Shown: positions 1-64,000 of the stretch, piece by piece | Layout: each line of letters starts with the position of its first letter | How positions within the stretch are numbered: the stretch's first letter is position 1 | Notes under the pieces: model-generated | The model's input: only the letters and a program-made list of their open reading frames with translations | Database searches by the model: none | Told to the model about the DNA's origin: nothing | Program-made: the position numbers and the translations under genes | Assembly (NCBI RefSeq): GCF_009763255.1 | Contig: NZ_WSJB01000018.1 | Coordinates: 62,001-126,000 of the forward strand | Source of the DNA: Bordetella sp. 02P26C-1 | GTDB lineage: Bacteria; Pseudomonadota; Gammaproteobacteria; Burkholderiales; Burkholderiaceae_B | Direction of reading: 5' to 3' | DNA: 64,000 bases

Positions 1-32
1 CGCGCTCACGCGCTCCCTGTGCCCTACTGCTT

Positions 33-731
33 ATGTCGAGTACCATTCTCGTCGTCGAAGACGAACCCGCCATTCAGGAATTGATCGCCGTTAATCTGTC
101 GTTTGCCGGCCATAAAGTCCTGCGCGCCTTCGACGCCGAGCAAGCTCAAACGCTCATCAGCGCCGAGCTCCCTGACCTGATTCTGCTGGACTGGATGCTA
201 CCCGGGACCTCCGGGCTGGCGTTGGCGCGCAAGCTGCGCGCCAACGAACGCACGCGCGGCGTGCCCGTCATCATGCTGACGGCCAAAGGCGCAGAACAGG
301 ACAAAGTCGACGGCCTGGAGGCCGGCGCCGACGACTACATCACCAAGCCGTTTTCCCCGAAAGAGCTGGTCGCCCGGATCAAGGCGGTGCTGCGCCGCCG
401 TGCGCCACAGCTGACCGATGACATCATCGAGGTGGGCGCGCTCAAGCTCGATCCGACGACGCATCGCCTGCTGGGCAACGATGCGCCGCTGGCCATCGGG
501 CCGACGGAATTCCGGCTGCTGCACTTTTTCATGACACATCCCGAACGGGTCTTCTCACGCTCGCAACTGCTGGATCAGGTGTGGGGGGATCATGTCTTTG
601 TGGAAGAGCGTACAGTGGACGTACATATCCGGCGGCTGCGCCGCGCGCTGGAACCCTCGGGGCATGACGCCCACATCGAAACCGTGCGCGGCAGCGGGTA
701 CCGATTCACCGCCAGGCCGCCCGCGCGATAA
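33..731 (+). CDS. phoB: Phosphate regulon response regulator PhoB
   Basis: A 232-residue OmpR/PhoB-class response regulator that activates phosphate-starvation genes once phosphorylated by PhoR. The receiver domain (about 1-120) has the acidic pocket E9-D10, phosphoacceptor D53 in LLLDWMLPG, T83 and K105 in the KPF motif. The C-terminal winged-helix DNA-binding domain (about 130-228) ends in the typical RGSGYRF. Full length for the family. The histidine kinase gene follows 9 nt downstream, so the two are co-transcribed. The region upstream, where a promoter or phoU would lie, is outside the window. No clear Shine-Dalgarno is visible in the 32 bases before the ATG. Confidence 0.95.
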   Translation: MSSTILVVEDEPAIQELIAVNLSFAGHKVLRAFDAEQAQTLISAELPDLILLDWMLPGTSGLALARKLRANERTRGVPVIMLTAKGAEQDKVDGLEAGADDYITKPFSPKELVARIKAVLRRRAPQLTDDIIEVGALKLDPTTHRLLGNDAPLAIGPTEFRLLHFFMTHPERVFSRSQLLDQVWGDHVFVEERTVDVHIRRLRRALEPSGHDAHIETVRGSGYRFTARPPAR

Positions 732-740
732 GCCGCCGCG

Positions 741-2039
741 ATGATCTGGCTGCGCACCCTCATCCTGCTTGTCCTGTGGGCCCTGCTCGCCTGGGGCTTG
801 CAACGGCTCATCGGCGATCCGGCCGGTTGGATAACGTTCTCGGGCGGGCTGGTGTTTTTGCTGCTGTGGCGCGCCTGGCGTATGCGCGCGGTGTCGCACT
901 GGGCCCATCACCCGGAAACCGCGCCGCCACCCTCTGTCGGCCCCTGGGACGACATTCTCGCTCCGCTTTATCGCTATACGCGCGCCCGCGCCCGCGAACT
1001 GACCGAGGCGCGCGCCACCATGCAAAGCATGCTGTCTGCCGCCCAGGCCCTGCCGGACGGCATCGTGACCCTGAGCCGGGACTTTCACCTCGAATGGTGT
1101 AATCGCGTGGCGCGGCATCACTTGTCCCTCAGCCTGCCAGACGATCGCGGCCAGAATCTGTTGAATCTGCTGCGCGCGCCCGAGTTTGTCGCGTACGCGC
1201 AGCGCGAGGAATGGTCCGAGCCCATCATCGTGCGCCTTACCCACGGGGATCAGGAGCGCGCCATGATGATGCATCTGGCGGCCTATGCGAGCGACCGGCG
1301 TCTGTTGATCACGCGCGATGTCTCGCAGATCGAGAAGCTGGAAACGACGCGCCGCGACTTCGTCGCCAATGTGTCGCACGAGCTGCGCACGCCGTTGACC
1401 GTGCTGGCGGGCTTTGTGGAAACCTTGCGCGACATGCCCTCTGATGCACTGACCGATGAACAGCGCAGTCAGTATCTGGGCCTGATGCACGAGCAGGCCG
1501 CGCGCATGCAGGCGATCGTCGAGGACCTGCTCACGCTGTCCACGCTGGAATCGTCGCCTGTTTCGGATCTGCGCCCCGTGCAGGCGCCCACGGTACTGCT
1601 GACGCTACGCCAGCAAATCGAGGCGCTTTCGGCAGGACGACACAATTTTCAGTGGGACATCAATGAATCCGTCGATGTCCTCGGGGCGCAATCCGAGATG
1701 TCCTCGGCCATGTCAAATCTCCTCACCAATGCCGTGCGCTACACCCCGGAAGGCGGAACCATCACGGTAAATTGGCAAAGCACACCCGATGGCGGCGCGC
1801 GCTACAGCGTGCAGGATACGGGCATCGGCATCGCCGCCCAGCATATTCCCCGGCTGACCGAACGCTTCTATCGCGTGGATCGCGGGCGCTCGCGCGCTGT
1901 GGGCGGCACGGGGCTGGGACTGGCGATTACCAAGCACATCGCGATTCGCCATGATGCGGAATTGGTGATCACGAGCGAGGTCGGTCGCGGCAGTACGTTT
2001 GCGCTGCAGTTTCCGCCTGAGCGTGTCGCGGCCGATTGA
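741..2039 (+). CDS. phoR: Phosphate regulon sensor histidine kinase PhoR
   Basis: A 432-residue membrane histidine kinase, cognate partner of PhoB. Two hydrophobic segments at about residues 4-23 and 30-46 form an N-terminal hairpin with almost no periplasmic loop, as in PhoR, which senses phosphate through PstSCAB/PhoU rather than directly. A PAS-like region covers about 90-190. The H-box SHELRTPL places the phosphorylated histidine at H213. The ATPase domain shows the N-box NLLTNAVRYTPEGG, the G1 box DTGIGIA and the G2 box GGTGLGLAI. It follows phoB by 9 nt. The assignment rests on the pairing with phoB and on this topology. Confidence 0.93.
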   Translation: MIWLRTLILLVLWALLAWGLQRLIGDPAGWITFSGGLVFLLLWRAWRMRAVSHWAHHPETAPPPSVGPWDDILAPLYRYTRARARELTEARATMQSMLSAAQALPDGIVTLSRDFHLEWCNRVARHHLSLSLPDDRGQNLLNLLRAPEFVAYAQREEWSEPIIVRLTHGDQERAMMMHLAAYASDRRLLITRDVSQIEKLETTRRDFVANVSHELRTPLTVLAGFVETLRDMPSDALTDEQRSQYLGLMHEQAARMQAIVEDLLTLSTLESSPVSDLRPVQAPTVLLTLRQQIEALSAGRHNFQWDINESVDVLGAQSEMSSAMSNLLTNAVRYTPEGGTITVNWQSTPDGGARYSVQDTGIGIAAQHIPRLTERFYRVDRGRSRAVGGTGLGLAITKHIAIRHDAELVITSEVGRGSTFALQFPPERVAAD

Positions 2040-2294
2040 CGGCGCCCTGTACGAACTGCGCTACAGGAGCAGGCACGTCCCGTGCGGCGAAATCGCGATC
2101 GCCTTACCGTCCGAGTGGGTTCTCGTTGATGTGGGCATGCTGTCCTTCACAATGAATGGATGAAACGCGCGTGCCGGACGCGCCGGGCCGCATCTGCCCG
2201 GCCTCCGCTTTAACAGCGTTCATTCCGTGCCGACCTACCTGAGCGGCGTTGCATCGAAAACTCGCTTTTTATTGCCCTTGCCTTATCCGTACCT

Positions 2295-3494
2295 ATGACC
2301 AAGATCGTCCTGTTCGAGAATGTCCATCCCAGCGCCCGTGAGGTCTTTGCCGCGGCGGGCTATACCGACATCGTCACGCATGCGACCGCGTTGCCGCCCG
2401 CCGAACTGCGCGAGGCATTGCGCGGCGCGCAGGTGGTGGGCATACGTTCTCGCACGCAAATGGACGCCGAGGCGTTTGCAGCCGCCACCGATCTGCGTGT
2501 GGTGGGATGCTTTTGCATCGGCACCAATCAGGTCGATCTGGACCACGCCATGAATCGCGGCATTCCCGTGTTCAATGCGCCGTTTTCCAACACCCGCTCG
2601 GTCGCCGAGCTGGTGCTAGGCGAGGCGATCTTGCTGTTGCGCCGTATCCCTGAAAAGAACGAGCGCGTGCATCAAGGCCACTGGGACAAGACCGCCAAGG
2701 GCGCATTCGAGACACGCGGCAAAACGCTGGGCATCGTGGGCTATGGCAACATCGGTTCGCAGATCAGCACGCTGGCCGAAAGCATCGGCATGCGCGTGGT
2801 GTTCCACGATGTCGAAGCCAAACTGCCACGCGGAAATGCCCGCGCGGTGACGACGTTGACGGAACTGCTGGAGCAGGCCGATGTCGTGACCTTGCACGTC
2901 CCCGGAGGCGCGAGCACCGAAAACCTGATTAACGCGCAGACGCTCACGCATATGAAGCGAGGCGCGATCCTCATCAATGCGTCGCGTGGCACGGTCGTCG
3001 ATATCGATGCGTTGCATGAGGCACTGAAATCCGGCCATCTGGGTGGCGCGGCGCTGGACGTATTCCCCACCGAGCCCAAGGGGCCGAACGAGCCGCTAGA
3101 CAGCCCGCTGATCGGCATGCCGAACGTGCTGCTCACGCCCCATATCGGCGGCAGCACACAGGAATCGCAGGAAAACATCGGCCGCGAAGTCGCGGAAAAA
3201 TTGGTGCGCTTCATGCAAGCCGGCACGACCAAGGGCGCGGTGAATTTCCCGGAATTGCCGTATCTGGAGCCCACGGGCAAGGCGCGCATTTTGCACGTAC
3301 ACCGCAATGCGCCGGGCGCGCTGGGCACGCTGGACAACTTGCTCGCCGAACAAGGGCTCAACATCCTCAGCCAAAGCCTGCAAACGCGTGGCCAGATCGG
3401 CTATGTGATCACCGACGTGGACGGCGAGGTCAGCGAAGCAGTGCTGGCCAAGCTGTGCGCGCATCCGATCACGGTGCGCTGCGATCTGGTGTAG
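2295..3494 (+). CDS. serA: D-3-phosphoglycerate dehydrogenase
   Basis: A 399-residue NAD-dependent dehydrogenase catalysing the first step of serine synthesis, 3-phosphoglycerate to 3-phosphohydroxypyruvate. The Rossmann motif GYGNIGSQ lies near residue 150, followed by the catalytic Arg (NASRGTVVD), Glu (DVFPTEP) and His (LTPHIGGST) segments of the D-2-hydroxyacid dehydrogenase family. The C-terminal 75 residues (HRNAPGALGTLDNLLAEQG) are an ACT domain, so this is the short ACT-bearing SerA type, expected to be serine-sensitive. The 255-nt gap before it has no recognised element. It converges on the LysR gene with only 6 nt between the stops. Confidence 0.94.
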   Translation: MTKIVLFENVHPSAREVFAAAGYTDIVTHATALPPAELREALRGAQVVGIRSRTQMDAEAFAAATDLRVVGCFCIGTNQVDLDHAMNRGIPVFNAPFSNTRSVAELVLGEAILLLRRIPEKNERVHQGHWDKTAKGAFETRGKTLGIVGYGNIGSQISTLAESIGMRVVFHDVEAKLPRGNARAVTTLTELLEQADVVTLHVPGGASTENLINAQTLTHMKRGAILINASRGTVVDIDALHEALKSGHLGGAALDVFPTEPKGPNEPLDSPLIGMPNVLLTPHIGGSTQESQENIGREVAEKLVRFMQAGTTKGAVNFPELPYLEPTGKARILHVHRNAPGALGTLDNLLAEQGLNILSQSLQTRGQIGYVITDVDGEVSEAVLAKLCAHPITVRCDLV

Positions 3495-3500
3495 TTCGGG

Positions 3501-4364
3501 TCAATTGCGCGAGGCGCGCTCGAAACATTCGATCAAGTGCGAGACCGGCGAGCCCGGCTCCAGCGACAAAGGCGCGATCAGGCCGATTTCCCGGTGAAAA
3601 CCAGCCTCGCCCAGATCATCCAAACGCAAGCCGCGCGCGTCGAATTGCCGGGTGCGCGGCACCAGCGCCACGCCTAGCCCGCCTCGCACGAGATTGGCGA
3701 TCGCGTCCATCTCATCGAGCTCGACCGCTTCTTGCACCACGATGCGCTGCTTTTTTAGAAACAAATCCACCAGCCGGCCGCCAAACGAAGAACGGTCATA
3801 GCGAATAAACGGTTGAGTGCTTAAAGCCTCGCGCCAGCTCTGAGCGGGAAAGTCGGCCGGCACCGCCAGCACAATGGGCTCGCGCGCCAAGGGCCGCCAC
3901 GCCAGCTCTGGCGGCAACGCAAAGGGCGGGCGCAGCATCACGGCCATATCGATTTCCCCGGCATCGACTTGTCCCAGCAGAGACAGGGACACACCGGGCA
4001 TCACGCGCACGCGTACATCGGGAAAGGTCACGCGAAAGTCTTTGAGCGCCCCTACAAGCAGATGCTGCTGGACCGATGCAATCGCGCCGATGCGCAGCAG
4101 GCCTTTCACGCGCCCTGCCCCCACCGATACCGCCATGCGCTCGGCCATGGCGACGAGGTCTTCGGCCTGCGGCAATAGATCGCGGCCGGCGGCGTTGAGC
4201 ACGGCGGATTTCCCCGTGCGCTCGAAGAGCTCCACGCCCAGGTAATCCTCCAGACGCCGCATCTGGGCGCTGACAGCGGATTGCGTCAGACCGAGCGAGC
4301 GCCCCGCCCCCGTGAACGTTCCGTCGCGCGCCACGGCGATAAAAGTCTTGAATTCTCGAATCAC
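3501..4364 (-). CDS. LysR-family regulator, divergent from the 5-oxoprolinase operon
   Basis: A 287-residue LysR-type regulator. The N-terminal winged helix-turn-helix (about 1-60) contains FTGAGRSLGLTQSAVS and MRRLEDYLGVELFERT; the rest is a periplasmic-binding-protein-like effector domain. It is divergent from the VOC-pxpBCA genes, with 179 AT-rich bases between. A perfect T-N11-A dyad lies 13 nt upstream of its own start. I infer autoregulation and control of the divergent operon. The effector is unknown, though 5-oxoproline or a related metabolite is a reasonable guess from context. Confidence 0.85.
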   Translation of the reverse strand: MIREFKTFIAVARDGTFTGAGRSLGLTQSAVSAQMRRLEDYLGVELFERTGKSAVLNAAGRDLLPQAEDLVAMAERMAVSVGAGRVKGLLRIGAIASVQQHLLVGALKDFRVTFPDVRVRVMPGVSLSLLGQVDAGEIDMAVMLRPPFALPPELAWRPLAREPIVLAVPADFPAQSWREALSTQPFIRYDRSSFGGRLVDLFLKKQRIVVQEAVELDEMDAIANLVRGGLGVALVPRTRQFDARGLRLDDLGEAGFHREIGLIAPLSLEPGSPVSHLIECFERASRN

Positions 4365-4376
4365 AGCTTAAGATAT

Positions 4377-4397
4377 AGCATCGATTTTATTTATGCT
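4377..4397. promoter_or_regulatory. LysR-type operator (AGCAT-N11-ATGCT)
   Basis: The dyad AGCAT (4377-4381), 11 nt, ATGCT (4393-4397) matches the T-N11-A pattern of LysR-type regulators exactly. It sits in the AT-rich divergent region, 13-33 nt upstream of the LysR start and about 150 nt upstream of the VOC gene. It would suit autorepression of the regulator. Binding is inferred from pattern and position only. Confidence 0.5.
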
Positions 4398-4543
4398 CAG
4401 TGCGAAAAAATATCGTTTTTCTATCAAAAAAACAATCGCTAAACTTATAACCATGCATTCGGCACCTGCTCGCATGAACCTGCGACATTTGGGTCCGGCA
4501 GACAAAACGATTTTGATTTACGCTTATCGACTTGGAGTCATAA

Positions 4544-4975
4544 ATGAGCACACCCGCTACTCTCCCCCCTTTCCATCTGGCATTCCCGGTTCGCGATATT
4601 GCCGAAGCGCGCGCTTTCTACGGCGAGCTGCTGGGCTGTCCCGAGGGACGTAGCGCCCCGGAATGGGTGGACTTCAACTTCTACGGCCACCAAATCGTCG
4701 CCCACTTGTCGCCCGAGGAATGTGGCCACAAGGCGACCAGCTCGGTGGACGACCATCAAGTGCCGGTACGCCACTTCGGCGCCGTGCTGCCGATGGAAGA
4801 CTGGGAAGCCCTGGCCAAGAAACTCACCGACGCTGGCACGAAGTTCGTGATCGAACCCTACGTGCGTTTCAAGGGCGAAGTCGGTGAACAGGCCACGATG
4901 TTCTTCCTGGATCCGTCGGGCAACGCACTGGAATTCAAGGCGTTCAAGAACATTGAATCGTTGTTTGCAAAATAA
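4544..4975 (+). CDS. VOC-family protein (glyoxalase/dioxygenase fold)
   Basis: A 143-residue single-domain vicinal-oxygen-chelate protein. It starts with [22 protein letters not shown] (in pieces FHLAFPVRD and AEARAFYGE), giving the first metal-type His at about residue 11, and ends with [15 protein letters not shown], giving the usual Glu. Similar proteins are annotated as glyoxalase or dioxygenase family without a proven reaction. It is the first gene of the cluster: pxpB begins 23 nt downstream, so the two are probably co-transcribed and the protein may act on 5-oxoproline-related compounds. That role is inference only. The ATG follows a GGAG at about 4533-4536. Confidence 0.82.
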
Positions 4976-4998
4976 TCCGTTCGGAGGCGGTTGACCTG

Positions 4999-5739
4999 GT
5001 GCAATCTTTTTCTTTTCCTTCCAGTTCCACCGCCTGGCGCATCCGCCCACAAGGCGACCGATGCGTGATGGTGTATTTCGGCGATCGGATCGACATGTCG
5101 ATCGGTCGCCTGTGCCTCGCGGCCGCAAGGCTGGTGCGCGAGGCTAACCTGCCCGGCGTCATGGACGTCGTGCCTTCTTTTATCGCGCTGGCCGTCCATT
5201 ACCAGCCGACGGGCGTGCATCGCCCGCGCTTTCATGAGCTGGCCGCGCAGATCGACGCGATCTTGCACCAGGGTCTCGATCCCCAAGCTCAGGAAGCCGA
5301 CACGCAAGCCGGACGCGAGGTGGAAATCCCCGTGTGTTACGGCGGCGAATATGGTCCTGACCTGCAAGACGTGGCGCGTCATGCGGGGTTGACGCCTGAT
5401 GAAGTCGTGGACTTGCACACGCAGCCAGGGGCTTTCGTTTTCATGCTGGGCTTTGCGCCTGGGGCGCCGTATATCGGCGTGCACGATGAGCGTTTGAATA
5501 TTCCTCGCCGCGCTTCTCCGCGTACCGCCGTGCCTGCAGGCTCGGTGGCGGTTGCCAATCGACAGTCCGTGCTCTACCCGAGCCGATCGCCGGGTGGCTG
5601 GAACATTATTGGCGCCACCCCGCTATCCCTGTTTGACCCGCACGGCACGCCAGCCACCCTGCTACAGCCCGGCGACCGCGTGCGGTTTGTTCCTATCGAA
5701 GAAGCCGAGTACCGCCGGCTGTTGGAGGCTCGGCGATGA
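4999..5739 (+). CDS. pxpB: 5-oxoprolinase subunit PxpB
   Basis: A 246-residue KipI/PxpB-family protein. With PxpC and PxpA it forms the bacterial ATP-dependent 5-oxoprolinase, which opens 5-oxoproline to glutamate. Family signatures include the N-terminal GDRCVMVYFG, the mid-region PVCYGGEYGPDL and GFAPGAPYIG, and the C-terminal SPGGWNIIG and QPGDRVRF. The chosen start is GTG at 4999, with GGAGG at 4983-4987 upstream (11-nt spacing). The stop overlaps the next ATG by 4 nt (ATGA), indicating translational coupling to pxpC. All three subunits lie together in the order B-C-A. Confidence 0.93.
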   Translation: MQSFSFPSSSTAWRIRPQGDRCVMVYFGDRIDMSIGRLCLAAARLVREANLPGVMDVVPSFIALAVHYQPTGVHRPRFHELAAQIDAILHQGLDPQAQEADTQAGREVEIPVCYGGEYGPDLQDVARHAGLTPDEVVDLHTQPGAFVFMLGFAPGAPYIGVHDERLNIPRRASPRTAVPAGSVAVANRQSVLYPSRSPGGWNIIGATPLSLFDPHGTPATLLQPGDRVRFVPIEEAEYRRLLEARR

Positions 5740-6752
5740 GCATACGTGTCCTGAAACCCGGTTTGCTTTCCACGTTCCAAGATGCCGGCCGAACCGGTAG
5801 TCAGCATTTGGGCGTACAGGTCAGCGGCGCCATGGATCCACGTGCGCACCGTTTGGCCAACCTGCTGGTGGGCAACGAGGCCGACCTGGCCACGCTGGAA
5901 ATCACCATGCTCGGGCCGACGCTGCAGTTCGAGGCGCCGGCCTGTTTCGCCATCGCTGGCGCGGACATGCAGGCGATGTTGAACGATTCGCCCGTTCCGA
6001 ATCACCGACCCCTGGTGGCGCGCGCGGGCGATGTGTTGACGCTGGGCCCGGCCACGCCGGGAAGCGGCGTGCGGGCCTATCTGGCCGTGCATGGCGGCTA
6101 TGAGCTCGCCCCCGTCTTGGCCAGTACCAGCACGGACATCCGTGGCGCATTCGGCGGCCATGCAGGCCGCGCCCTGACAAAGAACGACCTCATCGGCTTG
6201 CGCTACGCGCTGCCGGACAGCGAAGACGATTTATCCGACCTCGCGCAAACGCTATGGCAAGTGCGCATTTATTTGCCGGCCGCGCTGGCGTTACGCCCGC
6301 GTAGCCGCTTGCGTGTGCTGCCCGGCGTGCATTGGGATGAATTCACGGCCGAGTCGCAACGCGAACTGCTGGAGGCGGAATACCGCATCAGCACGCAGTC
6401 CGATCGCATGGGCTACCGCCTGGAAGGCCCGAAGTTGTCCATGACGACTCCCCGCCAGATCCTGTCCGAAGCCGCGAGCTTTGGGACGATCCAGGTGCCG
6501 TCGGGTGGCGAAGCAATCGTGTTGATGGCCGATCGACAGAGTACGGGCGGGTATCCCAAGATTGCCCAGGTCATTTCAGTGGACTTGCCGGATCTGGCTC
6601 AGCGCCGCCCGGGTCAACCAGTGTGTTTCGCACCCGTGGAGCTGGACGAGGCGCAGCAACTGGACAGTGAACTCGAGGACGCTTTTGAGCAGGTTCATGA
6701 GGTACTCGCCGCCGCGAGAACGGTCTTAGAGAGCATTGCGAAGCCCAAATAA
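5736..6752 (+). CDS. pxpC: 5-oxoprolinase subunit PxpC
   Basis: A 338-residue PxpC/KipA-family protein, often called biotin-dependent carboxyltransferase or allophanate hydrolase subunit 2 by similarity. Family landmarks are KPGLLSTFQDAGR near the N terminus, SGAMDPRAHRLANLLVGN, and SDRMGYRLEGP followed by GTIQVPSGGEAIVLMADRQ (split here as two motifs) with TGGYPKIAQV near the C terminus. It overlaps pxpB by 4 nt, with the Shine-Dalgarno GGAGG inside the end of pxpB. It should form a complex with PxpB and work with PxpA. Confidence 0.94.
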   Translation: MSIRVLKPGLLSTFQDAGRTGSQHLGVQVSGAMDPRAHRLANLLVGNEADLATLEITMLGPTLQFEAPACFAIAGADMQAMLNDSPVPNHRPLVARAGDVLTLGPATPGSGVRAYLAVHGGYELAPVLASTSTDIRGAFGGHAGRALTKNDLIGLRYALPDSEDDLSDLAQTLWQVRIYLPAALALRPRSRLRVLPGVHWDEFTAESQRELLEAEYRISTQSDRMGYRLEGPKLSMTTPRQILSEAASFGTIQVPSGGEAIVLMADRQSTGGYPKIAQVISVDLPDLAQRRPGQPVCFAPVELDEAQQLDSELEDAFEQVHEVLAAARTVLESIAKPK

Positions 6753-6875
6753 ACACCGAGCACGGCTTGGACGCTTTTAAATGCCACACTCGAGGCCTGC
6801 GAAGACGCGGCATTGAGTGTCGAACACGAATCACCTGACGCAATACCGATCACATCACTTTTGGAGCAGCACCCC

Positions 6876-7646
6876 ATGTCCGCCTCTCAATCACTCGTCA
6901 TCGATCTCAACTGCGATATGGGCGAGAGCTATGGCGCTTGGCATATGGGCAATGACATTGCCGTACTGCCTTTCGTCAGTTCGGCTAACGTGGCCTGTGG
7001 GTACCACGCGGGCGATCCCTCGACGATGCGCAAGACCGTGGCGGCAGCCATCGAACATAAGGTGGCGGTAGGCGCTCACCCTAGCCTGCCGGATCTGGTT
7101 GGCTTTGGTCGTCGCACCATGCAGATCACGCCGCAAGAAGCCTACGATATGGTGGTCTGTCAGATCGGAGCGCTCGCCGCGGTGGCTGCTACACAGGGGG
7201 CACGCTTGCATCATGTGAAGGCGCATGGGGCACTATACAACATGGCTGCTAAAGACCGTGCCTTGTCGGATGCCATCTGCCGTGCGGTTCGCGATGTTGA
7301 CGCCAGTCTTGTTCTGTATGGTCTGGCGGGTAGCCAGCTGATTGCGGCTGCTCAGGACCTGGGCCTGCGTGCGGCGAGCGAGGTATTCGCGGATCGCTCG
7401 TATCAGGATGATGGATCGCTGACGCCGCGCAGCCAGCCTGGGGCCATGATCGAAGACGTGGACACCGCTATCGCCCAGGTACTGAACATGGTGCAGAATC
7501 GCGTCGTTCGCTCGGTCAACGGCCGTGATGTGGCCGTGCAGGCGGATACGCTTTGCATTCACGGGGATCAGCCTAATGCGTTGGTGTTTGCCCGGGCGTT
7601 GCGGGAGGCGCTTAGCAAGGCGGGGATTGAGGTTCGTGCGGTTTGA
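6876..7646 (+). CDS. pxpA: 5-oxoprolinase subunit PxpA (LamB/YcsF family)
   Basis: A 256-residue LamB/YcsF-family protein, the third 5-oxoprolinase subunit. Family signatures are IDLNCDMGES at the N terminus, VSSANVACGYHAGDP, VAVGAHPSLPDL, HHVKAHGALYN and CIHGDQPNA. I start at ATG 6876, which has GGAGCA at 6863-6868 upstream; an in-frame TTG at 6813 would add 21 residues with no family similarity. A 123-nt gap separates it from pxpC, so it may also have its own promoter. A structured repeat begins 102 nt after its stop. Confidence 0.94.
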   Translation: MSASQSLVIDLNCDMGESYGAWHMGNDIAVLPFVSSANVACGYHAGDPSTMRKTVAAAIEHKVAVGAHPSLPDLVGFGRRTMQITPQEAYDMVVCQIGALAAVAATQGARLHHVKAHGALYNMAAKDRALSDAICRAVRDVDASLVLYGLAGSQLIAAAQDLGLRAASEVFADRSYQDDGSLTPRSQPGAMIEDVDTAIAQVLNMVQNRVVRSVNGRDVAVQADTLCIHGDQPNALVFARALREALSKAGIEVRAV

Positions 7647-7748
7647 ACTGAACGCTATCGGTCGTTGTGAATTACGCCGAGCTTGGCGTCATGCTGGGTG
7701 GGTTTGAGTTTTTTTGGCCGTTGTTGCGGCACTGGATTACTTCTGGAC

Positions 7749-8042
7749 GTCGCTGTGGGGCAGTGGCCGCGTTGGGGCTTCACGTGGCCGGTCGGCCGCC
7801 TGCGCGTCCGACATCGCTTCGCTCACCTCGTCCGGCCCGTTCGGGCCTACCTACGGTGTCCGCTCGCTCGGCCACGAGGCGCCCCAACGCGGCCACTGCC
7901 CCACAGCGACTCGCATTGTCTTCAGTCGTGACTTTGCTGGGACGGGTTTCGCTTGTAGGCTTCGTAGGCGCAGCCGTGCTCAGGGACAAAGATCTTGCGG
8001 GGCCGCTATTACCGGGCGCCTACGGGCGCGCCCGGTAATAGC
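7749..8042 (+). repeat. Structured repeat element, copy A
   Basis: A 294-nt element of nested inverted repeats. The outer stem P1 is a perfect 30-bp pair, 7749-7778 with 7881-7910. Inside is a 4x4 internal loop (TTCA 7779-7782, AGGC 7877-7880), then stem P2 of 8 bp (CGTGGCCG 7783-7790, CGGCCACG 7869-7876). Two small hairpins sit within: P3 (GTCGG 7791-7795 with CCGAC 7808-7812) and P4 (7834-7847, loop GTTC). A 94-nt linker ending in GATCTTGCGGGGCC leads to P5, a perfect 15-bp hairpin, 8005-8019 with 8028-8042. Copy B at 8304-8591 has the same architecture in the opposite orientation. Weaker similarity continues upstream to about 7711. I do not recognise the family. Open frames across it look like by-products of its GC-rich sequence. 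Confidence 0.85.
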
Positions 8043-8303
8043 ATTCGGTCCGGGAGGAGCGGGCCGGCAGCCGGGGGGTGAAGTGAGGCTAAATGGACAA
8101 ATGACGCAGCCGTGTGAACGGCTACGGTGAGCTTCGCAAATCGGATCTGTAGCCACTCACGGCGCGCGCGCCACGTTACGGCTGGCTCACACTTGGCAAA
8201 TCAAGCATTAAAGAAAGCAGGCCACAAATGACGCTGCCCCTGCTACCACACTCGATCCGCCCATTCCAAATGAAACCCACCTTGAACGACAACCTGCCCG
8301 ATC
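8043..8303. other. Intergenic spacer between the two repeat copies
   Basis: This is the 261-nt spacer separating the terminal hairpins of the two inverted copies. The only local structure I see is a short 6-bp hairpin with a GTGA loop (AGCCGT 8108-8113, ACGGCT 8118-8123). No credible coding frame, promoter or terminator is visible. It does not resemble either flanking element. Confidence 0.6.
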
Positions 8304-8591
8304 GCTAAAACGGGGCGCGCAGGGCGCCCCGTTTTAGCAGCCCCGCAAAGTCCTTCATAGCGAAACCACGCCGGCAAAAATGCCAAGCAAACCACCCTCC
8401 CCGCCAACGCCGCGAACCCGAGCTAACGCCAGTCGGCGCGGGGTGCGCGGGCGGTTGGGGCGCCTCGAGGTCGAGCGAGCGGAAGTCGAAGGGAGCGCGA
8501 AGGCGCGGACGAGACGAGCGACGCGGTGTCCGGCGCCCGCGCGCCGGACCGACCTCGTGAAGCCCCAACCGCCCGCGCACCCCGCGCCGAC
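8304..8591 (-). repeat. Structured repeat element, copy B (inverted relative to copy A)
   Basis: A 288-nt copy of the element at 7749-8042, read on the minus strand. P1 is a perfect 30-bp stem, 8562-8591 with 8432-8461. The TTCA/AGGC internal loop is identical (8558-8561 and 8462-8465). P2 is 8 bp (8550-8557 with 8466-8473), P3 is 9 bp (8541-8549 with 8528-8536) and P4 is 4 bp (8503-8506 with 8495-8498). After a 93-nt linker containing TTTGCGGGGCT comes P5, a perfect 15-bp hairpin (8324-8338 with 8304-8318). Compared with copy A, 12 positions of P1, 2 of P2 and 3 of P5 differ, always with the matching change on the other arm. It begins 92 nt after the stop of the minus-strand oxidase gene. 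Confidence 0.85.
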
Positions 8592-8683
8592 GACCAAAAG
8601 CACGCAACCGCAACCGGCGACCTAATAGGCCCCCCACACACGACGCCCCGCCAGGCCACCAGCCAAGCGGGCAAGCAGGCAAG

Positions 8684-11600
8684 CTAGACAAGCACCCGCT
8701 CAATCCCACCCGCATTAGCCCGCTGCACATACTCCTGCATCCACTGCTCACCCAGGATATGCCGCGCCATCTCAACAACGATGTAGTCAGCCTCCATAGC
8801 CGTATCACCCTCATACCGCGACAGTCCTTGCAAGCAAGACGGGCAAGACGTCAGCACCTTCACCTCGCCGGTATAGCCATCCTTGCGCACCGCTTTCTGA
8901 TTCTTCTGCAGCTCTTCCTGCTTACGGAATCGAACCTGCGTCGACACATCCGGACGCGTCACCGCCAGCGTGCCTGACTCGCCGCAACAACGATCCGTCT
9001 TGATCGCGCCCTCGCCCACGAGCGAACGCACGGTCTTCATCGGGTCCTGCAGCTTCATCGGCGTATGGCAGGGATCGTGATACACGTAGCGCGCACCAGT
9101 CACCCCATCGAGCTTGATGCCTTTTTCCAGCAGATATTCGTGAATGTCGATCAACCGGCAACCCGGGAAGATCTTCTCGAATTCATAACCGGCCAGCTGG
9201 TCATAACACGTGCCGCAGCTCACCACCACGGTCTTGATGTCCAGATAGTTCAGCGTGTTCGCCACACGGTGGAACAGCACCCGGTTATCCGTGATGATCT
9301 GCTCGGCCTTGTCCGTCATGCCATTGCCGCGTTGCGGGTAACCGCAGCACAGATAGCCCGGCGGCAATACCGTCTGCACACCCGCATGCCACAACATCGC
9401 CTGCGTGGCGAGCCCCACCTGCGAGAACAAACGCTCTGATCCGCAACCGGGGAAATAGAACACCGCCTCCGTATCCGCCGAGGTCGTCTTCGGATCGCGG
9501 ATGATGGGTACGTAGTTCGCGTCCTCGATATCCAGCAGCTTGCGCGCGCTTTGCTTGGGCAGACCGCCTGGCATCTTCTTGTTGACGAAGTGCACAATCT
9601 GCTCACGCATCGGCGGCTTGCCGACCGTGGCCGGCGGATGCGCAGTCTGCTTGCGAGCAAACGACGACAGCAAATCGTTGGCCATGCGCTGCGCCTTATA
9701 GCCCACGCCCACCATCGCCTTGCGCGTCGCGTTAATCGTCGCCGGGTCCTTGGCGTTCAAGAAGAACATCGCAGCCGCGGTGCCCGGATTGAACGACTTG
9801 CGCCCCATCTTGCGCAACACCGCGCGCATGTTCATCGACACATCGCCGAAATCGATATCCACCGGGCACGGGTTGTAGCATTTGTGGCAGACCGTGCAGT
9901 GGTCGGCCACGTCTTCGAACTCTTCCCAATGCTTCAGGCTCACGCCACGGCGGGTCTGTTCCTCGTACAGGAAAGCCTCGATCAGCAACGAGGTCGCGAG
10001 GATCTTATTGCGCGGCGAATACAGCAGATTCGCGCGCGGCACATGGGTGGCACAGACCGGCTTGCATTTACCGCAACGCAAGCAGTCCTTGATCGATTCC
10101 GAAATCGCCCCGATATCGCTTTGCTGCATGATGAGCGATTCATGGCCCATCAAGCCAAAGCTCGGCGTCCACGCATGGCGCAAATCCGCGCCCGGCATGA
10201 GTTTGCCGGCGTTGAAATGCCCGTTCGGATCGACGCGGCGCTTGTATTCCTGGAACGGGGCGAGCTCCGCCTCGGTCAGGAATTCGTACTTCGTCAAGCC
10301 AATACCATGCTCACCCGAAATCACCCCATCCAGATCGCGCGCGATCTGCATGATGCGGTCCACCGCCTGGTGGGCCTCGGTGAGCATTTCGTAGTCGTCG
10401 GAGTTGACCGGGATATTGGTGTGAACGTTGCCGTCGCCCGCGTGCATGTGCAGCGCGACAAAGACGCGGCCCTTCAACACACGGGCGTGGATGGCACGGA
10501 GCTCATCGACGATGTGCTTGCCCGTCGCGCCGGCGAACACCTGCTGTAGCTGCGCGAGCACTTCGGTCTTCCACGACACGCGTATGGTGTGGTCCTGCAC
10601 CACATCGAACACGCGCGCATCCGGCTGCGCGGCCACGCGATCGGCCAACGCGCCTTGCAGCGAAGTGAGCCCCAGCCCAGCCAGATCCGGCAGCGCCTGA
10701 CGCAGCGGCATATCCAGATTGTCCAGCAGCCATTGCCAACGACGGCGCACCGTCGTCAATAGCATTAAGGCGTGCTGCGTACGCTCGGCCAGCGTCTCGC
10801 TGCGCGTCAGCTCGTCGTCTTCGTCCTCGGCCTTGCCCACGGGCAGCGGCTCGGACAAATAAGCCTCCAGCGCATTGAGCAGCTTGAGCTTGTTGCGCGT
10901 GGACAGCTCGATATTGATGCGTTCGATGTGGTCCGTGTACTCGCCCATGCGCGACAGCGGAATCACCACGTCTTCATTGATCTTGAAGGCGTTGGTGTGA
11001 CGCGCGATGGCGGCCGTGCGCGAGCGGTCCAGCCAGAATTTCTTGCGGGCTTCGGCGCTCACGGCCACGAAGCCTTCGCCGTGACGCGTGTTGGCCAGAC
11101 GCACGACCTCGCTGGCCGCCACGGCCACCGCGTCCTCGTCATCGCCCACGATATCGCCAATCAGCACCATCTTGGGCAAGGTGCCGCGCTTGCTCTTGGT
11201 CGCATAGCCGACGGCACGCAGATAGCGTTCGTCCAGGTGCTCCAGACCCGCGAGAATCGCGCCACGCTCACGGCCTTCGCCGTCGAGGTAGTTCTTCACC
11301 TCGACGATCGACGGAATCGCATCACGTGCCTGGCCAAAGAACTCCATACACACGGTGCGCGTATGGCGCGGCATGCGATGCAACACCCAGCGAGCCGAGG
11401 TGATCAGGCCGTCGCAGCCCTCTTTCTGCACACCCGGCAGACCGGCGAGGAACTTGTCGGTCACATCTTTGCCCAGGCCTTCCTTGCGGAACACACGACC
11501 GGCGATTTCCAGCGTCTCGGTCTTGAGCAACTTTTCGCCCGGCTTGGCCGCGCCGTCGAACCATTTCAGTTCAAAGCGCGCGACATCGACGTCGTGGATC

Positions 11601-12643
11601 TTGCCCAGATTGTGTTCGAGACGGGTGACTTCCAGCCAGTTGCCGTCCGGATCGACCATGCGCCACCAGGCGAGGTTATCCAGCGCGGTACCCCACAGCA
11701 CGGCTTTCTTGCCGCCCGCGTTCATGGCGATATTGCCGCCCACACAGGAGGCTTCGGCCGAGGTCGGGTCCACGGCGAATACGTAGCCGGCCTGCTCGGC
11801 GGCCTCGGACACGCGCTTGGTGACCACACCGGCGCCGGCATAAATCACGGCGGCAGGTTCGGTCAGGCCCGGCAAAATACAGGTTTCGACCGCGCCTAGC
11901 GTGTCGAATTTCTCGGTATTGATGACGGCCGACTTCCAGGTCAGCGGAATCGCGCCACCCGTGTAGCCGGTACCGCCGCCACGCGGCACAATTGTCAGGC
12001 CCAGCTCGATACAGCCGCGCACCAGCGCCGCGATTTCCAATTCGCTATCCGGCGTCAGCACGACAAACGGATATTCCACCCGCCAGTCGGTCGCGTCCGT
12101 GACGTGCGACACACGCGACAAGCCGTCGAACTTGATGTTGTCCTTGGCGGTGATGCGGCCCAGAACCTTTTGCACCTGCTTGCGCAGATGGGCGGTCTGG
12201 TCGAATTCGCTCTCGAATGCCGCGATGGCCGAGCGCGCGCGCGCCAGCAACTCGACGACCTTGTGGTCGCGCTCCGGGTCGTGCCCCGGCTCGGTGGGCG
12301 AATTCGGCTCGCGACGCTTGTCGATTTCGGCCAGACGGTGATGGAGGGCCTCGATCAGCAGCTTGCGGCGCTTGGGATTTTCCAGCAGGTCGTCCTGCAG
12401 GTACGGATTGCGCCGCACCACCCAGATATCGCCCAGGACTTCGTACAACATCCGCGCGGATCGGCCCGTGCGGCGTTCGCCACGCAGGTCGCTCACCCAT
12501 TGCCAAGCGTCTTCGCCCAGCAGGCGGCCGACGATTTCACGATCGGAGAACGAGGTGTAGTTGTACGGAATTTCGCGCAGACGCGCGTTGGCAGCAGGCG
12601 AGAGCGCCTCGGCAAGGATCTGACTGGGGAGAGGGGCGTTCAT
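8684..12643 (-). CDS. Large FAD-linked oxidase with DUF3683, GlcD-like and GlcF-like Fe-S modules
   Basis: A 1319-residue fusion protein. An N-terminal DUF3683-type region (about 1-190) precedes a PCMH-type FAD-binding domain with [15 protein letters not shown] (about residue 214) and a FAD-oxidase C-terminal domain ending in [11 protein letters not shown] (about 778). Next are two 4Fe-4S motifs, C854/C857/C860/C864 and C916/C919/C922/C926, then two CCG domains ([10 protein letters not shown] and [14 protein letters not shown]). This is the glycolate or D-lactate dehydrogenase plan with the GlcD- and GlcF-like parts fused. The family suggests oxidation of a D-2-hydroxyacid with electrons passed to the respiratory chain; the substrate cannot be told from sequence. 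It appears to be monocistronic, with repeat copy B downstream. Confidence 0.9.
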
Positions 12644-12721
12644 GAACAGACGAGGAGTGGGCCCTTAAAGAGCTATTTTATGACATCGCGCAAAAATTGC
12701 CCGGCGCAGGGCCAGACGCCG

Positions 12722-13330
12722 CTACAGAGTCTGAGGGAAAAACCACAGCAGCCCCGCCGTCATCACCGCATAACGGGCGAATTTGCCGATCGCCATATAG
12801 ACCACGCAGGGCCAAAAGGACAGACGCAACCAGCCGGCCACGGCGCACAAGGGGTCGCCGACCGCAGGCAACCAGGATAATAACAATGCCGGGGGCCCGA
12901 GGCGGCTTAACCACCGGTCGGCGTAACGGTGCCAGCGGTCGCGGGTGGCGGAATGCGGGCTTTTTAACGTGCCCTGGGCAGGGTCGCCATCTTGGTCCAG
13001 ATTGGCCGCACCTGAGCCGGCCGCACCTGCGCCGGCCGCACCTAAGCCGGCGGCGTGCTTTTCCCGCCACCGGTCCATCGCGCGCGCCGCGCCCAGACCC
13101 ATGGCATAGCTGATCATGCCGCCTATCGTATTGCCCACCGTCGCTACGATCACGGCCGGCCAGAACATGTCGGGGGCCAACTTCACATAGCCAAACACCG
13201 CGGGCTCCGACCCCAGGGGTAGCAAGGTGGCCGAAATCAGGCTGATCAAGAAAATAGCCGGCAAGCCGATGGTCGGTAGCGCCAGCAGGGCCAACAAACT
13301 ATGAACCGCATTCAGTAGAGTCTGTTCCAT
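12722..13330 (-). CDS. yqaA: YqaA-family (DedA-like, VTT domain) membrane protein
   Basis: A 202-residue inner-membrane protein of the YqaA branch of the VTT/DedA superfamily. Hydrophobic segments include GLPAIFLISLISATLLPLGSE (as GLPAIFLISLIS and ATLLPLGSE), AVIVATVGNTIGGMISY and a C-terminal PPALLLSWLPAVGDPLC, the motif SWLPAVGDPL being typical. I start at ATG 13330; a GTG at 13354 would add 8 residues. A Gly/Ala-rich insertion at about 89-110, encoded by a 15-nt tandem repeat, makes it longer than the roughly 140-residue E. coli YqaA. It is divergent from ilvA. Function unproven; the superfamily is linked to lipid scrambling and membrane homeostasis. Confidence 0.83.
   Translation of the reverse strand: MEQTLLNAVHSLLALLALPTIGLPAIFLISLISATLLPLGSEPAVFGYVKLAPDMFWPAVIVATVGNTIGGMISYAMGLGAARAMDRWREKHAAGLGAAGAGAAGSGAANLDQDGDPAQGTLKSPHSATRDRWHRYADRWLSRLGPPALLLSWLPAVGDPLCAVAGWLRLSFWPCVVYMAIGKFARYAVMTAGLLWFFPQTL
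13005..13049. repeat. Tandem 15-nt repeat (x3) inside yqaA
   Basis: Three tandem copies of a 15-nt unit, GCCGCACCTGAGCCG and close variants, at 13005-13019, 13020-13034 and 13035-13049. The copies differ at one or two positions. The unit length is a multiple of three, so gain or loss of copies keeps the yqaA frame and only changes the length of a GAAG-type loop in the protein. Confidence 0.85.
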
Positions 13331-13505
13331 GAGTTTCCCGGTAATGCGCTGCACGCGGCCTCGCGGCCAAGCATGGGATACCCGAGCAAGCTGGAGAGTC
13401 TTTCCCGCCTCGGGCAGCGCGGCAGTGTATCCTGTCTAGGCCGTGAGGGTGAATGGCTGTGGTAATCTGGCCGACGCTGTTTTCACCCCGGCTGTTTACG
13501 CCATC

Positions 13506-15014
13506 ATGTCCGAAGATTATCTAAAACGCATACTGACCTCCAAGGTCTACGACGTCGCTGTCGAATCCCCTCTCGAACCCGCTACCCGCCTGTCTCAGCG
13601 AATTTCGAACACGGTTCTGCTCAAGCGTGAAGATACTCAGGCCGTTTTCAGCTTCAAGCTGCGCGGCGCCTACAACAAGATGGCGAATCTGACGGACGCG
13701 GCGCGTCAACGCGGCGTGATCGCGGCCTCGGCCGGCAACCATGCGCAAGGGGTGGCGCTGGCCGCGCGCCGGCTGGGCTGCCGCGCGGTCATCGTGATGC
13801 CCACCACCAGCCCGCAGGTAAAAGTCGACGCCGTGCGCAGCCTGGGCGGCGAGGTCGTCCTGGCTGGCGAGAGCTTTACCGACGCCTACAACCACGCGTT
13901 GACGCTGGAAAAGAAAGAGAAACTCACCTTCGTCCACCCCTTCGATGACCCCGATGTCATTGCCGGTCAGGGCACCGTGGGGATGGAAATTCTGCGCCAA
14001 CATCCAGGACCGATTGAAGCGATTTTCGTCGCCATCGGCGGCGGTGGTCTCGTCTCGGGCGTAGCGGCCTATGTCAAGCAACTGCGCCCCGAAATCAAGA
14101 TCATCGGCGTACAGACCGAGGACTCGGACGCCATGATGCGCAGCGTGCGCGCGGGCCGCCGGGTGCAATTGAACGATGTCGGCTTGTTTTCCGACGGTAC
14201 GGCCGTGAAAATGGTCGGCGCCGAGACCTTCCGCCTGACGCGCAAGTATGTCGATGATTTCGTCGTGGTCGATACGGATGCGATCTGTGCGGCGATCAAG
14301 GACGTGTTTACCGACACGCGTAGCGTGCTCGAACCCGCGGGTGCCATGGCCGTCGCGGGCGCCAAGCAATACGCTGCCGCCAACAAGCTCAAAGGTAAAA
14401 CGCTGGTCGCCATCGCTTGCGGCGCGAACATGAACTTTGATCGTCTGCGCTTCGTGGCTGAGCGCGCCGAAGTCGGTGAAATGCGCGAGGCGATTTTCGC
14501 CGTCACGCTGCCCGAACAGCGCGGCAGTTTCCGCCGCTTCTGCGAGTTGGTCGGCAACCGCAGCGTGACCGAGTTTAATTATCGGATCTCGGATGCCCAG
14601 CGCGCGCACGTGTTTGTCGGCGTGCAGATCAGTTCACCCAATGAGCCCGAGAAAATCGCCGCCAACTTCCGTCGCCACGGTTTTGACACCTTGGACCTGA
14701 CGCAAGACGAAATGGCCAAGACCCACTTGCGCCATATGGTTGGAGGCCGCTCGACGCTGGCCAACAACGAGCTGCTCTATCGCTTTGAATTCCCGGAACG
14801 CCCGGGCGCGCTGATGCGTTTCTTGAACGCCATGAACCCCGAGTGGAACATCAGCCTGTTTCACTACCGCAATCAGGGCGCGGACTATGGCCGTATCTTG
14901 ATCGGGATTCAGGTTCCGCCGGCGGACAAAAAGCTTTTCAAGCAGTTTGTCGCGGAGCTGGGCTACCCGCATTGGAACGAGACCGACAATCCGGCGTACA
15001 AGCTGTTCCTCTAA
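13506..15014 (+). CDS. ilvA: Threonine ammonia-lyase, biosynthetic
   Basis: A 502-residue PLP enzyme converting threonine to 2-oxobutyrate, the first step of isoleucine synthesis. The PLP lysine is in FSFKLRGAYNK, the phosphate-binding glycine loop is IGGGGLVSGVA, and SAGNHAQGVA is the fold-type II Asn motif. Two ACT-like regulatory domains follow from about residue 325 (EQRGSFRRFCELVGNR and FPERPGALMRFL), the biosynthetic, isoleucine-sensitive form. I start at ATG 13506 (MSEDYLKRIL); the in-frame upstream GTG adds a non-conserved stretch. A hairpin terminator follows 17 nt after the stop. Confidence 0.95.
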   Translation: MSEDYLKRILTSKVYDVAVESPLEPATRLSQRISNTVLLKREDTQAVFSFKLRGAYNKMANLTDAARQRGVIAASAGNHAQGVALAARRLGCRAVIVMPTTSPQVKVDAVRSLGGEVVLAGESFTDAYNHALTLEKKEKLTFVHPFDDPDVIAGQGTVGMEILRQHPGPIEAIFVAIGGGGLVSGVAAYVKQLRPEIKIIGVQTEDSDAMMRSVRAGRRVQLNDVGLFSDGTAVKMVGAETFRLTRKYVDDFVVVDTDAICAAIKDVFTDTRSVLEPAGAMAVAGAKQYAAANKLKGKTLVAIACGANMNFDRLRFVAERAEVGEMREAIFAVTLPEQRGSFRRFCELVGNRSVTEFNYRISDAQRAHVFVGVQISSPNEPEKIAANFRRHGFDTLDLTQDEMAKTHLRHMVGGRSTLANNELLYRFEFPERPGALMRFLNAMNPEWNISLFHYRNQGADYGRILIGIQVPPADKKLFKQFVAELGYPHWNETDNPAYKLFL

Positions 15015-15030
15015 CCCCAATCAACGCAAC

Positions 15031-15056
15031 AATATGCCCGCCAATGCGGGCATATT
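15031..15056. terminator. Hairpin terminator between ilvA and apt, probably bidirectional
   Basis: An 11-bp perfect stem, AATATGCCCGC (15031-15041) with GCGGGCATATT (15046-15056), and a 4-nt loop CAAT. On the plus strand it is followed by TATTTG; on the minus strand by TTGTTGCGTTG. It lies between the convergent ilvA and apt genes and probably ends both transcripts. Confidence 0.75.
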
Positions 15057-15083
15057 TATTTGTGCAGCGCGGCGAATCGCTAC

Positions 15084-15638
15084 TCAGTTGTCGTCCGCAC
15101 CGTCATAACGGCAGACCGTGAACAATGGCGTGCCCGTGGTCGCGATCTTGGCCGAGCCGCCCAAATCCGGCAGATCTACAATCGCCGCCGCCTCGACCAC
15201 ATTGGCACCCAGCCGCTGCAGCAACTTGATCGCCGCCATCATCGTGCCACCCGTGGCAATCAGGTCATCCACCAGCAACACCCGCTGACCCGGACGCACT
15301 GCATCGGTGTGCATCTCGACTTTCGAGTTGCCATACTCCAACGCGTACTCTTCGGCCACGGTTTGGAACGGCAGCTTGCCGCTCTTGCGCACCGGCACAA
15401 AGCCCAGATTCAATTCGTAAGCCAGCACGCTGCCGATAATGAATCCGCGCGCGTCCACGCCAGCGACCAAATCGAGGCGCTGGCGCATATAGCGATAAAC
15501 GAATAAATCGATCAGCACGCGAAACGTGCGCGGATCCTGCAAGAGCGGCGTAATGTCGCGGAACATCACACCGGGGCGAGGCCAATCGGGAATGCTGCGG
15601 ATAGTGCGCCGGATGAGTTCGACGGAGTCGGTCTGCAT
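15084..15638 (-). CDS. apt: Adenine phosphoribosyltransferase
   Basis: A 184-residue purine-salvage enzyme making AMP from adenine and PRPP. The PRPP-binding motif [14 protein letters not shown] is intact, with [20 protein letters not shown] (in pieces IPDWPRPGV and FRDITPLL) near the N terminus and AGVDARGFI in the middle, all typical of Apt. Length matches the family (about 180). It converges on ilvA across the shared hairpin terminator and lies 54 nt upstream of the cydC stop on the plus-strand map, with no operon link evident. Confidence 0.94.
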
Positions 15639-15692
15639 GGGCGTGCCCCGGGGAAAATTAATGCAAGGCGAACTATACCCGGGCGCCCGCGG

Positions 15693-17378
15693 TTAGGCCA
15701 GCGAGTGTGGCGCCAGCACGCCATCTCTCAACACCAACTGTCGGTCCACGGCGCCCGGTGGCAATTTGGCGTGCGTGACCAGCACCACCGTGCGCCCGCG
15801 CGCCGCGGCCGCCAAGTCGGTAAAGAACGCGACCTGCGCGGCTTCATCCAAGCCCGCGGTGGGTTCGTCCAACGCCAGCACGGGACACGATGTCAGCAAG
15901 GCGCGCGCCAGGCACAGGCGGCGCGCCTGCCCCACCGACAGGCTGGCGCCCGTCTCGCCCACCCAAGTATCCAGCCCCTCGGGCAAGCTGCGCACGAACT
16001 CGCCCAGCTTGGCCGCATCCAACGCGCGCCATAGCGCGTCGTCATCGGCCTGCGCGTCACCGATCAACAAATTCGTACGCAGCGTGCCGAGAAACACCGG
16101 CGCATCCTGCGGCAGCCACGCGATGCGGCGATGCAGTTCGGCCATCGCGCCATCGCGCAACGCGACGCCTGCATACCGCACACTGCCGGCCTGCGGGTCT
16201 TCCAGACGCAATAAAAGCTGAAGCAAAGTGGATTTACCCGCGCCACTCGGCCCCGAGATCGCAACGCGTTCGCCCGCAACAATGCTCAAACTTAGCTCGC
16301 GCAGCACTGGCTGCCCGGGTTCGCCATTGGCCAACGGATACGCAAAGGTCACGCGGTCGAATTCGATGTCGCCGCGTTCGGGAAACGCGATCGCCTGTGC
16401 CGGATCGCGCTGATCGGGATGCTGCTCGGTCAGCGTCAGGATACGTTGAGCCGCGCTCACCGAGGCGCCCAGGCGCGCCGCGCCGCGCATCAACGGACCC
16501 GCCACTTCAAAAAGACCCAGCACCGCCAGCAGTAAACCTGCCAGCAACGGTCCGCTCAAGCGTTCTTGTGCCAAGGCATCCAAACCAAACCAAAGTACGG
16601 CCAGCACACACAGGCCGGCGAGGATCTGCACGACCCACGCGCCATTCGCGGCCAAGCCGACTTGACGTTCGCGGGCACGCCCGGAGGCCGCACAGTGACG
16701 AGCATACGCATCACGCACTTCACTGGTGGCGTTCAAAGCGATCAGGTCCGCGTGACTCTCAACGGCCTCCAGCGTCGTCGCCCGCAATGCCGCCTGACTT
16801 TCCTGCAACGCACGGCCGGGGGCACGCGCTGCCCGCGCCAGCCACGCCGGAATCACCAGACATGCCACGAGCATCGCGGCTGCCAGTATCCATCCGGCAG
16901 CGGGCACCCAGACACCTACCACCACTGCCAGCACGGCCGACGCCAGCGCCGCCGTCAGCATGGGAGTCAATACATTCAGAAATACCGTGTCCAGCGCATC
17001 GACATCCCCAGTCAAACGTGCAACCAGATCGCCATCGCGGTAGCGGCTCAGCTGTCGTGGTGTGAGCCCCACCAGCGCGTTAAACACCTGACGACGCAGA
17101 TCAGTCAGCAAGCGCAACGTGGCGCTATGCCCCACCAACCGTTCGGCATATCGTGCGGCAATACGAACGAATGACAGCAAACGCACCAACGCCGACGGCA
17201 CGAACAAATTAAATACCGCACCCGCTCCCGCGACGGCCGCCGCACTCAGGAACCAGCCCGACACGCCCAATAGCCCTACCCCGGCCACGATCGTGATCAA
17301 CGCAAGCGTTAACGCGCCCAGCAGCGCGCCGCTACGTTGGCGGTAAACAGCAGGCAGCAAACGCCACAGAGCCTTCAT
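15693..17378 (-). CDS. cydC: Cytochrome bd biogenesis ABC transporter subunit CydC
   Basis: A 561-residue half-transporter with an N-terminal ABC transmembrane domain (about 1-310) and a C-terminal ATPase. Walker A is GPSGAGKST, Walker B is [13 protein letters not shown], and the signature is [13 protein letters not shown], with Val where the canonical motif has Gly. With CydD it forms the CydDC transporter (cysteine/glutathione export or heme handling) required for cytochrome bd assembly. The ATG overlaps the cydD stop by 4 nt, so the two are translationally coupled. It is the last gene of the cyd operon. Confidence 0.93.
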
Positions 17379-19309
17379 GCCGCCTCCAGCTTGCCATCGA
17401 CCAGCCGCACAACGCGCGCCAGCCGCTGCGCGACACTAGACGCATGCGTGGCCAGGATAAGGGTTCGCCCTTGGGCAAAATCCAGAATCGCCTCCAACAC
17501 TTGCGCTTGCGTGGCTTCATCCAGGTGCGCAGTCGGTTCATCCAACAAGATCAAGGCGGGATCGCGCAAGAACAAACGCGCCAACGCGACACGCTGTGCC
17601 TGCCCCCCGGAAAGCCCGCGCCCGCGCGGCCCCAGCAGCGTCGCCAAACCCGCCGGCAACGCGTCCGCGAATGCCAGCACCTGGGCACGTCGTGCCGCCT
17701 CAAGAACCTCATCATCCGTCGCCGCCGGCCTGCCCAGCCGGATGTTGTCGGCAATACTGCCGGCAAACAGAAAGGGCTTTTGCCCGATCAGCGCCACCCG
17801 CTCACGCAAGGCGGCCTCATCCCAATCCGCCAATACGACCCCATCGAGCTCGATATGCCCTTCGCTGCTCCGCATGCGCGTCAGCGCCTCAAGCAGCGTC
17901 GTCTTGCCGCTGCCGCTCTCGCCCATCAAGACCACATGTTCACCTGCCGACATGGCGAGCTCAGCCGCCTGCAAGACAGGACGCGTACGATCCGGGGTGT
18001 GAATCGTCAATGCCTGTAAACGCAACGTCATGCCTGCGGCCGGCGTTTCATGTCGGGGCGTCGCCGCAGGCATGGCCGTACGCGACGAAACCATCTCGTG
18101 CGAGGCGCCCTGCGATATATCGTGCGACGTTCTTCGCCCAACGTTCCCGGCGGCTACGGTTGCTTGCCCCACGCCAGTTCGCTTCCCCTGATTCGGTGCA
18201 CCCTCGCCCCCTTGCGTATCCGGCAGCCCCTCAAACGCCTGCGCGATCTGCGCTACCGCCGCGCGCGCCGTCGCGCGGTCGTGATAATGCGCTGCGAATT
18301 GACGCAGCGGCGCATAAGCCTCCGGGGCCATCAACAAACAGAAAAACCCCGCGTGCAGCGTCAGCGGCGAGGCACGCAGGTCCAGGAAACCTAAATACGT
18401 CAGTCCGAAATACACGGCCATGCCCGCCACACCGAGCGCGGCGAAAAACTCCAGTACGGCCGACGACAGAAACGCGATACGCAGCACCGACATCGTGCGC
18501 TGACGAATTGCCTCGCTCGCGCTACCCACCAGCGCGGCCTCGGCTTGCGCGCGGCCATACAGCTTCAACGTCGCCAATCCGCGCAGGCGGTCGGCAAAAA
18601 ATCCAGACAGTCGCGCCATCGCGCGCACATGACGGCGGCTAGCCGCCTCGGCACCCCAGCCAATCAGCGCCATGAACATCGGGATCAGCGGCGCGGTGAC
18701 CAGCAACAGCAGTCCGGCAATCCAATCCGATGGCAACAACACCAAGCCAAACGCCAGCGGCAATATCGCCGCCGACACAGCCGAAGGCAGATAGCGCGCA
18801 AAGAAACCGTCCAGTCCCTCGACCTGATCCACCACCGCGCTGGCCAGCTCGCCCGACACCCGCGACCGGGTCCACGTGGGCCCCAGCGCCATCATGCGAT
18901 CAAAAAGCGCGAGGCGTATGGTTTGTTTGACCCCCTCGGCCGCGCGTGCTCCTGCCCGCTCGCTCACCCACGTCAACAGCGCCCGGACCGCAATCAACGC
19001 CACGATGATGCCAATATCGCCCATCAACGCGGCGCGCGGGGCATCACCCATGATGGCCGCATCCAGCACGCGCGCCAGCAACCAGGCCTGCACGAGCAAC
19101 AGCACCCCACCCACCAACGGCGCCGCTACGGCCAGCGTCAGCGCCGCGCGTGGGATCCGCGCCTGCGCGCTTAGCCAGCGCGTGTGCTCACGCGGCAACG
19201 CGCCGCCAACGACAGCAGGGTCTGCGTCGGTGGCGGCGTCGGTCGTCGGCGCCGTGACCGCTGCGATCACGGACGCCTTCATCACAGCATCAGATTGGGG
19301 CTGTGTCAC
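17375..19309 (-). CDS. cydD: Cytochrome bd biogenesis ABC transporter subunit CydD
   Basis: A 644-residue half-transporter partner of CydC. The transmembrane domain (about 35-340) is followed by an ATPase with Walker [10 protein letters not shown], signature [13 protein letters not shown] and Walker [14 protein letters not shown]. Between them, at about 355-425, is a Gly/Ser/Thr/Ala-rich linker without recognisable structure that makes the protein longer than the E. coli homologue (588). The start is GTG at 19309, overlapping the cydX TGA (GTGA), so translation is coupled to cydX. Encoded between the oxidase subunits and cydC. Confidence 0.93.
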
Positions 19310-19440
19310 GAGTGCACGGCAGCTTTATCCAACCGTTCGGGGTCATGCTCGGCCCCTTCGCGCAGCTCGAACCACATCGCGTTCACGATGCCGAACGCGC
19401 ATGCCAGGCTCAAGCCCAGAATCCACGAGAAATACCACAT
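19306..19440 (-). CDS. cydX: Cytochrome bd oxidase small subunit CydX
   Basis: A 44-codon gene, short enough to be missed by automated ORF calling. The product begins [19 protein letters not shown], very close to the N terminus of E. coli CydX (MWYFAWILGTLLACSFGV), and has one transmembrane helix followed by a charged tail. CydX stabilises the CydAB heme site. A GGGAG lies 8-12 nt before the ATG. It starts 30 nt after the cydB stop, and its TGA overlaps the GTG start of cydD. Order A-B-X-D-C matches a complete bd operon. Confidence 0.93.
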
Positions 19441-19470
19441 CTGTTTATGCTCCCATCGAGGGGTTGAATC

Positions 19471-20622
19471 TTAATAGGAATTAGGCGTGCCCGAGACCGT
19501 CTCGGCCGTGACTTTACCCCGCATGACCCGATACACCCAGGCGGTGTAGGCCGTGATGATGGGCAGGAAAAATACCACACCCAGCAACATGATCCACAAC
19601 GTCAGCGGGCTGGACGAGGCATCCCAAACCGTCAAGCCAAAGCGCGGCGCCGTCGACGAAGGCATCAGGAACGGGAAAAGCGCCAACCCGACCGTCAGAA
19701 TGATGCCCGATACCGCCGCCGACGAAAGAATAAAGGTCAGCCAGTATGCCCGCGTGCCGATCAACATCGCCACGAGCAGCGCGCCGCCCACCCCTAACGC
19801 CGGCGCGGCCCAGGCCAGCGGCCATTTCTCGAAATTAGCCAACCAGCCGCCCGTCTGCACGGCGACCGTCTTGAGCGCCGGGTCGGACGCGGCCATGAAG
19901 TTCACGCCGCTTTCGATCACGTGCCCGTCCATCCCGGCCACCACGAAGCCACCCACCACGAACAACACCGCGGTCAGCAGCGCCGTGATCTGTCCAGCAC
20001 GGCGTGCGCGCATCGCGACCGCGCCTTCCGTGCGCCAGGCCAACACCACCGCGCCGTGCATGATCAGCATCAACACACTGACCACGCCGGCCAACAAGGC
20101 AAACGGACTGAACAGCTGATAGAAATGCCCGTAGTATTCCGGCCGCAACGTGTTGGCGTCGAAGCCGAACGGCACACCCACGATCAGATTGCCCATGGCC
20201 ACACCAAACACCAGCGCCGCCAGCACCCCCGATGCGCAGAGCAAACCATCCCACGTGTTGCGCCACCGCGTGCCCTCCATCTTGCTGCGGTACTTAAAGC
20301 CCACCGGGCGAATGATGAGCGCGATCAACGCCAACATCATGGCCAGATAAAAGCCCGAGAACGACGCCGCATACAGCAAGGGCCATGCCGCAAAGATCGC
20401 GCCGCCAGCCGTGATCAGCCACACCTGGTTGCCTTCCCACACCGGCCCGACGACGTTGATCACAACGCGTCTTTCCACATCAGTGCGCGCGACCACCGGC
20501 AGCAACGCCGCGATCCCCAGGTCAAAGCCGTCCATCACCGCGAAGGCGATCAACAGCACGCCCAAGAGCGCCCACCACACGACGCGCAGCGTCGCGTAAT
20601 CCAAAGGTATTAATGATTCCAC
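19471..20622 (-). CDS. cydB: Cytochrome bd ubiquinol oxidase subunit II
   Basis: A 383-residue multi-spanning membrane subunit of cytochrome bd. The N-terminal LRVVWWALLGVLLIAFAVMDGFD (motif AVMDGFDLG) and GPVWEGNQVWLIT are diagnostic, with FAAWPLLYAASFSG after them. Length matches E. coli CydB (379). It packs against CydA and supplies the oxygen and proton path. It starts 15 nt after the cydA stop in the same operon. Confidence 0.95.
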   Translation of the reverse strand: MESLIPLDYATLRVVWWALLGVLLIAFAVMDGFDLGIAALLPVVARTDVERRVVINVVGPVWEGNQVWLITAGGAIFAAWPLLYAASFSGFYLAMMLALIALIIRPVGFKYRSKMEGTRWRNTWDGLLCASGVLAALVFGVAMGNLIVGVPFGFDANTLRPEYYGHFYQLFSPFALLAGVVSVLMLIMHGAVVLAWRTEGAVAMRARRAGQITALLTAVLFVVGGFVVAGMDGHVIESGVNFMAASDPALKTVAVQTGGWLANFEKWPLAWAAPALGVGGALLVAMLIGTRAYWLTFILSSAAVSGIILTVGLALFPFLMPSSTAPRFGLTVWDASSSPLTLWIMLLGVVFFLPIITAYTAWVYRVMRGKVTAETVSGTPNSY

Positions 20623-20637
20623 GTGCGAACTCCGTAC

Positions 20638-22215
20638 TTAAACTGCTTCTGCGGCGACCGCGACCGGGTCGGCTTGCGACGAACGGTGCGCGGGCTTATC
20701 CGACTTCGGACCCGCCTTGATCGCATGCAGCATGACCTTCACGCCGATGATCAACAACACGGTGTAGAGCACCAGGAATATCGTCAGGCTCGTCACCAGA
20801 TCCACGAACGACAGACCGGAGGCGGCATAGTAGGTCGGCAGCACCCCTTCGATAACCCAAGGCTGACGGCCATACTCCGCCACGAACCAGCCCGCCTCGA
20901 TCGCGATCCATGGCACGGGCAAGCTCCACAGCGCGATCTTCATCAAGCGCGGACGGCGATCCAAACGACCCTTGGACGCCAGCCAGAACGCCACCGCGAA
21001 GAAGGCAATCAGATACATACCAGCCGCGACCATGATGCGGAAGGCCCAGAACAGGGGCGCGACCGTCGGGATGGTATCCACCGCCGCTTGCTGAATATCG
21101 GCATCGGTGGCTTTGCTCAAATCGGGCTGATACCGCTTGACCAAGAGCGCATAGCCCAGATCCGGCCAGCCCTTTTCCACCGTGGCGCGGGCCTCGGTAT
21201 CGCTGGGATTGGCGCGCAAGCGCTGCATCGCCTCATAGGTCACGATGCCTTGGCGGATACGACCCTCGGCGCGATGCACCAACTCATCAATACCCAGCAT
21301 CGGCGTGGTCAACGAACGCGTACCGATAATCCCCATGACGTAGGGAATCTCGATCGCGAAATCGTTCTTGCGCTCTTCTTGATTTGGGATCGCGAACAAA
21401 TTGAAGCTGGCCGGCGCGGGCTCGGTATGCCACATGGCTTCCATGGCGGCGATCTTCATCTTTTGATGCTCGGTCGTCAGATAGCCGCTCTCGTCACCCA
21501 GCACCACGACCGACAGCGAGGCCGCCAGCCCGAAGCTCGCGGCAACCGCCATCGAGCGCTTGGCCAGATCCACATGCCGACGGCGCAGCAGATACCAGGC
21601 GCTGACCGACATCACGAACATGGCGCCCGCGACATAACCGGCGCTGACCGTGTGCACGAACTTAGCCTGCGCCACCGGGTTGAAGAACACCGCGGCAAAG
21701 TCGGTCATCTCCATGCGCATCGTGTCGGGATTGAATACCGCACCCACCGGGTTCTGCATCCAGCCGTTGGCCACGAGGATCCACAGCGCGGAAAAGTTCG
21801 TTCCGAACGCCACCAGCCAGGTCACCACCAGGTGACTGACTTTCGACATACGGTTCCAGCCGAAGAAAAACAGACCGACAAAGGTGGCCTCAAGGAAGAA
21901 CGCCATCAGCCCTTCCAGCGCGAGCGGCGCGCCGAACACGTCGCCCACGTAATGGCTGTAGTAGGACCAGTTCATCCCGAACTGGAACTCCATCACCACG
22001 CCCGTGGCCACACCCAGCGCGAAGTTGATGCCGAACAGCGTGCCCCAGAACATCGTCATGCGGCGCCAGATGTCGCGGCCCGTCATGACGTAGACGCTTT
22101 CCATGATGGCCAGAATGAACGACAGGCCCAGCGTCAGTGGTACGAAGATGAAGTGATACATGGCCGTCGCGGCAAACTGCAGCCGCGACAGGTCAACAAC
22201 GTCCAGGTCAACCAT
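20638..22215 (-). CDS. cydA: Cytochrome bd ubiquinol oxidase subunit I
   Basis: A 525-residue heme-bearing subunit that oxidises quinol and reduces oxygen to water without pumping protons. It starts with LSRLQFAATAMYHFIFVPLTLG, containing the first heme-ligand His, and FVHTVSAGYVAGAMFV carries another. The length equals E. coli CydA (522), so it belongs to the long Q-loop class. A Shine-Dalgarno CAGGAGTGG lies just upstream of ATG 22215. The 126-nt gap before it separates it from a GbsR/MarR regulator on the same strand. Confidence 0.95.
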   Translation of the reverse strand: MVDLDVVDLSRLQFAATAMYHFIFVPLTLGLSFILAIMESVYVMTGRDIWRRMTMFWGTLFGINFALGVATGVVMEFQFGMNWSYYSHYVGDVFGAPLALEGLMAFFLEATFVGLFFFGWNRMSKVSHLVVTWLVAFGTNFSALWILVANGWMQNPVGAVFNPDTMRMEMTDFAAVFFNPVAQAKFVHTVSAGYVAGAMFVMSVSAWYLLRRRHVDLAKRSMAVAASFGLAASLSVVVLGDESGYLTTEHQKMKIAAMEAMWHTEPAPASFNLFAIPNQEERKNDFAIEIPYVMGIIGTRSLTTPMLGIDELVHRAEGRIRQGIVTYEAMQRLRANPSDTEARATVEKGWPDLGYALLVKRYQPDLSKATDADIQQAAVDTIPTVAPLFWAFRIMVAAGMYLIAFFAVAFWLASKGRLDRRPRLMKIALWSLPVPWIAIEAGWFVAEYGRQPWVIEGVLPTYYAASGLSFVDLVTSLTIFLVLYTVLLIIGVKVMLHAIKAGPKSDKPAHRSSQADPVAVAAEAV

Positions 22216-22341
22216 GATCCACTCCTGAACGAATGACGACCATCACCGAAACGCTGGCGCTCGCGCCGGCATAACGGATGTCCCTTGTGGATCGGGACAG
22301 ATAAAACGACTTCATGGCAATTCTCTTGATGCGCTGCGGCG

Positions 22342-22887
22342 TCAGTCCCGGCCCCGCAGCTTGCCGGCAAAATCCAATACCTTCTGCACCTTCGTACCCA
22401 GGCTCATCAAACGTTTGAGCGTCTCGGGCGGCAGGTCATGCACCTCGTCAAACCACCCGGTCGTCAACTCGATGAGCTCAAGCATTTCCTTCATGCGCCG
22501 CTGGGCGTAGACCTCCGACTCGCCCGAGGGCGACTCAAGCAAGGTGTCGCGCAGCAGGGTGAGCGTCGGGTCGATCTCGCGGCGGCGCTTTTCCTCCATG
22601 AGGATGCGAAAGATCTCCCAAACGTCCTTCGGCGTGTCGAAGTAATCGCGCCGGTCGCCAACCTGATGCACCAGCCTCACCAAGCGCCAGGACTGCAGCT
22701 CCTTGAGCCCCATGCTGACGTTGGATCGCGAAAACCCCAGCGCCTCGGCGATGTCGTCAGCGTTCAGCGGCCGGGACGACAAGAACAGCAAGGCGTACAT
22801 CTGCCCCACCGTGCGATTGACGCCCCAACGGCTGCCCATTTCGCCAAAGTGCAGGACAAATCGTTCGGTCTGAGGGCTGAGCGGCAT
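22342..22887 (-). CDS. GbsR/MarR-family transcriptional regulator upstream of cydABXDC
   Basis: A 181-residue regulator with a winged helix-turn-helix, DDIAEALGFSRSNVSMGLKEL followed by GDRRDYF (split here), near residues 40-85, and an alpha-helical C-terminal half. The N-terminal FVLHFGEMGSRWGVNRTVGQMYALL matches the GbsR subgroup of MarR (motif MGSRWGVNRT). It is co-oriented with and directly upstream of cydA, and a near-perfect palindrome lies 13 nt upstream of its start. I infer that it regulates itself and the bd oxidase operon; the signal is unknown. Confidence 0.85.
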   Translation of the reverse strand: MPLSPQTERFVLHFGEMGSRWGVNRTVGQMYALLFLSSRPLNADDIAEALGFSRSNVSMGLKELQSWRLVRLVHQVGDRRDYFDTPKDVWEIFRILMEEKRRREIDPTLTLLRDTLLESPSGESEVYAQRRMKEMLELIELTTGWFDEVHDLPPETLKRLMSLGTKVQKVLDFAGKLRGRD

Positions 22888-22900
22888 AATTTCGTTACTC

Positions 22901-22924
22901 TAATTTCAGGAATTTCTGAAATTA
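22901..22924. promoter_or_regulatory. Palindromic operator upstream of the GbsR-like gene
   Basis: Arms TAATTTCAG (22901-22909) and CTGAAATTA (22916-22924) are perfect inverted repeats around the centre GAATTT. A further TAATTTC at 22888-22894 forms a direct repeat with the left arm. The site begins 13 nt upstream of the regulator's start codon and stands out as AT-rich in a GC-rich region, so autoregulation is likely. No consensus for this regulator is known to me. Confidence 0.55.
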
Positions 22925-23172
22925 TCGAACAAACCGAATGACAAGGCAAACAGCATGCGCGTCTGCGCTACCAAAGCGAGCTAGAAATCAGGAAGGGGAA
23001 GGTGTCACGGCCGAGATGATACGACCGCCGAAGAGAGAAGTTCGCGGATTTTGACCGACAAACGACGATGCAATGACAAAGATCAAAAAAACACGTTATT
23101 TCATGGCAATCGCCTCGACACGACTCTGCCCTCGTTAACGAGGCCGTCGTGCCGAGCGGCGATTGCTTCGCG

Positions 23173-24396
23173 TCACTCGCCGGACGCAGCCTTTACCGTC
23201 ACCGAGGAAGACACGCGTTTAGCTTTTTCACGTGCCGCTTCGACATCGCTGTCCACCGCCAGCGCCACGCCCATACGGCGTTTGACGAAGGATTCGGGCT
23301 TACCGAACAGGCGCACGTCCGTGCCCGGCGACAAGGCCTGCGCCAACCCGTGAAAGCTCACGCCGCGCGATTCCACACCGCCATAGATCACGCTGCTAGC
23401 CCCCGGCTGGCGCAGCGACGCGTCCACCGGCAAACCCAGTAACGCACGCGCATGCAGCTCGAATTCGCTTTGCGACTGCGTGATCATGGTCACCATGCCC
23501 GTATCGTGCGGACGCGGGCTGACTTCGGAGAACCACACCTGATCGCCCGCGACGAAGAGTTCGACACCAAACACGCCCATGCCGCCCAACTCGCCGGTGA
23601 TCGCCCGCGCGATTTCGCGCGCGCGCTCCAGCGCGACCGGCGACATAGGATGCGGCTGCCAGCTCTCGACATAATCGCCATCGACCTGACGATGGCCGAT
23701 CGGCTCGCAGAATTGCGTCTGGATTTGCCCGTCCGCGCCGCGAGCCCGCACGGTCAAGAGCGTGATCTCGTAATCGAAACGGATGAATCCCTCGACAATA
23801 ATGCGGCCCGCACCCACCCGGCCGCCTTCTTGAGAATATTGCCAAGCCGACGCGATATCGTCCGGCCCGTGGATGACAGACTGGCCTTTCCCCGAGGAAG
23901 ACATCACCGGCTTGACCACGCAGGGGTAGCCGATGCCCTCGTCGATAGCCGCGCGCAGCTCGGCCTCGCTGTCGACGAATCGATAGGGCGAGGTCGGCAG
24001 GCCCAGCGTTTCGGCGGCCAGACGGCGAATGCCTTCACGATTCATGGTCAGTTTCGCCGCGCGCGCCGTGGGCGTGACGCGCACCGCGCCGGCGGCTTCC
24101 AGCTCGACCAGAACGTCAGTGGCGATCGCCTCGATCTCGGGCACCACCACATCAGGACGTTCCTCCTCGATCACGCGCCGCAGGGCCTGGGCGTCGGTCA
24201 TCGGGATCACATGCGCGCGATGCGCGACCTGGTGGCCGGGCGCATCGGCGTAGCGATCCACCGCGATCACTTCCACGCCCAGGCGTTGCAAGGCGATCAC
24301 GACCTCTTTGCCGAGCTCGCCGGCGCCTAGCAACATGACCCGGGTGGCCGAGGGGGACAGGGGCGTGCCGAGCACGGGCGCGGGGACGGTGGACAT
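23173..24396 (-). CDS. purT: Formate-dependent phosphoribosylglycinamide formyltransferase (GAR transformylase 2)
   Basis: A 407-residue ATP-grasp enzyme that formylates GAR with formate and ATP in purine synthesis. Family motifs: [18 protein letters not shown] near the N terminus, [19 protein letters not shown] (motif [11 protein letters not shown]), [12 protein letters not shown] for the ATP-grasp loop, and [14 protein letters not shown] start at ATG 24396 (MSTVPAP), which matches the usual PurT N terminus; an upstream in-frame start would add 64 unconserved residues. It is divergent from kdsD with 117 nt between the starts. Confidence 0.94.
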
Positions 24397-24513
24397 GATT
24401 GAAAACCTGTGGGAATGAGAATGAACGGATTGAGGCGCGATTTTCGCGCCGTGAGCATGCCATAGCCGCCAAGTCACAGCAACTCTGGGCGTCCTGCGAT
24501 TAAAATCCGCCCC

Positions 24514-25503
24514 ATGACCGATCATCCTACTCTCTCGCCCGACATGGCGCTTGCCTCGGCGCGTCGCACGCTGCATATCGAAGCGCAAGCGATCACCGAC
24601 CTCTCCGCGCGCCTGAACGCCGATTTCACGCGCGTGGTGGAGCTATTGCTGAATTGCCGCGGCCGTGTGGTGGTCAGCGGCATCGGCAAGACCGGCCATA
24701 TCGCGCGCAAGATCGCCGCGACGCTGGCTTCTACCGGCACCCCCGCCTTTTTCGTCCACGCCGCCGAAGCCATCCACGGCGACCTCGGCATGGTGACCCG
24801 CGACGATGTGTTAATCGCGATCTCGCATTCGGGCTCGGGCCAGGAACTGCTGACCATTTTGCCGGTGGCGCGCCGCATGGGCGCACGGCTGGTGGCCATG
24901 ACAGGCAACCCGCAATCCGAATTGGCGCGCCTGGCCGATTTGCACCTGGATACCAGCGTGGCGCAAGAGGCCTGTCCGCTCAATCTGGCGCCCACCGCAA
25001 GCACCACGGTGGCCCTCGCCCTGGGCGACGCGCTGGCCGTGGCATGCCTGGAAGCACGCGGTTTTGGTCCCGAGGACTTTGCCCGGTCACACCCCGGCGG
25101 CACGCTGGGCCGCCGTCTGCTGACCCACGTGCGCGACGTCATGCGCCAAGGCCCCGCCCTGCCCTTGGTCAAGGAAGACTCCGCCCTGTTTCCCGCGCTC
25201 GAGGAAATGTCGGCCAAAGGCATGGGAATGGCCATCGTGGTAGATTCATCAGGCAAGCCGGTTGGAATCTTTACCGATGGCGACTTACGCCGTCTGATTG
25301 AACGCCTTGGGGATATCCGTAGTCTAACGGTGGCCCAGGGCATGACCCGCTCGCCGCGCAGCATCGGCCCCGATGCGCTCGCTGTCGACGCCGCGCGCCT
25401 GATGGACGAACAGCGTCTGAACCAGATGCTGGTCGTCGACGCCGACGGCGCCCTGCTGGGCGCTTTGCATATGCATGATCTGATGGCTGCCAAGGTAGTA
25501 TGA
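24514..25503 (+). CDS. kdsD: D-arabinose 5-phosphate isomerase
   Basis: A 329-residue sugar-phosphate isomerase converting ribulose 5-phosphate to arabinose 5-phosphate, the first step of Kdo synthesis for LPS. An N-terminal SIS domain (about 40-175) has [21 protein letters not shown] (motif GIGKTGHI) and [10 protein letters not shown], and [12 protein letters not shown] is the family-specific loop. Two CBS domains occupy about 210-329. It is the first gene of kdsD-kdsC-lptC-lptA-lptB, and its stop overlaps the kdsC start (ATGA). Confidence 0.95.
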
Positions 25504-26108
25504 CGATGACCCTTCCCCGTAGCACCCCCCACCCCGCCGAAGCCCTGGTGCTGGCGCGCGTTGCCCCCGCGATTCGTGAGAGGGCCACGAACGTGCGCCT
25601 CATGGTGTTCGACGTCGATGGCGTGCTGACCGACGGCAGCCTCTACTACGGCGAAAACGGCGAAGTATTCAAACGCTTTCATGCCCTCGACGGCCATGGA
25701 CTGCGTTTGCTGATAGAGGGTGGATTGAAAGTCGCGCTGGTGACTGGCCGATCCGGCCCCATCGCGGCGCGGCGCGCGGCCGAGCTCGGCATCGCCGACG
25801 TGATGCAAGGCATCCGCGATAAATCGGCCGCGGTGACCGAACTTGCTCAGCGCCACAACCTCGACCTCACGCAGACGGGATTCATGGGCGATGACATCAT
25901 CGACTTGCCTGCGATGAAACGTGTGGGCTTTGCGGCCAGCGTACCGAACGCCCCGGGCTACGTCACGCAGGCCGCTCACTGGATCGCCACCAACCCCGGC
26001 GGCAGCGGCGCGGTGCGAGAATGCTGCGACCTGCTGCTCGCCGCTCAGGGCCGCCTGGGCGCATTCATGAGCGCGCCGGGCCTGCTCGGTTCTGGCGCGA
26101 TTCAGTAA
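25500..26108 (+). CDS. kdsC: 3-deoxy-D-manno-octulosonate 8-phosphate phosphatase
   Basis: A 202-residue HAD phosphatase that removes phosphate from Kdo 8-phosphate. The catalytic motif is FDVDGVLTDGSLYY (nucleophile Asp and acid Asp), with VTGRSGP as motif II and FMGDDIIDLPAM as motif IV. The N-terminal 30 residues precede the conserved core, a modest extension. Translationally coupled to kdsD by a 4-nt overlap; lptC follows after 13 nt. Confidence 0.94.
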   Translation: MTMTLPRSTPHPAEALVLARVAPAIRERATNVRLMVFDVDGVLTDGSLYYGENGEVFKRFHALDGHGLRLLIEGGLKVALVTGRSGPIAARRAAELGIADVMQGIRDKSAAVTELAQRHNLDLTQTGFMGDDIIDLPAMKRVGFAASVPNAPGYVTQAAHWIATNPGGSGAVRECCDLLLAAQGRLGAFMSAPGLLGSGAIQ

Positions 26109-26121
26109 CACGCGATCTGCA

Positions 26122-26733
26122 ATGAAAGAACGTCTCCCCGCGCTCATCGCTCTCGTTATCTTGATCACGCTGGTGGCGGGCACGTGGTGGGCGGCCGATT
26201 ACGCACAACGCGCGATTCCGATCGATCCGCCGCGCCGTCTTACCCACGAAATGGACTCCTGGGGCCGCAACTTCGTCATGTTGCGCACCGATCAGACTGG
26301 CCGGCCCATCAACCGCATGGAAGGCGACTACGTCGAACACTTTCCCGACGATGACTCCTATCATGTCGAGGCGCCACGCGCGATCGGCCAACACCTGGAC
26401 AATCCGCTGACCGTCGGCACGGCGAATACGGCCGTGATGGAAAGCGGCGGCAAGCGCATCGTCATGAACGGGCAGGCGCATGTGGTGCGCCAAGCAGACG
26501 CGAAAAACGATGCGCTCGATGTGCGCAGCGAACAACTCATCATCGTGCCCGATGAGGATGTGATCTATACCGAACTGCCCGCTGTCGTGCTCAAGGGCAA
26601 TTCCCGCATGAGTGGCACCGGCATGCACTACAACAACAAAACCCGGCAACTGCAGGTATCCGCGTCCACCGACGTGGAAATTGCTGGCTCCGAAACACGC
26701 AGCCGTCCTCGTGACGGCGCCAACCAAGACTGA
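26122..26733 (+). CDS. lptC: LPS export protein LptC
   Basis: A 203-residue bitopic inner-membrane protein. One N-terminal transmembrane helix (about 7-25) is followed by a periplasmic OstA-like beta-jellyroll (FVMLRTDQTGRPINRMEGDYVEHFPDD, motif MEGDYVEH). It bridges LptBFG to LptA in the LPS transport bridge. Sequence is weakly conserved, but size, topology and the position between kdsC and lptA make the call clear. lptA begins 2 nt after its stop. Confidence 0.9.
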   Translation: MKERLPALIALVILITLVAGTWWAADYAQRAIPIDPPRRLTHEMDSWGRNFVMLRTDQTGRPINRMEGDYVEHFPDDDSYHVEAPRAIGQHLDNPLTVGTANTAVMESGGKRIVMNGQAHVVRQADAKNDALDVRSEQLIIVPDEDVIYTELPAVVLKGNSRMSGTGMHYNNKTRQLQVSASTDVEIAGSETRSRPRDGANQD

Positions 26734-26735
26734 TC

Positions 26736-27371
26736 ATGAGCGACCTCCGGACCTTCTCAGACCATCGACTCGCGCGCCTGGGCGCGCTGTTCTTGACGGC
26801 AGTGTCGCTCGGCGTGGGCGCGAGCGCGCATGCCCAGCAGCAAGACAAACCCGCCGAAGAACCCAGCACCATGATTTTGTCGGACACGCTGCAGTACGAC
26901 GACATCAATCGCAAAAGCGTCTTTACGGGCAATGTCGTGCTCACGCGCGGGCTCATGAGGCTCACGGCCGATGACCTCGAAGTGCGCGAAGACGAGTCCG
27001 GCAACCAGCTCGGCACGGCCAAGGCCAATAAGGGCAAAGTCGTAACCATCCGTCAGGAACGTCCCGAGACCTACGAGGTCATCGAAGGCAAAGGCCTGCG
27101 CGCGGAATATGACAGCAATAAAAGCCAGTTCGATCTTATCGGCCAGGCCGTCGTCACGCGCTTTATCTGCGGCAAACCGTTCGACACCATTCGTGGCGAA
27201 CGGGTACGCTACAACGAGAAGACCGGCACGTATTCGGCGCAAGGCGGAGCGAACTCCTCTGCGCCTGGCGGACGCGTGCGTTCGGTGGTCGAACCGCGCG
27301 CCAAGGCCGATGCCGCCGCGGCCGAATGCCGCGCGGGCAAGGGCCCCAAAAACGCCCAACAAAATGGCTAA
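26736..27371 (+). CDS. lptA: LPS transport periplasmic protein LptA
   Basis: A 211-residue periplasmic protein with a signal peptide ending around AHAQQQ (residue 30) and an OstA domain (TMILSDTLQYDDINRKSVFTGNVVLTRG, motif FTGNVVLTRG). LptA monomers stack to form the filament that carries LPS across the periplasm. The C-terminal tail (about 175-211) is basic and low-complexity. It starts 2 nt after lptC and is followed 30 nt later by lptB. Confidence 0.93.
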   Translation: MSDLRTFSDHRLARLGALFLTAVSLGVGASAHAQQQDKPAEEPSTMILSDTLQYDDINRKSVFTGNVVLTRGLMRLTADDLEVREDESGNQLGTAKANKGKVVTIRQERPETYEVIEGKGLRAEYDSNKSQFDLIGQAVVTRFICGKPFDTIRGERVRYNEKTGTYSAQGGANSSAPGGRVRSVVEPRAKADAAAAECRAGKGPKNAQQNG

Positions 27372-27401
27372 TTCCTCACCGTCTTTCACAGTGGCGCATC
27401 A

Positions 27402-28193
<792 letters not shown>

Positions 28194-28349
28194 CGCTTGG
28201 GGGTTTGCAGTGAACTTGTAATACTCCCCAGAGTCGATACACTAGTAGTCAGAGAGTTTGATTCCAACCTTTTGCATAGGAGACGTTGTTATCCATTTTC
28301 CCGCGCGTTAAGCGCACCTTTTCTCTTTGATCTAGAAGGAGAGCGCACT

Positions 28350-28688
28350 ATGAACCTGAGCATTTGCGGTCGTCACCTCGACGTCACCCCGGCCATCCGG
28401 GAATATGTCATGAACAAGCTGGCGCGAGTTTTGCGGCATTTCGATAATGTGATCGACACACAGGTCATGCTCTCAGTAGAGCCCCTGCGGCATACTGCCG
28501 AAATCACCATGCGACTGCGTGGCAAGGATATTCACTGCGAAGCGGTGGATGAAAACCTCTATGCAGCCATCGACCTCATGGTCGACAAAGTCGATCGCCA
28601 GGTCATTAAACACAAAGACAAGCTGCAAAGCTTTAGTGCGGACTCCGTGAGGCGCCAAGTCGACGTCGTTGCGCCGCCTACCGCATAG
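28350..28688 (+). CDS. hpf: Ribosome hibernation-promoting factor, short form
   Basis: A 112-residue HPF/YfiA-family protein that binds the 30S subunit and promotes inactive ribosome dimers in stationary phase. It contains MNLSICGRHLDVTPAIREYV (motif GRHLDVTPAIREYV) and KDIHCEAVDENLYAAIDLM, with no C-terminal dimerisation domain, hence the short form. I start at ATG 28350 because AGAAGGAG lies at 28334-28341. A weak sigma70-like promoter (TTGTAA 28216-28221, 16 nt, TACACT 28238-28243) may serve it. It sits between lptB and ptsN, its usual neighbourhood next to rpoN, but rpoN is absent. Confidence 0.92.
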   Translation: MNLSICGRHLDVTPAIREYVMNKLARVLRHFDNVIDTQVMLSVEPLRHTAEITMRLRGKDIHCEAVDENLYAAIDLMVDKVDRQVIKHKDKLQSFSADSVRRQVDVVAPPTA

Positions 28689-28827
28689 TCAAGCTGCATA
28701 GCATCGCATAGCTCGCACCTGCAGGTGCCCGAGCTCTGAGTGCCAGCGCTTTTATGATCCAAATTGGATCACACAGACACCGGTGTCCCGCAAGTTTCAT
28801 GAGACTTGATCGGGGCATCGGCAAGAA

Positions 28828-28849
28828 CCTCCCTCCCCTTTCCCCCCTC
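28828..28849 (-). other. Purine-strand G-rich tract in the hpf-ptsN gap
   Basis: A 22-nt pure pyrimidine run on the plus strand. The minus strand therefore reads four or more G runs (6, 4, 3 and 2 G) separated by one to three A. Such spacing could form a G-quadruplex. It lies in the 289-nt gap between hpf and ptsN, about 100 nt upstream of the ptsN promoter. No other feature is evident in the rest of that gap apart from the promoter. Confidence 0.45.
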
Positions 28850-28942
28850 AAAACGTGCAACTCGGTTGAAAACGCCTCTTTCCTTTTGGGCGAGTATCCG
28901 ACTATGCTCTCGTACTTGTACAGGTTCGCGATCGCAGTGATT

Positions 28943-28971
28943 TTTTGCACTGCGGCATAACACCCTATAAT
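28943..28971 (+). promoter_or_regulatory. Sigma70-type promoter immediately upstream of ptsN
   Basis: A perfect -10 hexamer TATAAT lies at 28966-28971. A poor -35 (TTTTGC 28943-28948, 17-nt spacing, or TTGCAC 28945-28950, 15-nt spacing) precedes it. Transcription would start about 7 nt after the -10, at or next to the ptsN ATG (28978), and no Shine-Dalgarno is present there. Confidence 0.45.
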
Positions 28972-28977
28972 GACCGC

Positions 28978-29433
28978 ATGAATCATTTGTCGCGCATTCT
29001 CCCCGCCGGCAACATCGTGCTCGACCTGGCCGTCACTAGTAAGAAACGGGCATTCGAGCAGGCCGGGCTACTTTTTGAAAATCACCATGGTCTGGCCCGA
29101 ACGGTTGTGTTCGACAGCCTGTTCTCTCGCGAGCGATTGGGATCCACCGCGCTCGGTCAGGGAGTCGCGGTGCCGCATGGCCGGGTCAAAGGCCTGGAAT
29201 CGCCGATGGCGGCGTTTTTACGGTTGTCCCAGCCTATCGCGTTCGACGCCCCCGATGGCGAACCGGTGTCGATGCTGATGTGCCTGCTGGTGCCCGAGGC
29301 GGCCACGCAGCAGCACCTGGACATCCTGGCCGAGCTGGCACACCTCATGTCCAACAAGGCCCTACGCGAGGCATTGGCGACCGAGAAGGACCCCAACGAG
29401 GTCCACCGCATGCTGACTACCGGCCAACGCTGA
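28978..29433 (+). CDS. ptsN: Nitrogen PTS EIIA component PtsN
   Basis: A 151-residue EIIA-Ntr protein, phosphorylated on the conserved His67 in GQGVAVPHGR. It regulates potassium transport, nitrogen/carbon balance and other processes by protein contacts. LVPEAATQQHLDILAELAHL (motif QHLDILAELAHL) is typical of the family. The start at 28978 gives the usual N terminus; no ribosome-binding site precedes it, and the -10 box is only 6 nt away, suggesting a leaderless mRNA. hprK follows after 18 nt. Confidence 0.93.
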   Translation: MNHLSRILPAGNIVLDLAVTSKKRAFEQAGLLFENHHGLARTVVFDSLFSRERLGSTALGQGVAVPHGRVKGLESPMAAFLRLSQPIAFDAPDGEPVSMLMCLLVPEAATQQHLDILAELAHLMSNKALREALATEKDPNEVHRMLTTGQR

Positions 29434-29451
29434 CCCCGCAGGACGACCCCC

Positions 29452-30378
29452 ATGCTGACCGTGCAGGATCTGATCGACGACAACATAGGGGACATCCCCT
29501 TTAGCTGGATTGCAGGTCAGACCGCGGCGCAGCGTGCGATTCCCGACGACGGCATGGCAGCGGCCGATCTGGTCGGGCACTTGAATCTGATCCACCCGTC
29601 GCGCGTCCAGGTATTTGGCGAGGAAGAAATCGCCTATTACGAGCGCATGGACAAGCGCCGCCGCGCCAGCTTGATGGACGAACTGCTCTTGGGTGGCGTG
29701 CCGGCTATTTTGCTCGCCGACGACCGCAAGCCTCCGCCAGATCTGGTCGCCCAGTGCGAACAGCATCAAGTCCCACTGTTATCCACGCCCATCGCGGCCG
29801 CGCAGCTGATCGACCTGCTGCGCATATATCTGAGCAAAAAGCTGGCTCCCACCACGACCGTGCATGGCGTTTTCATGGACGTGCTGGGGCTGGGGGTGTT
29901 GATTACCGGCGAATCCGGTCTGGGTAAAAGCGAGCTCGCGCTGGAGCTGATTTCACGCGGTCACGGCTTGGTGGCTGACGATGCGGTGGAATTTTCCCGT
30001 ATCGCGCCCAATATGATCGAGGGCCACTGCCCGCCGCTGCTGCAGAACATGCTGGAAGTACGCGGCCTGGGATTGTTGGATATCCGTACGATTTTTGGCG
30101 AGACCTCGGTGCGCCGGAAAATGCGCTTGAAGCTCATCGTGCACCTGATGCGCGCCACCGCACAAGACAAATTCGAACGCCTGCCGTTGCAGGACATCAC
30201 CCAAGATATGCTGGGCCTGCCCGTGCGCAAAGTCATGCTGCAGGTTGCGGCCGGCCGCAACCTCGCGGTGCTGGTCGAGGCGGCGGTGCGCAATACGATC
30301 CTGAAGCTGCGAGGAATCGATACGCTAGGCGAATTCATGGAACGCCAGGCAATGGCTATCCTGCAGAACAGCCGCTAA
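29452..30378 (+). CDS. hprK: HPr kinase/phosphorylase
   Basis: A 308-residue bifunctional enzyme that phosphorylates HPr on serine and removes the phosphate. The P-loop is GESGLGKSE (about 153-161), with [13 protein letters not shown] after it and [12 protein letters not shown] as the HprK-specific signature. The N-terminal domain (about 1-130) is the usual HprK fold. It is encoded 18 nt after ptsN, and proteobacterial HprK is normally linked with ptsN and rapZ. Here two cytochrome genes on the opposite strand lie between hprK and rapZ. Confidence 0.94.
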
Positions 30379-30389
30379 GGCGGCCACGG

Positions 30390-31697
30390 TCAATCGACCC
30401 TGGCTCCGTCTCGCACGCGTTTGACGTCAAACGCCGTCACGGCCCCTGCGCGATTGCCCCAGCTGGCGCGGATATAGGACACCAGCGCGGCAATGTCGTT
30501 ATCGCCTAGCACCTGCCCAAACGGCGGCATGCCATGCGGGCGAGGGTTTGCTGCCGTGGCCGGGGCAAAGCCGCCGTCCAACAACACCCGTATCGCATTC
30601 ACCGGCGAGGACGCCGTCACCGTCGGGTTGTCCGTCAGCGCCGGCCATGCGCCGGGATGGCCCTCGCCCGTTTCCTGGTGACATTGGGCGCAATATTGCC
30701 CGTAGAGCTTCGCACCCAATGTCATCACCGCCGTGGACGGCGCGGTGATGCCCGTCGGCACGGGTCCGGCCGGCAATGATTTGAGGTATACGCCCATCGC
30801 CAAGGCGTCGTCCTGGGTCAGGTGTTGGGAACTGTTGACGACTACCTCGGCCATGGGTCCTAGCGCTGTGGAATGCGCAGCGATGCCGGTGCGTAACAGT
30901 GTCGCGATATCCTGCGCGGACCAGTCGCCCAGGCCGCCGTCGGCTTCATTGGTCAATGGCGGCGCATACCAACCCAGGCCGGTGATCATTGCACCCGACA
31001 GCCCGCCCTGCGTCGCGCCCCACCGGTTGCGTGGCGAATGGCACGCGGCACAATGGCCCAGGCCCTCGACGAGATATCGGCCGCGATTCCATTGCTCCGA
31101 CTGGCCCTGATCCTGCGACAGCCCGCCTGGAGTGAAATACAAGGCCCGCCAGAATGCCAATAATCCCCTCTGATCGTAGGGGAATTTCAGCTGATGCGCC
31201 GGACTGGGTTGTGGCGACGCGGGCACCGTACGCAGATACGCGAATAGGGCATCAGAGTCAGCTCGCGATACCCGCGTGTATTCGGTGTAAGGAAACGCCG
31301 GATACAGCAGCGTGCCATCTTTGGATTTGCCCGCGTGCAGCGCGCGCCAGAAATCGTCGGCATCCCAGGAGCCGATGCCGGCATCGGGATCCGGCGTGAT
31401 GTTGGGTCCGTACAGCGTCCCAAAGGGAGTCGGAATCGCGGTGCCGCCTGCGTAGCGCTGGCCACCCGCGACGGTATGACAGCCGGCGCAGTTGCCCACC
31501 AAGGCCAGATAACGGCCGCGCTCGATGCGTTGCGTATCCTCGGACGGGTTCGCCACCGGCGGGCGCGTGCTCGCGGTGGGTGCGTCTGCCGTATCGGTCG
31601 AAGCGCCCTCCCGAGTGCCCATCCAGTACAGCGTGGCCAGCACCGCCACGCACGCCAGCAACACGATGCCACCAGCTATTTTGAGAAAACGTCGCAT
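30390..31697 (-). CDS. Membrane-anchored triheme cytochrome c
   Basis: A 435-residue protein with an N-terminal membrane anchor (about 7-26) and three heme-c sites: C70-C73-H74, C216-C219-H220 and C336-C339-H340. The three-domain plan matches the cytochrome subunits of membrane-bound alcohol, aldehyde and gluconate dehydrogenases (AdhB type), which pass electrons to quinone or oxidase. No dehydrogenase gene is adjacent, so the partner is unknown. The diheme cytochrome gene lies 9 nt upstream on the same strand, so the two form an operon. It converges with hprK. Confidence 0.88.
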   Translation of the reverse strand: MRRFLKIAGGIVLLACVAVLATLYWMGTREGASTDTADAPTASTRPPVANPSEDTQRIERGRYLALVGNCAGCHTVAGGQRYAGGTAIPTPFGTLYGPNITPDPDAGIGSWDADDFWRALHAGKSKDGTLLYPAFPYTEYTRVSRADSDALFAYLRTVPASPQPSPAHQLKFPYDQRGLLAFWRALYFTPGGLSQDQGQSEQWNRGRYLVEGLGHCAACHSPRNRWGATQGGLSGAMITGLGWYAPPLTNEADGGLGDWSAQDIATLLRTGIAAHSTALGPMAEVVVNSSQHLTQDDALAMGVYLKSLPAGPVPTGITAPSTAVMTLGAKLYGQYCAQCHQETGEGHPGAWPALTDNPTVTASSPVNAIRVLLDGGFAPATAANPRPHGMPPFGQVLGDNDIAALVSYIRASWGNRAGAVTAFDVKRVRDGARVD

Positions 31698-31706
31698 GCA
31701 CGGGCC

Positions 31707-32462
31707 TCAGTGTTGCATCTGACTGCCGCACTCGGCAGGCAAGGTGACCGACCCCGTCGGATCAGGCACGTACGGTTCCACCACGGGCTGCGCGGCCAGC
31801 CAAGCTGACACGGCGCCGATATCCTCAGGCGTCAGCTTGCGCGCGACCTCGGCCATGCAGTCTGGCGCCGCCGCCCGGCGCAAGCCGTTGATCCAACCGC
31901 CGATCTGGGCGCCGATATAGTCGCGTGGCAACCCCAGCAATCCGGGGATCGCCGGCGCCAGCCCGTTTAACCGTGCGCCATGACAAGCCACACAGGCGGG
32001 CAAGCCTCGCGCTGCGTCGCCCTTCAGAGCCAGCACACGGCCGCGCTCCAACATGGACGCTGATACCGCTGGGCGCGCGGGCGCTGGATACGGCACATGC
32101 TGCTCGGCAAAAAAATCAGCCATTTCCCTCAGATAGGCGTCGGGCAAACCTGTCAGCAGATGGGTCATGGGCTGATACTGCCGCAAGCCGTCGCGGAAAT
32201 TCAGCAACTGGTGGTATAGGTAATCGCTGGGCTTGCCCGCCAGACGGGGATAGTAGCCGTCGGTGCCGGCTCGGCCCTGCTGGCCGTGACAGGCCGTACA
32301 GGCGGCCACGCGCGCCTGCATGGTGTCGGGCTCCAACCGCGGCGCAGCGGCGCCCGGCGCAGTGGCGCTGTGGGGGTCTGCGCCAGGCACTTGCGCGACG
32401 GCCAACGAGCCAGTCGAGGCTATCAACAGAACCAGCAGCCTGCGGGCGCAGCGCCTCCACAT
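31707..32462 (-). CDS. Periplasmic diheme cytochrome c (c4-like)
   Basis: A 251-residue protein with a signal peptide (MWRRCARRLLVLLIAS to about AVAQ, residue 24) and two heme-c sites, C55-C58-H59 and C157-C160-H161, each followed by a class I cytochrome fold. The layout resembles cytochrome c4 or the small cytochrome partner of quinohemoprotein dehydrogenases. I start at ATG 32462, which gives a clean signal peptide; an in-frame ATG 14 codons earlier is possible. First gene of a two-gene operon with the triheme cytochrome; divergent from rapZ. Confidence 0.87.
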   Translation of the reverse strand: MWRRCARRLLVLLIASTGSLAVAQVPGADPHSATAPGAAAPRLEPDTMQARVAACTACHGQQGRAGTDGYYPRLAGKPSDYLYHQLLNFRDGLRQYQPMTHLLTGLPDAYLREMADFFAEQHVPYPAPARPAVSASMLERGRVLALKGDAARGLPACVACHGARLNGLAPAIPGLLGLPRDYIGAQIGGWINGLRRAAAPDCMAEVARKLTPEDIGAVSAWLAAQPVVEPYVPDPTGSVTLPAECGSQMQH

Positions 32463-32681
32463 ACTCAACTCGCGACAGGGACGGACTGGCATCGATATGC
32501 TCACCTCGTTGCGGCGAAGCCGGGAAATCGGGACAATGAAGCACCGGCGTCTATGGGCGGTTCAATCTTACGCTGCCGCGACGGGCAGGTACAGCGCTTC
32601 GCCCTGGTTCAGGTACGAAACAACGTCATTACCAGCTATCTTGCCGGAACCGTCAGGCAATTTCATGCAACAATTGGGGTC

Positions 32682-33554
32682 ATGTTAAGAGTCGTCCTTA
32701 TTACCGGAATTTCCGGATCGGGCAAGTCGGTGGCCCTGCGCATGCTTGAAGACACCGGCTATACGTGTATCGACAATCTGCCGGTACGCTTTTTGAGCGA
32801 AGTCATCGCCAGCGCGCGCGACGATGAGCTTGCCCGGATAGCGATTGCCATTGATGTGCGTTCGCCGGGCGAACTGGCCGAGTTGCCCGACGTGGTCACG
32901 GCCCAGCGCGCCATGGGCACCTCGCTACGGGTGATTTTTCTCGACGCCAACACGCAGACCTTGGTGCAGCGTTATTCGGAGTCACGACGCCGCCACCCCT
33001 TGACCGACCGGCTCTCGCGCCACGGCCAGGCACCCTCCCTGCTGGACGCCATCGCACTGGAACGCGATCTGCTCGCGCCGTTACGCGAACAGGAGCATGT
33101 GATCGATACCTCGGATCTGACGCCGGGGCAGTTACGGGCATGGATCAGCGACCTGATCCAGGATGATCGCCCACCGCTCGTGCTGACCTTCGAATCCTTT
33201 GCATTCAAGCGCGGGGTGCCTAACGACGCGGATCTGGTGTTTGACGCGCGCTGCCTGCCGAACCCGTATTACGACCGCAATCTGCGGCCTTTGACCGGCC
33301 GGGACGAGGCGGTGGCGACGTGGCTGGCGAGTTTCGATGTCGTTAACCAGATGATCGACGACATTACCGATTATCTGCGGCGTTGGCTGCCCAGATATAC
33401 ACAAGACACACGCAGCTATCTGACCGTGGCGGTGGGCTGCACGGGCGGGCAGCATCGTTCCGTGTACGTGGTGGAACAGCTGGCGAAACGATTTGCCGAT
33501 CATGATCCATTGCTGATCCGGCATCGTGCCCAACTGCCGAAAGAACACGCGTGA
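32682..33554 (+). CDS. rapZ: RNase adapter RapZ
   Basis: A 290-residue P-loop protein. The nucleotide site is GISGSGKSVALRMLED near the N terminus, and the C-terminal half has FGFKRG-like SFAFKRGVPNDADLVFD, NPYYDRNLR and GCTGGQHRSVY. In enterobacteria RapZ guides RNase E to the sRNA GlmZ and senses glucosamine 6-phosphate; the betaproteobacterial role is less clear. I start at ATG 32682 (MLRVVLITGISG) by family N terminus. Its stop overlaps the GTG start of rlpA (GTGA). Confidence 0.94.
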   Translation: MLRVVLITGISGSGKSVALRMLEDTGYTCIDNLPVRFLSEVIASARDDELARIAIAIDVRSPGELAELPDVVTAQRAMGTSLRVIFLDANTQTLVQRYSESRRRHPLTDRLSRHGQAPSLLDAIALERDLLAPLREQEHVIDTSDLTPGQLRAWISDLIQDDRPPLVLTFESFAFKRGVPNDADLVFDARCLPNPYYDRNLRPLTGRDEAVATWLASFDVVNQMIDDITDYLRRWLPRYTQDTRSYLTVAVGCTGGQHRSVYVVEQLAKRFADHDPLLIRHRAQLPKEHA

Positions 33555-34522
33555 ACGTGACGCGTTCTTGGCTCGCCCTCGTCATCATTGGCCTCGCGGT
33601 TGCAATCGCGGGCTGCTCCTCGCCGGGCAAGCGCAAGGCGGGCGGGTATTACCAAGACGATGGTCCGGGGCACGACATTCCGGCCAACATCGACAAGATC
33701 CCGGACGCCGTGCCGCGCATCGAGCCGTTGGCCAGCGGCGCGAACCGGCCCTATACCGTGCTGGGCAAGAACTACGTGCCCATCGCGGACCCGGACCGCC
33801 CGTATAAAGTGCGAGGCATCGCCTCCTGGTATGGACGCAAGTTTCATGGCAACAGCACCTCCATCGGAGAGGCTTACGATATGTACGCCATGACCGCCGC
33901 GCATCCGACGATGCCGCTGCCCAGCTATGCACGCGTGACCAGTCATGTGAATGGCAAAACCGTCATCGTGCGGGTCAATGACCGTGGGCCGTTTCTGCAC
34001 GACCGCGTCATGGATTTGTCGTACGCGGCGGCTCATAAACTGGGCATCGTCGCCAAGGGTAGCGGAGAAGTGACGGTGGAACGCATCCTACCCGCCGAAA
34101 TCCGTCTGGCGCAGTCGCGCGGCGGCGTGGTGACGGCCTCCGGGGCTTCAAACGCTGTCGCCACGGCATCCGAGGATCTGCCCATAGGAGCGGCCCCTAT
34201 TGCAACGGCCAGCTTGACGATGACGGAGCTCGCGCCCATGACGCCGGCGGCATCGGCACAGCAAATGACAGCTAGTCCCAGTTCCTCGGCCGGTGCGTTT
34301 TATCTGCAAATGGGTGCATTTAGTCAGCCCGGCAACGCCCAGGCCTTGGTGCAACAGGTCAACCAACAGCTGGCAGACGCCCAAATGGTGGCGGCCGTGC
34401 ACCAGAACGGCATGCTGTATCGCGTCCGGATGGGGCCTTATTCCGATCGTGCCTCGGCACTCAGCGCCGCACAACGCGTAGCCGACAGGATCGGCATCAT
34501 GCCGAGCCTCGCGACGCCGTAA
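33551..34522 (+). CDS. rlpA: Septal ring lytic transglycosylase RlpA family lipoprotein
   Basis: A 323-residue outer-membrane lipoprotein precursor; the signal ends in AIAGC, so Cys21 is the likely lipidation site. A double-psi beta-barrel domain (IASWYGRKFHGNSTS through VNDRGPF, about 93-165) carries the transglycosylase site. A C-terminal SPOR domain (FYLQMGAFSQPGNAQ, about 250-320) binds denuded septal peptidoglycan. An Ala/Ser/Thr-rich linker joins them. Start is GTG 33551, overlapping the rapZ stop by 4 nt. Confidence 0.91.
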   Translation: MNVTRSWLALVIIGLAVAIAGCSSPGKRKAGGYYQDDGPGHDIPANIDKIPDAVPRIEPLASGANRPYTVLGKNYVPIADPDRPYKVRGIASWYGRKFHGNSTSIGEAYDMYAMTAAHPTMPLPSYARVTSHVNGKTVIVRVNDRGPFLHDRVMDLSYAAAHKLGIVAKGSGEVTVERILPAEIRLAQSRGGVVTASGASNAVATASEDLPIGAAPIATASLTMTELAPMTPAASAQQMTASPSSSAGAFYLQMGAFSQPGNAQALVQQVNQQLADAQMVAAVHQNGMLYRVRMGPYSDRASALSAAQRVADRIGIMPSLATP

Positions 34523-34599
34523 CGGCCAACGAAACAACGCCGATTCGCGCCAAGCCCTACAACCTTACTGTTAAACCGGCGTTGGCCGCATCTGTGGAT

Positions 34600-35157
34600 T
34601 CACCAAGGCAAGTCTAGCTGGCTATTCTCCACACGCCGCACACGCGCGTGATGGCCAAGATAGCGGTGGCCTTCGTGCCTGAGCAGCGCGTGCTTGCGCG
34701 GCAATCCCGCCGAAAAGCCGGTCAACGCGGTGTCGCGGCCGACGACACGGTGGCAAGGGATGAAGATGCACAGCGGGTTGCGGCCGATGGCTTGCGCGAC
34801 GGCGCGGGCGGCTTTGGGCTTGCCGATAGCCATCGCGATATCGCTATAGCTGCAGACCGCGCCGAAGTCCAGCAGGCGCAGCTGCTGCCAGACGCGTTGC
34901 TGAAAGACTGTGCCTTGCGGCGCGAACTCGACATCAAAATGTTGGCGGTCGCCGGCGAACCAGTCAGCGAGTTCGACACGCGCCTGGTTGAGGACCGGAT
35001 GCTCCGGCTGCGACCGCCAGGCTTGCGACAGCTCGGGCAGGTCCGGCTGATCAAGGAACCAAGCGCCGCTCAGACCCTTCGGCTGCCCCTCGCACGCGCG
35101 GGCAGCCAGGCGCATCACGCCCAAGGGAGTGTCCGTATCCAAATAGAGCCACGTCAT
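34600..35157 (-). CDS. ogt: Methylated-DNA--protein-cysteine methyltransferase
   Basis: A 185-residue suicide repair enzyme that takes methyl groups from O6-methylguanine. The active site FIPCHRVVGRD puts the acceptor at Cys135, and FQQRVWQQLRLLDFG plus YSDIAMAIGKPKAARAV (motif IGKPKAARAV) complete the C-terminal DNA-binding domain. No Ada regulatory domain is fused, so this is the Ogt form. The gene overlaps the end of rsmI by 4 nt (ATGA) and is translated with it. Confidence 0.93.
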   Translation of the reverse strand: MTWLYLDTDTPLGVMRLAARACEGQPKGLSGAWFLDQPDLPELSQAWRSQPEHPVLNQARVELADWFAGDRQHFDVEFAPQGTVFQQRVWQQLRLLDFGAVCSYSDIAMAIGKPKAARAVAQAIGRNPLCIFIPCHRVVGRDTALTGFSAGLPRKHALLRHEGHRYLGHHARVRRVENSQLDLPW

Positions 35158-36092
35158 GCACCACCTTTACGCGCCAACGCGAGCGCATAGAGCGCGTCGC
35201 GCGGCTGGCCGGTCACGCGCGCAGCGACTTTGGCCGTATCGCGCACGGAGAGGGTCTCCAGCAAGGCGTCGATCAACACAATCGTCTGAGGATCATCGGG
35301 CACACTGTCGTCCACCTCGGCCGCGACCTCGGCGTGAACGATCAGCACAAATTCGCCCTGTGCGCGATGCGCGTCGCCCGCGAGCCAGGCCTGGGCGTCC
35401 GATAGCGGCAGCGTCACGATCTGCTCGAACCGCTTGGTGAGCTCGCGCGCGATCGTCAGCTTGCGGTCGCCGCCACAGACTTCAAGCAGATCGCCGAGCA
35501 TCGCGCCCAGCCGATGAGGTGATTCAAACATCACCACCGGCGCGGGCAGCGCGCACCAGGAGCGCAGCCAGCGCTGGCGCGCGGTCGCCTTGGACGGCGC
35601 GAAGCCCGCGAAGGCAAAGGCGGGATTTTCGTCGGAGGTGACGCCGCTACCCATGAGCGCGGTGATCACGGCGCTCGGACCGGGTACGGGCACCACGGCA
35701 TAACCGGCGGCGCGCACCACGCGCACGACACGGGCACCCGGGTCACTGACCGCGGGCGCGCCCGCATCGGATACCAGCGCGACGCGCTGCCCCTGCGCCA
35801 GACGCGCGCAGATATCCTGAGCGGCGCTGGCCTCGTTATGGCGATGCGCGGCAATCAACGGCGTGTTGATGCCCCAGGCATCCAGCAGACTGCGCGTGGC
35901 GCGCGTGTCTTCGGCGGCAATGACATCGGCCTGGCTCAGCGCCTGCCAGGCCCTGAGGCCCAGATCACCGAGGTTGCCGATCGGCGTGGCCACCACATAT
36001 AGCGCGGCCTCGGGCCAATGTTGGCCCGCCACGCGCTCGGCCATGCGGCGCCATCCCTCGGACGCCTGCGTAAGCGGGACATTTTGATTCAT
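35154..36092 (-). CDS. rsmI: 16S rRNA (cytidine(1402)-2'-O)-methyltransferase
   Basis: A 312-residue SAM-dependent methyltransferase of the tetrapyrrole methylase fold that 2'-O-methylates C1402 of 16S rRNA. Motifs: LYVVATPIGNLGDL, VIAAEDTRATRSLL, VSDAGAPAVSDPGARVV (motif SDAGAPAVSDPG) and VPVPGPSAVITAL. Length is near the E. coli protein (286) with a 25-residue N-terminal extension. It is divergent from yraN, its common neighbour, with 69 nt between starts, and ogt follows with a 4-nt overlap. Confidence 0.95.
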   Translation of the reverse strand: MNQNVPLTQASEGWRRMAERVAGQHWPEAALYVVATPIGNLGDLGLRAWQALSQADVIAAEDTRATRSLLDAWGINTPLIAAHRHNEASAAQDICARLAQGQRVALVSDAGAPAVSDPGARVVRVVRAAGYAVVPVPGPSAVITALMGSGVTSDENPAFAFAGFAPSKATARQRWLRSWCALPAPVVMFESPHRLGAMLGDLLEVCGGDRKLTIARELTKRFEQIVTLPLSDAQAWLAGDAHRAQGEFVLIVHAEVAAEVDDSVPDDPQTIVLIDALLETLSVRDTAKVAARVTGQPRDALYALALARKGGA

Positions 36093-36161
36093 CGAAGCTC
36101 ACCACCCAACTGCAAAGTATGTCAGTGTAGCCGCCTGACTCGTGCCTGGGGCGCTTAAGCC

Positions 36162-36734
36162 ATGACGGATCCTTTTCTGGATATTGCCTACGCGCGCGCA
36201 CGCGCCGCGCAGCAACAGCAAGTAAAACGGCGTCGCGCGGCCGCCAAGCGCGCGATGCGACAAGCCGCCGCGGCCGAAACAACAGGCGGCGCGGTCGGGC
36301 TTGCGTCATCGCGCGCAAAGACGGGGCATGGCGAGGCCGCTTCATCGCTGATTGAACCCAATGGTTGGCCCGCCTCTCCTACCCAGCGAGCTGGGGCGGC
36401 TTACGAAGACCGGGCGCTTGAGCGATTGATGGCGTCGGGTCTGACACCGCTGGCCCGCAACGTACGTTGCCGCACGGGCGAGATTGATCTGATTATGCGC
36501 GATGGCGACGTGCTGGTATTCGTCGAGGTACGATCCAGATCGAATCGTGACTTTGGCGGAGCGGCGGCCAGCATCGGGCACGTCAAGCGCGAGCGCCTGA
36601 TCCGCAGCGCGGCGTTGTTGTTGCCCGCCCTGGCCCGTCGTTACTGGGGCGCGCGCATGCCCGTCGCGCGCTTCGATGTGGTCGCCTTCGATGGCGACGA
36701 GATGATCTGGCTGCGGGCCGCTTTTCACCTTTAG
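36162..36734 (+). CDS. yraN: YraN family (UPF0102) nuclease-fold protein
   Basis: A 190-residue protein whose C-terminal 120 residues form the UPF0102 domain ([42 protein letters not shown] in part as [11 protein letters not shown] and FVEVRSR), a restriction-endonuclease-like fold with the E/D/E-x-K-type acidic residues visible. Function is unproven. The first 70 residues are an Arg/Ala/Gln-rich, probably disordered extension not usual in the family. The order rsmI (divergent), yraN, SIS protein, dolP matches the E. coli yra locus without lpoA. Confidence 0.88.
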
Positions 36735-36773
36735 TCGCACGCCGGAATCGGCCACCATGAGATAATGCCGCGC

Positions 36774-37367
36774 ATGGATATGACTTCACGAATGACGTCG
36801 CATTTTCGCGATGCCATGGCAGCCTGCGAAGCCAGCATGAACGCGCTCTCGGCCCCTTTGGCCACCGCGGTCGAGTTGATGTTCGCCGCCTTGGCCAATA
36901 ACGGCAAGATTCTGGCTTGCGGCAATGGTGGCTCCGCGGCCGACGCGCAGCATTTCATCGCGGAACTGGTGGGCCGGTTCGAACGCGAGCGGCTACCCCT
37001 GGCCGGGATTGCCTTGAACACCGATACCGCCATCCTCACGGCCGTGGGCAATGACTATGGTTTCGAGGAAATCTTCGAACGCCAGGTCAGCGCGCTGGGC
37101 CAGCCAGGCGATGTGCTGGTGGCGATTTCCACCAGTGGCAATTCGGCCAACGTCATCCGCGCGATGGAGGCGGCTCACGATCGCGAGATGACCATCATCG
37201 CGCTCACCGGTAAAGGTGGCGGCGTGATGGGTGAACTCTTGACCGAACACGACATTCATTTGTGCGTGCCGAGCGATCGCACCATGCGCATTCAGGAAGT
37301 CCATGCGCTGACCTTGCATGCACTCTGTGACGGCATCGATGCCTTACTTCTCGGAGACACCGAATAA
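36774..37367 (+). CDS. gmhA: Phosphoheptose isomerase-like SIS protein (GmhA; DiaA by position)
   Basis: A 197-residue single SIS-domain protein. It has ILACGNGGSAADAQHF, VAISTSGNSANVI and RIQEVHALTLH. The four GmhA zinc/catalytic positions (His and Glu in QHFIAEL, Gln and His in RIQEVHALTLH) are all present, whereas E. coli DiaA has lost two of them. That supports sedoheptulose 7-phosphate isomerase, first step of heptose synthesis for LPS, even though the locus order (rsmI, yraN, this gene, dolP) is the diaA position. Start ATG 36774 is chosen; ATG 36765 is also in frame, and neither has a Shine-Dalgarno. Overlaps dolP by 1 nt (TAATG). Confidence 0.85.
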   Translation: MDMTSRMTSHFRDAMAACEASMNALSAPLATAVELMFAALANNGKILACGNGGSAADAQHFIAELVGRFERERLPLAGIALNTDTAILTAVGNDYGFEEIFERQVSALGQPGDVLVAISTSGNSANVIRAMEAAHDREMTIIALTGKGGGVMGELLTEHDIHLCVPSDRTMRIQEVHALTLHALCDGIDALLLGDTE

Positions 37368-38113
37368 TGTTGGATGCTCGCAAAGTCGCACGTCCGTTAC
37401 TGCTCTCGGCCGTGCTCGCCACCGCAGCGGTTTCCTTATCGGCATGCGCCCCGCTCCTCGTGGGCGGCGCGGCTGCCACAACGGCAGTCGTCATCACCGA
37501 TCGGCGCACCTCGGGCGCGCAAATCGAAGACAAAAACATCGACTTCAAGGCTGAAAAGCAGATCGGCGACAAACTGGGCGCCGGGGCACGGGTCAATGCC
37601 ATGTCCTATAACGGCATTGTGCTGCTGACCGGCGATGTGCCGACTCAACAAGCCAAGGACGAAGCGACCAGGATCGCCGAGAGCATTCAGCACGTGGAAA
37701 AGGTCGTGAACCAGCTGAACATCGGTCCCGAGACCTCGTTCGGCACGCGTTCGAACGATACGTGGTTGACGTCCAAGGTCAAGGCCAAGCTGCTGGACAC
37801 CAAGTACGTGCCCTCGGCCACGATCGACGTGACGACTGACAACGGCGTGGTGTACCTGATGGGCCTGGTCACCGAGGCCGAAGGCAATTACGCGGCGACC
37901 GCAGCGTCGGAAGTCAGCGGCGTGAAAAAGGTCGTCAAAATCTTCGAGACCATCAGCCGCGAAGAAGCGTTGAAGCTGTCCGGCCAGAGCGCATCGACCC
38001 CGGCGACCTCCTCACCCACGACGACGACCAATAATCTCGCCCCATCGAGCACCGCGCCCGCCGGTAATAGCGGCGCGGCCAGCGGTGGCGTCGAAGTCAT
38101 GCCGATTCAATAA
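37367..38113 (+). CDS. dolP: BON-domain outer-membrane lipoprotein (DolP/YraP-like)
   Basis: A 248-residue lipoprotein precursor; the signal ends SLSAC, placing the lipidated Cys at about residue 27. Two BON domains follow (KAEKQIGDKLGAGARVNAMSYNGIVLLTGDV and SKVKAKLLDTKYVPSATIDVTTDNGVVYLMGLV, quoted by their ends LLTGDV and VYLMGLV). In E. coli DolP binds anionic phospholipid and supports envelope integrity and BAM. The last 50 residues are a Ser/Thr/Pro/Ala-rich tail not present in E. coli DolP (191). Coupled to the SIS gene by TAATG overlap. Confidence 0.88.
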   Translation: MLDARKVARPLLLSAVLATAAVSLSACAPLLVGGAAATTAVVITDRRTSGAQIEDKNIDFKAEKQIGDKLGAGARVNAMSYNGIVLLTGDVPTQQAKDEATRIAESIQHVEKVVNQLNIGPETSFGTRSNDTWLTSKVKAKLLDTKYVPSATIDVTTDNGVVYLMGLVTEAEGNYAATAASEVSGVKKVVKIFETISREEALKLSGQSASTPATSSPTTTTNNLAPSSTAPAGNSGAASGGVEVMPIQ

Positions 38114-38118
38114 ACGCC

Positions 38119-38613
38119 ATGAAAAAGCTCGTGCTGTCCCTCGTCGTTCTGGTGGCGGCCGGCATTGGCGCCTGGTTTCTCTGGCGCCCTGCCGCCCCTG
38201 CTCCTGATGTGGCCTTCACCACCATCGAGGGGAAACAATTCAGCATGCACGATTTGCGTGGCAAGGTCGTGCTGGTGAAGTTCTGGGCCACGAGCTGCGT
38301 GACCTGCGTCAAGCAGATGCCGGGCACGATCGAGACCTACAACATATACGCCCCCAAGGGCTATGAGACGGTGGCGGTCGCAATGAATTATGACCCGCCG
38401 AACTACGTGCTGAATTTCGCCGAAACGCGCAAGCTGCCCTTTCCGGTGGCGCTCGATACGCGGGGCGATATCGCCCAGGCATTCGGCGATGTCAAACTCA
38501 CGCCCACGGCATTTCTGATCGACAAGCAAGGTCGCATCATCAAGCGCTATCTTGGCGATTACGACATGGCGGATTTTCACGCCACACTGGACAAGGCATT
38601 GGCCGCCGGCTAA
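38119..38613 (+). CDS. TlpA/ResA-like periplasmic thioredoxin
   Basis: A 164-residue membrane-anchored thiol-disulfide oxidoreductase. An N-terminal hydrophobic anchor (about 4-22) is followed by a thioredoxin fold with redox site C60-V-T-C63 in WATSCVTC and the cis-Pro loop KLTPTAFLID. This is the AhpC-TSA/TlpA family, often involved in cytochrome c maturation or periplasmic reduction; the partner is unknown. It starts 5 nt after dolP, so it belongs to the same transcript, and a hairpin terminator follows. Confidence 0.88.
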   Translation: MKKLVLSLVVLVAAGIGAWFLWRPAAPAPDVAFTTIEGKQFSMHDLRGKVVLVKFWATSCVTCVKQMPGTIETYNIYAPKGYETVAVAMNYDPPNYVLNFAETRKLPFPVALDTRGDIAQAFGDVKLTPTAFLIDKQGRIIKRYLGDYDMADFHATLDKALAAG

Positions 38614-38641
38614 ACGTCGAGACTCATCTCGATCCCTACAA

Positions 38642-38680
38642 AAAGGCCTGAGTACGGTGCGAGTCCGGACTCAGGCCTTT
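38642..38680. terminator. Hairpin terminator after the TlpA-like gene
   Basis: A 12-bp perfect stem, AAAGGCCTGAGT (38642-38653) with ACTCAGGCCTTT (38669-38680), around a 15-nt loop that itself contains the palindrome GAGTCCGGACTC overlapping the stem. The stem ends in A/T runs on both strands, so it may stop transcripts from the TlpA-like gene and the convergent MetQ-like gene. Confidence 0.7.
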
Positions 38681-38769
38681 GAACTTCAAGGTTTCGCGCG
38701 AGGGCTCAGGCAAGGGCAGACATCCGAGGACGCTGATGTCTGGGACCGCGATCTACCCTCGTGCCGTGC

Positions 38770-39555
38770 TTAGAACGCAGGCACCACCGCGCCCTTGTAT
38801 TTTTCCTCGATGAACTGCTTGACCTCGGGGGTATGCAGCGCATTGACGAGTTTCTTGATCGCCGGGGCATCCTTGTTGTCTTCACGCGCTACAACGATAT
38901 TGGCGTACGGCGATTCCGCGCCCTCGATGAACAAGGCGTCCTTAGTCGGCACCAAACCCGCTTCAAGCGCGTAGTTGGTGTTGATCAGCGCCACATCCAC
39001 ATCGGCGAGCGCGCGCGGCAAGATGGCGGCTTCGAGTTCTCGGAATTTCAGCTTCTTCGGGTTCTCGGCAATGTCCAGCGGTGTTGCGGTGATGTTGGTG
39101 GGGTCTTTGAGCTTGATGAGACCTTGTTGCTGCAACAGCAGGAGCGCGCGACCGCTGTTGGAGGGATCGTTCGGGATCGCGATCGTGGCGCCCTCGGGAA
39201 TCTGATCCGTGGATTGCACCTTGCGCGAGTAGGCGCCAAAGGGTTCGACGTGCACTAGACCCACGCCTACGAGCTTGGCGCCGCGATCCTTCTTGAAGGT
39301 TTCCAGGTAAGGCTGATGCTGGAAGAAATTGGCATCCAGTTCTTTATCGGCCAGCTGCAAGTTCGGCTGCACGTAGTCGCTAAAGACCTTGATGTCGAGC
39401 TCGACGCCATCTTTGGCCAAGGCGGGCTTGACGACTTCCAGAATCTCGGCGTGCGGCACCTGGGTGGCACCGACGATGAGTTTTTCGGCATGAGCGGCAC
39501 CGGCCAGGAAGAAAACGGAGGCCAGCAGCGCCGTCCGCGCAAAAGGTAAACGCAT
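38770..39555 (-). CDS. MetQ/NlpA-family substrate-binding protein
   Basis: A 261-residue periplasmic binding protein of the NlpA (methionine-type) family: KLIVGATQVPHAEILEVVKP, FSDYVQPNLQL, DANFFQHQPYLE and IAIPNDPSNSGRALLLL are all typical. The N-terminal signal ends in AAHAEK with no cysteine, so it is a soluble periplasmic protein rather than the usual lipoprotein. I start at ATG 39555, preceded by GAGGTG. No metN or metI ABC genes lie next to it, so it is an orphan in this window; methionine specificity is inferred from the family. Confidence 0.87.
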   Translation of the reverse strand: MRLPFARTALLASVFFLAGAAHAEKLIVGATQVPHAEILEVVKPALAKDGVELDIKVFSDYVQPNLQLADKELDANFFQHQPYLETFKKDRGAKLVGVGLVHVEPFGAYSRKVQSTDQIPEGATIAIPNDPSNSGRALLLLQQQGLIKLKDPTNITATPLDIAENPKKLKFRELEAAILPRALADVDVALINTNYALEAGLVPTKDALFIEGAESPYANIVVAREDNKDAPAIKKLVNALHTPEVKQFIEEKYKGAVVPAF

Positions 39556-39659
39556 AAAACACCTCATTATCGTAAGCCGTGCCCCACGGGCCGCTTCGTT
39601 GCAAAAACGCCCTCAATTTACCTGAATGCAGGTTATTTGTCGGGCATAACATCATGGGT

Positions 39660-39676
39660 TTTGGTTATATACCAAA
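39660..39676. promoter_or_regulatory. Palindrome in the metQ-like/argB divergent region
   Basis: TTTGGT (39660-39665), TATAT, ACCAAA (39671-39676) is a perfect 6-bp dyad in the 226-nt divergent gap, about 105 nt from each start codon. It is AT-rich and could be an operator or part of a promoter. The regulator cannot be named from sequence. Confidence 0.35.
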
Positions 39677-39757
39677 CGCGCGGTCTACAATCTGCCGTAT
39701 GCTTGCCCGGTAGCGCCGTGACCACCGCGCCGGCGCAAGCTTTTTCCTTTTCACTGA

Positions 39758-40683
<926 letters not shown>

Positions 40684-40684
<1 letters not shown>

Positions 40685-41433
40685 TGCGGGCCCATCGTTA
40701 TCTGCTGCGGCCCGCGGCGCGTCAGCGTCGCGCGCGCCGCATCGCCACGGGGGTAAGCGAGCGCCTGTGGCTGTTCGATCTGGACAACACGCTGCACGAC
40801 TGTTCGCACGCGATCTTTCCGCGTATCGATCATGGCATGACGCATGCCGTGGCGGCGTCATTGAACGTGGATATCGAGACGGCGAACGCGCTGCGTTCGA
40901 CGTATTGGCGGCGCTATGGCGCGACTGTCATCGGCATGGTGCGCCATCACGGGATCGACCCGCATGAGTTTCTGCGGTTAAGCCACGACTTCGATGTGCA
41001 ACCGCTACTGCGCGCGGAAACTGGGCTGGCTGGTAAATTGCGCCAGTTGCCAGGGCGCAAGGTCTTGCTCACCAATGCCCCATTTCATTACGCGCGCGAT
41101 GTGCTGCGGCACCTGGGTATCTTGCGGCAATTCGACAGCCTCTGGGCCATCGAGCATATGCGGCTGCATGGCGAGTTTCGGCCCAAGCCCTCTCCCGCCT
41201 TGCTGCGTTACGTGCTGGCGCGCGAAGGTGTGCCGCCATCTCAGGCCGTGCTGGTGGAGGACACTTTGCCGAATTTGCGTGGCGCGCGTCAGGTCGGATT
41301 ACGCACGGTGCACGTCTATCACTCGGGCACGCCCTTTGCACGCCGCAACCATCAACGGCCGGCCTATGTGGACTTGCGGGTAAACTCGGTGAGCGATTTG
41401 CTACTGCGCCGCCGTCCCATCCGGGCGGTTTAG
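40684..41433 (+). CDS. HAD-family pyrimidine 5'-nucleotidase
   Basis: A 249-residue haloacid dehalogenase phosphatase. Motif I is LWLFDLDNTLHDCS, motif II VLLTNAP, motif III lysine in FRPKPSP and motif IV VLVEDTLPNLRGA, the pattern of the SDT1/YjjG-type pyrimidine nucleotidase subgroup. A basic N-terminal leader of about 27 residues precedes motif I, and a GTG nearer the core is a possible alternative start. Coupled to argB by a 1-nt overlap; slmA follows 40 nt downstream. Confidence 0.86.
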
Positions 41434-41473
41434 CGCTCTTTTTCCTCCTCAGACGGACCCACACGTTTCAGCC

Positions 41474-42052
41474 ATGGCGAGTAAACCCGGCGAGCGAAAA
41501 ACCCAGATCCTGCAAACCCTGGCGGAAATGCTGGAGCAGCCGCACGCTGCCCGTATCACCACCGCGGCGCTGGCGGCTCGCATGCAGCTCTCAGAAGCTG
41601 CACTCTACCGGCATTTCGCCAGCAAGGCGCAGATGTTCGAGGGACTGATCGAATTCATCGAGGTCAGCATTTTCACCCTGGTCAACCAGATCGCCGATGC
41701 GGACCGCCAAGGGGTGAGCCAAGCGCGCAAGATCGTCTCCATGCTGCTGGCGTTTTCCGAGCGCAACAAGGGCATGACGCGCGTGCTGACAGGCGATGCG
41801 CTGGTGACCGAGGACAACCGGCTGCAAGAACGCATCAACCATATCAATGACCGCATCGAGGCATCGCTGAAGCAATCGTTGCGCGTGGCCGTCACCGATG
41901 GACAGCTGCCGCCCGAAACCGATATCAGCGCCCGCGCCAGCCTGCTCACGCACCTGGTGCTGGGCCGCTGGCTGCGCTACGCGCAAAGCGGCTGGCGGGT
42001 GACGCCCACCAGCCAGCTGGACGAGCAACTGCGCGTGGTGTTGCCGCTTTAA
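41474..42052 (+). CDS. slmA: Nucleoid occlusion factor SlmA
   Basis: A 192-residue TetR-family protein that binds specific chromosomal sites and blocks FtsZ assembly over the nucleoid. N-terminal text GERKTQILQTLAEMLE and the HTH RITTAALAARMQLSEAALYRHFASKAQMFEGLIEFIE (motif LSEAALYRHFASK) match SlmA closely. Linked to argB and the HAD gene in the same direction, as in other betaproteobacteria. Its stop overlaps the stop of the convergent PhyH-type gene by 4 nt. Confidence 0.92.
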   Translation: MASKPGERKTQILQTLAEMLEQPHAARITTAALAARMQLSEAALYRHFASKAQMFEGLIEFIEVSIFTLVNQIADADRQGVSQARKIVSMLLAFSERNKGMTRVLTGDALVTEDNRLQERINHINDRIEASLKQSLRVAVTDGQLPPETDISARASLLTHLVLGRWLRYAQSGWRVTPTSQLDEQLRVVLPL

Positions 42053-42816
42053 CCGGCCAGCGGCACGCCTGGCAGCGAAGCCGAGCGCGTCCCGGGCAGC
42101 GGCGAGCAGCTTTCCGGATGATAGGTGTGCACGAGCGAGAGCTTGACCTGATCGCTGCTGTTTTGCCGGGCCGCGTGCAAGGTGCGGCAATGAAAAAACA
42201 CCACGTCGCCGGGCTCCAGCGTCGGACACACCGCGCGCTCGATCCAGGCTTGGTTCTGCGGCAGGTCCGCGCGAAAGAACTTCTGCTCATCGAACTGCGA
42301 CGCATCGAACGCGGCCGTGTGCGAGCCTGGCAGGAAAAACAGCCCCCCGTTATCCGCCGTCTCGTGCCCCAGGGCCAGCCAGGTAGAGACCAGATCGTCC
42401 TCGGAAAAGGACCAATAACGAATGTCCTGATGCCAGCCCGTCAGGCTGCCATAGGCGGGATGTTTGGTCATGACACAGTTATGGTGTGCGCGCGACAAGA
42501 CTGGCGTCTCGCCAAAATACGCACGCAACCATGCGCCGATGTCCTGCCGGGTGGCCCATTGCTGAAACAAGGGCCCGCGACGATAGGCATCTAGCAGCCG
42601 GCGCACCGTCGCGCCACCCTGCGCATCGCGCGATGGCGGCGCACCCGGGTATTGCAGATCGGCCTCGTACTCGATGGGCTCGATCACCGCGTCCAATTGG
42701 CGTTGCGCTTCGGCGCGCAAGGCCTGGACGATCTCGGGCGAGGCGAACTGCCTTGCCACCACAAAGCCCTGTTCACGCAGGGTCTGGACTTGCTCGGCCA
42801 CGGATGATGCTGACAT
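42049..42816 (-). CDS. Phytanoyl-CoA dioxygenase (PhyH)-family protein
   Basis: A 255-residue Fe(II)/2-oxoglutarate-dependent dioxygenase. The iron ligands are visible: H129 and D131 in GWHQD and a distal His at about 214 in FHCRTLHAA; LSLVHTYHPES follows with the 2-oxoglutarate-side residues. The family hydroxylates diverse substrates, so the specific one is unknown. I start at ATG 42816 (MSASSVAE) with GAGAAAG just upstream; an ATG five codons earlier lacks a ribosome-binding site. Convergent with slmA, 4-nt overlap of stops. Confidence 0.85.
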   Translation of the reverse strand: MSASSVAEQVQTLREQGFVVARQFASPEIVQALRAEAQRQLDAVIEPIEYEADLQYPGAPPSRDAQGGATVRRLLDAYRRGPLFQQWATRQDIGAWLRAYFGETPVLSRAHHNCVMTKHPAYGSLTGWHQDIRYWSFSEDDLVSTWLALGHETADNGGLFFLPGSHTAAFDASQFDEQKFFRADLPQNQAWIERAVCPTLEPGDVVFFHCRTLHAARQNSSDQVKLSLVHTYHPESCSPLPGTRSASLPGVPLAG

Positions 42817-42868
42817 TGCTTTCTCGAACATATCGACGCGCAGGCGTCGATCGATGGGTCACATCGAT

Positions 42869-43990
42869 TCAGCGCGGGGCATCGCCCCGATCGACACGAA
42901 TCTGTTCGACATTATGGCACTGTGCGAGCTCGCGTTCATGCTGGACGTTGCGCACCCATTCGCGCCATACGGCAACCAGCAGCGCCATCAGCACCGGACC
43001 CACGAACAGCCCGACGATGCCCATGGTCTTGACCCCGCCCACCAGACCGAAAAACGTGGGCAGAAAAGGCAGTTTGACCGGCCCGCCGACTAATCGCGGG
43101 CGCAATGTCTTGTCGACGATAAAGAGCTCGATCGTGCCCCACGCGAACAGCGCGATACCCGCCACCAGATGCCCGGAGCCGATCAGGTACAAGGACACTA
43201 GCGTAAATGACAACGGCGCGCCACCCGGAATGAGCGCCATGAATCCGGTCACCACGCCTAGCAATACCGGCGAAGGCACGCCCGCGATCCAATACGCGAT
43301 ACCAAGCACGACGCCCTCGCCTACCGCGATCAAGCTCATGCCAGTCACGGTAGAGCTGACTGTCGCGGGCACCACGCGCGAAAACCGCCGCCAGCGTTCG
43401 GGCAAGATACGCTCGCCCAGGATGTCGAGCTGGCCTAACATGCGATCGCCGTCTTTATAGACAAAGAACAAGGTAATCAGCATGAAGAGCACGCTTAGCA
43501 ACAGGTGAAACGCGTTGCCGGTGGCGGACAGGACCATGCGATAGATATTGCCCAGATGCTCGCCGCTGACGGCTTCGACCAGCGCGCCCAAGGCATGCGG
43601 CTCGCCGACATAGGTGATCCAGTATTCGGTCAACCTGTCGCCCACAACCGGCAATGACGAAATCCATGCAGGCACGGCCACGCCATGACGGTTGGCCGCC
43701 AAGGCCCAGGCAACAAAATTACTGGCCTCGTTGATGGCATAAGACAGTGCCAACGACAAAGGCACGATGATCACCAGGATGACGGTAATCAACGCCAGCG
43801 ATGCCGCCGGGATCGTTCGTCCGCCGCAGGCGCGCACGATGCGCTGAAACACCGGCCAGGTGGCCAGCCCGATGATCAGGGCGGCCAGCGCCGGAACAAG
43901 AAAACCACTGAGGAAATAAATGCCGGCCAGCAACACCAGCAAGAGTAGCCAGCGGGCAATGAGGTACGCAGGTAAAACAGGCTGCTGCAT
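42869..43990 (-). CDS. AI-2E family transporter (PerM-like)
   Basis: A 373-residue inner-membrane protein with about eight hydrophobic helices. Signatures include GLVGGVKTMGIVGLFVGPVLMALL (motif GLFVGPVLMALL) near the C terminus and LILPWRWR-like ERILPERWRR in the central loop. The family exports varied solutes or ions; AI-2 export is shown for only some members. I start at ATG 43990 (MQQPVLPAY); the in-frame upstream extension is hydrophilic and unconserved. Flanked by PhyH-type and LysR genes on the same strand. Confidence 0.87.
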   Translation of the reverse strand: MQQPVLPAYLIARWLLLLVLLAGIYFLSGFLVPALAALIIGLATWPVFQRIVRACGGRTIPAASLALITVILVIIVPLSLALSYAINEASNFVAWALAANRHGVAVPAWISSLPVVGDRLTEYWITYVGEPHALGALVEAVSGEHLGNIYRMVLSATGNAFHLLLSVLFMLITLFFVYKDGDRMLGQLDILGERILPERWRRFSRVVPATVSSTVTGMSLIAVGEGVVLGIAYWIAGVPSPVLLGVVTGFMALIPGGAPLSFTLVSLYLIGSGHLVAGIALFAWGTIELFIVDKTLRPRLVGGPVKLPFLPTFFGLVGGVKTMGIVGLFVGPVLMALLVAVWREWVRNVQHERELAQCHNVEQIRVDRGDAPR

Positions 43991-44101
43991 GGATTGAGCC
44001 AATTGGGCGTTAGGGCGACTGCACAAATATACAGGACTCCCCTCGCAGACAAGGAGCCCCCAACCAGGGGGCATCCTCGGATTGACAGCGCGTGGGCTGA
44101 T

Positions 44102-45130
44102 TCAGATCGCGTATTCCAGCTCCGCGGGCGTGCCCCGGCGCGGCGCGCGAATGGCACCCGGCAGGAGCTCGGGCTTGCGCACGTCGTGGCAACCTTCGCT
44201 GCCGTCGCCGCCGCGCAGCAAGGGGCAGCGCATGAACAATTCCGCGACCCAATCGGAAAACACGCGCACTTTGGGCGAGAGCTGACGGCTCTGCGGATAG
44301 AGCAACGAGATTGGCAGGATCGTCGGTCGCCACTGCGGCAGCACCTCGATCAGTTCCCCCGATTGCAGATGGGGCAAGGCGATGAACCTCGCCGTTTGAA
44401 TCAGACCGAATCCCTGCAATCCCAAGGCCAGATGCGCGCTCCAATCGTTGACCGCCATGTCGCCCGTCATATCGACCTCGTGGACGCGGCCGTCAATGAC
44501 GAAGTCCCAGCTGAAACTGCGGCCCGTGCGGTTGCAGAAATAGTTCAGCGCGCGATGCGACTTTAGATCTTCCAGCGTGTGCGGCATGCCATGCCGTTCC
44601 AGATACGAGGGCGCCGCGCAGGTCACGAACTGGAACGAGCCGATGCGGCGCGCCACCAGCGACGAGTCTTCGAGTTCGCCGCCGCGGATCACACAATCGA
44701 CGGCCTCTTGCACCAGATCCACGCGACGGTCGCTCATGCCCAGCACCAGCTCGATGTCGGGATAGCGTTCGCGGAACTCTGCAATCGCAGGCACGAGGAT
44801 CAACCTGCCCACGCTCGCTGGCACATCGATGCGCAGCTTGCCCTGGGGTTTGACCGCGGCGGCCTGAAAACACGCCTCGGTTTCCTCCACATCGGCCAGC
44901 ACGCGTTTACTATGGTCAAAGTAAGCCGCGCCATCGGGCGTGAGGCTGATACGACGCGTGGTGCGGTTCAACAGGCGTACGCCTAAATGGCGCTCGAGAT
45001 TCTGAATAATGGTGGTGACCGTCGTACGAGGCAGACCCAGGCTGTCGGCTGCCCGGGTAAAACTATTGACCTCGACGACACGCGCAAACACCTGCATGGC
45101 TTGAAAACGATCCATGGTGTTGTCGTCCAT
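44102..45130 (-). CDS. LysR-family regulator divergent from the RND efflux operon
   Basis: A 342-residue LysR-type regulator. The HTH is VNSFTRAADSLGLPRTTVTTII with LERHLGVRLLNRTTRR (quoted in part), and the effector domain follows, with a basic C-terminal tail of about 40 residues. Start ATG 45130 is chosen; ATG 45115 is equally possible, neither with a good ribosome site. It is divergent from the efflux operon 211 nt away, with a T-N11-A dyad between, the standard arrangement for a local LysR activator of RND pumps. Inducer unknown. Confidence 0.87.
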   Translation of the reverse strand: MDDNTMDRFQAMQVFARVVEVNSFTRAADSLGLPRTTVTTIIQNLERHLGVRLLNRTTRRISLTPDGAAYFDHSKRVLADVEETEACFQAAAVKPQGKLRIDVPASVGRLILVPAIAEFRERYPDIELVLGMSDRRVDLVQEAVDCVIRGGELEDSSLVARRIGSFQFVTCAAPSYLERHGMPHTLEDLKSHRALNYFCNRTGRSFSWDFVIDGRVHEVDMTGDMAVNDWSAHLALGLQGFGLIQTARFIALPHLQSGELIEVLPQWRPTILPISLLYPQSRQLSPKVRVFSDWVAELFMRCPLLRGGDGSEGCHDVRKPELLPGAIRAPRRGTPAELEYAI

Positions 45131-45174
45131 AAAAGCGTGGTGATGGCGCAAGCATAACTCCGTTTTGCCCCAAT

Positions 45175-45193
45175 TGTTCATTTTCCTCGAACA
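45175..45193. promoter_or_regulatory. LysR-type operator between the LysR gene and the RND operon
   Basis: TGTTC (45175-45179), 9 nt, GAACA (45189-45193) is a perfect 5-bp dyad that contains the T-N11-A core. It lies 45 nt upstream of the LysR start and about 150 nt upstream of the efflux adaptor gene. Binding is inferred from pattern and position. Confidence 0.5.
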
Positions 45194-45341
45194 GTGTTGC
45201 CGACAGCGGCACGTTTATCCCGGCGCGCAAAACACTCAGAATACGTTCCATCTACGCTGGTCCGTCGGCCCATCGGTCCGACCGGCGGCTTTTGGCTTTG
45301 CCGCCGCCTCCGGCACACCCCATACGATTAAGGAAACACCC

Positions 45342-46532
45342 ATGTCTGTTTCGCGTTCGCGCATCGCAGTAATGACGGCTGTCGTGGCCCTGCTCGTGGC
45401 GGCCGGGGGCTATTCGCTCTGGAGCAACGAGCCAGGACCCGGCGCCGCGCAAGCGTCGGCCGCCCCCGCGGCGCCGTCGGTCGACGTCGCCCCCGCGCTG
45501 GGCAAGTCGGTGATCGACTGGCAGGAGTATTCGGGCCGGCTCGAAGCCATCGATGTGGTCGACATTCGGCCGCTCGTGTCCGGCACGCTGACCGCCGTGC
45601 ATTTCAAGGACGGCAGTCTGGTGAAAAAAGGCGACCCGCTCTTTACGATAGACCCGCGCCCCTATGCCGCCGAGGTGGACCGTGCCGCCGCGCAATTGGC
45701 CGCAGCCCAGGCGCGCGTCGCCTTTACCGCATCAGAACTCGCGCGCGGGCAACGTCTGCTGGCCGAGAATGCGATCGCCAAACGCGATTTCGAATCCAAG
45801 CGCAATGATGCGCGTGAAGCGGCGGCCAATTTAAAGGCGGCTCAGGCCGCGCTGGATGCCGCCAAACTGAATCTTGGCTACACCGAAATCGTCGCGCCCG
45901 TGACGGGCCGGGTATCGCGCGCGGAGGTGACCGTCGGCAATGTGGTGGCCGCGGGGGCGAACTCAAAGCCTTTGACCCGCCTCGTGTCGGTCTCGCAAAT
46001 GTATGCCGCGTTCGACGTGGATGAGAAAGCCTATCTGAATTACGTGAGTCCCGCGCGCACGACAGGCGCGTCGGTGCCGGTGGAATTGGGACTGGCCAAC
46101 GATCTGGAGTATCCGCGCGCAGGCGTGGTGCAGTCCGTGGATAACCGTATCGATACGCAATCGGGCACGATCCGGGTGCGGGCGGTGTTTGACAATGCGG
46201 ATGGGTTGCTGGTGCCGGGCATGTATGCGCGGATCCGCCTGGGCGGCACCGTGCCGCACCACGCCGTGCTGATCGACGAACGCGCGATCGGCACCGATCA
46301 AGACAAGCGTTTCGTGCTGGTGGTCGATGATCAAGGCCAGACGAGTTATCGGCGCGTCACCCTGGGTGCGAACCAAGGCAATCTGCGCGTCGTGACCAGC
46401 GGGCTTGAGCCCGGCGAGCGCATCGTGGTCAATGGATTGCAGCGCGTGCGCCCGGGCGAGACCGTGTCCCCGAACCTCGTGTCGATGGAATCGAATTCGC
46501 CCAAGACGACGCAGACCGCCAGCCTGAACTAA
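45342..46532 (+). CDS. RND efflux periplasmic adaptor (MFP) subunit
   Basis: A 396-residue membrane fusion protein of the AcrA/MexA family. A hydrophobic N-terminal segment (about 8-26) has no lipobox cysteine, so it is anchored by a helix or exported without lipidation. Lipoyl halves appear as VDIRPLVSGTLTAVHFKDG (motif VSGTL) and LGYTEIVAPVTGRVSR; a coiled-coil hairpin lies between (about 100-165). The C-terminal GLEPGERIVVNGLQRVRPG is typical. ATG 45342 follows AAGGAAA. First gene of a pump operon. Confidence 0.92.
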   Translation: MSVSRSRIAVMTAVVALLVAAGGYSLWSNEPGPGAAQASAAPAAPSVDVAPALGKSVIDWQEYSGRLEAIDVVDIRPLVSGTLTAVHFKDGSLVKKGDPLFTIDPRPYAAEVDRAAAQLAAAQARVAFTASELARGQRLLAENAIAKRDFESKRNDAREAAANLKAAQAALDAAKLNLGYTEIVAPVTGRVSRAEVTVGNVVAAGANSKPLTRLVSVSQMYAAFDVDEKAYLNYVSPARTTGASVPVELGLANDLEYPRAGVVQSVDNRIDTQSGTIRVRAVFDNADGLLVPGMYARIRLGGTVPHHAVLIDERAIGTDQDKRFVLVVDDQGQTSYRRVTLGANQGNLRVVTSGLEPGERIVVNGLQRVRPGETVSPNLVSMESNSPKTTQTASLN

Positions 46533-46665
46533 CCCCGACGCCTGGCGCTGGCTGACGCTGGCGCCACTCAAACGCCTTAGCGATTCGTTGCCGGCACACG
46601 CTTGTGTGCGCCGGCCGGGCCGCGTGTTGCCCGTCGCAGCACCATGCCACTGGCAGGAAGCAAGC

Positions 46666-49600
46666 ATGAATATTTCTAAATTCTTTATCGACCGGCCCAT
46701 TTTTGCGGGCGTGCTATCGGTGATCGTGCTGTTGGCGGGCTTGCTCGCGATGTTCCAACTGCCGATCTCGGAATATCCGGAGGTCGTGCCGCCTTCGGTC
46801 GTGGTGCGCGCCCAATACCCGGGCGCCAATCCTGCCGTGATCGCCAATACGGTGGCCTCGCCCTTGGAGGAATCGATCAACGGCGTCGAGGACATGCTGT
46901 ATATGCAGTCGCAGGCCAATAGCGATGGCAATCTGGCGGTGACGGTCTACTTCAAGCTTGGCGTCGATCCGGACAAGGCGCAACAGCTGGTGCAAAACCG
47001 CGTGTCGCAGGCGCTGCCGCGCTTGCCGCCCGATGTGCAGCGGCTGGGCGTAACAACAACGAAAAGCTCGCCCACCCTGACGCTGGTCGTGCATCTGGTC
47101 TCGCCCGACAACCGCTACGACAGCACCTATCTGCGCAACTATGCGGTGTTGAACATCAAGGATCGCTTGGCGCGTATCAGCGGCGTCGGTGAGGTACAGA
47201 TCTGGGGCTCGGGCAGCTATTCGATGCGCGTGTGGCTCGATCCGCAGAAGGTGGCACAGCGCGGGTTAACCGCCGCCGAAGTGGTCAATGCGATCCGCGA
47301 GCAGAACGTGCAGGTCGCCGCCGGCGTGATCGGGCAATCGCCGACGCTGGGCGATGTGCCCATGCAGTTCTCGGTCAATGCGCAAGGCCGGCTGAAAGAC
47401 GAGACAGAGTTCGGACAGATCATCCTGAAGTCCTCACCCGATGGCGCGATCACGCGGTTGTCGGATGTGGCGCGCATCGAGCTGGGCGCGCAGGAATACG
47501 GTCTGCGGTCGCTGCTGGATAATCAACCTGCCATCGGCATGGGCATCATGCAGTCGCCCGGCGCGAACGCGCTGGATGTCTCGGAGCAGGTGCGGGAAAC
47601 GATGAAGGAGTTGTCGGCCGATTTCCCTCCGTCGGTGTCTTACCGTATCGAGTATGACCCCACGCAGTTCGTGCGTTCGAGCATCAAGGCCGTGATCTCG
47701 ACGCTGTTGGAAGCCATCGCATTGGTGGTGCTGGTGGTGATCGTTTTCCTGCAGACGTGGCGCGCATCGATCATTCCATTGCTTGCCGTGCCGGTGTCTA
47801 TCATCGGAACGTTCTCGCTGCTGTTGGTATTCGGCTATTCAATCAACGCGCTGTCCCTGTTTGGCATGGTGCTGGCCATAGGCATCGTGGTGGATGACGC
47901 CATCGTGGTGGTGGAAAACGTCGAGCGCAATATCGCGGCGGGGCTGAGTCCACGTGACGCCACCTATCGCGCCATGCGCGAAGTCAGCGGGCCGATTATC
48001 GCTATCGCCTTGACGCTGTGCGCGGTGTTCGTGCCGCTGGCCTTCATGACCGGTTTGTCGGGGCAGTTCTATAAACAGTTCGCCATGACAATCGCGATTT
48101 CGACGGTGATCTCGGCGTTTAACTCACTGACCTTGTCGCCGGCGTTATCGGCCATTCTGCTTAAAGGCCATCACGAGAAACCCGACTGGCTCACGCGCGT
48201 GCTGAACCGGTTATTCGGGCGGTTCTTTAATGCGTTCAACCGGTTTTTCTCGCGGTCTTCCGACGCGTATGCCACGGGTGTGACCGGCGTGATTCGTCGC
48301 AAGGCCGGGGCAATGGGCGTCTATCTGGTGCTACTGGCTGCCACGGCGGGAGTCGCGCATATCGTGCCGGGCGGCTTCGTGCCGGCGCAGGACAAGCAGT
48401 ATCTGATCGGCTTTGCCCAATTGCCGAACGGGGCGTCGCTGGACCGCACCGAAGACGTCATCCGCCGCATGTCGGATATCGCCTTGAAACAGCCGGGCGT
48501 CGCCAGCACGATCGCATTTCCGGGGCTGTCCATCAATGGCTTCACCAACAGTTCCAGCGCCGGCATTGTGTTCGTCACGCTCAAGCCGTTCGATGAACGC
48601 CGCAGCGCGGAACTCTCAGGCGATGCCATCACGCAGCAGCTGAACGAAAAATTCGCGGCCATCAAGGATTCGTATATCGCCGTGTTTCCCCCGCCACCTG
48701 TCATGGGCCTGGGCACCATGGGAGGATTCAAGCTGCAGATCGAAGACCGGGGCGCCATGGGTTATGCCGAGCTGGACAAGGCCACTCAAGCGTTCTTGGA
48801 AAAGGCACGACAGGCGCCTGAGCTGGGTCCGACGTTTACCAACTATCAGATCAACGTTCCTCAATTGGATGTGGACCTCGATCGCGTCAAGGCCAAACAA
48901 TTGGGTGTGCCTGTGACCGATGTGTTTGATACGCTGCAGATCTATCTGGGCTCGATGTATGTGAACGACTTCAATCGATTCGGTCGAGTATTCCAGGTGC
49001 GCGCACAAGCCGATGCGCCCTATCGCGCGCACCCCGAAGACATCCTGCAATTGAAGACACGCAGTGAAAACGGTCAGATGGTGCCGCTGTCGGCGCTGGT
49101 CGATGTGCGACAGACCTTTGGGCCGGAGATGGTCGTGCGCTACAACGGCTATACCGCCGCCGATATCAATGGCGGGCCCGCGCCGGGGTATTCGTCCGAT
49201 CAAGCACAGGATGCAGCAGAGCGTATCGCGGCCGAGACGCTGCCGCGTGGCTTTAAGTTCGAATGGACGGATCTGACTTATCAGCAAATCCTCGCGGGCA
49301 ATGCGGGCGTCTGGGTGTTTCCCATCAGTGTGTTGTTGGTGTTCTTGGTGCTGGCCGCGCTGTATGAAAGCCTGACGTTGCCGCTGGCGGTGATTCTCAT
49401 CGTGCCGATGAGTGTACTGGCGGCATTGACCGGGGTGTGGTTGACGCATGGCGATAACAACATCTTCACGCAAATCGGCTTGATGGTGTTGGTCGGATTG
49501 TCGGTCAAGAACGCCATCCTGATCGTGGAGTTCGCGCGCGAGCTGGAGATGCAAGGCGGCACGCCACTGCAAGCCGCGATCGAAGCGAGCCGGCTGCGTC

Positions 49601-49863
49601 TGCGCCCCATTCTGATGACGTCGATCGCCTTCATCATGGGTGTGGTGCCACTGGTGCTATCGACGGGCGCGGGATCGGAAATGCGACAAGCCATCGGCAT
49701 CGCGGTGTTCTCGGGCATGCTCGGCGTGACCTTGTTTGGCCTCTTCCTGACTCCCGTGTTCTACGTGCTGTTGCGTTCGATGAGTGCCCGCAAACTGCAC
49801 TCTGCCTCGCATCACGACGCGCCCATGACCGCCACGACCACGGCCGAGTCCGCATCCCATTAA
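46666..49863 (+). CDS. RND multidrug efflux inner-membrane transporter (HAE1 family)
   Basis: A 1065-residue AcrB/MexB-type proton-driven transporter. It begins MNISKFFIDRPIFAGVLSVI, and the proton relay is intact: the paired aspartates in VVDDAIVVVENVER (TM4) and the lysine in VGLSVKNAILIVEFA (TM10). Twelve transmembrane helices and two large periplasmic loops fit the family length. I start at ATG 46666, preceded by GGAAGCAAGC; an upstream in-frame start would add 26 unconserved residues. Substrates unknown. Confidence 0.95.
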   Translation: MNISKFFIDRPIFAGVLSVIVLLAGLLAMFQLPISEYPEVVPPSVVVRAQYPGANPAVIANTVASPLEESINGVEDMLYMQSQANSDGNLAVTVYFKLGVDPDKAQQLVQNRVSQALPRLPPDVQRLGVTTTKSSPTLTLVVHLVSPDNRYDSTYLRNYAVLNIKDRLARISGVGEVQIWGSGSYSMRVWLDPQKVAQRGLTAAEVVNAIREQNVQVAAGVIGQSPTLGDVPMQFSVNAQGRLKDETEFGQIILKSSPDGAITRLSDVARIELGAQEYGLRSLLDNQPAIGMGIMQSPGANALDVSEQVRETMKELSADFPPSVSYRIEYDPTQFVRSSIKAVISTLLEAIALVVLVVIVFLQTWRASIIPLLAVPVSIIGTFSLLLVFGYSINALSLFGMVLAIGIVVDDAIVVVENVERNIAAGLSPRDATYRAMREVSGPIIAIALTLCAVFVPLAFMTGLSGQFYKQFAMTIAISTVISAFNSLTLSPALSAILLKGHHEKPDWLTRVLNRLFGRFFNAFNRFFSRSSDAYATGVTGVIRRKAGAMGVYLVLLAATAGVAHIVPGGFVPAQDKQYLIGFAQLPNGASLDRTEDVIRRMSDIALKQPGVASTIAFPGLSINGFTNSSSAGIVFVTLKPFDERRSAELSGDAITQQLNEKFAAIKDSYIAVFPPPPVMGLGTMGGFKLQIEDRGAMGYAELDKATQAFLEKARQAPELGPTFTNYQINVPQLDVDLDRVKAKQLGVPVTDVFDTLQIYLGSMYVNDFNRFGRVFQVRAQADAPYRAHPEDILQLKTRSENGQMVPLSALVDVRQTFGPEMVVRYNGYTAADINGGPAPGYSSDQAQDAAERIAAETLPRGFKFEWTDLTYQQILAGNAGVWVFPISVLLVFLVLAALYESLTLPLAVILIVPMSVLAALTGVWLTHGDNNIFTQIGLMVLVGLSVKNAILIVEFARELEMQGGTPLQAAIEASRLRLRPILMTSIAFIMGVVPLVLSTGAGSEMRQAIGIAVFSGMLGVTLFGLFLTPVFYVLLRSMSARKLHSASHHDAPMTATTTAESASH

Positions 49864-49875
49864 GTAGAGCTGATC

Positions 49876-51366
49876 ATGCAAACCTCATTACGACGAAACG
49901 CCAAGGTCTCCAGTCTGCTCGTCCTGCTAATGATTCTGGCGGGATGCGCGGTCGGTCCTACCTACCATCGCCCGGACGTCACGACGCCTGCCCATTACAA
50001 GGAGGCCCCGCAACAACAAGAACTCGCGCCGCATGAGGCGGGCGCGTGGCAAACCGCCAATCCTGCGGAAGCGGCATTGCGCGGCGAATGGTGGAAACTC
50101 TTTAACGACGAAACGCTTAACGCGTTGGAGCAAGAGGCCCATCAAGCGAACTACAGCCTGCAGGCCGCAGCGGCGCGCTTGAAGCAGGCACGTGCCCTAT
50201 TAGGAGATGCACGCTCGGCGCTTTTCCCCACCGTGGAGGTGGGCGCCGGGCCGACACGCCAACGTCAATCACCGGCTTCCCAAGGTCTGGACGACGGCGC
50301 GTCCACGACACCTGTCACGTTGTGGCGCGCGCAGGCCAGCGTCAGCTACGAGGCGGACCTCTTCGGCCGCGTGTCTTCGACGGTGGACGCGGCAAGGGCC
50401 GACGCCGAGCAAAGCGAGGCGTTGTATCGATCCGTGCTGCTGGCCTTGCAGGCCGATGTGGCGCAGGCCTATTTCCAAGTGCGCGAGTTGGATGCGGGTT
50501 TGCAGCTGTATCGTCAGACCGTCGGGCTGCGCGAACAAACCCTGCAGCTCATTCAGCGACGCTACGATGCGGGCGACATCAGCGAACTGGATCTGGCGCG
50601 AGCGCAATCGGAGCTCGATTCGGCGCGAGCGGAGACGCTCGCCTTCGAGCGGCGACGCACCACGGCTGAACATGCGTTGGCGATCCTGTTGGGAAAGGCG
50701 CCATCGGAATTCAGCCTGCCGGAACAGCCGCTCACCCGCATCGCGGTGAATATCCCGGCCGGACTGCCCTCCAGCCTGCTTGAGCGCCGGCCGGACATCG
50801 CTGCGGCTGAACGCGCCATGGCGGCCGCCAACGCCCGTATCGGCGCGGCTCAGGCGGCCTTCTTTCCCCGGCTGTCGCTAACGGGTGCGGCGGGATTCGA
50901 ATCGTCCGAGCTGGGCAATCTGTTCGAATGGTCAACGCGGACATTCTTGCTCGGTCCACTGGTGGGCGCCGCGCTGTCGCTGCCCATTTTCGATGGCGGC
51001 CGCCGGCAGGCGGGACTGGATCGTGCACGGGCCGTGTATGAAGAGGATGTCGCCAATTACCGGCAAACGGTGCTCACCGCGTTTCGAGAAGTTGAGGACA
51101 ATCTCGCAAACTTGCGGCTGTTAAGCCAGCAAATGTCGGCCCAAGACGCGGCATTGAACGCGTCGGCGCGCGCGGCGCGGATATCGCACGTGCAATACGA
51201 CGAGGGCTCCATCAGCTACCTCGATGTCATCGAGGCGGACCGTACCGTGTTGGCGCAACAGCGCGTGGCCGTGCAGCTCGATGGCGAACGCGCGCGATCC
51301 GCGGTCAGTCTGATTCGCGCACTGGGCGGAGGCTGGGATATGCCGGTGCCGATCGCCGCGAAATGA
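49876..51366 (+). CDS. Outer-membrane efflux channel lipoprotein (OprM/NodT family)
   Basis: A 496-residue TolC-type channel. The signal ends in LAGC, giving a lipidation Cys at about residue 24, followed by the typical CAVGPTYHRPDV. Two OEP repeats follow, with SYEADLFGRVSS, LLERRPDIAAAERAM and SLPIFDGGRRQAGLDRA as landmarks. It completes the tripartite pump and starts 12 nt after the transporter stop. Confidence 0.94.
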   Translation: MQTSLRRNAKVSSLLVLLMILAGCAVGPTYHRPDVTTPAHYKEAPQQQELAPHEAGAWQTANPAEAALRGEWWKLFNDETLNALEQEAHQANYSLQAAAARLKQARALLGDARSALFPTVEVGAGPTRQRQSPASQGLDDGASTTPVTLWRAQASVSYEADLFGRVSSTVDAARADAEQSEALYRSVLLALQADVAQAYFQVRELDAGLQLYRQTVGLREQTLQLIQRRYDAGDISELDLARAQSELDSARAETLAFERRRTTAEHALAILLGKAPSEFSLPEQPLTRIAVNIPAGLPSSLLERRPDIAAAERAMAAANARIGAAQAAFFPRLSLTGAAGFESSELGNLFEWSTRTFLLGPLVGAALSLPIFDGGRRQAGLDRARAVYEEDVANYRQTVLTAFREVEDNLANLRLLSQQMSAQDAALNASARAARISHVQYDEGSISYLDVIEADRTVLAQQRVAVQLDGERARSAVSLIRALGGGWDMPVPIAAK

Positions 51367-51454
51367 TGCTCAGCGCCGGGGCATCAGCCCATCGCAGTGG
51401 CGCCCATGTCACGTGGCACAATCAGCGCTTGGACATTTCTGCCTCTCCCGCATC

Positions 51455-52015
51455 ATGCTTATCCTTCTTGACCAGGATGGCGTGCTCGCCGATTTCGAGC
51501 ACGCCTTTTTAGCCATCTGGAAAGAGCGCCATCCGGACATTCCGCCCGTGGAATTCGCCGACCGGAAATCTTTCCATATCCTGGAGGACTATCCGGCCGA
51601 ATTGCGTCCGCTTGCGACGGCCATCTACACCGAACCGGGCTTTATCCGCAATCTGCCGCCCGTGCCCGGCGCGCTGGACGCGGTGCGAGAGCTGTTGGCG
51701 ATGGGTATGGACATTCGCATCTGCACGTCGCCCCTGACGCAGTTTGAGAATTGCGTGCTGGAAAAATACCTGTGGGTAGAGAAGCACCTGGGGCGCGAGG
51801 CGACCCAGCGCATCGTCATGACGCGCGACAAAACCCTGGTCCATGGCGATCTGCTCATTGACGATAAACCCGAAATCGTGGGCGCCGTGCGGCCGCGGTG
51901 GAAACATATCGTCTACGACGCTCCCTACAACCGGCAGGTCACCGATCGGCCCCGGCTGACCTGGGATAAATGGCGCAACGTGCTGGCTGGCGAGCTTTAC
52001 GCTGCCGACGCGTAG
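51455..52015 (+). CDS. 5'(3')-deoxyribonucleotidase-like HAD protein (NT5C family)
   Basis: A 186-residue HAD phosphatase with motif I LLDQDGVLADF, motif II CTSPLTQFE and motif III/IV region HGDLLIDDKPE, as in 5' nucleotidase, deoxy, cytosolic type C. It would dephosphorylate deoxyribonucleotides. I start at ATG 51455 because motif I normally lies at the N terminus; the longer in-frame start has no support. It stands alone between the efflux operon and an SDR gene. Confidence 0.85.
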   Translation: MLILLDQDGVLADFEHAFLAIWKERHPDIPPVEFADRKSFHILEDYPAELRPLATAIYTEPGFIRNLPPVPGALDAVRELLAMGMDIRICTSPLTQFENCVLEKYLWVEKHLGREATQRIVMTRDKTLVHGDLLIDDKPEIVGAVRPRWKHIVYDAPYNRQVTDRPRLTWDKWRNVLAGELYAADA

Positions 52016-52135
52016 GGTGCGGCTGAGGTAGTGCCAGGCGCATGAGGCCCCTGTTATCCGCGCCGGGATAGTCAGCGCCGCGCGATATGAGTAGAGTATC
52101 GAAGTCCTCACTCCTACTCATCTCGCGGAGCGCAT

Positions 52136-52945
52136 GTGAATCTCAAACTCAACGGTAAGGTCACGGTAGTCACGGGCGGCAGTAAAGGTATCGGTCTGGC
52201 GGTGGCAAACGCCTTTGCCGCCGAAGGCGCTTTCGTCGCCATCATTGCGCGCGACCCGCAAGGACTCGAGCAGGCGCGCGCGCAATTACAGGCCAGCGGC
52301 CATAACGTCGCCACGTATGCGGCAAATCTGTCGGATGCCGAGGCGGCCTCTCGCGTAATTGCACAGATCGAGCAGGATATCGGGCCCATCGACATTCTGA
52401 TCAATAGCGCCGGCGCCGCGCGCCGCCACGTCCCCGAAACGCTGGATGCCGCCAAATGGCGCGCGGCCATGGACGCGAAATTCTTCCCGTACGTGCACGT
52501 CCAGGACGCCGTGCTGACCAGCATGCGCGCTCGCGCCGAATCTCGCCCCAAAGGCGCGACGAATGGAATCGTGATCAACATCATCGGCACGGGCGGAAAA
52601 ATCCCTAACCCCACCCACTTGGCCGGCGGCTCGGCCAATGCCGCGCTGATGCTGTCGACGGTGGGTTTGGCCGCCCACTATGCCCGTTACGGCATCCGCA
52701 TCAATGCCATCAGCCCCGGCGCGACGGCCACGCAACGGGTGGAACAGGGACTGAGCGTGGAAGCCGAACGTCAGGGCATTTCGCTCGAAGAAGCCTACGC
52801 GCAAGGTCAGGCCCGGATTCCCCTGGGCCGCTTTGGCAAACCCGAAGAAGTCGCCGACGTTGCCCTCTTCCTGGCCAGCCCCCGGTCATCGTACGTGGTG
52901 GGAGCCGTGATCCCGGTCGATGGCGGTACCGCAGCGGTGATCTGA
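52136..52945 (+). CDS. Short-chain dehydrogenase/reductase (SDR)
   Basis: A 269-residue NAD(P)-dependent SDR. The cofactor motif is VTGGSKGIGLAVA, NSAGAA is the NNAG-type motif, and the C-terminal RFGKPEEVADVALFLASP is classical. The usual catalytic YxxxK is not obvious: the expected region reads HLAGGSANAALMLSTVGLAAHYARYGIR, where the Tyr is missing at the normal spacing, so activity is uncertain. Start is GTG 52136 with GGAG at 52127-52130. An 8-bp dyad (ATGAGTAG 52087-52094, CTACTCAT 52114-52121) lies just upstream. Confidence 0.82.
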   Translation: MNLKLNGKVTVVTGGSKGIGLAVANAFAAEGAFVAIIARDPQGLEQARAQLQASGHNVATYAANLSDAEAASRVIAQIEQDIGPIDILINSAGAARRHVPETLDAAKWRAAMDAKFFPYVHVQDAVLTSMRARAESRPKGATNGIVINIIGTGGKIPNPTHLAGGSANAALMLSTVGLAAHYARYGIRINAISPGATATQRVEQGLSVEAERQGISLEEAYAQGQARIPLGRFGKPEEVADVALFLASPRSSYVVGAVIPVDGGTAAVI

Positions 52946-52948
52946 ACG

Positions 52949-53047
52949 TGTCGATGCCGTCGACATGTCCGGTGGGATATGTCGATGAAATGGCTTTTTA
53001 TCGACACGTCACCCGAACATGTCGATAAAAGAGCGATTTATCGACAT
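52949..53047. repeat. Array of alternating TGTCGAT half-sites with 20-bp period
   Basis: Between the SDR and ilvD stops lie three inverted pairs built on ATGTCGAT/TATCGACA: 52949-52955 with 52960-52965, 52979-52986 with 52999-53006, and 53019-53027 with 53039-53047. The last four half-sites begin at 52979, 52999, 53019 and 53039, exactly 20 bp apart and alternating in direction. Pairs two and three can each form an 11-bp stem (loops of 5 and 7 nt). The array is AT-rich in a GC-rich region. Confidence 0.8.
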
Positions 53048-53139
53048 ATGGCAGAAACGGGTGGATGCAGGTACATATTCCGGCCTCGCACGCGAAACGC
53101 TGCCATTCGATAAGGGGAGACTGTAAATCGAAACGAAAA

Positions 53140-53163
53140 CGCCGAGCGACAGAGCGCTCGGCG
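53140..53163 (-). terminator. Intrinsic terminator for ilvD (minus strand)
   Basis: A 9-bp stem, CGCCGAGCG (53140-53148) with CGCTCGGCG (53155-53163), with a 6-nt loop. Read on the minus strand it is followed by TTTTCGTTTCGATTT, giving a U-rich tail. It lies 77 nt downstream of the ilvD stop. Confidence 0.75.
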
Positions 53164-53197
53164 ATATTAAAGCAGGCTGACCGGAATTGGTACGGCA

Positions 53198-53230
53198 GAC
53201 AGTGCGCGGGCGCGTCGCCCGCGCACTGTC
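53198..53230 (-). other. Strong hairpin directly after the ilvD stop codon
   Basis: A 14-bp perfect stem (53198-53211 with 53217-53230) and a 5-nt loop, 9 nt beyond the ilvD stop. It has no U-tract on the minus strand, so it may protect the 3' end or pause polymerase before the U-rich terminator further down. Confidence 0.6.
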
Positions 53231-53239
53231 TTCAGGCGA

Positions 53240-55099
53240 TTAACGCTTCAATTGCGACACATCGCGCACGGCGCCACGGTCGGCCGAGGTGGCCAGGGCG
53301 GCGTAGGCTTGCAGCGCTTGCGAGACGACGCGCTGGCGGTTTTCCGGCTTCCAGGCCTTGTCGCCACGGGCTTCCATGGCGGCGCGGCGCTTGGCCAGTT
53401 CCTCGTCGGAGACCGCGAGGTGGATCGTGCGGTTGGGGATGTCGATCTCGATGGTGTCGCCGTCTTCGACCAGACCCACGTTACCGCCCTCGGCGGCCTC
53501 GGGAGAGGCGTGGCCGATGACCAGCCCCGACGAGCCGCCCGAAAAGCGGCCATCCGTGAACAGTGCGCAGGTTTTGCCCAGGCCCTTGGATTTCAGATAG
53601 GAGGTGGGATACAGCATTTCCTGCATACCCGGGCCGCCCTTGGGACCTTCGTAGCGGATGACGACCACGTCGCCGGCTACGATCTTGTCGCCCAGGATGC
53701 CTTCCACGGCGTCGTCCTGGCTTTCGAACACTCGGGCGCGTCCAGTGAATACCCACTGCGACTCATCGACGCCAGCGGTTTTCACGATGCAGCCCTTGGG
53801 TGCGAGGTTGCCGTACAGCACGGCCAGACCGCCATCCTTCGAATAGGCGTGTGCCTTGTCGCGGATGCAGCCAGATTGGCGATCCAGGTCCAGCGTCAGG
53901 TAGGTGGCGTCCTGGCTGAATGCCACGGTGGTCGGGATACCGCCGGGGGCAGCGCGGTAGAACTTTTGCGCCTCTTCGCCGGCGCCGCCGTTGATGTCCC
54001 ATTTCTGGATGGCATTGCCCAGCGTGCCGCTGTGCACGTTGCCGCAAGACAGATCGAGCAGATCGGCGCGCGCCAGCTCGCCTAGAATGCCCAGGATGCC
54101 GCCAGCGCGGTGCACGTCTTCGATGTGATATTTGTCAGTCGCCGGCGCGGCCTTGCACAGGCAAGGCACATTGCGCGAAATGCGATCGATGTCGGCCATG
54201 GTGAAGTCCACCCCGGCTTCTTGCGCGGCGGCCAGCAGGTGCAACACCGTGTTGGTCGAGCCGCCCATGGCCACGTCCAGCGTCATGGCGTTCTGGAACG
54301 CGCTCTTGGTGGCGATGCTGCGCGGCAGTACCGAGGCGTCGTCCTGCTCGTAGTAACGGCGGCACAGGTCAACGACGAGGCGTCCGGCTTGCTCGAACAG
54401 GCCTTTGCGCCAAGCGTGCGTGGCCACGATGGTGCCGTTGCCGGGCAGCGCCAGGCCGATGGCTTCGGTCAGGCAGTTCATCGAGTTGGCGGTGAACATA
54501 CCCGAACACGATCCGCAGGTCGGACAGGCGCTGCGCTCGTACTGTTCGGCCTCGGCATCGGTGATGTTGGGATCGGCGGCCTTGATCATGGCGTCGATCA
54601 GGTCGATCTTGGCGATGACTTTGCCATCCGTGGGCGACTTGATCTTGCCGGCTTCCATGGGGCCGCCGGACACGAACACGACGGGGATGTTGAGGCGCAT
54701 CGCCGCCATCAGCATTCCCGGAGTGATCTTGTCGCAGTTCGAGATGCACACCATCGCGTCGGCGCAGTGGGCGTTGACCATGTACTCGACGGAGTCGGCG
54801 ATCAGTTCGCGCGAGGGCAGCGAATACAGCATGCCGCCGTGACCCATGGCGATACCGTCATCCACGGCGATGGTGTTGAACTCCTTGGCCACGCCGCCAG
54901 CGGCTTCGATTTCACGGGCAACCAGCGCGCCCAGATCGCGCAGGTGTACGTGACCCGGTACAAACTGCGTAAACGAGTTCACCACCGCAATAATGGGCTT
55001 GCCAAAGTCGCCATCCTGCATACCGGTGGCGCGCCACAGGGCGCGCGCACCGGCCATGTTACGGCCATGAGTGGAGGTACGGGAACGGTATTGCGGCAT
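53240..55099 (-). CDS. ilvD: Dihydroxy-acid dehydratase
   Basis: A 619-residue Fe-S dehydratase for valine and isoleucine synthesis. Cysteines in [11 protein letters not shown] and [19 protein letters not shown] (the cluster ligand region), [14 protein letters not shown] and the C-terminal [14 protein letters not shown] are diagnostic. Length matches E. coli IlvD (616). The gene stands alone on the minus strand, with two hairpins after its stop, the second a U-tailed terminator. It is divergent from the GNAT gene. Confidence 0.96.
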
Positions 55100-55269
55100 G
55101 GTAAATCTCGGTCAGAGGAAGTTCGCAAAGTCTTCAATAATACGCTGGAACGCACCTGGGCTGCAGCAGTGACAGCAGCCGGACGCTTTATTTCTGCCTC
55201 GCCCTGTCGCACACTATGAACACCCGCGCATTTCACACGGAATGCGGCGTTTGTTTTCCCGGAATTTCC

Positions 55270-55863
55270 ATGTCCGACATCCTCTCATCTCCCCTTCCCG
55301 ACGGATCCTCAATCAGGCCTGACGCGCAAGCCCTCATCATCCGCGACAGCACGCCCGAGGACCTGCCCGCCATTCACGCGATTTACGACTATCACGTCCG
55401 TCATGGCACGGCGTCGTTCGAGCTGGAGCCGCCCAGCGTGGATGAAATGCGTGCGCGGCGCGAGGCCGTCGTGGCGCGGCAGTTGCCTTATCTGGTGGCC
55501 GACAGCGATGGCGACATCCTGGGCTATGCCTATGCCACGCCTTACCGGCCGCGGCCGGCCTATCGCTATACGGTCGAGGACTCTGTTTACGTCAAACACG
55601 GTATCGCGGGCCGGGGCATCGGCAAACGGCTATTAGTCGAACTGATCGAGCGATGCACGGCGGGCGGCTGGCGCCAGATGCTGGCCGTGGTGGGCGACAG
55701 TCGCAACGCCGCCTCGATCGGCCTGCACGCGCGCTTGGGATTCCATGCCGTGGGGACCTTACGGTCCGTCGGATTCAAGTTCGACGAATGGCGCGACACC
55801 GTGTTGATGCAGCGCGCGCTGGGTGATGGCGATCGGCGCGAACCGGATGCTGCCGCCCGTTGA
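55270..55863 (+). CDS. GNAT acetyltransferase, phosphinothricin/methionine-sulfone type
   Basis: A 197-residue GCN5-related acetyltransferase. LIIRDSTPEDLPAIHAIYDYHV starts the fold, GIAGRGIGKRLL is the acetyl-CoA pyrophosphate loop, and SIGLHARLGFHAVGTLRSVGFKF (motif SVGFKFDEW) is the signature of the PAT/MddA/YncA subgroup, which acetylates L-methionine sulfone, sulfoximine or phosphinothricin. I start at ATG 55270; an upstream in-frame start adds 18 residues. Real substrate unknown. Confidence 0.87.
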   Translation: MSDILSSPLPDGSSIRPDAQALIIRDSTPEDLPAIHAIYDYHVRHGTASFELEPPSVDEMRARREAVVARQLPYLVADSDGDILGYAYATPYRPRPAYRYTVEDSVYVKHGIAGRGIGKRLLVELIERCTAGGWRQMLAVVGDSRNAASIGLHARLGFHAVGTLRSVGFKFDEWRDTVLMQRALGDGDRREPDAAAR

Positions 55864-55950
55864 GTCCATAGTTAACGGAGCAACCAAGACGCCCGCGCTA
55901 TTCGGTGGCGACCGAGGTATCGGAGCCACGCGACATCATGCGAGCACACC

Positions 55951-56679
55951 TTAGGCGCGCTGCGCCGACCACTTCTCCCAACCGGCCTTGCGCAATGCAC
56001 AGGCCGGGCAAGTCCCACAACCATACCCCCACGTATGACGCGCACCGCGTTCGCCCAGATAGCAGGTGTGGCTGTGTTCCGTGATGATATCGACGAGCTC
56101 CTCTCCGCCAAGCTGATTCGCCAATTCCCAGGTCTCGGCCTTGTCGATCCACATCAATGGCGTTTCGATCGTCACGCGCGAACCGAGCCCCAGGCCTAAC
56201 GCGACTTGTTGTGCCTTGATCGTATCGTCACGGCAGTCGGGATAACCGGAAAAATCGGTTTCGCACATGCCGCCCACCAGCACATCCAGCTGGCGTCGAT
56301 AGCCCAGCGCCGCGGCCAGCGTCAAAAACAGGAGATTGCGCCCCGGCACAAACGTGTTCGGCAAACCGTTGGCCTGCATCTCGATGGCCCGGTCACTGGT
56401 CATCGCCGTATCGCCGACCTGCGCCAACACGCGCAGATCCAGTACATGATCCTCGCCCAATCGCCCCGCCCATGCCGGAAAACGCGCGCGCAACTCGCGC
56501 AGTACCGTCAGACGCGCATCCAGCTCAATGCGATGTCGCTGACCATAGTCGAATGCCACCGTCTCGACATGAGCGTAACGATCCAAAGCCCAGGCCAGGC
56601 AGGTCGTGGAATCCTGGCCGCCGGAAAACAGGACAAGCGCGCGTCGTTGATGATTCTGCATAAACACTTCTGAGCTCAT
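55951..56679 (-). CDS. queC: 7-cyano-7-deazaguanine synthase
   Basis: A 242-residue adenine-nucleotide alpha-hydrolase converting 7-carboxy-7-deazaguanine to preQ0 for queuosine. The ATP loop is [11 protein letters not shown], and the zinc cluster is near the C terminus in [16 protein letters not shown] with the upstream C in [11 protein letters not shown] 56679 is used; ATG 56661 is an alternative seven codons in. No queD or queE lies in the window. Divergent from ppc. Confidence 0.94.
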
Positions 56680-56879
56680 TGCCGGGCCACATGCCCGGTT
56701 AGAACTTTACCGCAGCTCCAGAAAGGAAAGGAGTGGGACGACACCTCCTGCAAATATCCCACTTTCATTTCAGGGTTATTCCCCTGCCCTGCTGCGTACA
56801 ATGGTTCGCATCATTTGCCTCATTGCTTTTCGATCGACCGCCACTATTCGCCCCCTTTCGCCTGACGGATCCAACGCTT

Positions 56880-59729
56880 ATGAACGCCATCCGCCCGCAG
56901 TCCGATACTGCCGAACCCTTGCGACACGATATCCGACTGCTAGGCCGTTTACTGGGCGAGGTCATTCAGGCCTGCGAAGGCGAGCGGGTGTTCGATACCG
57001 TCGAGACCTTGCGCCGCACCGCGGTGCGCTTTCGCCGCGAGGGCAATAAAGCCGATAGCAAGTTGCTAGAGCAACGTGTCAAACGGCTGCGCGGCAATGA
57101 CCCCAACTCAGTCGCGCGCGCGTTCAGCTACTTTCTGCATCTGTCCAATATCGCCGAAGACCGCGATCAGAACCGCGCGCAACGGGCGTATGCGCTTTCC
57201 AACGATACGCCAGCGCGCGGTAGCCTGAAGGAAGCGGTCGAACTGCTGGCCGCACAAGGCGTCGGCACCGACGAAATCCGGCAGCTACTGACTGAAGCCT
57301 GCGTCATGCCCGTGCTCACCGCCCACCCGACCGAGGTGCAGCGCAAGAGCACGCTGGACGTGCATCGCGAGATCGCCTCGGTGCTGCTGCAACGCGAGGG
57401 CCCGCTGACCCCACAGGAAATCGCCGAGCTGGACCTGACCTTGCTCGGCCGCATCGCGACGCTGTGGCAAACGCGCATGCTGCGTTACACGCGCCTGACC
57501 GTGGCCGACGAGATCGAAAACGCGCTGTCGTACTACCGCAGCACGTTTCTGCATGTCATCCCCCGGCTGTATACCGATCTCGCACGTTTGCTCACCCCCG
57601 CGCCTGTCAAGCCGTTCGACGCGCCCGCCGCGCCGCTGGCGCCATTTCTGCGCATGGGCAGCTGGATCGGTGGGGATCGCGATGGCAATCCGAATGTGGA
57701 TGCCGATACGCTGGAACTGGCGCTGCTGCGTCAGGCCACCGTGCTGTTCGAGTATTACTTGCAGGAGATCCACGCGCTGGGCGCGGAGCTTTCGATCACC
57801 ACCTTGATCATCAAGGTCGACGACAAACTACGCGCCCTCGCGGACGCGGGTGGCGATGATTCTGCACACCGCCGCGACGAACCGTACCGGCGTGCGCTGG
57901 TGGGCGTCTACGCTCGGCTCGCCGCCACCGCGCAACGGCTCACTGGCCGGGATCTGGCGCGGCGCGTCACCCATCCCGCGGCGCCCTACGCCACGCCCGC
58001 CGAGTTCGCCGAGGATCTCGCAACGATTGCGTCCTCGCTATCGGCGCATCATGGCGCACCCATTGCGCGCCTTCGATTGAGCGGGCTGCAACAAGCGGTG
58101 GAGGTGTTCGGCTTTCATCTGGCCACAGTGGACCTGCGTCAGAGTTCGGATGTGCATGAACGCGTCCTTACCGAACTATTCCATCGCGCGGGCGCGCAGA
58201 TCGACGGCAAGCCTGTCGATTACAGCAAACTCGATGAGGACGCGCGCGTCGCGCTGCTGCGATCCGAGCTCGCACAAGCCCGCCCGTTGGCTTCTCCGTG
58301 GATCGCTTATAGCGAAGAGACCACGCGCGAGTTGGCGATCCTGCGTACCGCGGCAGCCATGCGAGCGCGCTATGGCAAAGCCGCCGTGCAGCAGACCATT
58401 GTGTCGCACACCGAAACGCTAAGCGATCTGCTGGAGGTCTTGGTCCTGCAACTGGAGACCGGGCTCATCGCCGTGCCGGGCCAGCCGATCGAACCACAAG
58501 ACGGCTTGATGGTCGTGCCTTTGTTCGAGACCATTCCCGATCTGGAGCGCGGCCCCGAGATCATGGCCGCGTGGCTAGATTTACCGGAAGTGCGCGCACG
58601 CGTGCAGCATGCGCAAAACAGCACGCAAGAAGTGATGCTGGGCTATTCGGACAGCAACAAGGATGGCGGCTTTTTAACTTCTAACTGGTCGCTCTATCAG
58701 GCCGAGCGTGCATTGGTCGATGTATTCAGCGCGCGCGGCGTGCGGCTGCGCCTGTTTCACGGTCGCGGTGGCTCGGTCGGGCGCGGCGGCGGCTCCAGCT
58801 TCGATGCGATCCTCGCGCAGCCACCCGGCACGGTCGCCGGACAGCTGCGCCTGACCGAACAGGGCGAGGTGATTCAAAGCAAATATAAGGACGCCGAAGT
58901 CGGCCGCTGGCATCTCGATCTACTAGTCGCCGCGACGCTGGAGTCGTCACTGGCGCCGCGCGCCGCGGCCGCGAGTGCCGAAGACGCCCACATGGCGGAA
59001 TACGGACCGGCGATGTCTTTCATGTCCGAGATGGCACAGCAGAGCTATCGCGGCTTGGTCTACGAAACCCCCGGATTCGCGGAATACTTCTTTGCCACCA
59101 CGCCCATCACCGAGATCGCCGGATTAAACATTGGCTCTCGCCCAGCATCGCGCAAGCAAGGCCAACGCATCGATGATCTGCGCGCGATCCCATGGGGATT
59201 CTCCTGGGCGCAATGCCGCTTGATGCTGACGGGCTGGTACGGCGTGGGATCAGCAGTCGAGGCCTATTTGGAAAGCGGTGCCTCTGGCGCGCCGCGCTCG
59301 CGACGGGCTCGTCTGGCGCAGTTGCGCGAGATGGCGCGCGATTGGCCCGCGTTTCGCACGCTGCTATCCAATATGGAAATGGTGCTGGCCAAATCGGATC
59401 TCGCCATCGCCGCTCGATATGCGCAGTTGCTGACGAACCGGTCATTGCGCGAACGCATCTTCGATCAGATCAGCGCCGAACACGCTCGCACGGTGGCGAT
59501 ACTGCGCCTGTTAACCCAGCGTGAGCTGTTGGCGGACAACCCGGTGTTGCAAGCCTCGCTACGCGAGCGTTTTGCGTATATCGACCCGCTGAATTATCTG
59601 CAGATCGATCTGATCCGTCGTTATCGCGCGGCCCAGCAAGATGACAGCGCCGAGCCTGACAAACGCATGCGCGCCGCCATTCATTTAACGATCAACGGCA
59701 TCGCGGCGGGATTGCGCAACTCGGGTTGA
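56880..59729 (+). CDS. ppc: Phosphoenolpyruvate carboxylase
   Basis: A 949-residue anaplerotic enzyme carboxylating PEP to oxaloacetate. Catalytic-site motifs are [13 protein letters not shown] (His loop), [27 protein letters not shown] and [13 protein letters not shown], all intact. I start at ATG 56880 (MNAIRPQSD), since the in-frame stretch upstream is Phe/Pro-rich and unlike the family. Typical length is 880-970. It ends 1 nt before the stop of the convergent esterase gene. Confidence 0.96.
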
Positions 59730-59730
59730 T

Positions 59731-60675
59731 TCAAGGCTGTGTGGCAATATCGAGCGCGCGCTCGAGCGAGACGCGAATCATCTCGCCATGGCCATGCTGC
59801 GGGAAGGTTTCATACGTCACGTTCGCGCCCCCCTGGCGCAGGCCTTCTGCCATATCGCCGATGATGGCGCGGGGGTTTTCAACGGGCGCTTGCCCCGGCT
59901 TGGCGCGCGGCAGATTCGGCATGGGCCGATTCGGGTCGCGCGGCTTGGTGCCCACAAAGACAGCCACCGCTTTGCCCGCGGCTTGTTTGGCGTCGAACGC
60001 TTGCCACTCGCGCACCAGGACGCCATCGTTCCACCAGGCAGAGGGATCGCCCGCCACATAGCGCGCGAACGCCGCGGGCCGCGTGAACAAAGTGTGCAGC
60101 GTGAACAGGCCCCCATAGGAATGGCCCCACAGCATTTCCTTGCGCGAATTCACGGCGGTGCGCGATTTCACCAACGGCTGGATAACGGACTGTATGTAGT
60201 CCAAAAAGATATCCGCCCCGCCGCCCGCGCGCCCACGGTCGTCTTCCTGATGGACGCGCTGGCCGTTCTCGTAGGTGGGCGGCGTGTAGTCGAACGCGCG
60301 CGACACCACATCATTGCGGGTCGGCACGTCATAACCGATGGCAACCAGCACGGGCGGATGTCCGCTATTGGCGAGCTTGGCCAGATCGTCATCTTGCAAC
60401 GTCGCCATCGCTGCATTGCCATCAAGCATATAAAGCACTGGATATCCGCCCGCAGGCGCCGGGGCGCGGGGAATGGAAATATCAATGCGGTAATGTCGCT
60501 TGCCATCGGCCGAATCAAGCATATGGCGCTCGAATTGATACCAGGAAGACGGCCGGTCCATGACGGTTTCTCCCACCAGTTGCATGCCCGGCGCGGGCTC
60601 GGCCACCGGCGTCTGGGCATAGACGCTTGCGGCCCCCAGGACACTGCACAGCGACAGGATGGAGAGTCTGATCAT
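59731..60675 (-). CDS. Alpha/beta hydrolase, IroE/Fes-like esterase (COG2819 type)
   Basis: A 314-residue exported hydrolase: signal peptide MIRLSILSLCSVLGAASVYAQ, then an alpha/beta fold with YPVLYMLDGNAAM, the nucleophile elbow MLWGHSYGGLF and a catalytic-His segment PQHGHGEMI. Relatives include the siderophore esterases IroE and BesA and unspecific esterases. A Fur-box-like sequence about 100 nt upstream (60774-60793) would fit a siderophore role, but this is inference. I start at ATG 60675; a longer in-frame reading has no support. Confidence 0.84.
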   Translation of the reverse strand: MIRLSILSLCSVLGAASVYAQTPVAEPAPGMQLVGETVMDRPSSWYQFERHMLDSADGKRHYRIDISIPRAPAPAGGYPVLYMLDGNAAMATLQDDDLAKLANSGHPPVLVAIGYDVPTRNDVVSRAFDYTPPTYENGQRVHQEDDRGRAGGGADIFLDYIQSVIQPLVKSRTAVNSRKEMLWGHSYGGLFTLHTLFTRPAAFARYVAGDPSAWWNDGVLVREWQAFDAKQAAGKAVAVFVGTKPRDPNRPMPNLPRAKPGQAPVENPRAIIGDMAEGLRQGGANVTYETFPQHGHGEMIRVSLERALDIATQP

Positions 60676-60773
60676 GGACGCAATCCTTAAATTGATTCGA
60701 AGATGGTTTGCATCGGGACATGCCGCAACCTCTCGCGGCATGGCCGCGATTTTCACGCAGACCTGGAGGTGTA

Positions 60774-60793
60774 AATGAGAATAGATACGGATT
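60774..60793. promoter_or_regulatory. Possible Fur box upstream of the esterase gene
   Basis: The plus strand reads AATGAGAATAGATACGGATT. Its first nine bases match the AATGAGAAT half of many Fur boxes, while the second half is poor. It lies 99-118 nt upstream of the minus-strand esterase start. This is a weak single-half match. Confidence 0.3.
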
Positions 60794-60910
60794 CTAACCC
60801 CAGGGAAAGGTCGACCGGGCGAGATCGTCTTGGGCCGCCGCCAGGTGTCCAGCCTGCGGGCGGTGGCGGCAAAGATATTTGTCGGGCTGCTTGGTTTGTT
60901 AGTACTATTT

Positions 60911-60953
60911 CGCCAAGAATTCTCTATCCGCACAAATGTTCGTATAGAGAACA
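60911..60953 (-). promoter_or_regulatory. Candidate IclR operator upstream of the dehydrogenase gene
   Basis: Read on the minus strand this 43-nt stretch aligns ungapped with 63682-63724 upstream of the IclR gene, sharing TGTTCTnnATAnGAAC and then nTTnGTnC and AnAGAA. It also contains ATGTTC (60936-60941) facing GAACAT (60949-60954) and TTCTCTAT (60920-60927) facing ATAGAGAA (60944-60951). The shared half-sites suggest one regulator at both loci. Confidence 0.55.
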
Positions 60954-61016
60954 TACATCGCAGCAGGCATAGCCCGACGTCGTCGCCGTGCCACGTCGCC
61001 TCCGGAGAATTACGAC

Positions 61017-61949
61017 ATGGATCACCCCATTCAGACCCTCGCCGTGATTGGCGCAGGCGCCATGGGCAGCGGAATCGCCGCCCTCTACGCCGCGAAAGGC
61101 ATCGACGTCGTGCTGATCGACCCCGTCCCGGGCGCACTGTCACGGGCCGCCGAAGTCATCGACCGGCAGTTGGGGGTCTATGCGCCGGACGGCGTGGCCG
61201 AGGCGCGCCGTCGAATCCGCATGGACGAGGGCCTGGAAGCCGCCTGCGCGGGCGACCTAGTGATCGAGGCCATTCCGGAAAAACTCGAACTTAAACGCAA
61301 CGTGTTCGCCCGGCTGGATACCTTGTGCCCCGCCGAGTCGATCTTTGCCACCAACACGTCGGGCCTGTCCATTAACGCGATTGCCGACTCGGTCACGCGA
61401 CGCGATCGTTTCGTGGGCACGCACTTCTTCACCCCGGCAGACGTCATACCCTTGGTGGAAGTCGTGCGCAATGACGACACCTCGACCGACACCGTCGAGC
61501 GCGTCATGGCGTCGCTGCGGTATGTGGGCAAGCGGCCCGTCCTCGTCAACCGCGACATCCCAGGCTTTATCGCCAACCGCATTCAACATGCACTGGCGCG
61601 CGAAGCGATCTCGCTATTGGAGCAAAGTGTCGCCAGCGCCGAGGACATCGACGAAGTGGTCAAGTGGAGCCTGGGCATCCGCCTGGCGATAACCGGCCCT
61701 CTGGAACAGCGCGATATGAATGGCATCGATGTCCACCATGCCATCGCGACCTATTTGTACCCGGACCTGGAAAACCGCACGACGCCCTCGCCGCTATTGG
61801 CGCAAAAGGTCGCTGACGGCCATCTGGGCGCCAAGACCGGCCAAGGCTTCTACTCCTGGCCTGCCGAGACACGCGAGCAAACTCTGCGCGACAAGAGCGC
61901 GACCCTGACAGAGCTGGTCGCCTTGCTGCAAAAGCGCCGTGCCGACTGA
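61017..61949 (+). CDS. 3-hydroxyacyl-CoA dehydrogenase
   Basis: A 310-residue NAD-dependent dehydrogenase oxidising 3-hydroxyacyl-CoA. The cofactor loop is VIGAGAMGSGIAALYA; the catalytic His is in FVGTHFFTPADVIPLVEVV (motif GTHFFTPADV), and NTSGLSINAIA and PGFIANRIQHAL are typical. Single-domain short form (PaaH/FadB2-like), without the hydratase part of FadB. Preceded by an IclR-like operator, followed after 104 nt by an SDR. The set with a CoA-transferase suggests degradation of a keto acid or aromatic side chain; substrate unknown. Confidence 0.9.
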   Translation: MDHPIQTLAVIGAGAMGSGIAALYAAKGIDVVLIDPVPGALSRAAEVIDRQLGVYAPDGVAEARRRIRMDEGLEAACAGDLVIEAIPEKLELKRNVFARLDTLCPAESIFATNTSGLSINAIADSVTRRDRFVGTHFFTPADVIPLVEVVRNDDTSTDTVERVMASLRYVGKRPVLVNRDIPGFIANRIQHALAREAISLLEQSVASAEDIDEVVKWSLGIRLAITGPLEQRDMNGIDVHHAIATYLYPDLENRTTPSPLLAQKVADGHLGAKTGQGFYSWPAETREQTLRDKSATLTELVALLQKRRAD

Positions 61950-62053
61950 CCGACGCCCTGCCTGTTGATGAAGAAAAGATCAGGCCGATCACACAAGTGC
62001 CGTCAGGCCCGTGTGCGAGTCATGGAACGATCGACACCTATGAGAGGAGCACC

Positions 62054-62779
62054 ATGAAACCCCAAGCATATCTGGTCACCGGCGGCAGCGCGGGCATTGG
62101 CGCGGCCATCGTCAGCGCGCTGTTAAAGGCCGGCCACCGCGTCATCAACATCGACTACCGCCTTCCCGAGGTTTCGCCCGAGGGGCTCATTTCCATTCAG
62201 GCCGACCTGACCGACACCGCGCAGACGCAGGCCGCCGTGGCTCAAGCCCGCCGCGACCACGCCATCATCGGGCTGGTGAACAATGCTGGCGCTACACGGC
62301 CGGGCACAGTCGACACCGCGACGCTGGAAGATCTGGACTATGTGTTCGCGCTGCATCTGCGCACGGCGATGATCCTGGCGCAGGCGGTGGTGCCCGATAT
62401 GCGCGAGGCGGGATTCGGGCGCATCGTCAACATGTCCTCGCGCGCCGCGCTGGGCAAGCCCGATCGCGTGGCGTATTCGGCCACCAAGGCCGGCCTGGTC
62501 GGCATGACCCGCACGCTGGCGATGGAACTGGGTGCGGACGGCATCACGGTCAACGCAATCGGCCCCGGCCCGATCGCCACCGATCTGTTTCGCAACAGCA
62601 ATCCCGATGGCGCGCCGCAGACGCAGCGCATCATCAACAGCATCGTCGTCAAACGCCTGGGAACTCCCGAGGATGTGGCGCGCGCGGCGATGTTCTTCCT
62701 ATCGCCGGACAATGGCTTTGTCACGGGCCAGATGCTGTACGTCTGTGGCGGCACTACCTTGGGCGTAGCGCCAATCTGA
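62054..62779 (+). CDS. SDR-family oxidoreductase (FabG-like)
   Basis: A 241-residue classical SDR. Cofactor loop VTGGSAGIGAAIV, NNAGAT motif, catalytic Ser in VNMSSRAALGKPD and YSATKAGLVG giving the YxxxK pair; LGTPEDVARAAMFFLSP near the end. ATG 62054 has GAGAGGAG upstream, so the longer in-frame reading is rejected. It lies 104 nt after the dehydrogenase on the same strand, probably in the same operon, and could be a 3-hydroxyacid or 3-oxoacyl reductase. Confidence 0.88.
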   Translation: MKPQAYLVTGGSAGIGAAIVSALLKAGHRVINIDYRLPEVSPEGLISIQADLTDTAQTQAAVAQARRDHAIIGLVNNAGATRPGTVDTATLEDLDYVFALHLRTAMILAQAVVPDMREAGFGRIVNMSSRAALGKPDRVAYSATKAGLVGMTRTLAMELGADGITVNAIGPGPIATDLFRNSNPDGAPQTQRIINSIVVKRLGTPEDVARAAMFFLSPDNGFVTGQMLYVCGGTTLGVAPI

Positions 62780-62819
62780 CATGCAGGCTATGCCCCGGAC
62801 CGCGACGCAAGGCAGTGCC

Positions 62820-63620
62820 TTAACGCTGCCGCAAAGCCTGGTTGATCTGCTCGGCCGCTTGACGCAGCGGCGGCAGGAACGCCTCGACCATCTCATCGCT
62901 GGGGTACCGGCTCGCGTGTCCGCTGACATTCATCGCGCCGATCACCCGCCCGCTGCGATCGACGATCGGCACCGCGACGGATTGCAGGCCCAGCTCCAAC
63001 TCTTGGACCACGCACGCATAGCCATCGGCGCGTACTTGCGCGAGCCGCTGCTTCAGCTTCTCGATGTTTGTGATGCTATGCGGCGTATGCGCGCGGATGT
63101 CGCTGGCCGCGAGCAGTCGGTCTCGCTCGGTGTCTGGCAAACCCGCCAGCAACACGCGCCCCATGGATGTCGCCCAAGCCGGCAGGCGGCTGCCGACTGC
63201 CAGATTGATGCTCATGACTTTGTGACGCGACAGTCGCAGGATGTAGACGATGTCCGTCCCATCCAAGACGGAGACGGAACACGACTCCCGGGTTGCCTCG
63301 GCGACCTCTTCCATGTACGGCTGAGCGAGATCCCACAACGGCATGGCCGACAGGTAGGAATAACCCAGCTCCAGGATACGCGGCGTGAGCGAAAACTGTC
63401 GCCCGTCGATCGCCACATAGCCCAGCTGCGCCAAGGTGAGCAGAATCCGCCGCGCGCCGGCACGCGTCAATCCAGTCTGCGCGGCCACCTCCGACAAGGT
63501 CATGTGTGGCCGTTGCGGGCCAAACGCCCGTATCACCGACAGCCCGCGCGCGAACGATTGCACGTAGGTGTCGCCGGGTTGCTTTGTGTCTTCCATATCC
63601 GTCACGCCTTCAGTGCCCAT
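62820..63620 (-). CDS. IclR-family transcriptional regulator
   Basis: A 266-residue IclR-type regulator. The winged HTH is MTLSEVAAQTGLTRAGARRILLTL (motif TGLTRAGARR) after VQSFARGLSVIRAF, the PcaR/PobR-subgroup opening; the C-terminal effector domain contains GSRLPAWATSMGRVLLA and ISVSGHASR-like MNVSGHASRY. ATG 63620 and 63596 are both possible; neither has a clear ribosome site. Divergent from the CoA-transferase, convergent with the SDR. Members of this subgroup regulate aromatic and beta-ketoadipate catabolism. Confidence 0.9.
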   Translation of the reverse strand: MGTEGVTDMEDTKQPGDTYVQSFARGLSVIRAFGPQRPHMTLSEVAAQTGLTRAGARRILLTLAQLGYVAIDGRQFSLTPRILELGYSYLSAMPLWDLAQPYMEEVAEATRESCSVSVLDGTDIVYILRLSRHKVMSINLAVGSRLPAWATSMGRVLLAGLPDTERDRLLAASDIRAHTPHSITNIEKLKQRLAQVRADGYACVVQELELGLQSVAVPIVDRSGRVIGAMNVSGHASRYPSDEMVEAFLPPLRQAAEQINQALRQR

Positions 63621-63681
63621 GGCGGCCAACGCTATGAGCCGCAACTGCCCCTGCCGCCATAAAGCAGGCCACAGCTTTATT

Positions 63682-63724
63682 CGAACAATGTTCTTTGAAT
63701 GAACGAAAGTTCTTATCAAGAACA
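63682..63724 (-). promoter_or_regulatory. Candidate IclR operator in the iclR/CoA-transferase divergent region
   Basis: Contains GAACaatGTTC (63683-63693), GAACgaaaGTTC (63701-63712) and a further GAAC at 63720-63723. Read on the minus strand it aligns with 60911-60953 (about 25 of 43 positions identical). It lies 62 nt upstream of the IclR start and 37 nt upstream of the CoA-transferase ATG, suiting control of both. Confidence 0.6.
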
Positions 63725-63760
63725 AATTATGACATGCCCCTTTAACTGCGGATATTTCCC

Positions 63761-64000
63761 ATGATTTCTAAGCTCGTTGATTCCGCGGCGGCCGCCCTGG
63801 CCGACGTCCCGGACGGTGCGACCGTCATGATTGGCGGCTTTGGCACGGCCGGCCAACCCATCGAACTCATAGACGCCCTGCTCGCACAAGGCGCGCGAGA
63901 CCTCACCATCGTCAATAACAATGCCGGCAACGGCACCACGGGTCTGGCCGCGCTATTAGGCGCGGGACGCGTGCGCAAGATCATCTGCTCGTTCCCGCGC
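63761..64000 (+). CDS. CoA-transferase alpha subunit (PcaI/ScoA-like), partial at window end
   Basis: Eighty codons are present before the window ends. The start MISKLVDSAAAALADVPDG and the motif VMIGGFGTAGQP, followed by LTIVNNNAGNG and KIICSFPR, match the alpha subunit of 3-oxoacid or 3-oxoadipate CoA-transferase, which moves CoA from succinyl-CoA to a 3-keto acid. The beta subunit should lie just beyond the edge. Preceded by the IclR-type operator array. Whether the substrate is 3-oxoadipate or acetoacetate cannot be told from this part. Confidence 0.9.
   Translation, partial: MISKLVDSAAAALADVPDGATVMIGGFGTAGQPIELIDALLAQGARDLTIVNNNAGNGTTGLAALLGAGRVRKIICSFPR

Follow-up and report, generated by a model that had tools for sequence, protein, structure and literature searches.

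In the window, which is the whole 64,000-nt stretch of DNA from Bordetella sp. 02P26C-1 analysed here, positions 7749-8591 hold a composite of ~843 bp in which two modules of ~290 nt face inward. We consider this composite to be probably a non-autonomous mobile DNA element of the Bordetella group and related genera, with stems that are kept paired at the DNA level. The structure is most likely a mobile DNA element and not an undescribed RNA, and its interest lies chiefly in strong covariation that shows none of the marks left by selection on a gene-sense RNA.

Copy 1 lies on the forward strand and is bounded, outside P1, by a left end motif of the TTCTGGAC type (7735-7748), a conserved boundary with a fuzzy outer edge; in 60 modules of B. 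genomosp. 4 (genome G002), information content climbs from about -14, with a weaker G-rich stretch reaching to about -22. The hairpin module (7749-7910) is closed by P1 (7749-7778/7881-7910) and encloses the 8-bp P2 (7783-7790/7869-7876) and the inner hairpins P3 (7791-7812) and P4 (7834-7847), and is followed by a 94-nt linker (7911-8004) and the P5 hairpin (8005-8042; 15 bp, 8-nt loop), with ATTCGG next. A spacer (8043-8303) separates the two modules. Copy 2 has the same parts on the reverse strand, i.e. the P5 hairpin (8304-8338; 15 bp, 5-nt loop), a 93-nt linker (8339-8431), the hairpin module (8432-8591) with P1 (8562-8591/8432-8461), the 8-bp P2 (8550-8557/8466-8473), P3 (8528-8549) and P4 (8495-8506), and outside P1 a right end motif of the TTTTGGTC type (8592-8605). 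A T-like shape, P1 with P3 and P4 inside it, stands at both ends of the composite.

The arms are complementary throughout in each copy (P1 30/30, P2 8/8, P5 15/15), and between the copies 12 of 30, 2 of 8 and 3 of 15 pairs differ in P1, P2 and P5, respectively, each difference being present on both arms. A previous sequence-only reading had described the two copies with their coordinates, stem lengths and linkers of 93-94 nt, as well as 17 stem differences compensated on both arms with both copies perfect, and all of this proved exact upon re-count. When 7500-8800 was shuffled 200 times with dinucleotides preserved, perfect inverted repeats grew to 12 bp at most, and hence the perfect stems in the window are not due to chance. 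Apart from the four perfect inverted repeats of the element, the whole window holds one other of ≥15 bp (loop up to 110), a separate 16-bp repeat at 53197-53231.

Comparison of copy 1 with its own genome by blastn gave 11 matches, including the query itself and self-matches of the arms, and comparison with 41 genomes gave matches in at least 12, its own included. Alignment A1 was composed of 47 modules from nine genomes, with most G002 copies and all G013 modules left out, and a covariance model was built from these 47 modules. With this model all nine genomes of the genus were positive, with 5 to 91 matches each among the matches listed, the 91 being those of B. genomosp. 4. Counting the window's own genome, at least 39 of 200 family genomes, spread over 15 of 43 genera, were also positive, as were at least 3 of 399 genomes of the order, all three from this family and the window's own among them; these counts are lower bounds, as the family and order scans used stricter filters and scored the best ≤14 and ≤7 candidates per genome, respectively. 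Further copies with pairing kept are thus present in related genomes. The detected modules number 207 and measure about 103-225 nt (search bounds 95-225), mostly 152-164 nt, and their stems have about 30 bp; the set excludes 43 duplicate arm pairs as well as modules whose orientation was unclear or whose motif score was <2. A short form without P4 is found in several of the genus genomes, and G013 has a form of 200 nt. Some draft contigs end inside or just past a module, e.g. C14, C15 and C17 of G002 and C33 of G000. Hence, several Bordetella draft assemblies are broken at this mobile repeat, and the copy numbers are probably underestimates.

Adjacent modules ≤2.5 kb apart form 68 pairs, 66 of which are arranged + then - (one locus, fetched twice as L062/L167, is counted twice among them). 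The other two are + then +, with a weakly scored second member, and none is - then + or - then -; one - then + case (L145) is found among low-score discards. Median pair length is 811 nt (range 439-1253, 63 pairs). In G002, members of family A (seven compared) and family B (four) align across both modules and the spacer, the latter with indels, while further out than about 14 nt from P1 the flanks are no longer related. Three family-A sites, L059, L067 and L061, were looked up in eight other genus genomes and were empty in seven, seven and four of them, respectively, with empty orthologous gaps of 12-267 nt overall. For L059, the seven genomes fetched have no module (gaps 12-116 nt), G003 being left out as its two flanks lie apart; for L067, seven of the eight have none (47-267 nt), and in G000 the flanks were not both found. 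For L061, modules are absent from G007, G005, G008 and G006 (13-180 nt), G001 carries a Y1 transposase gene with other REPs, short modules of the element family occupy the site in G003 and G004, and G000 has no listed flank match. Because whole composites occur with unrelated flanks and the three sites are empty in other genus genomes, the element moves as a unit. The whole composite is one mobile DNA unit, not two independent elements, so that the two copies, previously taken as separate elements, are rather the two ends of one composite between convergent genes.

No target-site duplication was found in 64 pairs, in which the longest flank repeat averaged 4.06, compared with 3.91 after shuffling of partners. 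Nor did a transposase of the element, an autonomous copy or a parent IS come to light, PF01797 being the one transposase family searched for. Carriage by a plasmid or phage was rejected, since blastn of the window composite and one G215 composite returned no match. In the wide pairs L254 (2.2 kb) and L127 (1.7 kb), there is no called gene between the modules and no convincing ORF by eye. The gene-free stretch of L254 (2148-4042; G002, C21) contains several TGTTTCACGTGGAACA sites, which we take to resemble parS.

Convergent genes flank 54 of the 66 pairs (53 of 65 without the doubled locus), compared with 28 of 365 other adjacent gene pairs at the same loci; the remaining pairs are divergent (4), tandem (7) or without a right gene (1). 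Genes were called by a home-made codon-usage caller, automatic and uncurated, which replaced a cruder first caller that accepted short antisense ORFs and by which 39 of 63 pairs with two called flanks were convergent. Single modules (n = 75) are in sense with the outer gene in 60 cases and antisense in 13, and two have no neighbour. From stop codon to P1 the median distance is 53 nt (IQR 36-94). Alternatively, the convergent bias could be due to purifying selection against insertion elsewhere.

In the window, the upstream gene is pxpA (LamB/YcsF family; ORF at 6813-7646, forward strand; PF03746, E 7.8e-104), with its stop codon 102 nt from P1 of copy 1, and the downstream gene encodes an FAD/Fe-S oxidoreductase (DUF3683) of 1319 aa (8684-12643, reverse strand), with its stop codon 92 nt from P1 of copy 2. 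The two genes are convergent, and each module is in sense with its outer gene. Across 80 named loci with orthologues of the oxidoreductase gene, a module stands beside the gene (E ≤ 0.01) in two, a family-B composite in B. genomosp. 4 and a single 136-nt match in Eoetvoesiella caeni; in B. petrii MY10 and Bordetella sp. BOR01, the same genes form the convergent site and the element is absent. In Bordetella ansorpii (L155), a CRISPR-like repeat (GTGTTCCCCGCGTGTGCGGGGATGAACCG) occurs in two copies shortly downstream of the oxidoreductase gene.

Pairing in the stems was analysed in A1, in which 46 pairs give 2150 cells, 94.9% of them standard pairs. Changes on both sides were found in 480 cells, whereas shuffles gave a mean of 130 and none of 500 was as high, and the signal collapsed when the pairing was slid by 1-3 columns. 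The claim of the sequence-only reading that the structure is maintained is therefore upheld over 47 modules; its choice between selection and arm conversion, and between RNA and cruciform DNA, can be narrowed, as the mismatches and the two-arm changes, which lack the transition bias of one-arm mutations, favour copying at the DNA level. On the gene-sense strand of A1, G-U/U-G occupies 12 of the 2150 cells and A.C/C.A 27. Alignment-free arm counts over 5906 P1 cells gave 82 A.C, 19 G.T and 48 other independent one-arm mismatches, A.C outnumbering G.T in every one of the 13 genome groups, and P5 of 51 modules showed 742 Watson-Crick pairs, 8 A.C, no G.T and 3 other. In three G002 clusters, all pairs predicted by RNAfold include 61 A.C and 62 G.T; as these are symmetric overall, the A.C excess belongs to P1 and P5 and not to every predicted pair. 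Changes that could be polarised were G>A 16 and T>C 9 versus C>T 6 and A>G 1 (a further 117 mismatches were left unpolarised for want of a close relative). Mutation bias as the source of the A.C excess was rejected, since the three G002 clusters lack a comparable strand bias at their unpaired positions (G>A 13/528, C>T 38/1392, T>C 28/1396, A>G 23/626). Selection on a gene-sense RNA predicts the opposite pattern of mismatches, and thus near-absent G-U together with the A.C excess argues against it.

One-arm mismatches in P1 are mostly transitions (101 of 149). Distinct two-arm changes between closest modules, the stricter count, comprise 12 transitions and 17 transversions, and a looser set of 276 module pairs, which are non-independent, gave 541 and 1178. 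Compensation through wobble steps does not give transversion-rich two-arm changes; these are better, though not perfectly, explained if one arm is rewritten from the other. Judged from these sequence patterns, strict DNA complementarity with arm-to-arm copying is most likely. Simple conversion is not the whole story, because the transition bias of ordinary mutations is missing from the two-arm changes, and the excess of A.C over G.T is beyond conversion alone. Conversion in patches is weakly supported, because compensated differences are only mildly clustered (412 adjacent versus 330 expected). In our reading, the asymmetry in P1 and P5 reflects a further, weaker constraint that acts on the outward strand, as RNA or single-stranded DNA, since A.C on the gene-sense strand is G.T/G-U on the other strand, which reads from P5 to P1 outward.

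Compensatory base changes are normally taken as proof of a functional RNA. Here, abundant covariation exists almost without G-U intermediates and with the wrong mismatch favoured, and the same signal seemingly arises from DNA copying, which calls for caution in covariation-based RNA discovery. Moreover, with dozens of copies in a single genome, the element is a natural system for the mutual correction of palindrome arms.

In our model, two ~290-nt modules that face inward, with a short spacer between them, make up the element, which in the window covers 7749-8591 plus about 14 bp per end, and it inserts as a unit, in most cases where two genes converge. Movement would come from an enzyme acting in trans, which probably recognises the ends in folded form. 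As the pattern of stem changes suggests, when one arm changes, the other would be rewritten from it by template switching or conversion in the hairpin, and such rewriting would generate new stem sequences while pairing stays Watson-Crick. The resident element might perhaps also isolate converging genes from each other's transcripts.

Among known systems, REP, BIME and REPIN sequences are close to the element. In the accessible part of PMC3733652, they are described as paired inverted palindromes, intergenic, near convergent 3′ ends, in many copies and of several types, with REP units of 20-40 bp, stems of 5-13 bp and a GTAG or CGTC tag, GTAG REPs being associated with tyrosine transposases. 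The element resembles them in its inverted pairs at gene 3′ ends, which are inward and mostly convergent; unlike REPs and REPINs, it has ~160-nt modules, 30-bp stems, inner hairpins, a linker and P5, no unpaired tag was identified in it, and neither its size nor its relation to transposases agrees with theirs. MITEs of the Correia/NEMIS type are short elements with inverted ends, a target duplication and a parent IS. The pairs of about 0.4-1.3 kb, the inverted ends and the insertion as a unit at unrelated sites are MITE-like, whereas the lack of target duplication is not, nor are inverted ends that are ~300-nt structured modules differing in sequence from each other. In integron attC sites and parvovirus terminal repeats, the fold is kept while the stem sequence drifts, and the latter have T-shaped palindromic ends; the likeness of our element to them would be one of shape alone. 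The element is thus MITE/BIME-like in architecture and fits no tested family.

The sequence-only reading had recognised no named family. No Rfam family reaches its gathering score within the window, permissive matches in 7600-8750 being far below, and to this extent the statement stands; whether the element is undescribed is uncertain, because a literature search that included few subscription journals gave one possible prior sighting, the intergenic structured stem-loop families Bor-1 (117 nt) and Bor-2 (167 nt) of B. bronchiseptica (PMC2267715). The short module is a 109-nt hairpin in 25 of 32 cases, or 117 nt with 4 flanking bases on each side, and the long module has about 160 nt (model 167), lengths close to those of Bor-1 and Bor-2, respectively. 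Judging from length and intergenic location, Bor-1 and Bor-2 may be earlier sightings (2008) of the modules, and composite order, mobility, convergent location and arm behaviour do not appear in the accessible part of their description. The BRE repeat of Bordetella, according to the accessible part of PMC3110155, is 75-91 bp long, tandem, mostly intergenic and also present in Comamonadaceae; our element is likewise mostly intergenic in Bordetella and unlike BRE in module size and inverted order.

Possible, at rather low probability, and compatible with mobility, is that the element acts as a bidirectional insulator, in which a read-through transcript from either gene would fold the far module and be released by Rho in a C/A-rich tract ahead of the opposite gene. 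The convergent location and the short distance from stop codon to P1 agree with such a role. Moreover, the stretch from stop codon to element is G/T-rich on the gene-sense strand, with a GC skew of +0.415 (n = 141) versus -0.006 in controls (n = 231), so that the antisense strand is C-rich and G-poor, and T-tract terminators are rare, being found in 8 of 165 trailers beside the element and in 17 of 165 module-plus-spacer regions. However, control genes also seldom have T-tract terminators (11 of 266). The skew, furthermore, is centred on the element, falling from +0.57 at -14 to -24 to +0.19 at -124 to -164, and beside genes that lie in another orientation than in sense it is as strong or stronger (n = 28; +0.70 at -14 to -24); hence, it is tied to the element and not to gene ends. 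The skew is already present at G002 modules (+0.71, n = 58), many of which belong to recently spread families, and the empty sites in other species indicate that the element is dispensable there. The skew may stem from target choice, from filler made at insertion or from later mutation. A role as intrinsic terminator was rejected, because the T-tract scan shows no clear difference from controls.

It is unlikely that a structured RNA, read outward from the spacer through P5 and then P1, antisense to the flanking genes and ending in a C/A-rich tail of Rho type, is what selection maintains. On that strand the P1 mismatches become G-U 82 versus A.C 19, consistently over the 13 genome groups, the polarised changes lean the same way while unpaired positions do not, and the region beyond P1 is C/A-rich. 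Nevertheless, G-U is still rare among the 5906 P1 cells, no sigma-70 consensus promoter was found in 7500-8800, Rfam provides no match, and two-arm changes are rich in transversions, for which there is no wobble intermediate.

For integron attC sites and IS200/IS605 ends, the substrate of the mover is a folded single strand. By analogy, one DNA strand folded from P5 to P1 could be the substrate here, with selection on the fold keeping the stems paired; the strand-specific tolerance of G.T mismatches, the T-shaped P1 with P3 and P4 at both ends and the lack of target duplication point in this direction, whereas we regard it as doubtful because the Y1 tyrosine transposase domain PF01797, present in six of nine genus genomes, is absent from G002, with its 91 listed matches, G000 and G004, and in the four loci inspected out of six its genes are flanked by a different REP. 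Mobilisation by RAYT was accordingly rejected for G002, G000 and G004. At L314-L317 (G001, G008, G005 and G006), Y1/RAYT-type genes are flanked by classical GGTGTC-GACACC REPs, distinct from the element; one Y1/RAYT-type gene fills the L061-orthologous gap in G001, and several empty gaps at family-A sites contain classical REPs.

Only tentatively, we further consider hairpin-primed movement, in which T-shaped ends like terminal repeats would have their 30-bp stems rewritten by fold-back copying, one strand would be recognised in folded form, and G/T-rich flanks would be left behind; we know of no bacterial miniature element that moves in this way.

As a minor observation, a stretch of about 18 G, a (GTTA)n-like run and a doubled end motif lie right at element boundaries (L261, L264 and L269), which suggests slippage or filler synthesis at the ends.
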